37,461 bases of DNA from Crocinitomix sp. (GTDB lineage: Bacteria > Bacteroidota > Bacteroidia > Flavobacteriales_D > Crocinitomicaceae). Both the position numbers and the translations under genes were made by a program. The DNA lies in the NCBI GenBank assembly GCA_030836155.1, contig JAURQI010000172.1:1-37461 (forward strand), in the 5' to 3' direction. Shown one piece after another: positions 1-37,461 of the stretch; within the stretch, counting starts at the first letter, position 1, and every line of letters begins with the position of its first letter. The notes under the pieces are model-generated. The model was not told the origin of the DNA and ran no database searches. It saw only the letters and a program-made list of their open reading frames with translations.

Positions 1-44
1 GTAAAGTTTTAACAAAGGCTGCGTTGAGTAAATACCAGAATTAA
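1..44 (+). CDS. C-terminal tail of an upstream gene (partial)
   Basis: One frame enters from the left edge and reads KVLTKAALSKYQN before a TAA stop at 42-44. The pattern with AAL and YQ resembles the last helix of peptidoglycan-binding (PG_binding_1) domains, but 13 residues are too few for a firm call. No start can be seen. Confidence 0.35.
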   Translation, partial: KVLTKAALSKYQN

Positions 45-375
45 ACGAAATTACAGATCAGTAAAAATGGGTATGTTACGACATACTCGAACATCAAATA
101 AAATAAAATAAAAACAATAACCATGAAAAATTTAGGTTCTGTCGCATCTACCAAATTTAACCGATTTAAATTGATAAAATTCAAATGTCATAAAATAAAT
201 TCAATTGAAAATCAGCACCTTAGTCTTTTATCTGATTCCATTTTTCTTAAAAAAAAGCAAAAAAATAGACAGATGCGACAAAGCCTTCAAACCTCATTGT
301 TATTTAATAATTGTACAATAAGCTTCAGTTGATGCAAAAACTGGTTCGAACTAAATTCCGACTGGCCCCACAGGT

Positions 376-410
376 AAAACCAGATCTAGTTAGATCTGGT
401 TTTTCTTTTT
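376..410 (+). terminator. rho-independent terminator, plus strand
   Basis: Perfect 12-bp stem (376-387 with 392-403), 4-nt loop AGTT, followed by a T-rich tract to 410. No gene lies directly upstream, so it ends either the transcript of the upstream gene or an unannotated RNA in 45-375. Confidence 0.75.
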
Positions 411-431
411 TGATGCATTGCGAAGCTTGCT

Positions 432-475
432 TCAAAAAAGAAAAACCTAAAAATCACGGTAGTGATTTTGGTTTT
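432..475 (-). terminator. rho-independent terminator, minus strand, mirror of 376-410
   Basis: Read on the minus strand: AAAACC plus AAAATCAC, loop TACC, then GTGATTTT, a 2-nt bulge and GGTTTT, followed by a T-rich tract. Its outer sequences are identical to those of the plus-strand hairpin at 376-403 (CAGGTAAAACC before, GGTTTTTCTTTTTTGA after), so the two terminators face each other as arms of one 110-bp inverted structure. Confidence 0.6.
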
Positions 476-539
476 ACCTGAGTACGTATTTATCTAGGAT
501 TGACATTTCGGAATTAATTAGGAAACAATAACTTAATAA

Positions 540-571
540 TTGGGAGGTTCATTTTTCGATCCTTACCTTTG
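540..571 (+). promoter_or_regulatory. Bacteroidota-type promoter of the FKBP gene
   Basis: TTG at 540-542 (-33 element), 21-nt spacer, TACCTTTG at 564-571 matching the -7 consensus TANNTTTG. Transcription should start near 576, leaving a leader of about 15 nt before the ATG at 591. Confidence 0.65.
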
Positions 572-590
572 TCCAAATTAAAATTCATTT

Positions 591-1073
591 ATGATTATAG
601 CAAAAGAAAGTGTTGTAACTATGCATTACACACTTAAAAACGAGGCGGGAGAAGTGTTGGATACTTCAGCAGGTAGAGAGCCACTTGTTTATTTACACGG
701 AGTTGGAGGTTTGATTTCAGGTCTTGAAAAAGAGTTAGAAGGCAAGCAAGCAAATGATAAATTAAACGCAGTTATTCCACCGGAAGAAGCATACGGTAGC
801 CGTCGTGATGACCTGTTAAGAATCGTATCTAAAGAGGGGTTTCAAGGAGAAGAAGCTTTGGTTGAAGGAATGCGCGTGCAGTTAGAGACAGACCGAGGAC
901 CGGCGGTAGCAGTTGTTTCCGGAATAGAAGGTGAAAATGTTACCCTTGATCTAAATCATCCTTTGGCTGACGTTACTTTACATTTTGAAGTTGAGGTGTT
1001 AAATGTGCGTGAGGCAGAAGCTGAAGAGATTGCTCATGGACACGTTCATGGCGAAGGCGGTCATCAGCACTAA
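591..1073 (+). CDS. FKBP-type peptidyl-prolyl cis-trans isomerase, SlyD type
   Basis: Catalyses cis-trans isomerisation of Xaa-Pro bonds and acts as a folding helper in the cytoplasm; there is no signal peptide. The 160-residue product begins with the FKBP strand pattern (VTMHYTLKNEAGEVLDTS), has the SlyD-type insert-in-flap domain between about residues 70 and 125, and returns with the family signature LDLNHPLAD near residue 120. The histidine-rich tail (HGHVHGEGGHQH) is typical of metal-binding SlyD proteins. A promoter about 20 nt upstream supports the ATG at 591. The gene converges on a barrel gene and overlaps it by 4 nt; its terminator appears to lie inside that neighbour, at 1163-1191. 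Confidence 0.9.
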   Translation: MIIAKESVVTMHYTLKNEAGEVLDTSAGREPLVYLHGVGGLISGLEKELEGKQANDKLNAVIPPEEAYGSRRDDLLRIVSKEGFQGEEALVEGMRVQLETDRGPAVAVVSGIEGENVTLDLNHPLADVTLHFEVEVLNVREAEAEEIAHGHVHGEGGHQH

Positions 1074-1978
1074 GTCAACGGCATTCTAAAGATCAAACGC
1101 AACTCAAAAGACCAACCATTTTCGATTAAAGAAAAACTGGTTGAACGATCATCAAGAATATTAACTGGCCCTATTTTTAGGGCCAGTTTTTCGTTGTCTT
1201 GATAAAAGCGATACTTTCTCAAGATGGAATGACCCGCTTTGGCATGAATCCATAAAAATTTCCCTAATTTTTTCTCTCCGAATAACCATATATTATTATC
1301 CGCTTTGTCAATGTACATGTCTTGGTTAAAACTAGCTAAAGCACTTCTGAAGGATCCATTTACACCATCAAAACGAAGTCCAGCTCGCAGGTGATCGACA
1401 GGTTGGTATGCCAGTTCAAGATTGACAGGAATAACTGTTTTTAGTCTCCATTTATCGCTAATTTTCCAATCAAACCCGAATAATGGCACAACCATCGGTC
1501 CAAAGAACTCACCGTTATAATAGCATCCGTATTTCCAAGAGAAGTTTTCATTCTTTTCGGTGGTTCCTAAAAATAATCCACCTAACTGAAAGTGATTACT
1601 ATTCAAATTTCCGTAGTCCGTATTTAATCGACCCATCGTCATGAAAAGCATTTTTGAGCGATCATTCCATTTATGCTCTAATCCCAGCTGTAAGGTGCTT
1701 GAGGCAAATTGGTAACGGAAATAATCTTTCCAATCACTATCTGCGTAAGAAATGTCATTTTGCTGATACTCCAAACCAACGATGGCTACGTTATCATCAC
1801 TCAAAACAATAGGCAGCTTGGCATCTGCTACATACATATTGAAGTTGCGTTTTAGATCTGATCCTTCAATTGAATTAGCAGGAGAGGTTCGCCAATACAC
1901 ATTAGCTAGGTCTATTGATTTTTGACTAAATCCAAAGGTTGAAAACGAAAGTGCGAGTATAAAATAAAATAGTTTCAT
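1070..1978 (-). CDS. DUF6268-like outer membrane beta-barrel protein
   Basis: A 302-residue protein with a signal peptide (cleavage after about FGFSQ, residue 19) and alternating aromatic/hydrophobic strands, ending in a strand that closes with a few polar residues (SFELRLIFRMPLT). Length and layout fit the DUF6268 barrels of Bacteroidota, whose function is unknown; the assignment is from memory of the family. It is transcribed alone, tail to tail with the FKBP gene. A degenerate -7 element TAGCTTTA ends 4 nt before the ATG, which predicts a leaderless mRNA. Its last 120 bases carry a terminator for the opposite strand. Confidence 0.65.
   Translation of the reverse strand: MKLFYFILALSFSTFGFSQKSIDLANVYWRTSPANSIEGSDLKRNFNMYVADAKLPIVLSDDNVAIVGLEYQQNDISYADSDWKDYFRYQFASSTLQLGLEHKWNDRSKMLFMTMGRLNTDYGNLNSNHFQLGGLFLGTTEKNENFSWKYGCYYNGEFFGPMVVPLFGFDWKISDKWRLKTVIPVNLELAYQPVDHLRAGLRFDGVNGSFRSALASFNQDMYIDKADNNIWLFGEKKLGKFLWIHAKAGHSILRKYRFYQDNEKLALKIGPVNILDDRSTSFSLIENGWSFELRLIFRMPLT
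1163..1191 (+). terminator. terminator for the FKBP gene, inside the opposing coding region
   Basis: Perfect 10-bp stem AACTGGCCCT/AGGGCCAGTT (1163-1172 with 1179-1188), 6-nt loop, then five T on the plus strand only. It lies 90 bases after the FKBP stop, within the minus-strand barrel gene. Confidence 0.75.
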
Positions 1979-1982
1979 GCTG

Positions 1983-1990
1983 TAAAGCTA
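1983..1990 (-). promoter_or_regulatory. -7 element of the DUF6268-like gene
   Basis: TAGCTTTA on the minus strand, 7 of 8 matches to TANNTTTG, ending 4 nt before the ATG at 1978. No clear -33 TTG was found. Confidence 0.35.
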
Positions 1991-2037
1991 CGTTAATGAT
2001 ACTCATAATTATTCTTAAATCGCGCGTTAACAGTGTG

Positions 2038-2060
2038 TTATTTGCGATTTCCGCAAATAA
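2038..2060. promoter_or_regulatory. inverted repeat, possible activator-binding site upstream of the small RNAs
   Basis: Perfect 9-bp inverted repeat TTATTTGCG/CGCAAATAA with a 5-nt spacer and no T tract, so not a terminator. Its centre (2049) is about 83 bp upstream of the predicted start of the first small RNA, a usual distance for a sigma-54 enhancer site. The function is inferred. Confidence 0.4.
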
Positions 2061-2105
2061 TTAAAAATGTTAAACAATTCTTAATTTCTGAAATCCCCAA
2101 TCTTT

Positions 2106-2120
2106 TGGCACGGGAGTTTC
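2106..2120 (+). promoter_or_regulatory. sigma-54-like promoter of small RNA copy 1
   Basis: TGGCAC, five bases, TTTC. The sigma-54 consensus is TGGCACG-N4-TTGC; the -24 half is perfect and the spacing exact, but the -12 GC is TC. The same arrangement recurs at 2304-2318. No TTG/TANNTTTG housekeeping promoter is visible here. Confidence 0.5.
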
Positions 2121-2131
2121 ATTATGCTAAT

Positions 2132-2242
2132 CGAATTAGACTAAAAACCTTCTCGAAGTCTTTCTTAGGAAAGAAATAAAGAAGGAAGCAGATTCATGGG
2201 TTTTGGGTGAAGAGCTTGTTCAATTGAACAAGCTCTTTTTTT
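2132..2242 (+). ncRNA. candidate small RNA, copy 1
   Basis: Predicted RNA of about 110 nt. Start: 12 nt after the -12-like element, at the block GAATTAGAC (2133-2141). Then comes an imperfect hairpin (CCTTC near 2148 with GAAGG near 2181) with TCTTTCTT (2159-2166) at its tip, a 20-nt single-stranded linker CAGATTCATGGGTTTTGGGT (2189-2208), and a perfect 14-bp palindromic terminator (2210-2237) with seven T. Every element except the stem sequences recurs in copy 2, which is the pattern of a structured RNA. No coding frame longer than MGFG is present. Family, target and expression are unknown. Confidence 0.6.
2210..2242 (+). terminator. terminator of small RNA copy 1
   Basis: AAGAGCTTGTTCAA/TTGAACAAGCTCTT palindrome (2210-2237) followed by T at 2236-2242. 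Confidence 0.8.
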
Positions 2243-2303
2243 ATTATAAATCATTCACTTGAAATGTTAAATTTTTCTTAAATCAAACAGCTGAGCGAAC
2301 AAA

Positions 2304-2318
2304 TGGCACAGTTATTTC
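2304..2318 (+). promoter_or_regulatory. sigma-54-like promoter of small RNA copy 2
   Basis: TGGCAC-N5-TTTC, same spacing as copy 1; both are followed by ATTAT, seven variable bases and GAATTAGAC. Conservation of exactly these blocks between diverged spacers argues that they are functional. Confidence 0.5.
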
Positions 2319-2329
2319 ATTATAGATAG

Positions 2330-2427
2330 TGAATTAGACAACGTCCCTCCGCTCTTTCTTGAGCATTCGAGGGACAGATTCATGGGTTTTGGGTTAAATC
2401 GCCCGTTCGAAAGGACGGGCGATTTTT
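2330..2427 (+). ncRNA. candidate small RNA, copy 2
   Basis: Predicted RNA of about 98 nt beginning at GAATTAGAC (2331-2339). Hairpin 1 has a GTCCCTC/GAGGGAC stem (2343-2349 with 2369-2375) and an inner GCTC/GAGC closing a TTTCTT loop. Then comes the linker CAGATTCATGGGTTTTGGGT (2375-2394), identical to copy 1, and a GC-rich terminator stem closed by a GAAA tetraloop. The stem sequences differ from copy 1 while the folding pattern is kept. The RNA lies between a barrel gene and gatC, both on the other strand. Confidence 0.6.
2396..2427 (+). terminator. terminator of small RNA copy 2
   Basis: AAATCGCCCGTTC, GAAA loop, GGACGGGCGATTT (2396-2425), then T to 2427. It could also stop minus-strand transcription leaving gatC, but the T run on that side is short. 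Confidence 0.75.
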
Positions 2428-2449
2428 AGTTTAGACAATTTTTTAAAGT

Positions 2450-2740
2450 CTATTTCTTAAGAACTTTAGCTATTTTGAAATAATCGCTGTCATGATTCGG
2501 AGCGTTTTTAAGCGCCTCTTTTTGCGAAACAGTCTCTTTTGAAACATCCTCTCGAAGCACATTTATTGCCTCTGTCATGAAAATTAATGGTTCTACGCCA
2601 TCAGTGTCGACTGTGTTAAGTTGGTCAACAAAATCCAGAATATTTTCCATATCGGCCTTGATATGATCTTTCTCTTCTCCTTTAAATTCTAATCGAGCAA
2701 GGTGAGCTATGTGATCTGCGATTTCATCCGTTATTTTCAT
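2450..2740 (-). CDS. gatC: aspartyl/glutamyl-tRNA amidotransferase subunit C
   Basis: Small subunit of the GatCAB complex, which converts Glu-tRNA(Gln) and Asp-tRNA(Asn) to the amide forms in organisms lacking the matching synthetase. The 96 residues match GatC throughout: N-terminal helix IADHIAHLARLEF, the stretch ADMENILDFVDQLNTVDTDGVEPL near the middle, and a C-terminal NAPNHDSDYFKIAKVL. The ATG at 2740 overlaps the end of plsC by 17 nt, so the two are co-transcribed. gatA and gatB are not in the window. Confidence 0.92.
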   Translation of the reverse strand: MKITDEIADHIAHLARLEFKGEEKDHIKADMENILDFVDQLNTVDTDGVEPLIFMTEAINVLREDVSKETVSQKEALKNAPNHDSDYFKIAKVLKK

Positions 2741-3497
2741 CTTGTAATGCTTTATTGTACGCCACTAAAGGTTCGTTTATCGTCTCAAATGTGCGTTGAC
2801 GCAAAGGTATCAAATCTTTTTTATTCATACCTTCAGTTGGGATGGGTTCATGGACAATTACTCTCGCAATTCCCGGACGTGCCATTCCTGTAAGTAGAGG
2901 GTCGGTATTAAAAAGCTTCCAGTTATTGATAATTGTTATAGGGAGAACCGGGATTTGTTCATCGATTGCCAATTTGAAAGCACCATTTTTAAAATGATCT
3001 AGTTTTGGTGCGTTAATCGGAATTCCTCCTTCCGGAAAAATCACAATGGACCATCCGTTTTGTATTTCTTGTTTTGCACGAATAATAGATCGCATACCCG
3101 AACTTCTTTTTTCTCGGTTAACAGCAATATCAACCTTTTTAAAGAATATATTAATGATGGGCCACTTTAAGAGTTCTGCCTTTCCGATAAACAAAAAACG
3201 TTTTTTAGGCAGAATACGGTACATTAAGATGATATCCAAGTAAGAGGCATGGTTAGCGCAAATAACATAAGGTGTATCATCAAGTATGGGCGGTTTTTGA
3301 ACGTGCCGTAGACCTATAAAGTCAAGCGTTAAGATGATGCGAGACGTCATTACTTTTAGTTGAAAAACCCGTTCGTAATTTTCTCTTTTCAGCAATAAAA
3401 ACCAAAAAACAGGATACAATACCAATAGTACCGTGAAAAAGACAGCGGCAAAATAAATCCTGTAAAGGATAATGAATGGCATAGCAAGTATTCGCAT
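2724..3497 (-). CDS. plsC: 1-acyl-sn-glycerol-3-phosphate acyltransferase
   Basis: Adds the second acyl chain to lysophosphatidic acid in phospholipid synthesis, at the inner membrane. An N-terminal hydrophobic segment (residues about 5-30) is followed by the acyltransferase motifs: NHASYLDI (H-x4-D type catalytic motif) near residue 85, and FPEGG near residue 155 (substrate-binding FPEG). The frame is open to a TTG at 3506, but that codon overlaps the -7 element TATTTTTG, so I place the start at the ATG at 3497 (nearly leaderless); the ATG at 3482 would also fit. First gene of plsC-gatC. Confidence 0.85.
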   Translation of the reverse strand: MRILAMPFIILYRIYFAAVFFTVLLVLYPVFWFLLLKRENYERVFQLKVMTSRIILTLDFIGLRHVQKPPILDDTPYVICANHASYLDIILMYRILPKKRFLFIGKAELLKWPIINIFFKKVDIAVNREKRSSGMRSIIRAKQEIQNGWSIVIFPEGGIPINAPKLDHFKNGAFKLAIDEQIPVLPITIINNWKLFNTDPLLTGMARPGIARVIVHEPIPTEGMNKKDLIPLRQRTFETINEPLVAYNKALQDENNG

Positions 3498-3503
3498 ACA
3501 CCG

Positions 3504-3511
3504 CAAAAATA
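3504..3511 (-). promoter_or_regulatory. -7 element of plsC-gatC
   Basis: TATTTTTG on the minus strand, a full match to TANNTTTG, ending 6 nt before the ATG at 3497. No well-spaced -33 TTG. Confidence 0.45.
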
Positions 3512-3601
3512 CGAAATTTCAACGGCTTAATATCGGTTGAACACCTCAAAATTACTGGAATATATATTGGCTAATACGGTGCGTAAATCAGGCAGTTTTC
3601 G

Positions 3602-3609
3602 TAATTTTG
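3602..3609 (+). promoter_or_regulatory. -7 element of trpS
   Basis: TAATTTTG, a full match to TANNTTTG, 44 nt before the trpS ATG. The nearest upstream TTG (3567-3569) is too far for standard spacing. Confidence 0.4.
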
Positions 3610-3653
3610 AAAGCACATTGAAAATATCCGTTTAATAATAAAAAGTTGAATTA

Positions 3654-4622
3654 ATGGCTCGAATTTTAACAGGAATACAAAGTACGGGGATTCCACATCT
3701 TGGAAATATATTAGGGGCGATAAAGCCGGCTATCGAGATGGCGGAAGATCCTGCTAATGATTCATTTTTGTTTATCGCTGATTTACATTCATTGACGCAA
3801 ATCAAAGATGGAACTTTGTTAAGATCTAATACTTATGCAACGGCTGCCGCTTGGTTGGCGTGTGGCCTAGATACGGATAAAACCGTTTTTTATAGACAAA
3901 GTGACGTGCCGCAAACAACCGAGTTAACTTGGTATTTGTCGTGTTTTTTTCCATATAGCCGTTTGACATTGGCACATTCGTTTAAGGATAAAGCTGATCG
4001 ATTGGGCGATGTTAATGGTGGATTATTCACGTATCCAATGCTTATGGCGGCTGATATTTTACTTTATGATGTGAATTATGTGCCAGTGGGAAAAGATCAA
4101 GAGCAGCATATTGAGTTTACGCGTGATGTAGCAGCGAAGTTTAATCATCAGATGGGTGAAACATTTGTTATGCCTGAAGCATCTTTTCATGAAGAGACCA
4201 AATTAGTGCCGGGAACAGATGGTCATAAGATGTCAAAATCCAGAGGGAATATTATCAATATTTTCTTGCCTGAAAAGAAGTTGAAAAAGCAAATTAACAG
4301 TATTGTTACAGATAGCAAGGAACTTGATGAACCAAAGGATCCAGATTCTTGCAATGCATTTAGAATCTATGCCCTTTTAGCGGATAAAGATCAAATCAAA
4401 AAAATGCGCGACAATTACGTGAACGGAGGCTGGGGCTATGGACATACCAAGAAAGCTATTTTTGAATTAATTTTAGAAAAGTTTTCAAAAGAACGCGAAC
4501 GCTTTGATTATTATATGGATCATAAAAACGAGCTAGATGCTGTCCTTTCAAAAGGTGCAGAAAAAGCAAGTTTGGTGGCCAATAAGGTTCTTGAGCGTGT
4601 GCGAAAACACGCGGGTTATTAA
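3654..4622 (+). CDS. trpS: tryptophan-tRNA ligase
   Basis: Charges tRNA(Trp) with tryptophan in the cytoplasm. At 322 residues it has the normal length for a bacterial class I TrpRS. Visible signatures are the N-terminal GIQSTGIPHLGNILGA, containing the HIGH-equivalent HLGN, the tryptophan pocket region FTYPMLMAADILLYD near residue 130, the VGKDQEQHIEF motif, and HKMSKSRGN (KMSKS loop) near residue 195. It is transcribed alone. Its stop codon sits in the loop of an apparent terminator. Confidence 0.95.
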   Translation: MARILTGIQSTGIPHLGNILGAIKPAIEMAEDPANDSFLFIADLHSLTQIKDGTLLRSNTYATAAAWLACGLDTDKTVFYRQSDVPQTTELTWYLSCFFPYSRLTLAHSFKDKADRLGDVNGGLFTYPMLMAADILLYDVNYVPVGKDQEQHIEFTRDVAAKFNHQMGETFVMPEASFHEETKLVPGTDGHKMSKSRGNIINIFLPEKKLKKQINSIVTDSKELDEPKDPDSCNAFRIYALLADKDQIKKMRDNYVNGGWGYGHTKKAIFELILEKFSKERERFDYYMDHKNELDAVLSKGAEKASLVANKVLERVRKHAGY

Positions 4623-4634
4623 ATAACCTTTTTT
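4614..4634 (+). terminator. terminator overlapping the trpS stop codon
   Basis: GGTTAT/ATAACC stem (4614-4619 with 4623-4628), 3-nt loop TAA, which is the stop codon of trpS, then six T. The stem is short and AT-rich, so termination may be partial. Confidence 0.5.
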
Positions 4635-4686
4635 GTTTCACCACCTTCTCAAATTTTGCTTAACTTAATCGAAAGACGATAAGAAT

Positions 4687-6069
4687 TTGAGTGCCAGAAA
4701 AAAGACATATACGCTTGCTCAACTGAATCATTCATTAGAACGATTTATTCGGGATAATTTCGCATATAAGCAATTCTGGGTGATCGCTGAAATTACAAAA
4801 GCACAAGAAAAAAATGGTCACTATTATCTGGAATTAGCCGATTCAAAAGAAGGGAAACGCATAGCCGAAATGTCTGCAAATATGTGGTTTTCCGCATTTA
4901 CTCAAGTAAATCGGCGATTAAATGGTGAGTTGACAAAGCTGTTTCAGTCAGGTAATAAAGTCCTATTACAAGTCAAGATAGATTTTCATACGATTTATGG
5001 TTTGAAATTGAATATTCTGGATGTGGATCCGGACATGACTTATGGAGACCTAGAACGCAAGAAAAAAGAAACAATAAAACGACTGCAGACTGAAGAGTTG
5101 ATCAATAAACAACTTGACCTTTATCTGGCTCCCGTAATAAAAAAAATAGCTTTAATTGGCTCCCCAAATACTTCCGGATTTCGTGACTTTCAAACACAAT
5201 TGCTAGAAAACGAAATCTTCAATAATTTTAAAATCAAGGCATTTCCTGCAGCAGTCCAAGGAGAAAAAGCGGTAACACAAATTGTAAATGCAATAGCCGA
5301 GGCAAATCTTTACAATGTAGATGTTATTGTTATTGTCAGAGGTGGGGGAAGTAAGATGGATTTGCATGTTTTTAATGATTATCAAATGGCTAAAGCAATT
5401 GCTAAATCAGCTATCCCTGTCATAACCGGGATTGGTCATGAAACCGATGAGTCGGTTGCTGATATTGTTGCGCATATAAGCGAAATAACACCAACCGCGG
5501 TAGCAAAATTTCTATACGTTCGTGCAGCCGTGTTTAGAAGCAATATTGAAACCAGTTTTGATCAAATCATAAAAATAGTTCAAGGCATCATATCTGGTCG
5601 AAAGGATGAGTTTTATCACCTCAATAAATACTTAGGACATTATACAAAGGACATCCTTGTCAATCATCAACAGCAGCTGAAGGATATTATTCATGAAATT
5701 TATATAGAATCCAGGGAGTTATTAGATGCAGAACGCTCTCGTCTGCGTTTACAATTGAATAAAATTGGGCATGAAGCCTTGAATAAAATTGAGCTTAAAA
5801 AAAACCTTGACTTAAGTTCTAAAATGGACAAGATTGAAATGTTTGCTTCAAGTTTGATGGATCAAAATCGAGTAAAAGTCGCCAATTTAAATGACTTATT
5901 GGCTTATTTAAATCCCGAGGAATTATTACGTAAGGGTTATACTATCTCAACAGTGGATGATCATGAGTTAAATAATTTAGAGGGTGACTTTAAGGGGAAA
6001 AAGATGCGAACTTTGTCTCATAAATGGTTGGTGGAGAGTGAAATAATAAATGTTAAACCCAGTAAATAA
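4687..6069 (+). CDS. xseA: exodeoxyribonuclease VII large subunit
   Basis: Large subunit of the single-strand-specific exonuclease VII, which degrades ssDNA from both ends in repair. 460 residues: an N-terminal OB-fold (about 5-100, starting YTLAQLNHSLERFIRDNF), the catalytic region with GSPNTSGFRDF, VRGGGS and GIGHETDESVADIVAH, and a long coiled-coil C-terminal part. The start is a TTG; the GTG at 4691 is out of frame and the next in-frame ATG would remove half of the OB-fold. The stop is 2 nt before xseB. Confidence 0.93.
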   Translation: MSARKKTYTLAQLNHSLERFIRDNFAYKQFWVIAEITKAQEKNGHYYLELADSKEGKRIAEMSANMWFSAFTQVNRRLNGELTKLFQSGNKVLLQVKIDFHTIYGLKLNILDVDPDMTYGDLERKKKETIKRLQTEELINKQLDLYLAPVIKKIALIGSPNTSGFRDFQTQLLENEIFNNFKIKAFPAAVQGEKAVTQIVNAIAEANLYNVDVIVIVRGGGSKMDLHVFNDYQMAKAIAKSAIPVITGIGHETDESVADIVAHISEITPTAVAKFLYVRAAVFRSNIETSFDQIIKIVQGIISGRKDEFYHLNKYLGHYTKDILVNHQQQLKDIIHEIYIESRELLDAERSRLRLQLNKIGHEALNKIELKKNLDLSSKMDKIEMFASSLMDQNRVKVANLNDLLAYLNPEELLRKGYTISTVDDHELNNLEGDFKGKKMRTLSHKWLVESEIINVKPSK

Positions 6070-6071
6070 TT

Positions 6072-6278
6072 ATGGAATTGGATAAGAATTTAAAATATGA
6101 TGAAGCCTTGGAAAAACTCCAAGAGATTGTCACATTGCTAGAAAGAAAAGAAATAACCATTGATGAATTGTCCGGAAAGGTGAAAGAGGCTAAGTTATTG
6201 GTGGAGTTCTGCCGTGAAAAATTAGATGAAACAGAAGATGAGATAAAGAAGATCATCAAAACAGATCAAGAGGATTAA
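6072..6278 (+). CDS. xseB: exodeoxyribonuclease VII small subunit
   Basis: A 68-residue helical subunit that binds several-fold to XseA. The sequence matches XseB: YDEALEKLQEIVTLLERKEITIDEL followed by VKEAKLLVEFCREKLDETEDEI. It starts 2 nt after xseA stops, so translational coupling in one operon is likely. No strong terminator follows; the next 160 bases lead into the tRNA gene on the other strand. Confidence 0.93.
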   Translation: MELDKNLKYDEALEKLQEIVTLLERKEITIDELSGKVKEAKLLVEFCREKLDETEDEIKKIIKTDQED

Positions 6279-6402
6279 AACTAATTGGTTTTTTCATTAA
6301 TCTTCAACTTTGCTCAATAAAAAAACCAAGAATCCTAGGTGTCGGAATATGTTGTTTTTTTTATTGTTCTTCAACATGAAGCAGGCTTCAGTTTTGTCCA
6401 AT

Positions 6403-6433
6403 AAAAAAACCAAGCACATCTGCGCTTGGTTTT
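6403..6433 (-). terminator. terminator downstream of tRNA-Phe
   Basis: AAAACCAAGC/GCTTGGTTTT stem (6406-6415 with 6424-6433), 8-nt loop, seven T on the minus strand (6403-6409). The 16-base sequence CAATAAAAAAACCAAG on its flank occurs again at 6315-6330, suggesting that a terminator segment was duplicated. Confidence 0.7.
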
Positions 6434-6439
6434 CTTTTG

Positions 6440-6512
6440 TGGTGATAGAGGGATTTGAACCCCCGACACATGGATTTTCAGTCCATTGCTCTACCAACTG
6501 AGCTATATCACC
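6440..6512 (-). tRNA. tRNA-Phe (anticodon GAA)
   Basis: Minus-strand cloverleaf of 73 nt: acceptor GGTGATA/TATCACC, D-arm AGCTCAGTTGGTAGAGC, anticodon loop CTGAAAA with GAA, T-arm GGGGGTTCAAATCCCTC, discriminator A at 6440. The CCA end is not encoded (the next bases are CAA). A single tRNA with its own terminator. Confidence 0.97.
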
Positions 6513-6549
6513 GCCTTGTGTTTGCTTTACCTCTCGGAAAAGACAGGGG

Positions 6550-6557
6550 CAAAGATA
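6550..6557 (-). promoter_or_regulatory. -7 element of tRNA-Phe
   Basis: TATCTTTG on the minus strand, a full match to TANNTTTG, about 38 nt upstream of the mature tRNA 5' end, leaving a short trailer for RNase P removal. Confidence 0.5.
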
Positions 6558-6631
6558 GCAAGGAATTTTAAAGAGCCATACATTTGACAATAATTTTTTA
6601 GAAAATTTAAGGGCATTCAATAAATTGTGTG

Positions 6632-6639
6632 CAATTTTG
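6632..6639 (+). promoter_or_regulatory. -7-like element directly upstream of coaX
   Basis: CAATTTTG (7 of 8 to TANNTTTG) ending 4 nt before the ATG at 6644. The 12 bases TTTTGCTGCATG are identical to those at the start of the third DjlA-like gene (minus strand, ATG at 34717). Confidence 0.4.
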
Positions 6640-6643
6640 CTGC

Positions 6644-7387
6644 ATGAATCTGATTATTGATCAGGGAAATACAGCAACAAAGGCCGCATTATTTGAAGGT
6701 GGAATTCTTAAAACAAAAGTGATATATGCAAAAAAGGATATTCACCGTTTGGAAGATTGGATTGCCCAAAATTGTCAGTCAGATACGAATGTTTTGTGGA
6801 GTTCAGTGACCAATCAACCCATCAAAATCAATTCAAAAAAAATATTATGTCTCACGTCAACCACACCGTTGCCAATAGAGAATGAATATGAGACGCCAGA
6901 AACATTAGGCAAAGATAGAATAGCCAATGCGGTTGCGATATGGAGTAAGACTAAGAATAATAGTGCTCTATGCATTGATATGGGTACTTGCATCAAGTAT
7001 GATTTGGTGGTTGAAAACGCTTATAAAGGGGGGAATATTAGTCCTGGGATGGTCATGCGGTATAAAGCATTAAACGTATTTACCGATCAGCTGCCCGAAA
7101 TCATGCCAAATCAAGCTATTTTTGAAAATAATTTTCCTGAATATGGAATTTCCACTGCAACAAGCATCATTAATGGAGTGCAGCAAGCGATAGTGCATGA
7201 AGTAAATGGATTTGTAGCGCGTTATCAAGAGCGATTTGGTCCCTTAACAATTTTTATGAGCGGTGGGGACGCTAAATTCTTTGATAAAGCGTTTAAAAAA
7301 GGCATCTTTGCATTTTCAGTTAAATACTGGGAGGACCTCACCTTGTGTGGTTTGAATGAAATACTTGAATATAATGTCAAATCTTAG
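6644..7387 (+). CDS. coaX: type III pantothenate kinase
   Basis: Phosphorylates pantothenate, the first step of coenzyme A synthesis. 247 residues. The ATG at 6644 gives the family N-terminus MNLIIDQGNTATKAALFEG (phosphate-binding D-x-GNT). TLGKDRIANAVA, CIDMGTCIKYD (the second acidic/GT motif) and GGNISPGMVMRYKAL follow in CoaX order. The frame is open to a GTG at 6629, but that codon lies upstream of the expected transcription start. The end overlaps the next gene by 14 nt, and coaX heads a five-gene run to 11011. Confidence 0.92.
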   Translation: MNLIIDQGNTATKAALFEGGILKTKVIYAKKDIHRLEDWIAQNCQSDTNVLWSSVTNQPIKINSKKILCLTSTTPLPIENEYETPETLGKDRIANAVAIWSKTKNNSALCIDMGTCIKYDLVVENAYKGGNISPGMVMRYKALNVFTDQLPEIMPNQAIFENNFPEYGISTATSIINGVQQAIVHEVNGFVARYQERFGPLTIFMSGGDAKFFDKAFKKGIFAFSVKYWEDLTLCGLNEILEYNVKS

Positions 7388-8840
7388 ATATACGATTTTG
7401 TTACTGGCACTGGTTCTGTCCATGGGTTCATGGGCGCAGAAAGGTTCAAAATCACCATACAGCACATACGGATTAGGTGAACTAAATCGAGAAGGGTATG
7501 CGTCTTTTGCGGGAATGGGAGGAACAGCTCTTGGAGCAACGGATTCAGCTATTGTCAATTCCATGAATCCTGCATCATATGCATACATCGGAAGAAGCTT
7601 ACCTGTATTTCAATTGGGTATGAACGGGCGCTTGTCTCAGTTCTCTACTATAGATCAAACAACCAATCAACAACATTTTGGTTTAAATCAATTTCAATTG
7701 GCTTTGCCCATTAAGAAACATTGGGGAGCTGGAATTGGAATCAAGCCTTATTCATTTAAAGGGTACACCATAACGAATTATACAATTGAAGATGAAGACA
7801 CAACTCAACTTGCGGTAAGCGAAGGTTCTGGTGGAGTTCGAATTGCAAATCTGGGTGTTTCATATCAGCCATTAGACTTCTCTAAAAAACATAATAAGTA
7901 TAGAAGTTACAAAGTGTATACTTCGGATTCAACCAGTAAAGTAGTTAAAGTCGATACGATAAAAGGGAACCGAATTAGTAGATTGTCATTAGGTGCTCAA
8001 GCGAATTATTTGTTCGGTACAGCCCAAAAGACGCGTTCAAGTGAATTCTTACCTTCATCAACCAGTATTTTTAATGCGCGCGCAGAGAGTGGCACGCGAC
8101 TTTCAGGATTGATGTATGAGTTGGGACTAAACTATCAGTTTGGGTTTGAATCTCCCGCATTATCAAACGTTCTATCGATTGGGGCAACGTTTAGTCCAGC
8201 CACAGAAGTACGAGCATACCAAGATTTGTATTCTTACTCATACGTTGGTAGTTTTTATAGAGGACAAAGTGTATCGGTCTTGGATACGATTGAATTCATT
8301 AGAGACAGCGAAGGGGTTATTTATAAACCACAATCAATAGGCGTTGGACTAGAATACCGTATTCGTCCTTTTAAATCAAGTTCTTTTATTCGTTTAACGG
8401 CAGATGTAAAACAAGAACAATGGTCGACTTTTTACACCCAATTTGATGAAACAACAGTTAACGGTGGATTAAGAGATCGAACATACCTTGGTTTGGGATT
8501 AGAATGGACACCATTATCAGGAACCTCTGTCTTGGATCAGGGGCAGTTTATGTCTAAGCTACATTACCGTTTTGGCTTCAGCTATACACAGACGGAATGG
8601 AATGTTGAGGGACTGGATGGAAATATGGTTGGAATTAATAATTATGGCATGAGTTTTGGACTAGGCATACCAGTCAGAGTTAATAATTCAAATACAAACA
8701 TTAACTTTGCAGCAAATTTGGGGAATTTAGGGACGACGGAAAATGGATTGATACAAGAACAATATGTCGGACTTTTTGTTGGATTATCAATCACACCTCT
8801 AAGCTCTAACCGCTGGTTTGTTAAAAGAAAGTATAATTAA
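7374..8840 (+). CDS. outer membrane barrel protein, FadL-like
   Basis: The start at 7374 gives signal peptide MSNLRYTILLLALVLSMGSWAQ; a longer start at 7356 only adds residues before it. The mature part (about 465 residues) begins with SPYSTYGLGELNREGYASFAGMGGTALG, the conserved opening of FadL/OmpP1-type Bacteroidota barrels, with NPASYAY soon after and many amphipathic strands to the end. Such proteins sit after coaX in other Bacteroidota (from memory), next to LPS transport genes. Substrate unknown. It overlaps coaX, so co-transcription is likely. Confidence 0.7.
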   Translation: MSNLRYTILLLALVLSMGSWAQKGSKSPYSTYGLGELNREGYASFAGMGGTALGATDSAIVNSMNPASYAYIGRSLPVFQLGMNGRLSQFSTIDQTTNQQHFGLNQFQLALPIKKHWGAGIGIKPYSFKGYTITNYTIEDEDTTQLAVSEGSGGVRIANLGVSYQPLDFSKKHNKYRSYKVYTSDSTSKVVKVDTIKGNRISRLSLGAQANYLFGTAQKTRSSEFLPSSTSIFNARAESGTRLSGLMYELGLNYQFGFESPALSNVLSIGATFSPATEVRAYQDLYSYSYVGSFYRGQSVSVLDTIEFIRDSEGVIYKPQSIGVGLEYRIRPFKSSSFIRLTADVKQEQWSTFYTQFDETTVNGGLRDRTYLGLGLEWTPLSGTSVLDQGQFMSKLHYRFGFSYTQTEWNVEGLDGNMVGINNYGMSFGLGIPVRVNNSNTNINFAANLGNLGTTENGLIQEQYVGLFVGLSITPLSSNRWFVKRKYN

Positions 8841-8864
8841 GAAATAAAAAATAGAACAAACAAC

Positions 8865-10190
8865 ATGAAACTCAAAGGAATAATTGGATCAATAGTCTTG
8901 ACACTCTTTATAGGGAGTGTATCATTCGCTCAGGATTCTACATCTTCCGATTCAGATGATTGTGGAAAATACCGAAGTCTTTATTTTCAGTATTTGAAAC
9001 AAAAAATGTATCAAGATGCTGCTAATTTTTGGAATAAAGCTTGGGAATATTGTGGAAATGAAGGTTCAGATGCAAAATTCTTTACTAACGGACGATACAT
9101 CTATTCTAAATTAATGCGCGAAGATGGCGTAACTGAGGAGCAAGAAAAAGCTCTAAACGATACGCTTTACACTATTTTCGAAGCACGAATGAAGATAGAA
9201 AATGACCCAGAGTGGACAGCTGATTACGGATCTGCATTGGTTTCTAACAAATCGAAAGATTTTGCAAAAATTGATTCTTTGTTCGCAGCAAGTATCCCAG
9301 TATTAAAAAGTGATGCAAAGTCTTCGCACGTAAAAAAATACTTCCAGCACTTAATTAACAAATATAATGAAGCGCCTGCAGAGGAGAAAGAAGACGCACG
9401 AACAATCGTTATTGAAGAATATATTGTATTGTCTGAATATGTAGGAACAGCTACTAAAAAGGCGATGGAAGCTGAGGATGAAAAAGAAGTGCAGCGTCAA
9501 AAAGGTGCTCAAGCATTCTTAGACAAATACTTCTTGAAGATTGCTCAAGATTGTGCAGTATTAGAAGGTGTATTTGAGAAAAAGCTGGCTAGCTTACCAA
9601 CCGATAAGGACGCGAAGAAAAAGAAGGTTGAGAATTATCTGAATCTTTTAGATCAAAAGAATTGTCAGTCGACTGCAGTTTATGGTCAATTCGTAGACAC
9701 TTTGATTAGTGTTGACCCTACAGCTTCGGCATACTATTTTGGTGGAAGCTATGCTTTAAAGAACGATAACATTTCTAAGGCAGCAAATTATTTTGGAAAA
9801 GCGGTTGAATTAGAAGGTGAAGGTGAAAACAAAGACAAGTATTTATATAGCTTAGCAAGTACACAATACTCGCAAGGATCTTATAAATCTGCTTTTAGAA
9901 CAGCGAAACAAGTAGAAGGAGAGTATAAAGGTGATGCACTATATATCTGTGCAAATTCAATTGCTGCAACAGCAAACAGCTGTGGTACATCAACACTAGA
10001 GCGTAAAGCAAACTTCTGGTTAGCGAATGATTATATCAATCGTGCCATTGCAGCAGGTAAAGAAGGTGTGAGTAGCAGTAAATATTTGAGCAGCGCACCG
10101 ACAAGTACTGAGGCATTTGGAGAAGGTGTTTCGGCTGGAGCATCAATCAACTGCTCTTGTTGGGGAGAAAGCACAACAGCTCGATTTTAA
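8865..10190 (+). CDS. periplasmic TPR-repeat protein, function unknown
   Basis: 441 residues with a clear signal peptide (cleavage after VSFAQ, about residue 23). The rest is almost wholly alpha-helical with TPR-like pairs, for example SAYYFGGSYALKNDNISKAANYFGKAVELEG and YLYSLASTQYSQGSYKSAFRTAKQVEG near residues 290-350. It has about ten cysteines, several in the last 100 residues (CSCWG at the end), consistent with disulfides. It lies between a barrel gene and lptC, which suggests an envelope-assembly role, but I do not recognise a named family. Confidence 0.65.
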   Translation: MKLKGIIGSIVLTLFIGSVSFAQDSTSSDSDDCGKYRSLYFQYLKQKMYQDAANFWNKAWEYCGNEGSDAKFFTNGRYIYSKLMREDGVTEEQEKALNDTLYTIFEARMKIENDPEWTADYGSALVSNKSKDFAKIDSLFAASIPVLKSDAKSSHVKKYFQHLINKYNEAPAEEKEDARTIVIEEYIVLSEYVGTATKKAMEAEDEKEVQRQKGAQAFLDKYFLKIAQDCAVLEGVFEKKLASLPTDKDAKKKKVENYLNLLDQKNCQSTAVYGQFVDTLISVDPTASAYYFGGSYALKNDNISKAANYFGKAVELEGEGENKDKYLYSLASTQYSQGSYKSAFRTAKQVEGEYKGDALYICANSIAATANSCGTSTLERKANFWLANDYINRAIAAGKEGVSSSKYLSSAPTSTEAFGEGVSAGASINCSCWGESTTARF

Positions 10191-10199
10191 TAGAAAGCG

Positions 10200-10778
10200 T
10201 TGATTTTTAATCGGCCAAATAGCATAAAATTAATATACATTCCTGCCATTTTTATGGTGGGAATGTTTTTTTCATGTGAGAATGATTTAGAGACTATTAC
10301 CACTGTAACGACAACGGATGATACACCTTCGGAGGTGGTTAATGAGATGCATACTTTATACTCAGACTCTGGCGTGGTAATCTATGAAATCATTACACAA
10401 CGGATGGAGAAATTTGAGGAACCAGAGGAGAAAACAATTTTTAAAGATGGATTTCAAGTCAATTTTTTCGGAGAAAAAGACTCTATAGTTTCAAGACTAA
10501 CGGCAGAATATGCCGAAATTAGAGATAAGGAAAATCAAATCGTCGCTCGTAATAATGTTATCTTTACGAACTTTGAAAAAGAACAAACCCTGGAAACGGA
10601 GGAGTTATATTGGGACCAAGCAGCAAAACGAGTACGAACAGATAAGCAATTTCATATAATAGGAAAAGAGACAGAAGTATGGGGCTATGGCCTAAGTACT
10701 GATGAAAAATTCAGAGAATATGAAGCACATAAAGTTCGCGTTGAAAAACAAATTAATAATAACGACACCTTGCAATGA
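10200..10778 (+). CDS. lptC: LPS export ABC transporter periplasmic protein LptC
   Basis: LptC links the inner-membrane LptBFG transporter to the periplasmic LptA bridge in LPS export. The 192-residue product has a lipoprotein signal (MFFSC, lipobox Cys about residue 26), then the LptC pattern of short strands: TLYSDSGVVIYEIITQRMEKF, DGFQVNFFGEKDSIVSRLTAEYAEIRD, NVIFTNFEKEQTLETEELYWDQAAKRV. It starts with TTG at 10200; the first in-frame ATG (10254) would cut the signal peptide in half. It overlaps the next gene by 4 nt (ATGA). Confidence 0.85.
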   Translation: MIFNRPNSIKLIYIPAIFMVGMFFSCENDLETITTVTTTDDTPSEVVNEMHTLYSDSGVVIYEIITQRMEKFEEPEEKTIFKDGFQVNFFGEKDSIVSRLTAEYAEIRDKENQIVARNNVIFTNFEKEQTLETEELYWDQAAKRVRTDKQFHIIGKETEVWGYGLSTDEKFREYEAHKVRVEKQINNNDTLQ

Positions 10779-11011
10779 GCAGTTTAGCAAAAGTAAATTC
10801 GATTCTTGAAAAGTTCTGGTGGGCAATGACGGTTGCTACCTTTATTTTAGTCTTAGTAATGGCAATCATGCGAGGCTTTCATAAATGGGCTTTCTATTTC
10901 CTAGTTCCGGTATTAACCATTTTGATGGCTTTGATGCGCAGATTTATGCGTAAAAAGTTAGAGAAAAGTGAAGCTGAAAAAGCAAATCGCGAAGCTGAAT
11001 CTAAGAAGTAG
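10775..11011 (+). CDS. small two-helix membrane protein
   Basis: 78 residues: two hydrophobic helices (about 15-31 and 38-54) joined by GFHKWA, then a strongly basic/acidic helical tail (RRFMRKKLEKSEAEKANREAESKK) that should be cytoplasmic. The ATGA overlap with lptC points to translational coupling. Small proteins of this kind follow lptC in related bacteria (from memory); their function is unknown. The stop codon directly abuts that of the opposing gene, with no base between. Confidence 0.75.
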   Translation: MSSLAKVNSILEKFWWAMTVATFILVLVMAIMRGFHKWAFYFLVPVLTILMALMRRFMRKKLEKSEAEKANREAESKK

Positions 11012-12556
11012 TTATTGCTTCGGGCGCGTCGCAAAGACCCGTCTGTTTTTACCATTTTCACCGTATAAAAAGAATCGGTTGTCGTCTATTTGATAACTCT
11101 GTCGTGGGCGTAATGTGAAGCTATTATTGCTATCCACAAAGACTCCTCTAGCCTGAATTCCGTCTGGGTTAATCCGCACATAGGAAATTTGGAATCGGCG
11201 ATTATTGTACAAACTGCGGTAGCCAAAATAATCGGTGAGTTCTAGTTCATTGTTGCGGTCCGAATCATTAAAAAACAAATACATTGACATATCATTCTTC
11301 ATTGCGGCAAAAGAGGAATAATAACCATAGTCATTAATGCTTTGTTGATACTTGGGGACCTTCTCTGTCCATAAATGATGACCATTGGCATCAAAATAAG
11401 CAACGATTATCGAGTTGTAATTATAGTTCTCGGTTGTGGTTGTAATATTTGTTCTAGGGTCATAATTACGCTCTGTAAAGTGGTAAAAATGCTCGCCCAC
11501 GAGGAAATAAGAATCATCTGAAAGTAAAATGCAATCCCGCAAGGAGATGTCATCCAATTCTTTCATCTTTTCAGCTTTTTTAGGTTCTGCAAATTTCTGG
11601 TAAAATGCACGTTTGTATTTATAATAAGTAGAATTTACTACCGTCATTTCTGAAGATAGATGCAAGGTGAAAACACCATTGATCGAAGCCCGTCTGGTTT
11701 CGTTCATAAAACCATTGATGACTAATTCATGTTTAGAATTGAATTGCATTGAAATGCCATTTATCCATCGGTTTCGTATGCGGATATCAAACTCCTTCAA
11801 TAATTTTTTATTAGGATCATAACCCCAAACAGCATATTTATGATTGAGTAAATCCGTATTGTCTTGTCGCGTAGATCCTTTGTCAAATCCATAATCACAT
11901 AATAAATATACAGGCGCTTCTAACGAATAGTGTACCTGTTCTAATGTCATGTTTTGTAGAGAGACAGGGGACTTAACCGTATTTGACCAGCGGACATTTC
12001 CATTTCGTTCAATTGCTTTTAAACCAATGGACTGCTCGAAAATATTTTCGAATTGATTATGGGTGGCAATTAAGAATCCATCTTTTTCAATCGGTTCAGT
12101 TACTAAATACTTTTCATCAGACTCAAGTGTGTCAATAATTTTTTCCTCAATAAGCTCGCCATATTCATTAAAAATTTCGATATAAATAAGCCGGTGAGAA
12201 GCCTTGAGTGCATTTAAAGTTGAAAAGAGAAAGATTTGATTGTCCTGAAAGAATATTTCATTTGGCTCATTGTAATAATTATCATCAATTACACGAAAAA
12301 GATCTTTAGAGTCAACCAAGGAAAGATCACCGATATGAAATCGTCTTAGATTTAATTCTTGCTTTTTTCTGTTGATCGCTATATAATCAACAGCAAATAG
12401 TGTTTGCGCATTCTGCCCTAAAAAACCAGAAAAATTACTTTTCCTTGGGGTGTTAAATATATCGCCTTTTTCTAAATCCCCTAATCCAGATGTTTTGCCT
12501 TGTCCGTATCCGAACAATACAAATAACAGCGTTATGGAAAAAAGGGCTAGTTTCAT
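11012..12556 (-). CDS. unrecognised secreted protein, possible beta-propeller
   Basis: 514 residues with a signal peptide (MKLALFSITLLFVLFGYGQ). I do not recognise a family. The mature part is rich in short strands with aromatic and Asp/Asn residues and repeated phrases such as DDSYFLVGEHFYHF, DDNRFFLYGENGKNRR and SKHELVINGFMNE, resembling propeller blades that report a value. No sorting domain ends the protein, so it is probably periplasmic or surface-bound by other means. Its ATG overlaps the rlmN stop by 4 nt, so it is expressed with rlmN. Confidence 0.6.
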   Translation of the reverse strand: MKLALFSITLLFVLFGYGQGKTSGLGDLEKGDIFNTPRKSNFSGFLGQNAQTLFAVDYIAINRKKQELNLRRFHIGDLSLVDSKDLFRVIDDNYYNEPNEIFFQDNQIFLFSTLNALKASHRLIYIEIFNEYGELIEEKIIDTLESDEKYLVTEPIEKDGFLIATHNQFENIFEQSIGLKAIERNGNVRWSNTVKSPVSLQNMTLEQVHYSLEAPVYLLCDYGFDKGSTRQDNTDLLNHKYAVWGYDPNKKLLKEFDIRIRNRWINGISMQFNSKHELVINGFMNETRRASINGVFTLHLSSEMTVVNSTYYKYKRAFYQKFAEPKKAEKMKELDDISLRDCILLSDDSYFLVGEHFYHFTERNYDPRTNITTTTENYNYNSIIVAYFDANGHHLWTEKVPKYQQSINDYGYYSSFAAMKNDMSMYLFFNDSDRNNELELTDYFGYRSLYNNRRFQISYVRINPDGIQARGVFVDSNNSFTLRPRQSYQIDDNRFFLYGENGKNRRVFATRPKQ

Positions 12557-13626
12557 TTCAGTGTACGTTCTTTTAACGCAATAGCTCCATTTTTATTGGC
12601 TAATTGACCGCAGGCTGCATCTATGTCTTTACCGCGGCTGCGCCTCACATTAACAACCAGATTAAGTGATTCCAAAAAATTTGCAAACTGATCGACTTTT
12701 TGTTGATCGGCTTGCTCAAATTCACCGTCATCAATTGGGTTATACTCGATGATATTAATTTTCACAGGTACATTTTTGCAAAAGTCAGCCAATTCGCGGG
12801 CATCTTTTAATGAGTCATTAAAGTCTTTGAAAATGATATACTCAAAAGTGACACGCGAGCCAGTTTGATCATAAAAATAGCGTAAAGCATCTGCTAAAAC
12901 CTCCAAATTATTGGTGTCATTGATTTCCATGATTTCTGTTCGCTTGATATCGTTGGCAGCATGAAGCGATAAAGCCAAATTAAATTTCACCTCATCGTCT
13001 CCCATTTTCCGAATCATTTTAGCAATGCCTGCCGTTGATACCGTGATCCGCTTTGGCGAAATTCCAAGTCCAATTGGAGATGTGATTTTATCGATACCGG
13101 CGATCATCTGTTTGTAGTTCAATAAAGGCTCGCCCATACCCATGAAAACGATGTTGGATAAAGGTTGACCAAATTTCTTTTCTGATAAGGCCGTCAGCAA
13201 CATCACCTGATCGTAAATTTCGCCGGGACTCAAGTTGCGCATCAATTTTAAACGTCCAGTTGCACAGAATTTACACGCTAAACTGCAGCCAACTTGAGAG
13301 GAGATGCAGGCCGTCACGCGATTAGTGGTTGGAATAAGAACGCCTTCAGTAACATGGCCGTCCCACGTTTTAAAAGCACATTTTACGGTGCCATCATTGC
13401 TGTGTTGTTCATCTGAAATATGAAGTCCATCAATAAAATAACGTTCATTCAAAAAATGCTGAACTTTGGTTGAAATATTGTGCATGTCACCGAATGTATG
13501 CGCACCATTTTTCCAAATCCATTCGTAAACCTGTTTTGCACGGAATTTTTTCTCGCCTTCTTCAACCAGCAAATCTATTAATTCCTCCTGCTCCAGGTTT
13601 CTGATATTTTTCTTTTCGTTCTTCAT
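12553..13626 (-). CDS. rlmN: 23S rRNA (A2503-C2) / tRNA (A37-C2) methyltransferase
   Basis: Radical SAM enzyme that methylates C2 of A2503 in 23S rRNA and A37 in some tRNAs. 357 residues from the ATG at 13626 (an upstream TTG is also in frame). The [4Fe-4S] triad C114-x3-C118-x2-C121 lies in CSLACKFCATG; GMGEPLLNY and the conserved C-terminal cysteine 339 (AACGQLA) that forms the methyl carrier are present. First gene of a two-gene transcript. A weak -7 element TAACTTTA lies at 13642-13649. Confidence 0.95.
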   Translation of the reverse strand: MKNEKKNIRNLEQEELIDLLVEEGEKKFRAKQVYEWIWKNGAHTFGDMHNISTKVQHFLNERYFIDGLHISDEQHSNDGTVKCAFKTWDGHVTEGVLIPTTNRVTACISSQVGCSLACKFCATGRLKLMRNLSPGEIYDQVMLLTALSEKKFGQPLSNIVFMGMGEPLLNYKQMIAGIDKITSPIGLGISPKRITVSTAGIAKMIRKMGDDEVKFNLALSLHAANDIKRTEIMEINDTNNLEVLADALRYFYDQTGSRVTFEYIIFKDFNDSLKDARELADFCKNVPVKINIIEYNPIDDGEFEQADQQKVDQFANFLESLNLVVNVRRSRGKDIDAACGQLANKNGAIALKERTLK

Positions 13627-13816
13627 ATGCAATTCCGATGGTAAAGTTAACCAAAACCCGTGTGATATAATACCAACCGTTCATCTTTATCCTCTACGGT
13701 AAGTCAAAATATAAAAAGTTAAATTCTTTTTATGGAATCTCAAGAAGCCATACATCTAATTAGTGAACGACAAATCAAAACGCGTTGAAAGTTCATTAAT
13801 CTTTAAAATAAATAAT

Positions 13817-14533
13817 ATGAAAATTAAATTAGCACTTACATTAGTCGCCGCGCTTTGTGTGCAATTCTTGAGCGCTCAGGGTGGACTCGGAACCATAAGC
13901 GGTTCTGTTTACCAACAAGATGATTCAACAACAACTATTCCACTTGCCCGAATGTGGGTAGAGACCAATAGCGGAAATCGCTATGCAAAGTCAGACTTAG
14001 ACGGAAAGTATAAAATAGATGCTTTGCAACCAGGTGTTTACAACCTATATGTGGCCAAAGATTCATATGACACGGTTATGGTTTCAAATATTGACGTCGC
14101 TCCTGACGGAATTAGTACAGTAAATCCATATGTGACACAGAATAATTTGCTAGGTTATGTTGAAGTCACATACACGAGACCTTTAGTGGAGAAAGACATC
14201 CCAAAACTAAAAATACCAGTTGAGGATATTGAACACTCGCCATTTATTAGAGACCCCAAAGGTTTGATTGCAGGGACGAGTTCTGATATTCAACAAGTAG
14301 AAGGCACGAATGAAATTATCGTTCGCGGCTCGCGACCAGGAGATGCCATTTATTATGTGGATGGAGTTAAGTCCAACGATATCGGCAGCTTACCTGGGAT
14401 TTCACTGCAAGGATTAGAGGCGTATACAGGTGGTATTCCAGCCAAGTATGGCGATACTACTGGTGGTGTGATTATTCTTGAGACGAAAAGTTATTTTGAC
14501 CTTTATTATGCCTGGAAGGCAACCCAAAACTAA
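13817..14533 (+). CDS. carboxypeptidase-regulatory plus TonB-plug protein without a barrel
   Basis: 238 residues from the ATG at 13817, with signal peptide MKIKLALTLVAALCVQFLSAQ. A transthyretin-like regulatory domain (about 25-110: GTISGSVYQQDD... LDGKYKIDALQPGVYNLYV) is followed by a TonB-receptor plug (about 140-225: EGTNEIIVRGSRPGDAIYYVDG, then YTGGIPAKYGDTTGGVIILETK). In a normal SusC/TonB receptor the plug leads into a 22-strand barrel of 500 or more residues. Here a stop follows 12 residues later and a strong terminator comes next, with no barrel in any frame. It may be a free-standing periplasmic plug protein; function unknown. Confidence 0.75.
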   Translation: MKIKLALTLVAALCVQFLSAQGGLGTISGSVYQQDDSTTTIPLARMWVETNSGNRYAKSDLDGKYKIDALQPGVYNLYVAKDSYDTVMVSNIDVAPDGISTVNPYVTQNNLLGYVEVTYTRPLVEKDIPKLKIPVEDIEHSPFIRDPKGLIAGTSSDIQQVEGTNEIIVRGSRPGDAIYYVDGVKSNDIGSLPGISLQGLEAYTGGIPAKYGDTTGGVIILETKSYFDLYYAWKATQN

Positions 14534-14554
14534 AATTTTGTTTTTTTTCATGGG

Positions 14555-14587
14555 AAACGAGTTGTCACTTTGGCAGCTCGTTTTTTT
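14555..14587 (+). terminator. terminator of the plug-only gene
   Basis: 12-bp stem with two GU pairs (14555-14566 with 14572-14583), 5-nt loop, seven T (14581-14587). Confidence 0.8.
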
Positions 14588-14673
14588 GCGTTTAGACTAG
14601 AAAATAGTTTCCTTATGCCTGTCTTTTTGCGTAAAAAAAGGCTTTTAAGGACGTACATCTCATGAACATTTCG

Positions 14674-14681
14674 TAAATTTG
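14674..14681 (+). promoter_or_regulatory. -7 element of the HU/SPOR gene
   Basis: TAAATTTG, a full match to TANNTTTG, ending 3 nt before the GTG at 14685. It overlaps the alternative TTG start at 14679, which it therefore argues against. Confidence 0.45.
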
Positions 14682-14684
14682 ATT

Positions 14685-15863
14685 GTGGAATTAGCTAAAC
14701 ACATAGAAATCTTATTGCAATCGCACAATTGTGTGATCGTTCCTGATTTTGGAGGATTCATAGCCAATTATCGATCAGCTGTAATTGATCGAGCTAATAA
14801 GCGTATCCTTCCTCCGGCAAAAAATATATTGTTTAATGCTAAACTTACCAATAACGACGGACTACTTGCTAATGCTGTTGTTCAAGCAATGCGTTGCACT
14901 TATCCCGAAGCTTTAAATCAAATTTCAACTGATGTTGCGGATTGGAGTGCCCAACTTGCAAAAGGTCTGCGGATAGATTTAGGCGAATTAGGATTTTTAT
15001 ATCAACAAGATAATCGTATTGTTTTTGAACAGGGTAGGGATTTAAACTTGCTTCTTCAAGCTTATGGTTTGTCAAACGTTCAGTTTGTAGCTGTTAAGGA
15101 GAAAAAAGAAATCGCGTCAGCAATTCAGGAGCCTGTTTCTGAAAGAGTAGCAAACCATAAACCTGTTCTGGAAGGCCCTGTTAAGGAAAAAGAAACAGTC
15201 GTTATAGAGCTTGCTGGAAGAGCAGCTGCTGTTCCAATAGAGAAAAATGAAGAAAGTCAAACACCTGTTTCTGAAATTGAGCAATCAAGAAGAAGAGGTA
15301 GGTGGAAATATATTGCTGCTGCAGCTGCGATCCCCTTTTTATTTTACTCGTATTGGATTCCAGTTGAAACAGATTTTATCGAAACCGGTAAAATTCAAAT
15401 GGCAGATTTTAATCCAATTAAGACAACTCCAGACAGAAGCTATCAATCAAGGTTAGAAACTACATTTGAGCCTTTTGAAAAGCCAGAAGTTGAAACATGG
15501 GAGACACTAACCTCAGAAATTAGCGAGCATGTCGAAGTTTACAACTACGCGCTTGCTGACGACTTTTACATTCCAATTCGACTTGAAAAAGAAGAGCCTT
15601 CAGTAGGCCCCGTCAATGAACAAGCGATTTCTGAAAACGCAGAGCTACCTTATCATGTTATTGGTGGTTGTTTTTCGGTATCATCCAATGCTGATCAATT
15701 AGTCGTTGATTTGCAAAAACAAGGATATCAAGCCCATGTTCTGGATCAAAAAAATGGGCTACATCGTGTTTCTAGTGGTGATTATGCAACGAGATCTGAA
15801 GCACGTAAAGCCTTAAAAGCATTCAAAGACGCGGGATTTTCAGGTTGGGTACTCAAAAAATAG
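14685..15863 (+). CDS. CCDC81-type HU domain protein with SPOR domain
   Basis: 392 residues from the GTG at 14685. The N-terminal 130 residues match the paired HU-like CCDC81 domains of Bacteroidota (ELAKHIEILLQSHNCVIVPDFGGFIANY, then NNDGLLANAVVQAMRCTYPEAL). A Pro/Glu-rich linker, one membrane segment (about 207-222, after RRRGRWKY) and a charged periplasmic stretch lead to a C-terminal SPOR domain (about 318-392: YHVIGGCFSVSSNADQLV... GFSGWVLKK), which binds denuded peptidoglycan. The layout suggests a link between a cytoplasmic (possibly DNA- or protein-binding) domain and cell-wall remodelling at division. The start follows from the -7 element. Confidence 0.82.
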   Translation: MELAKHIEILLQSHNCVIVPDFGGFIANYRSAVIDRANKRILPPAKNILFNAKLTNNDGLLANAVVQAMRCTYPEALNQISTDVADWSAQLAKGLRIDLGELGFLYQQDNRIVFEQGRDLNLLLQAYGLSNVQFVAVKEKKEIASAIQEPVSERVANHKPVLEGPVKEKETVVIELAGRAAAVPIEKNEESQTPVSEIEQSRRRGRWKYIAAAAAIPFLFYSYWIPVETDFIETGKIQMADFNPIKTTPDRSYQSRLETTFEPFEKPEVETWETLTSEISEHVEVYNYALADDFYIPIRLEKEEPSVGPVNEQAISENAELPYHVIGGCFSVSSNADQLVVDLQKQGYQAHVLDQKNGLHRVSSGDYATRSEARKALKAFKDAGFSGWVLKK

Positions 15864-16020
15864 ACTAAACGGACCTTTAGCGGCATAATATTACCGCTCA
15901 TGTAATTATGAGCAGGAATTATTTTGAATCATGAAGAATTCAGTATCTTAGGAGGATGAAAAAATGGTCTGACCTATAAATAACTTTACATCGGATTGAG
16001 CCTACTAGAATAAATTACCA

Positions 16021-17244
16021 ATGAAAAATAAAATTCTATCATTATTTACTCTGTTGATCGCGTTTAACCTTTCAGCACAGGATTTCACTACCAACAAAGA
16101 AGGTAGTGAATATAAATTCAAGAAAATTGCACAAATGGAGTCAACACCTGTTTTATCGCAAGGTTGGACAGGAACGTGTTGGAGCTTCTCAGCTTTATCC
16201 TTTTTCGAATCAGAATTAGAGAGAATGGGTAAAGATGGACACAACTTAGCAGAGATGTATATTGTCTACCATGCTTATTTAGGTAAAGCAGAGAAATATG
16301 TGCGTACGGATGGAAATACCAATTTTGATGAAGGCGGAGCGTTCCATGATATTCCTTGGGTAATTAAACGATACGGTATTGTTCCATCTGAAGCCTTTCA
16401 AGGGTTAAATTATGGATCTGAACGCCATAACCATGCAGAATTGTCAGAAGTTCTAAAGGGCACAATTGGCGGTGTCTTAAAAGCGAGCAAAGGATTGTCA
16501 ACGAATGACGCTTTGTCATCATCTTGGCATAAAGCTATACGCGGCGTACTCGATGCTTATCTTGGAGAAGTACCAGAAAACCTTGAGGAATTTAAATTTA
16601 AGGTAGACGGAAAAGAATACAATCCAGTATCGTACAGAGATGAATTAGGGTTGAATATGGATGATTATATTTCTTTAACTTCATTTTCAAATCATCCTTA
16701 TTATCAAACATGCCAATTGGCAATTGCAGATAACTGGGCTTGGGGCAATTCTTATAATGTACCACTAGCGGATTTATGGAAAGCGGCGACTTATGCTTTA
16801 AAAGAAGGTTATTCATTTGCTTGGGGAGCAGATGTATCCGAAGATTATTTTAGCTTCCGTTCAGGATTGGCAATTGTACCAAAGGATCGAGCAACTATCA
16901 AAGTTTCTGGGCGCAATAATAGCAACTTTTCAGATGCGGGAGCTGAAAAGAAGGCAAATTGCTTTATGGAGCCAGTAGAAGAAGAGAAAATAACACAAGA
17001 GATGCGCCAAGCGGCTTATGATAATAAGCAAACAACAGATGATCATGGTATGCATGCTGTAGGTTTATATAAAGACCAAAATGGTAAAGAATATCTTCTG
17101 ATCAAGAACTCTTGGGGTAAGCGAAATGAGTGTGATGGATTCTTTTTTACATCTCAAGCTTATTTCGATTATAAGACGATAAATATTTACCTTCATAAGG
17201 ATGGGCTTTCAAAGGAGTTGAAAGGAAAACTAGGAATAGATTAA
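16021..17244 (+). CDS. exported papain-family C1B peptidase (bleomycin hydrolase-like)
   Basis: Cysteine aminopeptidase family. 407 residues with a signal peptide (cleavage after NLSAQ, residue 20), unlike the cytosolic PepC/bleomycin hydrolases. The catalytic set is complete: Q47 and C53 in QGWTGTCWSFSALS, H345 in DDHGMHAVGL, N363 in IKNSWG. No propeptide or sorting domain is evident, so the enzyme is probably periplasmic. It is a single gene with a degenerate -7 element TAACTTTA at 15981-15988. The upstream 157 bases contain two mutually exclusive small hairpins (15879-15898 and 15896-15913). Confidence 0.87.
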   Translation: MKNKILSLFTLLIAFNLSAQDFTTNKEGSEYKFKKIAQMESTPVLSQGWTGTCWSFSALSFFESELERMGKDGHNLAEMYIVYHAYLGKAEKYVRTDGNTNFDEGGAFHDIPWVIKRYGIVPSEAFQGLNYGSERHNHAELSEVLKGTIGGVLKASKGLSTNDALSSSWHKAIRGVLDAYLGEVPENLEEFKFKVDGKEYNPVSYRDELGLNMDDYISLTSFSNHPYYQTCQLAIADNWAWGNSYNVPLADLWKAATYALKEGYSFAWGADVSEDYFSFRSGLAIVPKDRATIKVSGRNNSNFSDAGAEKKANCFMEPVEEEKITQEMRQAAYDNKQTTDDHGMHAVGLYKDQNGKEYLLIKNSWGKRNECDGFFFTSQAYFDYKTINIYLHKDGLSKELKGKLGID

Positions 17245-17344
17245 CCTTTTTTCCCGTTTAAGCAAGGTGCTATAAATATATAAATGGTTGTTTTTTTAGA
17301 TTTAGCTGATGTTTTGTACATTTCAGATATCAAATAAACTACCT

Positions 17345-17916
17345 ATGAAAAAAATTACCCTTTCGGGGCTATTATAGCCCTGGGATTTTTGTTTAGTGCG
17401 CCTTCATTTGCGCAAACAATAAAATCCTCAACGCTGAAAAAAGCAAAAGCCATTTATGTAGGAGAAACTGCAACCGTAACTGTGTCACCTGAAGTGACGA
17501 CAACGTATGTTTGTAACGTCACCAATGCGGAAGGTTGTGAGTCGACTTTGGAAGTAACAGTGTTTATTGATGATGGTACAGGAATCCCAGGTGTGACATT
17601 GAAGAGAAGCTTTGCTTTATATCCGAATCCGTCCAATGGGTCTGTTCATTTGCAGTTCCAATTAAACGAGGCGAAAGATATCCAAGTTCAAGTTGTAAAT
17701 GTCTTAGGAGACATTATGTGGATGAACCAATACAACGAAGTGACAGATCAGTTAATCAGCTTTGATTTAGATCGTGTTGCTAAAGGAATCTACTTTGTAA
17801 TCCTTAAAGCTGAAGGAGAAACAGTAAGTAAGAAATTAGTGATTCAATCACGGATTTATATTTTATTCAGAATCCCTCTTTGGTCATTGATCAGAGAGGG
17901 ATTTTTTTATGTTTAA
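17345..17916 (+). pseudogene. short T9SS cargo gene, frameshifted at its start codon
   Basis: The ATG at 17345 is followed by seven A (17348-17354) and runs to a stop after ten codons. With eight A the frame would read MKKNYPFGAIIALGFLFSAP-SFAQ, a complete signal peptide, joined to the open frame below. That frame carries an Ig-like strand pattern (GETATVTVSPEVTTTYVCNV, typical of the last repeat of large adhesins) and a type A sorting domain (YPNPSNGSVHLQFQL ... GIYFVILKAEGE, SKKLVIQ). After KKLVIQ, where such proteins normally end, the frame runs on for 22 residues through the terminator to a TAA shared with recO. It may be a remnant of a larger adhesin, a slippage-controlled gene, or carry a sequencing error. 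Confidence 0.65.
17871..17908 (+). terminator. terminator of the T9SS cargo gene
   Basis: AATCCCTCT/AGAGGGATT stem (17871-17879 with 17895-17903) extended by inner pairs, then seven T. It lies inside the extended reading frame, which supports the view that the original stop codon, just after KKLVIQ, was lost. Confidence 0.8.
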
Positions 17917-18629
17917 TCGTGAAATGTAGCCTCCAGAATTGCCAGACTTTTGATGGGTTTGAATTGATCAATGACCACGTGATAATATTTCAATAAATCA
18001 TAAACCAATTGGCGTCTTTTAGAGAGCGGAATCTGAGGGTCATTTTCACCATCAAAATTCGCCTGACTCAAAGCAAGCAGATAACCCGTCGATTCTTGGT
18101 CTAAATAATCAGGATGTGAAGGTCGATATTTTGTGAACTGACATTCTTGGAGATCTAGATAAATAGCATCCTCATTCACCTCTGGAGCGAAACCCAAATA
18201 ACGCGTAAGCCGATACAAAAATTTAACAGGAAAATTTGCGAATTTTTCGGTATGATCTAAAACCTGAAGTATGTTTTCTAAAAAGGAATAGAGTTCATCA
18301 TTTCGCTCATTATCACGCAGAGTGTGTAAGAGCACTTCATTCATAAAAAACAAAATACTTGATTTGTAGGGGTCAAAGCTGAGGGTTTGAAACACAATAG
18401 CCGGCTCAATGGATGATATCTTTGCGAGATCACTGTCTTTGCGCTGGAAGTATTCAATGGATAAGATCGCTAATGAATGGACCAGATTTCCATGCTTTTT
18501 CTTGCGTTTTGCTCCCGGAAAAATGAAACTTTGAACACCATTGTGAGGTGTAAGTACTTTCAGGATTAGGCTGGTCTCAGAATAATCAATTTTCTGCAAG
18601 ACGATTCCGCGCGTTACCTTTCGAGACAT
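17913..18629 (-). CDS. recO: DNA repair protein RecO
   Basis: RecO acts with RecR to load RecA on SSB-coated single strands. 238 residues: N-terminal OB-fold (MSRKVTRGIVLQKIDYSETSLILKVLT, then FIFPGAKRKKKHG) followed by a helical region; the zinc-finger cysteines of some RecO proteins are absent, as is usual in Bacteroidota. It starts 5 nt after porZ stops, so the two are co-transcribed. The stop overlaps that of the T9SS cargo frame. Confidence 0.9.
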   Translation of the reverse strand: MSRKVTRGIVLQKIDYSETSLILKVLTPHNGVQSFIFPGAKRKKKHGNLVHSLAILSIEYFQRKDSDLAKISSIEPAIVFQTLSFDPYKSSILFFMNEVLLHTLRDNERNDELYSFLENILQVLDHTEKFANFPVKFLYRLTRYLGFAPEVNEDAIYLDLQECQFTKYRPSHPDYLDQESTGYLLALSQANFDGENDPQIPLSKRRQLVYDLLKYYHVVIDQFKPIKSLAILEATFHD

Positions 18630-18634
18630 TTATT

Positions 18635-20941
18635 TTAATTGATGAAAAGAATTTTGGCGACATTCTTTCCCTTGTCGTAGGTAATACCAGACCAAACTAA
18701 ATAGACACCTGACTGCACCCGTTCGCCTTGTAGATTTTTTCCATCCCAAATGACCGTTCCTCCATTCGAAACCGTTTTATAAATGAGGTTGCCCGAAATA
18801 TCAGTGACTTTTACATCCGATTCATAACCTAATCCTTGTATGGTGATAGGGCCTGAAAAATCAGGATAAACTGGATTTGGAAAAACTCTCACATTGCTAA
18901 ACTCACGATCGGCTAAAGTAGCATCTGATCGAAATGAAACCAAACCTTTTTCCGTTGCAAAATATACCTCGCCGCTCAATTGGTCTACCTTAATATCTAA
19001 TACATTGTTGGAGATTAAAGGGCTATTGTCCACATTAAAACGATAAACCTCTTCAGAACCATCTTCTGAGAAACAAAATACGCCAGAAGAGCTCGTGCCA
19101 ATCCATTTTCGATTACCTCCGTCGATAGCAATAGCCGTGATGTAGGTATCACCTAATAAACGTTCTACTTCTCCATCCACTTCTAATAAAATTGGACTCG
19201 CGTCATATTCGCCAAATCCACCTTCATACAAGCCATTTCGAGAATAAAGAATGACTAATCCTTCTTCTGTACCAATCCAAATTTCACCATCAGCGTCTTG
19301 CGCTAGTCCTTTTACGAAAACAGAAGGTAGATTTCCAAATCCTTCCGCTGCTCTTAGCGTTCTGACTTGATCATCGGAGGGATCATCCAATGTGCCATTC
19401 TCATTGAAGGCTACTAAACCGACGTTGGTAACTGCTACCCATTTATTGCCGTCATTGTCAATTAGCAAACGATAGGGATATTTATTGTTAGAAAGTGCTT
19501 CAAGCGAATAGGAATACATCTGTCCATCCGGCGTCAATACCTTCAACGGGTTGAGCCCTTGGTTAATAAACCAAAGATTTCCTTCGTCATCATATTTCAT
19601 GTCAGGAATAATCATTCTACCCGCATTGGCTTCTATAAGTGAATTACTTGCTGTATAAACCTCATCAATGCCAACGCCATCTTTTACAATTTTGAGTCCT
19701 CCTTGAGAGAAACTAGAAAAGGCAAACTCATCAGTATTCCCTTGATTAACTGCAGCACAAACAAAATCCCAATCGAGATCGTAACCGATTGAATCATCTG
19801 TAGCGTAATTATAGTTGGTCCACTCTTCATCTTCAAAAAGATAGACGCCATTTCTGAAATAGTTGTTTTGAAGGTTTTGTGTGAGACCACCACCTGCAAC
19901 GAGTACTTTACCAAATTGAATATCCATGCGATAACTGCCATCAAAAGCAGGTGTATTGGAAAAAATGAAATCGGCAGACCATGAATTGGCTGCTTTAACT
20001 AATCCATGTCTTTTATCTGCAATCCAATAACGATCGTCGTGATAGAGCGCTGCTTCTGGCAATGGTGTTCCATCAGGATAGTCGAAAATGGTTTGAATCT
20101 CATTCAAGTCAGTGTCTAAAACTTTAACCGTTGAGAATAAAGATAATATCAATCGGTCATCATCTCCATATATGGCATTGATATTAACCGTTTCGTCCAA
20201 CTTAGAGAGAACGCCGTTGGATTCATAATAAATCGTATCGGCATTAAAGATCTCATCATCGTATCCATAAAATATTCGTCCGCCGAATGGTTCTATTTGA
20301 GTGAAATTACCGTTAACAACAGCTGCAGGAAAATCATCTTTCTTTTCCCATTGGTTTTGATCATTTAAGAATGGGCGATCTTTTGGGGCATAGTAAATAC
20401 CTTGATCAGTTGCCGCAAAAAGGGTGTCATTATATATCGCCACATCAAACACAACAGGGTCCTCATAAGGATAATACGTGTCTTTTATTTCCTTTTTATC
20501 ATTATCGAATAGAATCAAGCCGATTCCAGTGGCCACATAGATATAATTCTCATCGAAACAGAAGTTGTGAATTGTTTTATCACCAGAGATTTCCGCTTTT
20601 TCAATCCAAGGTACATTTGTTATTGTGTTTCCTACAATAACATCCAAATTTCCACTAACGTATCCAACAATAGCCGTTGATTCGTCTGCTGCAATCGACG
20701 TAATACCTAGATCGCTTAGTCCATTTGTTACCGTTAATTCATTTACTGAATTATCCTCTAGATCATAGCGAATAACACCATTAGAACAGGCTAGGAAAAT
20801 ATTGTCATTGGTCTCAGCAATGCCTTGACCACTAAATACCGAAAAATGGATACGCCAATCTTGCATAGCAATTTGACCATTTGCCGTAGTGATGGAGAAT
20901 AATATCCCCAATAATAATACAGCATGTATAGCTTTCTTCAT
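18635..20941 (-). CDS. porZ: T9SS-associated beta-propeller protein PorZ
   Basis: PorZ is a surface protein of the type IX secretion system needed for attaching anionic LPS to cargo. 768 residues: signal peptide (cleavage after TTANG, about residue 22), two beta-propeller regions with two-component-regulator-type blades (IAMQDWRIHFSVFSGQGIAE at the start; DADGEIWIGTEEGLVI and NRKWIGTSSSGVFCF later), and a C-terminal T9SS-type sorting domain (RVFPNPVYPDFSGPITIQ ... GVYLVWSGITYDKG). The recO-porZ pairing is conserved in Bacteroidota, which strengthens the call. Its -7 element ends 5 nt before the ATG. Confidence 0.85.
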   Translation of the reverse strand: MKKAIHAVLLLGILFSITTANGQIAMQDWRIHFSVFSGQGIAETNDNIFLACSNGVIRYDLEDNSVNELTVTNGLSDLGITSIAADESTAIVGYVSGNLDVIVGNTITNVPWIEKAEISGDKTIHNFCFDENYIYVATGIGLILFDNDKKEIKDTYYPYEDPVVFDVAIYNDTLFAATDQGIYYAPKDRPFLNDQNQWEKKDDFPAAVVNGNFTQIEPFGGRIFYGYDDEIFNADTIYYESNGVLSKLDETVNINAIYGDDDRLILSLFSTVKVLDTDLNEIQTIFDYPDGTPLPEAALYHDDRYWIADKRHGLVKAANSWSADFIFSNTPAFDGSYRMDIQFGKVLVAGGGLTQNLQNNYFRNGVYLFEDEEWTNYNYATDDSIGYDLDWDFVCAAVNQGNTDEFAFSSFSQGGLKIVKDGVGIDEVYTASNSLIEANAGRMIIPDMKYDDEGNLWFINQGLNPLKVLTPDGQMYSYSLEALSNNKYPYRLLIDNDGNKWVAVTNVGLVAFNENGTLDDPSDDQVRTLRAAEGFGNLPSVFVKGLAQDADGEIWIGTEEGLVILYSRNGLYEGGFGEYDASPILLEVDGEVERLLGDTYITAIAIDGGNRKWIGTSSSGVFCFSEDGSEEVYRFNVDNSPLISNNVLDIKVDQLSGEVYFATEKGLVSFRSDATLADREFSNVRVFPNPVYPDFSGPITIQGLGYESDVKVTDISGNLIYKTVSNGGTVIWDGKNLQGERVQSGVYLVWSGITYDKGKNVAKILFIN

Positions 20942-20946
20942 CTGCT

Positions 20947-20954
20947 CAAATTTA
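20947..20954 (-). promoter_or_regulatory. -7 element of porZ-recO
   Basis: TAAATTTG on the minus strand, a full match to TANNTTTG, ending 5 nt before the porZ ATG at 20941; predicts an almost leaderless mRNA. Confidence 0.5.
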
Positions 20955-21006
20955 CAAAGAATTAACTGGAATATTCTCCTTTTATTGTATCGATGAATTT
21001 GGAAAT

Positions 21007-22374
21007 CTATCCAAAGATTAAACGGATAGCATCTTCAATTTTAACGACCGCATGAATTTTGATTTTGTGATTCTTGGGTTCAATGCCTTTATTATACTTA
21101 GATATAATAATTTGTTCGAACCCCATTTTCTCTGCTTCAGATATGCGTTGTTCCATCCGGTTTACAGGTCTTATTTCACCAGAAAGACTGAGTTCAGCGG
21201 CTAAACAGATCGAAGCTGGTATTGGAATATTCGCATTTGAAGACATAATAGCACAAACTACAGCAAGATCAATTGCTGGATCATTAACTTTGATACCTCC
21301 TGCTATATTAAGGAAGACATCCTTTACACCCAATTTAAAACCGCATCTTTTCTCCAATACTGCTAAGAGCATATTTAGACGACGAAGATCAAAACCGGTC
21401 GCTGAACGCTGTGGTGTTCCATATGCCGCCGTACTCACCAATGCTTGCACCTCGATTAATAAAGGACGCACCCCTTCAATTGTGGCTGCAATAGACGTCC
21501 CGCTTAATTGCTCTTCATGTGTGGTAATCAGAATTTCTGAAGGGTTTTCAACCTGACGCAATCCATCTCCCGTCATTTCGTAGATTCCCATTTCATTGGT
21601 AGATCCAAATCTATTTTTCATTGAACGTACGAGACGATAAACATGATTACGATCTCCTTCAAAAACAAGAACAGCATCCACCATATGCTCCAATACTTTT
21701 GGTCCGGCTAAAGCTCCTTCTTTAGTAATATGACCGATTAGAAAAACAGGTGTTCCGGATTCTTTTGCATAGCGTAAAAACTCGGCCGTACAAGCCTTTA
21801 TTTGACTTACACTTCCGGGGGAGGAATCAATTTTTGAAGTATGTAATGTTTGAATAGAATCAATGATGAGGATATCGGGTTTTACAGCTTCAAGCTGAAT
21901 GAAAATATTATCCATTGAGGTTTCGGTTAGGACAAAACAAGCCTCATTTTCCTTCCCAATCCGATCTGCACGCATACTAATTTGCTGTTCGCTCTCTTCA
22001 CCCGAGATATAGAGTATCTTTTTACCTTTTTCGCGCACGGAAAGTTGAAGTAATAAAGTGGATTTTCCAATGCCCGGTTCGCCGCCAAACAAGATTAGTG
22101 ATCCTGGAACAACACCACCTCCTAAAACACGATTCAACTCTTCATCCTTGAGCATCATTCGACGTTCTTCCAGTTTTTCAATTTCATTTAAGCGGTGGGG
22201 TTTTGCTGCTCGCTGACTCGATGAAGAGGAGAAGGGAGTAGCGCTTTTTGGGCCTTTTTGAATAACCTCTTCCACATAGGTATTCCATTCACCGCATCCG
22301 CTGCACTTACCTACCCATTTTGGAGATTCCGCTCCACAATTTTGACAGAAAAAGGAAGTCTTGGTCTTGGCCAT
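21007..22374 (-). CDS. radA: DNA repair protein RadA
   Basis: RadA is a RecA-like ATPase that helps process recombination intermediates and branch migration. 455 residues in the usual order: C4 zinc finger (C10, C13, C24, C27), Walker A GGEPGIGKST (97-106), Walker B LIIDSIQTL, the RadA-specific KNRFG motif near residue 250, and the C-terminal Lon-like domain (GGIKVNDPAIDLAVVCAIMSS, LSGEIRPV). Divergent from xth. I see no TANNTTTG just upstream of its ATG. Confidence 0.95.
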   Translation of the reverse strand: MAKTKTSFFCQNCGAESPKWVGKCSGCGEWNTYVEEVIQKGPKSATPFSSSSSQRAAKPHRLNEIEKLEERRMMLKDEELNRVLGGGVVPGSLILFGGEPGIGKSTLLLQLSVREKGKKILYISGEESEQQISMRADRIGKENEACFVLTETSMDNIFIQLEAVKPDILIIDSIQTLHTSKIDSSPGSVSQIKACTAEFLRYAKESGTPVFLIGHITKEGALAGPKVLEHMVDAVLVFEGDRNHVYRLVRSMKNRFGSTNEMGIYEMTGDGLRQVENPSEILITTHEEQLSGTSIAATIEGVRPLLIEVQALVSTAAYGTPQRSATGFDLRRLNMLLAVLEKRCGFKLGVKDVFLNIAGGIKVNDPAIDLAVVCAIMSSNANIPIPASICLAAELSLSGEIRPVNRMEQRISEAEKMGFEQIIISKYNKGIEPKNHKIKIHAVVKIEDAIRLIFG

Positions 22375-22499
22375 AGTTCGTTTTGTTTATGATATGCTGT
22401 AAAGATTTAGTCTAAGAACGTAATTTATTTACGTTTTGAGAAAAACCATTCCTTCAAAAATAGGATATAAAGAGGAAACAATGATTCCACTGGAACCAT

Positions 22500-22507
22500 T
22501 AACTTTG
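22500..22507 (+). promoter_or_regulatory. -7 element of xth
   Basis: TAACTTTG, a full match, ending 12 nt before the ATG at 22520. It lies inside a longer open frame, which supports the shorter start. Confidence 0.5.
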
Positions 22508-22519
22508 TTAAAAAAAAAC

Positions 22520-23293
22520 ATGGCAAAAATTCTTTCTTACAATGTCAATGGTATACGTGCAGCGTTAAAAAAAGACTGGATCGATTGGTTGAAAAGTGAA
22601 GATCCTGATATCGTTTGTATTCAGGAGACGAAGGCACATCCCGATCAATTGGATTTGTCTGTTTTCGAAGATGCCGGTTATCATCATTATTGGTATTCTG
22701 CTGAAAAGAAGGGGTATAGCGGTGTTGCTATTTTATCGAAAACAAAACCAGACCATGTTGAATACGGTTGCGGTATTGAAAAATATGATGCTGAGGGTCG
22801 AATTATAAGAGCCGATTTTGGAGATTTTTCAGTTTTGAGTTGTTATTTCCCAAGTGGGAGTAGTGGAGATGAACGTCAAGCGTTTAAGATGGATTTCTTA
22901 GCTGATTTTAATACTTATATCGAGGATTTGCGAAAGGAAAGACCCCATTTGATGATTTCTGGGGATGTGAATATTTGTCATAAGGAAATTGATATTCATA
23001 ATCCTGTTTCGAATAAAAAGTCTTCGGGATTCTTGCCAGAGGAAAGACAATGGGTGACTGACTTTTTAGCTATGGGGTATGTTGATACATTTCGTGAATT
23101 TCACCGAGAACCGCATCAATACTCTTGGTGGACCTATCGCTTTGGCGCCAGAAAGAAGAATCTAGGATGGCGCATTGATTATCATTTTGTAACAGAAACA
23201 TTAAAATCGCAATTAAAAAACGCTGATATTTTATCAGAAGCTGTTCATTCTGACCATTGTCCAATTTCGGTGGAGCTAGATATTCAGCTTTAA
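22520..23293 (+). CDS. xth: exodeoxyribonuclease III / AP endonuclease
   Basis: Cuts DNA 5' of abasic sites and removes 3' blocking groups in base excision repair. 257 residues from the ATG at 22520, giving the family N-terminus MAKILSYNVNGIRAALKKDW. The catalytic motifs are all present: IVCIQETKA (Glu, metal), SGDVNICHKEIDIHNP (Asp/Asn), LGWRIDYHFV and HSDHCPI (catalytic Asp-His). The frame stays open to a TTG at 22436, but those 28 residues match nothing in the family and precede the promoter. Monocistronic. Confidence 0.93.
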   Translation: MAKILSYNVNGIRAALKKDWIDWLKSEDPDIVCIQETKAHPDQLDLSVFEDAGYHHYWYSAEKKGYSGVAILSKTKPDHVEYGCGIEKYDAEGRIIRADFGDFSVLSCYFPSGSSGDERQAFKMDFLADFNTYIEDLRKERPHLMISGDVNICHKEIDIHNPVSNKKSSGFLPEERQWVTDFLAMGYVDTFREFHREPHQYSWWTYRFGARKKNLGWRIDYHFVTETLKSQLKNADILSEAVHSDHCPISVELDIQL

Positions 23294-23373
23294 GTCATTA
23301 AAAGCAGGTAAAAATTAGTCCGAAAAGTGACGAAAATCAGAACAAAAACTCAATCTTTTCGTAATCTATATCA

Positions 23374-23381
23374 TAACTTTG
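23374..23381 (+). promoter_or_regulatory. -7 element of the LysE-family gene
   Basis: TAACTTTG, a full match, 24 nt before the TTG start at 23406. Confidence 0.45.
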
Positions 23382-23405
23382 ACGGATTAGCAAAAACAAC
23401 GACTT

Positions 23406-24071
23406 TTGGGAGAAATAATAATCGGCGGAATACTTTATGGACTATTGCTCAGCATTATGGTGGGTCCGGCGTTTTTTATCTTGATAGAAACGAGTATCAC
23501 CAAAGGCGTTAAATCGGCCTTATTTCTTGATTTAGGTGTCCTTATTAGTGATTTGGTGTACGTGACGCTAGCTTTTTTATTCTTTAATGAAGTCAGTGAT
23601 TTTATGGAGGGACAAAACCGTCATTTTCTAAAAGTGATTGGTGGAGGTGCTTTTATCGTATTTGGTTTGATCAATCTTAGGAAAAACAGGAATTCTCTTT
23701 TTAAAAAGAAGCGGAAACTAGTTAATCCAAATGACTTAAAAGCGAGCAATCATGTCATGATGATTGTGAAAGGGTTTACGATCAACGCGTTAAATCCAGG
23801 TGTTTTATTTTATTGGTTGACACTTATGACCCTAGTTCCTGAAGCGCCGCACCATATGGGTTTACCACATAACTATACACAGTTGATATACATTACCTTA
23901 ATATTGATCACTTTTTTCAGTATTGATGTTCTTAAGATTATTGGCGCAAAAAAATTGAAAGACTTTTTAACACCCAATTGGATTAGCGTTCTCAATGTTG
24001 TCCTAGGTTTTATACTGATTTCTTTTGGGTTGTTATTTTTAATCCAAGGTATTTTGAATTTGCTTCGTTAA
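23406..24071 (+). CDS. LysE/RhtB-family amino acid exporter
   Basis: Inner-membrane exporter family; the substrate cannot be read from the sequence. 221 residues with six hydrophobic segments, the N-terminal GILYGLLLSIMVGPAFFILIETSITKGVKSAL (the conserved G-x-x-x-GP motif of LysE proteins), LDLGVLISDLVYV, and a second half opening with GFTINALNPGVLFYW. It starts at TTG: the next ATG lies inside the first membrane segment, and the promoter leaves a short leader to the TTG. A single gene. Confidence 0.85.
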   Translation: MGEIIIGGILYGLLLSIMVGPAFFILIETSITKGVKSALFLDLGVLISDLVYVTLAFLFFNEVSDFMEGQNRHFLKVIGGGAFIVFGLINLRKNRNSLFKKKRKLVNPNDLKASNHVMMIVKGFTINALNPGVLFYWLTLMTLVPEAPHHMGLPHNYTQLIYITLILITFFSIDVLKIIGAKKLKDFLTPNWISVLNVVLGFILISFGLLFLIQGILNLLR

Positions 24072-24090
24072 ACAAACGTAACGAATTGTT

Positions 24091-24098
24091 TATTTTTG
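24091..24098 (+). promoter_or_regulatory. -7 element of the MORN-type repeat gene
   Basis: TATTTTTG, a full match, 45 nt before the ATG at 24144. It overlaps the upstream in-frame TTG at 24096, ruling that start out if this promoter is used. Confidence 0.45.
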
Positions 24099-24143
24099 TT
24101 TATAAGAAGACAAATAACTGCTTTAATAAAGGTTGATTTCAAA

Positions 24144-25844
24144 ATGACAAAACAACTACTCACAATAGGACTACTTTTAATAACTTCTTTCGTTTTTGCG
24201 CAAAAAACAAAACCGAAGATGGTTAAGAATTTCTGGGATTTTGAAAAGCGTCAAATCCAAAGTCAAGGATATTATTACGGAGATCAATTTTACGGTGAAA
24301 CGACCATGGAACATGGTTTATGGCGCTATTGGGACAAACAAGGAAGATTAAAAGAAGAACGTAATTATTTCAAAGGGGAGTTGCACGGCGAAGTTATTCG
24401 TTATTATGCAAGCGGACAGCCCCTAGAGCGTGGTTATTTTAATCACGGCAGTCAAGATAGCATTTACACTTCTTGGTACGAAAATGGTAAACTCAAAGAA
24501 GAAGGTAATTATAGCATGAATCGACCTGTTGGTGATTGGAAAAGCTATTATATTAATGGTTACCACATGATGGAAGAGAAGTTGGAGGATTCAATGTCTT
24601 ATGTGATGAATTTCTGGTTGCCGGATAGCACGCAAACGTTGAAAGATGGGAACGGTCGAACTTTTGTATATTATTCCAGCACAGGTCATTTAGAAGAGTT
24701 TTACACCTATGAGGATGGGATTAAAAACGGTCCTTTTGAAGAGTATACAGCTGCGGGTAAAATATTTGCACAAGGTCAATATCGCAATGGAGAAAAAGAC
24801 AGCACTTGGTTGTATTGGTATTATACCGGGGAATTAGATCGTGAGGTAAACTATGTAAATGGGAATTTACAGGGACCATATAAAAAGTATTACGACAATG
24901 GTAAACTGAACGTAAAAGGAGAATATCACAATGGCCAAAAAGTAGGTCATTGGAAATGGTATACGAATGTTGGAACCACGGATATGGAAGGCGATTTTAT
25001 AGCTGACCAACAGGATGGCTTCTGGAAATATTGGTTTCCAGGTGACACCGTTCAAGTTGAAAGTCAAGGTTATTTTCAGAATGGTAAACGGAACGGTGAT
25101 TGGGAATTCTTTTATCGTGATGGAAAACAATGGCGAAAAGGAACTTATAAAGACGATTTAGAGGATGGTGAATGGAAGACTTGGTTTGAAAATGGACAAT
25201 TATTAAAGCAAGGTACTTTTGCTGAAGGACGTGAGCATGGTGAATGGCAGCAGTGGTTTGAGAACGGTGATTTAAAAAATATTGCACATTTTGATATGGG
25301 CACTCTACATGGTGAATGGAAGTCCTATTTCAAAAAAGGCAAATTGCACCTTCAAGGAAATTATGAACATGATTTAAAAGTAGGAGAGTGGAAACGGTTT
25401 AATAAAAAGGGTCGACTCCTAGAAATTGGTTCATACAAACTTATCAACCATAAAAAAGGTGTCAAGTACGGTCCGTTTTCTAAGCGCGTATTAAAACAAA
25501 GTGTAAAGCACGGTCATTGGCAATGGTATAGTGACAAAGATGGGGGCTTAACACATGAAGGTTCTTATAAAAATGGAAAAGAAGAAGGCGAGTGGATCTA
25601 TTATTTTAAGGGAGGAGCAAGAGCAAACCGCATTATTCATTATAAAGACGGGAAGCTGCATGGGAAAATGTTGATCTATCAATGGCGACCTCATCGCATT
25701 ACCCAAGAAATCAATTATAAAGATGGATTAAAAGCCGGGAAAATGTACGTGTTCGATCGACGCGGGAAAGTCGTTGAAGAGAGGACCTTTAAAGAAGGTA
25801 TAGAGCAAAAAGAAACAGCTGGTGGTGGATCGTTTAGGCCTTAG
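24144..25844 (+). CDS. exported YwqK/MORN-type repeat protein
   Basis: 566 residues from the ATG at 24144 with signal peptide MTKQLLTIGLLLITSFVFAQ. Nearly all of the rest is a repeat of about 23 residues with the pattern G-x-W-x-x-Y/F-x-x-x-G-x-L-x-x-x-G-x-Y-x-x-G, for example GEWKTWFENGQLLKQGTFAEGREHGEWQ split over two units; I count roughly twenty units. This is the MORN_2 repeat found in YwqK-family proteins. It probably forms an elongated beta sheet in the periplasm or at the surface. No partner gene is linked; function unknown. Convergent with bestrophin. Confidence 0.85.
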   Translation: MTKQLLTIGLLLITSFVFAQKTKPKMVKNFWDFEKRQIQSQGYYYGDQFYGETTMEHGLWRYWDKQGRLKEERNYFKGELHGEVIRYYASGQPLERGYFNHGSQDSIYTSWYENGKLKEEGNYSMNRPVGDWKSYYINGYHMMEEKLEDSMSYVMNFWLPDSTQTLKDGNGRTFVYYSSTGHLEEFYTYEDGIKNGPFEEYTAAGKIFAQGQYRNGEKDSTWLYWYYTGELDREVNYVNGNLQGPYKKYYDNGKLNVKGEYHNGQKVGHWKWYTNVGTTDMEGDFIADQQDGFWKYWFPGDTVQVESQGYFQNGKRNGDWEFFYRDGKQWRKGTYKDDLEDGEWKTWFENGQLLKQGTFAEGREHGEWQQWFENGDLKNIAHFDMGTLHGEWKSYFKKGKLHLQGNYEHDLKVGEWKRFNKKGRLLEIGSYKLINHKKGVKYGPFSKRVLKQSVKHGHWQWYSDKDGGLTHEGSYKNGKEEGEWIYYFKGGARANRIIHYKDGKLHGKMLIYQWRPHRITQEINYKDGLKAGKMYVFDRRGKVVEERTFKEGIEQKETAGGGSFRP

Positions 25845-25857
25845 AGCTTTCTCAAAT

Positions 25858-26733
25858 TCAAACAGCCATCACCTCTTTTACATTGTTTTTAATCTTGGCA
25901 GCTAAATCATCTGTTGGAAGGTCATTGTCATCGAGTCCGAAAGGGTCTTCAATTTCTTCTGCAAGAATTTCCATACTGACCAGGACATAGAAAATAAAGA
26001 TATTAATCAAAATTGCATAATAACCAAAGTCCGTGATGATCGCCAAGGGCATGGTCGTTACGAATATAAAGATGAATTTTTTCAAGAAAATACTGTACGA
26101 ATAAGGAATGGGAGTATTTCTAATACGTTCACATGCCCCAATGATATCCGAAAACGTTTTTAAATTTGTGTCCAAAACAATTACGTCTTCTTCAGATAAT
26201 TGACCGTCCTTTTTTAATTGCTGTATACGCTCATAGAGCCAAAACGCAATGATATTCGGAATGTGATCAGAATTCTCAAGACGTTGACGCTCCTCGTCAG
26301 TAATATTCAACTCTTCTAATAATACCCCTTTTCGCAAATGTTCTTTCATCGCATAAGCGTAATTTGGGATCATGCGAGCGAAAAACTCTTTGTCTTCTTT
26401 ATGCTTGAGTAAAGGAGATAATTTGATTGCTAGATTTCGCGTATTGTTTACCAGTTCGCCCCATTTTTTACGTCCTTCCCACCAACGATCGTAAGCTGTA
26501 TTCGTGCGGAAAACAAGCAGTAAGGAAAGCACGAATCCAATCAATGAATAAACCGCCATCAATTCACCCCACATATTACGCGTATCGTCACTGAAGTAGT
26601 TGATTTCCAAATATGCCAACCCTAGCGTAAAAAGGAGGATATAAATCATTTCTTTCCAGATCATGAAGACCGTATCGCTATGGCGAATGGCGAAGATATG
26701 TCTAAACCAGGTTTTAGGATTGTATCGAATCAT
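25858..26733 (-). CDS. bestrophin-family chloride channel
   Basis: Bacterial bestrophin (formerly UPF0187): pentameric anion channels of the inner membrane. 291 residues with the family's N-terminal block IRYNPKTWFRHIFAIRHSDTVFMIWKEM, membrane segments at about 28-46 and 60-80, the diagnostic FRTNTAYDRWWEGRKKWGELVNNTRNLA near residue 90, and a third/fourth segment near 215-250. The C-terminal DPFGLDDNDLP matches the calcium-clasp-like end of bestrophins. Single gene, divergent from yihY. Confidence 0.9.
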   Translation of the reverse strand: MIRYNPKTWFRHIFAIRHSDTVFMIWKEMIYILLFTLGLAYLEINYFSDDTRNMWGELMAVYSLIGFVLSLLLVFRTNTAYDRWWEGRKKWGELVNNTRNLAIKLSPLLKHKEDKEFFARMIPNYAYAMKEHLRKGVLLEELNITDEERQRLENSDHIPNIIAFWLYERIQQLKKDGQLSEEDVIVLDTNLKTFSDIIGACERIRNTPIPYSYSIFLKKFIFIFVTTMPLAIITDFGYYAILINIFIFYVLVSMEILAEEIEDPFGLDDNDLPTDDLAAKIKNNVKEVMAV

Positions 26734-26847
26734 TCAAAAGGGACTTTTAGGTGAGTATTATTGGCGCAAACAAAAACAAAAATAACAATCCTATACGATT
26801 CGGCTGCAGATGAGTTTTAAAAGTAACCTATTCAAACCAAAGAGAAG

Positions 26848-26880
26848 TTGATTGCGAATAAAAATAAGGGTTTATATTTG
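26848..26880 (+). promoter_or_regulatory. promoter of the yihY-family gene
   Basis: TTG at 26848-26850, 22-nt spacer, TATATTTG at 26873-26880, ending 4 nt before the GTG at 26885. Confidence 0.55.
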
Positions 26881-26884
26881 TCGG

Positions 26885-27868
26885 GTGGAACAATTGGTCA
26901 ATAAGATAAAGCGACTTTTGCGCATTTTGAGAGTTACGGTGATTCGCAAGACCATTCATTTAACTCGTCGAATTGTATTGCCAGGGTTTGAAGGTGTTTC
27001 GCTATGGGAAATATTGTTCTTTTTTGTCTGGTCGATTCGAAAGGGTTTTATCTCCACACGTGCATCCTCTTTAGCTTTTCATTTTTTTCTCGCCATGATT
27101 CCATTCGGACTAGTTATGGTGATCATTTTTGCCTATGTGCCTTATTTTGATTTAGAGAATGATATGTTGCCCGTGTTTGGAAGCTTTATTCCAGAATCCA
27201 TTTTTAATCAATTTGTCGATAATTTGGATCAGTTCCAAAACTCAACGGTATCCTCCTTGATCTCATTCGGATTTATTCTTGCCCTTTATTTCAGTTCTAA
27301 CGGTTTCTCTGTTTTGATTCGATCGTTTAATAGTTCACGAATCAATTTTGAAAAACGCAATTGGTGGTCGGCAAAAATAACCGCCCTTGCCTTTGTTTTT
27401 GTCATTATTATCGGAATATTAGCATTGGTTCTAGTTGTTTTATTGGAGCGAAAACTGTTAAATTTCTGGGCCGAGCATAGCGCCTTTATTGATAATAATC
27501 TCTCCCTCATATTCACCATTCTTACCGCCATTTTTGTGGCGGCAATGTTGTATTTTGCCATTGCAACCATCTATTATTTTGGTCCGTCAAATCGTAATGA
27601 ATTTCGCTTCTTTTCGGCCGGGAGTTCTTTAGCCACCGTCTTGATAATCATAATCTCCGAGCTATATTCATTCTATATTCAAAAGTTTGCTAATTATGAT
27701 GAATTGTATGGCTCTTTGGGTACCATTATGATGTTGCTCTTATGGATTTATTTGATATCCTTTGTTTTACTTCTGGGCTTTGAGTTAAATGCCAGTATTC
27801 ATGGAGCTGTACAAAAAAAATTGCACCATTTGGACAATTTAAAAGGCCGATTAGAAAAGGATTTTTAA
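26885..27868 (+). CDS. YihY/UPF0761-family inner membrane protein
   Basis: Polytopic membrane protein of the family once called RNase BN; it has no nuclease features and its function is unsettled. 327 residues from the GTG at 26885, with six membrane segments. Family marks are RASSLAFHFFLAMIPFGLVMV near residue 65, YFGPSNRNEFRFFSAGSSLATVL near 235, and YGSLGTIMMLLLWIYLISFVLLLGFELNA near 285. An upstream TTG (26852) is in frame but lies before the promoter's -7 element; the GTG would be leaderless, and the TTG at 26894 is an alternative. Confidence 0.85.
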   Translation: MEQLVNKIKRLLRILRVTVIRKTIHLTRRIVLPGFEGVSLWEILFFFVWSIRKGFISTRASSLAFHFFLAMIPFGLVMVIIFAYVPYFDLENDMLPVFGSFIPESIFNQFVDNLDQFQNSTVSSLISFGFILALYFSSNGFSVLIRSFNSSRINFEKRNWWSAKITALAFVFVIIIGILALVLVVLLERKLLNFWAEHSAFIDNNLSLIFTILTAIFVAAMLYFAIATIYYFGPSNRNEFRFFSAGSSLATVLIIIISELYSFYIQKFANYDELYGSLGTIMMLLLWIYLISFVLLLGFELNASIHGAVQKKLHHLDNLKGRLEKDF

Positions 27869-27994
27869 CCCTATTTATTCAAGAAATGCTGATTTTTTTG
27901 AGAATGTCCCTTAAATCAATTGGTAGCTCAAGGGCTTTTCATTAATTTTACAACACTATCGCATAGATAACTGTTATAGGTATAAAAGACAATT

Positions 27995-28642
27995 ATGAAG
28001 AAAAGTATAGCAATAGTCGTGATGAGCGGCTTTTTATTCGCTGCATGTGGTGGCGAGGCAGAAACAAACAATGATGAAGGATCAGCAGGAGAAGAGACAA
28101 CAGCAGGAGCTGAGGTTTGTACTTATGCTTATTCTCCTGATGAGACGATTCTTACGTGGACGGCGTTTAAGTTAACAGAGCGTGTTGGAGTGAGTGGTAC
28201 ATTTGATGAGATCAACGTCGTGTCGAATGATGGTGCAGATGATATGTATGCTGTTTTAACGGGAGCAAGTTTTGACATACCTGTGAGCAGTCTTAACTCC
28301 AATGACGAAGCGCGTGACCCTAAAATCAAAAACAGCTTTTTTGGTGTAATGGATAGTACAGACCGAATCACTGGATCGGTAAATAGCCTCAGTGCAACTG
28401 CAGGTGAAGTAACGATCTCCATGAACGGTATGACGAAAAATTACAGTGGAGAAGTGTCAGTTGAAGGTGAGGAAATTACCTTTTCAACGACATTGAATAT
28501 ATTAGATTTTAATGGTCAAGAATCAATCGATTCTTTGGGTGTTGTTTGCGAAGCAAAACATACGGGTCCTGATGGCGTGAACAAGCTATGGGAAGATGTA
28601 GAATTGGTAATCAGAACAACCCTCGTAAAAACTTGCGAATAA
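27995..28642 (+). CDS. YceI-domain lipoprotein
   Basis: 215 residues with a lipoprotein signal (LFAACGG, lipid-bearing Cys 18) followed by an acidic Gly/Glu/Thr linker. From about residue 40 comes a YceI-like lipocalin fold: ETILTWTAFKLTERVGVSGTFDEI, FDIPVSSLNSNDEARDPKIKNSFFGVM, and repeated strands to the end. YceI proteins bind isoprenoid-type lipids in a closed barrel. Cysteines near both ends of the domain (about 42 and 214) could form a disulfide. It lies 22 nt before galE, possibly in one transcript. Confidence 0.8.
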   Translation: MKKSIAIVVMSGFLFAACGGEAETNNDEGSAGEETTAGAEVCTYAYSPDETILTWTAFKLTERVGVSGTFDEINVVSNDGADDMYAVLTGASFDIPVSSLNSNDEARDPKIKNSFFGVMDSTDRITGSVNSLSATAGEVTISMNGMTKNYSGEVSVEGEEITFSTTLNILDFNGQESIDSLGVVCEAKHTGPDGVNKLWEDVELVIRTTLVKTCE

Positions 28643-28664
28643 GCGCTACCACCAACCCCTAGCC

Positions 28665-29696
28665 ATGAACAAGATTGTTGTCGTTACTGGTGGAGCCGGT
28701 TATATCGGTTCTCACACTGTTGTTGCATTATCAGATGCAGGGTATACACCTGTGATCATTGACGACTTCCGTAACGCACAACCTTGGATAATAGATCGTA
28801 TCGAACAAATCACTGGCCATCGACCAGCCGTGTTTGATATTGATTGTCAGGATGAGGTTAAAGTCGCGAAGGTGTTTGATCAATATGAAACAATATTTGG
28901 TTTGATACATTTTGCTGCGGACAAGGCCGTAGGAGAATCGGTTAATAATCCATTAAAGTATTATCAAAACAATATAGGTTCGCTTTGCACAGTGCTTAAA
29001 GTGGCAGAGGAGCGAGGAGTTCGTAATATTGTGTTTTCTTCGTCTTGTACCGTTTATGGGGCGGTAAGTGATCCAGTTGTCACAGAAAATCATCCGGTAA
29101 AAGCAGCCATGTCACCTTATGGCGATACAAAAATAACCTGCGAAAAAATTGTCCGTTTTACGCAAGCTGTTTCGGATTCGATGACCGCTATTCTATTGCG
29201 TTATTTTAATCCAATCGGAGCACATCCGACGGCATTAATTGGTGAGTTGCCGCAAGGTATTCCGAACAACTTAGTACCTTATATTGCACAAACAGCAAAA
29301 GGAGTACGCGAAAAACTAACGGTTTTTGGTAACGATTATAATACGCCCGACGGAACGAATATTCGCGATTATATTCACGTTGTTGATTTAGCAAAAGCAC
29401 ATGTTAGTGCATTGGCCTATCTTTCCAGTAAAGAAAAACAAATTTGTGATATTGTTAATCTAGGAAGCGGACATGGAACATCAGTGCTTGAAATCATAGA
29501 ATCTTTCGAGAAAGTCAACGATTTAAAATTAAATTACGAAATTGGTCCTCGCAGACCAGGTGATGTGGAACAAATTTATGCGGATGCAAGTAAAGCAAAG
29601 AACCTTTTGGGGTGGACTTGTGAATATGAAGTAGAGGATGCATTGAAGCACGCTTGGGAATGGGAGAAAACGATTGAAAAAATGGAAACGAAATAA
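28665..29696 (+). CDS. galE: UDP-glucose 4-epimerase
   Basis: Interconverts UDP-glucose and UDP-galactose for LPS or other glycans. 343 residues, the normal length. NAD-binding GGAGYIGSH at residues 9-17, FAADKAVGESV (the HFAA region), SSSCTVYG, the catalytic pair in SPYGDTKITCEK (Y-x3-K) near residue 150, LRYFNPIGAHP, and RDYIHVVDLAKAH. The YceI gene precedes it and a barrel gene starts one base after the stop, so the three may form an operon. Confidence 0.93.
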   Translation: MNKIVVVTGGAGYIGSHTVVALSDAGYTPVIIDDFRNAQPWIIDRIEQITGHRPAVFDIDCQDEVKVAKVFDQYETIFGLIHFAADKAVGESVNNPLKYYQNNIGSLCTVLKVAEERGVRNIVFSSSCTVYGAVSDPVVTENHPVKAAMSPYGDTKITCEKIVRFTQAVSDSMTAILLRYFNPIGAHPTALIGELPQGIPNNLVPYIAQTAKGVREKLTVFGNDYNTPDGTNIRDYIHVVDLAKAHVSALAYLSSKEKQICDIVNLGSGHGTSVLEIIESFEKVNDLKLNYEIGPRRPGDVEQIYADASKAKNLLGWTCEYEVEDALKHAWEWEKTIEKMETK

Positions 29697-29697
29697 C

Positions 29698-30459
29698 ATG
29701 TATAGCATCCGATGGCATATTGCTTTATTGATTTGCTTCATGAGTATAGCAAGCGTTTCAAGTTTTGCTCAAGAAGAAGAGCCAAAAGAGGGGCCTTTTA
29801 CAAAGCGCAAACCGGGAATTATGCGTTTCTATACAGGTTTATCAGCTCCTGAAAAAGAATCTGAACTCAAATTTGATCGGTTCAATACTGATTTTTTCTT
29901 TAATAGCTGGATCGGTGATAAAGGTGGAGTAACGACAAAACCTTATGCCATTGGTCACAGTATTAATTTGATGTTTGACATTCCATTTTCAAAGCGCTCT
30001 CGTATGGGGGTGGCAATTGGTTTTGGATACAGCCATTTTAACGTACGTCATGATGGTGCTTTTGACTTTGTTGAAGATCCAATAACAATGGAAACATATT
30101 CCGTCTTAAGTCCTTATACAGGTCCGAATCGTTGGATAAACCGAACGGTTTTTAATTTTATTGAGGTACCATTTGAAATTCGATTCCGCTCACGCAAAGA
30201 AAGAGGGAAATGGAAGTTTTACCCAGGTTTTAAAGTCGGGTATATGGTTGAAAACTATGAGAAATGGCGTATTAACGAATTGGAATACAAACTATTCAAC
30301 TTTCCGGACCTGAATCGTTTACATTATGGCCCGACATTGCGTTTTGGTCGTGATAACGTCATGTTATTCGGATATTACGATATGACCTATGTTTTTATGA
30401 ACGAAAACAGCAATCAATTACAGCTTTTTGGTGCTGGAATTAGCATTGGTTGGTTCTAA
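29698..30459 (+). CDS. PorT-like outer membrane beta-barrel protein
   Basis: 253 residues from the ATG at 29698 (an in-frame TTG at 29674 lies inside galE). Signal peptide ends at VSSFAQ (about residue 24). The body alternates polar and hydrophobic residues as in 8-stranded barrels of the PorT/OMP_b-brl_2 kind: RSRMGVAIGFGYSHFNV, FNFIEVPFEIRFRSRKERGKWKFYPGFKVGYM, LQLFGAGISIGWF at the end. PorT itself is a T9SS component; I cannot tell whether this is the true orthologue. One base separates it from galE. Confidence 0.7.
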   Translation: MYSIRWHIALLICFMSIASVSSFAQEEEPKEGPFTKRKPGIMRFYTGLSAPEKESELKFDRFNTDFFFNSWIGDKGGVTTKPYAIGHSINLMFDIPFSKRSRMGVAIGFGYSHFNVRHDGAFDFVEDPITMETYSVLSPYTGPNRWINRTVFNFIEVPFEIRFRSRKERGKWKFYPGFKVGYMVENYEKWRINELEYKLFNFPDLNRLHYGPTLRFGRDNVMLFGYYDMTYVFMNENSNQLQLFGAGISIGWF

Positions 30460-30467
30460 AACTCCCC

Positions 30468-30587
30468 TTAAAACAGGGTTAAAATCAACGTCAATAAGAG
30501 GTAGTTTAAGCCTATTCCAAGAAATACAATCCAAGCAATTTTTTCAGCACGGTTCAGTCGAGTGATATTATTATTATTTGTATTCAT
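30468..30587 (-). CDS. 39-residue single-span membrane protein
   Basis: A short open frame read from the sequence: MNTNNNNITRLNRAEKIAWI, then VFLGIGLNYLLLTLILTLF. The polar Asn-rich start, the positive patch (RLNRAEK) and one hydrophobic helix of about 22 residues form a plausible N-in small membrane protein. The stop lies 8 bases past the stop of the opposing barrel gene and the start sits in an AT-rich leader (ATAAAGGTTATGAAT). No clear -7 element was seen. It could be a chance frame, but composition and topology are gene-like. Confidence 0.5.
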   Translation of the reverse strand: MNTNNNNITRLNRAEKIAWIVFLGIGLNYLLLTLILTLF

Positions 30588-30682
30588 AACCTTTATTTTT
30601 ATTTGTAAATCTCGGGTTAAAGTAGCGGTCTTGCGAATTGATTTTCGCAGCAGGTTATTTTTATTGGCGTTTTACGCAAAAA

Positions 30683-30713
30683 TTGGTTTTTGCTGTTAGA
30701 CTATGTATTTTAG
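30683..30713 (+). promoter_or_regulatory. promoter of the sugar transferase gene
   Basis: TTG at 30683-30685, 20-nt spacer, TATTTTAG at 30706-30713 (7 of 8 to TANNTTTG). It places the transcript start just before the ATG at 30724 and excludes the in-frame ATG at 30703. Confidence 0.5.
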
Positions 30714-30723
30714 GAGGATCGTC

Positions 30724-31272
30724 ATGATAAAAGGAATACTGGATATATTTGGTGCGGTTATATTATTACTGCTACTTTCGCCATTTTTATTGGCGGTCAT
30801 TATTTTGACCCTCATTTTTGAGCGGGATCATCCATTTTTTCTGCAAGAACGTATCGGAAGAGAAAAACAACCATTTACCATTATCAAATTGAGAACAATG
30901 AAAAATGGCAAAATCACACGATTGGGATCAATTCTGCGTAAAACAGGAATTGATGAATTACCCCAATTGTTGAATATCATTAAAAGGGATATGAGTTTTG
31001 TCGGTCCGAGACCCCTGACCCTAGTAGATGTTGAACGATTAGAATGGGATACAGATTTTTATCAAAAACGTTGGTCTGTTCGTCCCGGTATTGTTGGATT
31101 AGCTCAGTTATCGCCAGTTTGCCACAAAAAAATGAGCTGGTTTTATGATCAGTTATACCTGGAAAGACAATCCTTGATATTGGACTTTAAAATATTAATG
31201 GCCGCCGTGATGATACCGTTTACGGGAAAGTCATTCGTTAAAAAACGTATTCATGGAAAAGAAAAAGTATAA
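30724..31272 (+). CDS. polyprenyl-phosphate sugar-1-phosphate transferase, minimal PglC-like form
   Basis: Transfers a phospho-sugar from a nucleotide sugar to undecaprenyl phosphate, the first membrane step of glycan assembly. 182 residues: one N-terminal membrane-embedded helix (about 5-27), then the family core ERDHPFFLQERIGREKQPFTIIKLRTM, the catalytic DE in GIDELPQLLNIIKRDMSFVGPRPL near residue 80, and WSVRPGIVGLAQLSP. It lacks the extra membrane helices of the WbaP type. No other glycosyltransferase is nearby. It overlaps the next gene by 20 nt, implying coupled expression. Confidence 0.88.
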   Translation: MIKGILDIFGAVILLLLLSPFLLAVIILTLIFERDHPFFLQERIGREKQPFTIIKLRTMKNGKITRLGSILRKTGIDELPQLLNIIKRDMSFVGPRPLTLVDVERLEWDTDFYQKRWSVRPGIVGLAQLSPVCHKKMSWFYDQLYLERQSLILDFKILMAAVMIPFTGKSFVKKRIHGKEKV

Positions 31273-32287
31273 GGTACTGGTTAACGGTATGGGTAATATT
31301 GGTACCAGTTTAATACATCTTTTACTGCGCTATAAGAATGAACTGCATATTGAGCAAATATATGCTGTAAAACGGTCTTTTAAGGATTGGCAAATGACAG
31401 AAATTGAAATGCTCCAAGCTCAAGGTGTTATCATTGGAACAACATCGCGTAGTTCTGTACCTAATCGACCGTCTTTAGAAGACCTACTTCCAATAGTCGA
31501 TTATATTTTTGAAGCAACAGCCAACGGGGTTGGATTGGAGAATCTGAATACGTATCAAACTTTAGATCATCTACTCGGAGCATCAGCTCAGGGCAGTGAG
31601 AAAGGATTTGGCACTTCATTTATGGCTGGGATTAACGAAGAAAAGATCAAAAATCAACGCTTCGTGCATGTTGTTTCTTGCAATACACACGGGTCAGCGG
31701 CCTTGCTGAACGTCTTTACTGGTAAAGGTTTAGAGAATTTGCAATCGGCAGACATGGTCGTTGTTCGACGAAGTGAAGACATTGGAAATCATCAGCGTTT
31801 GGTTAGCGCAAACGTAGTTGCTCGTCATTTGGATCACATTGCCGGCACACATCATTCTATTGATGTAATTGATATGTATAAGACATTAGGCGTAGAATGT
31901 CCCTTAACATCATCAGACATTACTACTCCCAGTCAATTAATGCATGCTGTACGATTCAATATTCAATTAAAAGAAGCCTTATCTGAAACACCCGAAGAGC
32001 TGATTAAAAATCAACCCTTCCTATCAATGACAAAAAAATTTGATTCAAATGTTGTGTTTGAATTAGGGCGAAGGTATGGATTTGGAGGTCGCATATACGA
32101 GCATGCGATAGTCTTGATATCTAATTTACTAATCTCCAATAAGACGATCAAAGGCTGGGCTTTTGTTCCACAAGAAGGAAACACATTATTATCCACCATT
32201 CGTGCATTTATGCTTCAAGTTAGTTTAACAGATCATGATGCCGTGTTTTTGAAGATAAAAACAGACCTATTAAAAGAGCAATGGTAG
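31253..32287 (+). CDS. type II (archaeal-like) glyceraldehyde-3-phosphate dehydrogenase-like protein
   Basis: 344 residues. N-terminal Rossmann motif VNGMGNIGTSL (10-20) resembles archaeal VNGYGTIG. The active-site block HVVSCNTHGSAALLNVF, with Cys143, corresponds to SCNTTG of type II GAPDH, whose catalytic Cys is at about 140. VVVRRSEDIG, then GTHHSIDV (His200/201 near the expected catalytic His) and DITTPSQLMHAVRFNI follow in the same order as in archaeal enzymes (RRAAD, SHHGPD, PTTLMH). Bacteria normally use the unrelated-looking type I GAPDH, so the substrate here is uncertain. It overlaps the sugar transferase. Confidence 0.6.
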   Translation: MEKKKYKVLVNGMGNIGTSLIHLLLRYKNELHIEQIYAVKRSFKDWQMTEIEMLQAQGVIIGTTSRSSVPNRPSLEDLLPIVDYIFEATANGVGLENLNTYQTLDHLLGASAQGSEKGFGTSFMAGINEEKIKNQRFVHVVSCNTHGSAALLNVFTGKGLENLQSADMVVVRRSEDIGNHQRLVSANVVARHLDHIAGTHHSIDVIDMYKTLGVECPLTSSDITTPSQLMHAVRFNIQLKEALSETPEELIKNQPFLSMTKKFDSNVVFELGRRYGFGGRIYEHAIVLISNLLISNKTIKGWAFVPQEGNTLLSTIRAFMLQVSLTDHDAVFLKIKTDLLKEQW

Positions 32288-32289
32288 TC

Positions 32290-32980
32290 TTAAACAAAAC
32301 CGCGTTCATTTTTAATTAAGTCATAAGCAGCAGTGATCGTTTGGAACTTTGTCTTTGCCATTTCTTTTTGATGGAAAACACGATCGGGATGATACTTTTT
32401 CGCCAAATTGCGATAAGCTTTTTTAATTTCTTTATCAGTGGCAGACGCATCTATATCTAACACCTTATAAGCCTTTTTTAACAAGCTGATATTCGAGCTT
32501 GCAGCAGCAGATTGTGTTCTTCGCGATTGCTCATAATAATCTTTTTCATTTTGAAACTCAAACAAACGCAGGGTTTGATGATAGACACGCAACCGAATAC
32601 CCAACTGAACGGTTATGTATTTGAGTAAAAGCTCTTCCTTTTTGGTTAGGACGCGATCTATGGTTGCTATCCAAACCAGTGTATGAATGAGCTGTTTTTT
32701 CTCAGCGTCAGGAAGGGAATATTTTATAGATGCGATATGTTTCTTTAATGATAAATCGTTTTTTATAAATTCGTCCAAGGCGGTAGAGAAAGAGCTGGCT
32801 TTTTCCGGTTTAAATTGCTTTTGGAAGAATCGTTTTACCTGACTAAGCTCGGTGCTAGACCATGGTGAAGAAAATGACCAGGGCAATAGCTTGACCAAAA
32901 TTAGTTGAAAGTAAATAGACCAAACTAATAATGATGGCAATAGGTATGATATATCTCAAATATGGATTACGTTGAATCAT
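32290..32980 (-). pseudogene. DjlA-like TerB/J-domain gene, copy 1, frameshifted
   Basis: The open frame from 32940 (216 codons from a TTG) holds the second half of a TerB-like helical domain and a C-terminal J domain with KKYHPDR (HPD intact). Its N-terminus has no membrane anchor. In the next frame an ATG at 32980, 13 nt after copy 2, encodes MIQRNPYLRYIIPIAIIISL and a further hydrophobic stretch, then hits TAG at 32857. Joining the two needs a +1 shift between 32958 and 32858. Compared with copies 2 and 3, about 40 residues with the first TerB helix (the ADG/ADR motif) are missing at this junction, so the shift probably marks a real deletion. Confidence 0.65.
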
Positions 32981-32993
32981 TAGAGTTAGAAAG

Positions 32994-33878
32994 CTATTTA
33001 AAACCTTTACGTTCCTTGATTAATGCATAAGCGTCGGCAATAAGTTGAAACTGTTCTTTCGCCTTTTCTTCTTGAAGCGGGCCACGGTTTACAAAACGAT
33101 CAGGGTGATGTTGTTTGGCCATTGCTCTATAAGCCGATTTGATCATACTTTCAGAAGCATCCTCTGAAATATCTAAAAGGGCATATGCACTTTTTAATGC
33201 TCGTGAACTGGCACTACGCTGCTGTCGTGCACGATCTCGCCGGGCTTGATCGCGTGATTGCTCTTCATATGACCTTTCTCGTTTGAAATCATAAGCTCTG
33301 GTAGCCTGAATAAATGCCTTTGTTGGCATATTTGCCCAAGCCATGATCTTCTTGATCAGGTCAATTTCCGTATTGCTCAATAATCCATCAGCAGTGGCGA
33401 TGCCTATTAGGATAAACATGAATTGGGTTTTGGCTAATTCATCAAATTCATAATCGATCCGGAAACATACTTCTTTGATGTCTTGAGGGTTTGCTAAATA
33501 TTCTTGGAAGAGTTCCCAATAAAGCGCCACATCTTTAGGTTTTAAGTCTCGTTCTAAAGCATGTCGGATAAGATCTAATTCTGATTTATCGGTTCGTCCA
33601 TCTGCTTGCACCATTTGTGCTACGATTTTTAATAAATCGTCCAACATCTTTTTTTCTCGTGCCAAATAACCTTTATTCTGATCGAAGTAATGCAGAATTG
33701 GCGAAACGATAACAATGTGCACAAGTAAAACACTAAGACAAACAATACTACCATAAAGTATAGAGAGTCCAAAGTGATCACCGTAGCTAGCACCGTAGTA
33801 ACCATCCTCGTTCAATAAGATCACCAAACCGATCAAATAACCGATTACAAAACTAATCCACACCTTTTTAATCTTCAT
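32994..33878 (-). CDS. DjlA-like protein: membrane anchor, TerB-like domain, J domain (copy 2, intact)
   Basis: J-domain co-chaperone of the DjlA type, expected to stimulate DnaK at the inner membrane. 294 residues: two N-terminal membrane segments (about 5-22 and 38-60), a TerB-like helical domain (about 75-185) with the two acidic sites VQADGRTDKSE and ATADGLLSNTE, a basic linker, and a C-terminal J domain (about 225-292) with the HPD motif in KQHHPDR. It is the only complete member of a tandem triplet; it starts 3 nt after the ancestral end of copy 3 and stops 13 nt before the anchor frame of copy 1, so the three form one operon. Confidence 0.85.
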   Translation of the reverse strand: MKIKKVWISFVIGYLIGLVILLNEDGYYGASYGDHFGLSILYGSIVCLSVLLVHIVIVSPILHYFDQNKGYLAREKKMLDDLLKIVAQMVQADGRTDKSELDLIRHALERDLKPKDVALYWELFQEYLANPQDIKEVCFRIDYEFDELAKTQFMFILIGIATADGLLSNTEIDLIKKIMAWANMPTKAFIQATRAYDFKRERSYEEQSRDQARRDRARQQRSASSRALKSAYALLDISEDASESMIKSAYRAMAKQHHPDRFVNRGPLQEEKAKEQFQLIADAYALIKERKGFK

Positions 33879-33881
33879 AAC

Positions 33882-34717
33882 CTAATGGATGCCCTTGTGC
33901 TGCTTTATAAGTTCTTATGCTTCTTGTATTAATTGAAATTTTTCTTTTGCTTTTTCTTGAAATGCTGGGCCTAAACTAGCTAGTCGATCAGGATGATGCT
34001 TTTTAGCTAATTCGCGGTATCTTTTTTTAATATCGTCCTCAGATGCGCTTTGATTTAGTCTAAATATCGCATATGCATTATTGAGGTTGGCCTTGTTTCT
34101 TGTTTGATAATGTGTTCTTTTTTGCTGATTGTTGCCACTTCGTATTCGTTGAAATTGAATTGTGCAAGCAATGATCGAACACTAGCGTGAGGTATACGAA
34201 TGGACTTGGCTATTGCAAAAAGTTTTTGCTCTTCTTCAGGTGATAATACCCTGTCTATTGTCACCAAACCGATGAGGAAATGGAGTAATTGTATTTTGCT
34301 GTTTGGTGTTAAGTTTTGATTAATTTTGCGAGCTACTTTTGATAAGGAAATTCTTTCGTGCAGAAATTTTTCAAAGACTTGGAAATAAGTATACGCTTTA
34401 TTAGGAGGAAAAGATTGACTCAGAGAAACACGCACATAGTCATATTCTTCTCGACTTATTTTACGATCTGCCTTGCTGAGGTAAGCTGCTAATGCTAAAA
34501 CCGAAAAAAGATCTTCTTCTTGATTGCCTAAGAAGCCTCTTTCCTGCGCAGGCTCTTCGCTGTAAACATTCTTATAAATGACCCAAGTTAAGCCAGTAAG
34601 AGCCAAGAAAAATCCAAAATAAGGCACGTTAAACATCAGGAAAATTGCCACTAAAGTGAGAATTACCCATAAAACTTGTTTGTTTTCAAATGGATCTAAT
34701 GCTGAAAAGTCAGGCAT
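33882..34717 (-). pseudogene. DjlA-like gene, copy 3, J domain disabled by frameshift and stop
   Basis: From the ATG at 34717 the frame gives a membrane anchor (about 15-50) and a full TerB-like domain (LSKADRKISREE, VTIDRVLSPEE), then ends at 34055 without a J domain. In another frame, open from about 34155, the J domain follows: NLNNAYAIFRLNQSASEDD, KRYRELAKKHHPDRLA, EKFQLIQEA, then TAA at 33915-33917. Beyond that codon the frame continues ELIKQHKGIH to TAG at 33882, matching the ends of the other copies (LIKERKGFK). So there is one single-base shift and one nonsense codon where the paralogues have Tyr. The TerB part may still be made. Confidence 0.75.
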
Positions 34718-34721
34718 GCAG

Positions 34722-34729
34722 CAAAAATA
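34722..34729 (-). promoter_or_regulatory. -7 element of the DjlA-like operon
   Basis: TATTTTTG on the minus strand, a full match, ending 4 nt before the ATG at 34717. It shares TTTTGCTGCATG with coaX. Confidence 0.5.
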
Positions 34730-34849
34730 AGGAATCCATTGGATTCGCAGGTGAACCAAATACCATGACTTTATCTTTGACTATACTCAAAGAATGAGAT
34801 ACTCAGAAGTGGTCAATTTCTCCTATCTTGTGAAGTAGAAATAGATGAT

Positions 34850-35596
34850 ATGTTAAATAGTATAGACCCGAGAGGACCGAGAGAATTAGACAAAAAAAAG
34901 ATCAAAGCAGAGAATAAGCAACTAATTGAAGAGATCGCATCTTTTCAACGGTTGTTATTTGCGGAAGATAAGCAGAGTATATTGATCGTATTACAAGGTT
35001 TGGATGCAGCCGGAAAAGACGGAGCAGTTCGCTCTATTTTTAGTGGAATCAATCCCTTAGGGAGTAATGTATTTAGTTTTAAAAAACCGACTGAAGAGGA
35101 GTTTGCGCATGATTTTTTATGGCGTATTCATCAACAAGTGCCACGTAAGGGGATGATTCATATATTCAACCGATCGCATTATGAAGATATTTTGGTACCG
35201 TCTGTCGAGGGATATTTTTCTCCTGAAACAATAGCTCGGCGTTATGATCATATCAATCATTTTGAGCAATTATTAGAAGATAGTGGCACACGCGTTTTAA
35301 AGTTTTACTTACACATATCAAAGGAGGTACAGCTAGAAAGGCTAACGGATCGCATCGACAATCCACAAAAGCATTGGAAACACAATGATGGAGATTGGGA
35401 GTCTCGTAAAAAATGGGATGCTTATATGGAGGTTTATGAGCGTATTTTTGATAAATGTAATGTTGTTCCATGGCATATTGTACCATCGGATCGAAACTGG
35501 GTAAAGGTCAATGCGATTGCGAAAGTATTGCACCAGACGTTAAAAGAGATGAATCTGAAGTGGCCTGAATTGGAAACGATGAAGTTTAAATCATAA
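34850..35596 (+). CDS. ppk2: polyphosphate kinase 2 family protein
   Basis: PPK2 enzymes move phosphate between polyphosphate and nucleotides (NDP or NMP). 248 residues, single-domain form: Walker A GLDAAGKDG (50-58), Walker B region NRSHYED (107-113), and the lid RLTDRIDNPQKHWKHNDGDW followed by RKKWDAYMEVYE. The lid sequence with W-K-x-N-x-x-D resembles the PPK2 class that phosphorylates AMP/ADP, but the class cannot be fixed by eye. Divergent from the DjlA-like operon; a TATCTTTG at 34772-34779 is a possible but distant promoter. A radical SAM gene follows after 9 nt. Confidence 0.88.
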   Translation: MLNSIDPRGPRELDKKKIKAENKQLIEEIASFQRLLFAEDKQSILIVLQGLDAAGKDGAVRSIFSGINPLGSNVFSFKKPTEEEFAHDFLWRIHQQVPRKGMIHIFNRSHYEDILVPSVEGYFSPETIARRYDHINHFEQLLEDSGTRVLKFYLHISKEVQLERLTDRIDNPQKHWKHNDGDWESRKKWDAYMEVYERIFDKCNVVPWHIVPSDRNWVKVNAIAKVLHQTLKEMNLKWPELETMKFKS

Positions 35597-35605
35597 CGCA
35601 ATAGA

Positions 35606-36751
35606 GTGAATCAAAAAAAGCCATTTTGCTTAATGCCGTGGATTCATTTTCATGTTGGAGACGGAGGAATGGCCAAAGCATGTTGCGTTGCACAGATTCC
35701 GTTTGGCAATGTAAATGAGGATAGTTTTGATGCTATTTGGAATGGCCCTGCCATTCAAGCTTTGCGGAAAAAGTTTACAGCTGGTACATCTGATCCAAGA
35801 TGTGCCGTTTGTTTAAAGCGAGAAAAAGCAGGAGCGTCTAGTATTCGAACCGAAACATTTGAGAAATTTGGACACCAGATTCCGATGGACACCACATATC
35901 CGCGTTATTTTGACATTCGCTTTTCCAATGTCTGTAATTTTCGTTGCCGCACGTGTTGGCATGGGGCGAGTTCAAAATGGTTTAAGGATGCGAAAATATT
36001 AAAACGTCAAGTTTCAGAGACTGCAATTATTAATAATATAAAAGACTTTGAGGTTTTCATTCAAGAATATGGAGCGGCATTAATGTTTGCAGAGGAGATT
36101 TATTTTGCAGGCGGAGAACCACTCGTAACGACCGAGCATTACCTCTTGCTTGAATGGTTAATCGATAAGCAGGTATATCCGAGACTGCGATATAACACGA
36201 ATTTTTCAGTCTTGTCTTTTAAAAATTGGGATGTTATTGAACTATGGTCTCATTTTAAAGAAGTAGAACTGATGGCCAGTATTGATGCGCATGAAGGCTT
36301 GGGTGAATACATTCGCAAAGAATTGAATTGGTCAACCTTTTTAACGAATCACATACGTTTAAGAAAAGAGTTGCCTCATATTGAATTTAAAATTGCTCCA
36401 ACCATTTCAATTATGAATGTTGAGTTTTTGCCTGAGTTTTATGACCACTGTCTAAAACACAGATTAATGGATGCAAAAAATTGGTATATCAATTTACTCG
36501 AACGACCTATTTATTATAATATTCGTGCATTGCCAATTGAAAAGAAAATGAGCATTAACAAAGCTTATAATGAATGGATAATAATTGCTCGGAAAAAAGA
36601 ATACCCAAGTGCAATTATCAATATGTTTTTGGATGTTTTATCATTTATGAACAGCGAAGATCTATCCAAATATTATCTTAAATATCAAGAAGAAACGCTG
36701 AAACTAGATGAAATTCGGAATGAGCACAATCCGAGTAGCGTTAGCTCATGA
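35606..36751 (+). CDS. radical SAM protein with N-terminal twitch domain
   Basis: 381 residues from a GTG start. The order is unusual: the auxiliary cluster domain comes first (CLMPWIHFHVGDGGMAKACC, GNVNEDSFDAIWNG, and DPRCAVCLKRE; cysteines 8, 26, 27, 66, 69), then the radical SAM core with the [4Fe-4S] triad C110-x3-C114-x2-C117 in SNVCNFRCRTCW, and FAGGEPLV near residue 170. This fits the N-twitch radical SAM family, whose substrates are mostly unknown. No peptide precursor gene is visible beside it. It lies 9 nt after ppk2 and overlaps the SiaB-like gene tail to tail by 11 nt. Confidence 0.87.
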   Translation: MNQKKPFCLMPWIHFHVGDGGMAKACCVAQIPFGNVNEDSFDAIWNGPAIQALRKKFTAGTSDPRCAVCLKREKAGASSIRTETFEKFGHQIPMDTTYPRYFDIRFSNVCNFRCRTCWHGASSKWFKDAKILKRQVSETAIINNIKDFEVFIQEYGAALMFAEEIYFAGGEPLVTTEHYLLLEWLIDKQVYPRLRYNTNFSVLSFKNWDVIELWSHFKEVELMASIDAHEGLGEYIRKELNWSTFLTNHIRLRKELPHIEFKIAPTISIMNVEFLPEFYDHCLKHRLMDAKNWYINLLERPIYYNIRALPIEKKMSINKAYNEWIIIARKKEYPSAIINMFLDVLSFMNSEDLSKYYLKYQEETLKLDEIRNEHNPSSVSS

Positions 36752-37286
36752 CACGCACCTGTGTCTGAAACAAGAAGTACGATGATTTTTCATCAATTTT
36801 TTTAAACTCATACTGTAGTTTTTTTGATGATTTTCGAGCAATATCGATTAGGCCAAGACTTGCCTCACCTCGCTCTGAAAGCTTATTGTTTTTAACTCCG
36901 TTTTTGTACAAGGTCTTAAGCTCCTCCTCATTTTTCGTATTGACATAGTTGATCCACTGTTGAATAGTCTCTTCTGATTCGGCCTTGACAACATTACCCG
37001 TTGAAATTTTAAGCGTTTCATTTTCCTTTTCGACAATAACCAAAAAGTTGGTATCCTTAAGCTCGGCAATGTTACCGTGCTTCGACAGGTTTTGAATGCA
37101 TTCTACAACAATAGAGAAAAACCTTTTTCTCTCTTTTTTAGGTACGTCAATGGCCTCTATATCTTGTTTCAGTCGAGAAATAAATGCTTCTACAATTTCA
37201 GAGGATAAAACACCATCATATGCCAGCATGATCTGTCCCCTGTCAAGGTGATCGTGGAATTTTGCTACATAATCTAAGTCTGCCAT
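36741..37286 (-). CDS. SiaB-like (DUF6272) protein kinase
   Basis: SiaB in Pseudomonas phosphorylates the SiaC partner in a switch controlled by the phosphatase SiaA. The 181-residue product has the fold of a small GHKL ATPase: an N-box FSIVVECIQNLSKHG (E62, N66, H70) and a glycine loop GEASLGLIDIARKS near residues 140-153. SiaC and SiaA partners are not in the window. It starts 20 nt after an OmpA-domain gene ends, so the two are probably co-transcribed. The family name is from memory. Confidence 0.7.
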   Translation of the reverse strand: MADLDYVAKFHDHLDRGQIMLAYDGVLSSEIVEAFISRLKQDIEAIDVPKKERKRFFSIVVECIQNLSKHGNIAELKDTNFLVIVEKENETLKISTGNVVKAESEETIQQWINYVNTKNEEELKTLYKNGVKNNKLSERGEASLGLIDIARKSSKKLQYEFKKIDEKSSYFLFQTQVRVMS

Positions 37287-37306
37287 CTTTGTATTAATTG
37301 TCTGTA

Positions 37307-37461
37307 TTATTGATAAATCCTTAATTCTGCTCGTCTATTAACAGCGTCATTTTCAGGGTCAATCAATTGTGTTTCACCATAAGCATTAACCGTTAAACGA
37401 CTAGCATCGACTCCTTGGCTGATAAGGTAATTGACGATCCATTTACTCCGCTTTTTAGATA
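37307..37461 (-). CDS. OmpA C-terminal (peptidoglycan-binding) domain protein, partial
   Basis: Reading in from the right edge on the minus strand: SKKRSKWIVNYLISQGVDAS, then RLTVNAYGETQLIDP, then NRRAELRIYQ and a TAA at 37307-37309. This is the end of an OmpA-like domain: the Arg of NRRAEL is the usual meso-DAP contact, and YGE precedes the variable loop. The start and most of the protein lie outside the window. The SiaB-like gene follows after 20 nt. Confidence 0.85.
   Translation of the reverse strand, partial: SKKRSKWIVNYLISQGVDASRLTVNAYGETQLIDPENDAVNRRAELRIYQ

Follow-up and report, generated by a model that had tools for sequence, protein, structure and literature searches.

Family I, a candidate lineage-specific family of small RNAs behind sigma-54-type promoters in Crocinitomicaceae, and a second RNA family that carries the same signature

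Introduction

Do two tandem, similarly built modules in a Crocinitomix genome encode small RNAs (sRNAs), and, if so, how are these controlled and on what do they act? To our knowledge, Bacteroidota have few described sRNA families, and the mapping of what sigma-54 controls in this phylum has only just begun. The modules are located in the window, the 37,461-nucleotide stretch of Crocinitomix sp. DNA analyzed here, and were originally predicted, from this stretch alone, to be sibling sRNAs with sigma-54-like promoters, a common target, and possibly different stability. We denote the RNAs of this type family I.

Results

Two RNA modules in the window

All the blocks ascribed to both modules were found where they had been placed. 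The TGGCAC elements (2106-2111 and 2304-2309) are 198 bp apart and are followed in both copies by TTTCATTAT; farther downstream, both modules contain GAATTAGAC (2133-2141 and 2331-2339), an identical linker, GATTCATGGGTTTTGGGT (2191-2208 and 2377-2394), and a strong terminator. The distance between the linkers is 186 bp rather than 198 bp because the hairpin of copy 2 is shorter. Allowing up to two mismatches, GATTCATGGGTTTTGGGT occurs only at these two sites in the 3.19-Mb genome. The start of copy 1 was placed 12 nt past the C of the -12 element, where sequence conservation resumes, and is a predicted position. The features of the two modules are as follows.

2068..2084, + strand: upstream box of copy 1, TGTTAAACAATTCTTAA, dyad TTAA-N7-TTAA, 38 bp before TGGCAC
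2105..2121, + strand: sigma-54-type promoter of copy 1, TTGGCACGGGAGTTTCA, GG-N10-TC (GG-N10-GC in relatives)
2132..2242, + strand: sRNA copy 1, predicted start ~2132, ~110 nt, fold z-score -3.5 against dinucleotide shuffles
2148..2185, + strand: optional apical hairpin insertion of copy 1, one of nine folding inserts
2189..2208, + strand: conserved linker of copy 1, CAGATTCATGGGTTTTGGGT, in which GATTC closes the 5' stem and TGGGTTTTGGGT is single-stranded
2210..2242 (approximate), + strand: intrinsic terminator of copy 1, from the fold and family comparison
2265..2281, + strand: upstream box of copy 2, TGTTAAATTTTTCTTAA, 39 bp before TGGCAC
2304..2319, + strand: sigma-54-type promoter of copy 2, TGGCACAGTTATTTCA, GG-N10-TC
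2330..2428, + strand: sRNA copy 2, predicted start ~2330, ~98 nt, fold z-score -5.2 against dinucleotide shuffles
2343..2375, + strand: optional apical hairpin insertion of copy 2, from family comparison
2375..2394, + strand: conserved linker of copy 2, identical to that of copy 1
2396..2427 (approximate), + strand: intrinsic terminator of copy 2, from the fold and family comparison

The hairpin thought to display TCTTTCTT at its tip in both modules does so as a true loop in copy 2 only; in copy 1, this sequence is mostly paired within the stem. It is not conserved in family I: none of the seven insert hairpins in other copies contains it. Window positions 2396-2450 hold the terminator of copy 2 and, convergent with it, the end of gatC (stop at 2450); this terminator may serve both transcripts.

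Distribution and novelty of family I

A DNA search of relatives yielded the same blocks in the same layout. Run against 240 genomes of this bacterial family, a sequence-only core model (R1) matched 17 at E <= 0.001. The match in one genome (G184; E 3e-4) was weak and partial and was discarded. After its removal, along with duplicates, family I comprises 36 distinct copies in 16 of the 240 Crocinitomicaceae genomes (Flavobacteriales, Bacteroidota), with one to five copies per carrying genome. Named genomes with matches include Crocinitomix species, C. algicola 0182, and metagenome-assembled genomes of related Crocinitomicaceae and Flavobacteriales. The original prediction hinged on the presence of further copies in relatives; the 34 additional copies found elsewhere bear it out and exclude chance as the source of the shared layout. 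What had been described as a sibling pair is thus indeed two related copies, but members of a multicopy family.

Among 399 genomes drawn at the order level, no family I match was found outside Crocinitomicaceae, with the proviso that the loose pre-filter of the model search passed the 11-18 best candidates per genome to scoring, such that distant relatives could be missed. A viral contig collection also contained no match, and a phage origin of the family was rejected on this ground. Comparison with the 4,227 families of Rfam gave no match over the curated threshold; Bacteroides BTnc231, for example, scored 25 bits against a threshold of 80. With a terminator following each of the 36 copies, the claim of an undescribed RNA family stands.

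Family I loci are self-standing units with varied neighbors. Twelve loci share, at least in part, the slot seen in the window, with the DUF6268 and FKBP genes on one side and gatC and plsC on the other; lepA, metF, and a helicase gene are among the neighbors of the remaining loci. The neighbors (gatC, DUF6268, FKBP, plsC, lepA, and metF) have no common theme and were rejected as a clue to function. Such lack of a theme is as expected for a trans-acting RNA.

Anatomy of the RNA

Every copy shows the same order of elements: promoter, 5' stem, linker (UGGRUUUUGGGUU, single-stranded), and terminator. Pairing is possible between the 5' end and the first part of the linker (UGAAUUA/UGAUUCA), which leaves UGGRUUUUGGGUU unpaired ahead of the terminator. 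This 5' stem pairs in 95% of cells, compared with 28-53% when the arms are slid. Four of its six pairs never vary, and a count of covariation in the stem found none, as the stem is nearly invariant. Nine copies carry an insert at one site in the loop of the 5' stem, and the remaining 27 have no insert hairpin. The inserts are 16-38 nt long and unrelated in sequence, and all nine fold as hairpins (Fisher combined p ~5e-16, mononucleotide shuffles; the insert boundaries were drawn by eye, which favors folding somewhat). A strong hairpin follows every copy, with a clear T-run in nearly all, and the sequences of its arms are unrelated between lineages. The varied inserts that fold and the terminators that differ yet persist support the RNA nature of the element. 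Accordingly, the earlier statement that the stems differ while keeping the fold holds for the inserts, but not for the 5' closing stem, which is invariant in sequence rather than covarying. Because the hairpin is an optional apical insertion, it says little about the suggested difference in stability between the two RNAs.

These features bear on two other readings of the locus. A dispersed DNA repeat, that is, a mobile element or recombination site devoid of RNA function, could account for a multicopy, sometimes tandem element confined to one bacterial family. It would not be expected to keep the order promoter-linker-terminator in every copy while the inserts and terminators change in sequence and retain their fold; moreover, many loci recur as orthologs in different species, we saw no terminal repeats, and the viral contigs contain no match, all of which makes this reading very improbable. 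The chance that the element is a leader, an attenuator, or a small-peptide gene is comparably slight. A potential MGFG-coding sequence, ATGGGTTTTGGG, is present in some copies, but the ATG is lost in the copies with ATAGG and GTGG, the frame beyond the ATG differs, and the terminator follows the element, with the downstream gene often convergent. Across family I, where insert lengths vary and some copies have no ATG, no conserved reading frame is kept. The family has the marks of an independent sRNA, namely, its own promoter and terminator, no conserved open reading frame, and conservation beyond a single genome. We consider family I to be almost certainly an sRNA family, and the sequence comparisons support its description as a putative lineage-specific, multicopy group of previously undescribed short regulatory RNAs.

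Promoter, upstream box, and candidate activator

The -24 element is present in all 36 copies, as TGGCAC in 34 and TGGCAT in two. Ten bases past its GG, the -12 element reads GC in 16 copies, TC in 11, GT in six, CC in two, and AC in one. The promoter of the relatives has the form TGGCACG-N4-TCGCA and is otherwise a textbook sigma-54 promoter; the -24/-12 pattern thus fits the family, and the fit is imperfect for the two window copies, which have TC. The promoters in the window had been recognized as sigma-54-like despite this TC, and family comparison explains it as one state of a position that varies within the otherwise textbook promoter of relatives. Conserved sequence restarts at TGAATTAGAC, 26 or 27 nt after the first T of TGGCAC, where a sigma-54 polymerase would start (the predicted +1).

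The competing possibility is a housekeeping or extracytoplasmic function (ECF) promoter, with TGGCAC being a site for some other factor. It could draw on the TC of 11 of the 36 copies, the two in the window included, and on a loose TAnnT-like stretch ahead of the +1 in some copies. We regard it as improbable, given GG-N10-GC or GG-N10-GT in 22 copies with the same spacing as in those with TC, the position of the predicted +1 exactly where the conserved transcript region begins, and the absence from most family I copies of the TAnnTTTG box that is present at several loci of another RNA family found in these genomes (see below). Judging by these promoter sequences, control of family I by sigma-54 is highly probable.

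A box, TGTTAAATAnTTCTTAA, precedes TGGCAC by 38 bp in 24 of the 36 copies, by 39 bp in one, and by 49 bp in one; about ten copies have no such box. Of 21 near-exact matches to the box across nine Crocinitomix-genus genomes, 18 are located upstream of family I RNAs. Every tandem copy has a box of its own, and therefore the box belongs to the sRNA rather than to a neighboring gene. One perfect box (L080:1501-1518; G003:C12:122999) lacks an sRNA at the spacing seen elsewhere; ~200 bp downstream is a degenerate TGGCAC site.

As the original prediction anticipated, the genome encodes RpoN and sigma-54 activators. Two proteins contain a strong sigma-54 activator domain: one has a receiver-AAA architecture with no recognized DNA-binding domain and is followed by a NadC-like gene (L228), and the other combines AAA with a Fis-type helix-turn-helix (HTH) domain and is encoded directly upstream of lptE (L229:1090-2875, G000:C4). 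The lptE-linked protein is the only one of the genome's activators with a recognized DNA-binding domain. Its neighborhood matches that reported for Flavobacterium psychrophilum, in which a probable sigma-54 activator gene also adjoins lptE (PMC9723704). In that bacterium, sigma-54 promoters drive groESL, dnaK, grpE, htpG, clpB, lon, and skp, with chaperone and envelope-stress genes among their outputs, as well as genes for gliding; a single putative regulatory RNA, Rfp36, also lies behind such a promoter (PMC9723704). The perfect form TTGGCAYR-N4-TTKCW occurs at only four sites in the genome of the window, one of them being window copy 1; another, TTGGCATATCTCTTGCA (L124; G000:C106:10067-10083), is located shortly before a gene that we call TonB-like from its sequence as seen, without a domain search.

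Family II, RNAs of another build bearing the family I signature

The signature of the family I linker, UUCAURRGUUUUGGGUUA (18 letters), recurs in the same genomes in RNAs of a different build, denoted family II. Neither family II nor the upstream box of family I figured in the original prediction. These are 65-100-nt hairpins that end in T-runs and display UUACUUUUUCAUAAGUUUUGGGUUAAUGAA in the loop; several loci lie behind promoters of the TAnnTTTG, or housekeeping, type. Across 28 family II copies, a core of ~28 nt with the signature hardly varies, while the outer stems differ but remain complementary. The stems were judged copy by copy, a procedure that favors finding them; a MAFFT alignment misaligned the variable outer stems and gave an almost empty consensus fold. 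The genome of the window contains three tandem long-hairpin RNAs of this kind (contig C18, ~9380-9850; L282:1375-1860), with UUCAUARGUUUUGGGUUW in the loops, a T-rich end on each, and TACCTTTG, a housekeeping-type box, in front. Among the matches listed, the exact signature UUCAURRGUUUUGGGUUA was confined to genomes containing family I as well; across 395 genomes drawn from the phylum, it occurs in the genome of the window and once elsewhere.

Some family II loci at first resemble perfect antisense targets: the complement AACCCAAAAYCCA has three orthologous intergenic matches. The opposite strand of these loci encodes hairpins with T-runs, and they were rejected as targets because they are family II members bearing the signature in the same sense. 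Two families that differ in build and promoter type and share one signature suggest a single common partner. Whether they form a two-arm circuit within one bacterial family, with a sigma-54-inducible family I and a constitutive family II converging through the shared signature, we judge to be an evenly balanced question.

What the linker may act on

Pairing with mRNA is the commonest use of a segment of this kind. Three linker positions vary between A and G in family I, an exchange that would keep pairing to pyrimidines (A-U or G.U). We searched for complements by pattern and by sequence stretches; once the RNAs themselves were removed, linker complements were not enriched in the genomes. With up to two mismatches, AACCCAAAAYYYATGAA has ~101 matches outside the RNAs, compared with ~85 for the reversed control, and the near-perfect matches fall mostly on start codons. 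For 162 start regions, the preference over shuffled seeds was weak (z about -2), and internal ATGAA sites pair better, so that start regions are not preferred over them; on this basis no target gains support, and start-codon pairing was set aside. The common target ascribed to the siblings did not emerge clearly from the complement searches and stays a proposal.

A few isolated candidate sites were recorded. In the single-contig genome G012, an exact 17-nt complement of the signature, outside the RNAs, spans the start codon of a gene for a 145-aa protein beside an hsdM-like gene (L273; G012:C1:3536185-3536201). Orthologous proteins of ~100 aa without a Pfam match (L313, G000:C54:12406; L336, G002:C121:12330) start with CCAAAACUUAUGAA, a near-complement to the family II signature. 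Further candidates are the genes of two secreted proteins, one in G002 and one in G004, that are probably homologous (L333 and L373; homology judged by eye).

The chances that the linker acts on mRNA as a seed appear a shade better than even. Because complements are not enriched and the preference for start regions is weak, protein binding is kept as the main, serious rival: the linker would be a protein-binding site, and the RNAs would be decoys that titrate one RNA-binding regulator in the manner of CsrB or RsmZ. The near-invariance around the signature in family II, against changing flanking stems, fits this reading, as do the display of the signature both in family I linkers and in family II loops, sometimes by three RNAs in tandem, and the lack of enriched complements. 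The A/G variation in the linker speaks for pairing to pyrimidines instead, and a family I RNA contains a single signature rather than many. Overall, titration of a protein seems rather unlikely, and seed pairing is the reading that we carry forward.

Discussion

A model of family I function

The explanation as a whole, a sigma-54-activated, lineage-specific, multicopy, trans-acting sRNA with the linker as its working part, appears reasonably probable. RpoN polymerase would transcribe family I once an enhancer-binding protein is active, most likely the one encoded next to lptE, the sole activator with a DNA-binding domain. The RNA would begin at (U)GAAUUAGAC and form the 5' stem-loop UGAAUUA/UGAUUCA, the loop of which tolerates extra hairpins; this 5' hairpin would protect the RNA end. 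The linker would be the working part, in the simplest case by seed pairing with shared mRNA targets, and several copies would raise dosage. Family II, from housekeeping-type promoters, would act on the same partner, providing a basal arm beside the inducible one. The least secure step in this scheme is the signal: we suggest only tentatively that protein-folding or envelope stress induces the window RNAs.

The anatomy of family I is unusually clear, and its companion, family II, is unexpected. Family I provides a compact multicopy sRNA with a predicted start, a candidate activator site, and a proposed working segment, and Crocinitomix has a sequenced isolate (Crocinitomix algicola, with one copy of family I), so that the regulator, signal, and partner are directly testable. 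The signature common to family II, with its other promoter type, points to a shared partner and offers a handle for finding it.

Comparison with known systems

The Qrr RNAs of Vibrio are paralogous sRNAs that are driven by sigma-54, exist as several copies, and share a conserved core; they differ from family I in sequence and phylum. In the CsrB/CsrC and RsmX/Y/Z systems, different decoy RNAs have one short motif in common. There, each RNA has multiple protein-binding motifs, whereas a family I RNA has a single signature and no array of GGA loops.

Compared by description, Pxr of myxobacteria resembles family I in its sigma-54-type promoter, restriction to a lineage, and tandem paralogs with differing stem-loops, but is single-copy in most species and linked to the gene of a sigma-54 response regulator (PMC5568312). 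Rfp36 of F. psychrophilum, also compared by description, is similarly a putative flavobacterial regulatory RNA behind a sigma-54 promoter (PMC9723704); it comes from outside the range of family I, which the order-level draw placed in Crocinitomicaceae only.

FopS and GibS of Bacteroides thetaiotaomicron share with family I the combination of multiple copies in Bacteroidota and a short, single-stranded, conserved seed ahead of an intrinsic terminator (PMC11697453). They differ in that FopS RNAs have sigma-ABfr promoters and target the start regions of susC mRNAs (PMC11697453), whereas family I has sigma-54-type promoters instead and a target that is only putative. For the FopS model, deposited in Rfam according to its authors' statement (PMC11697453), the comparison with Rfam gave no match at the gathering score. 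In B. thetaiotaomicron, the seed (R1) is common to differently regulated RNAs, GibS and 14 FopS (PMC11697453). FopS RNAs are the nearest working analogue of family I.
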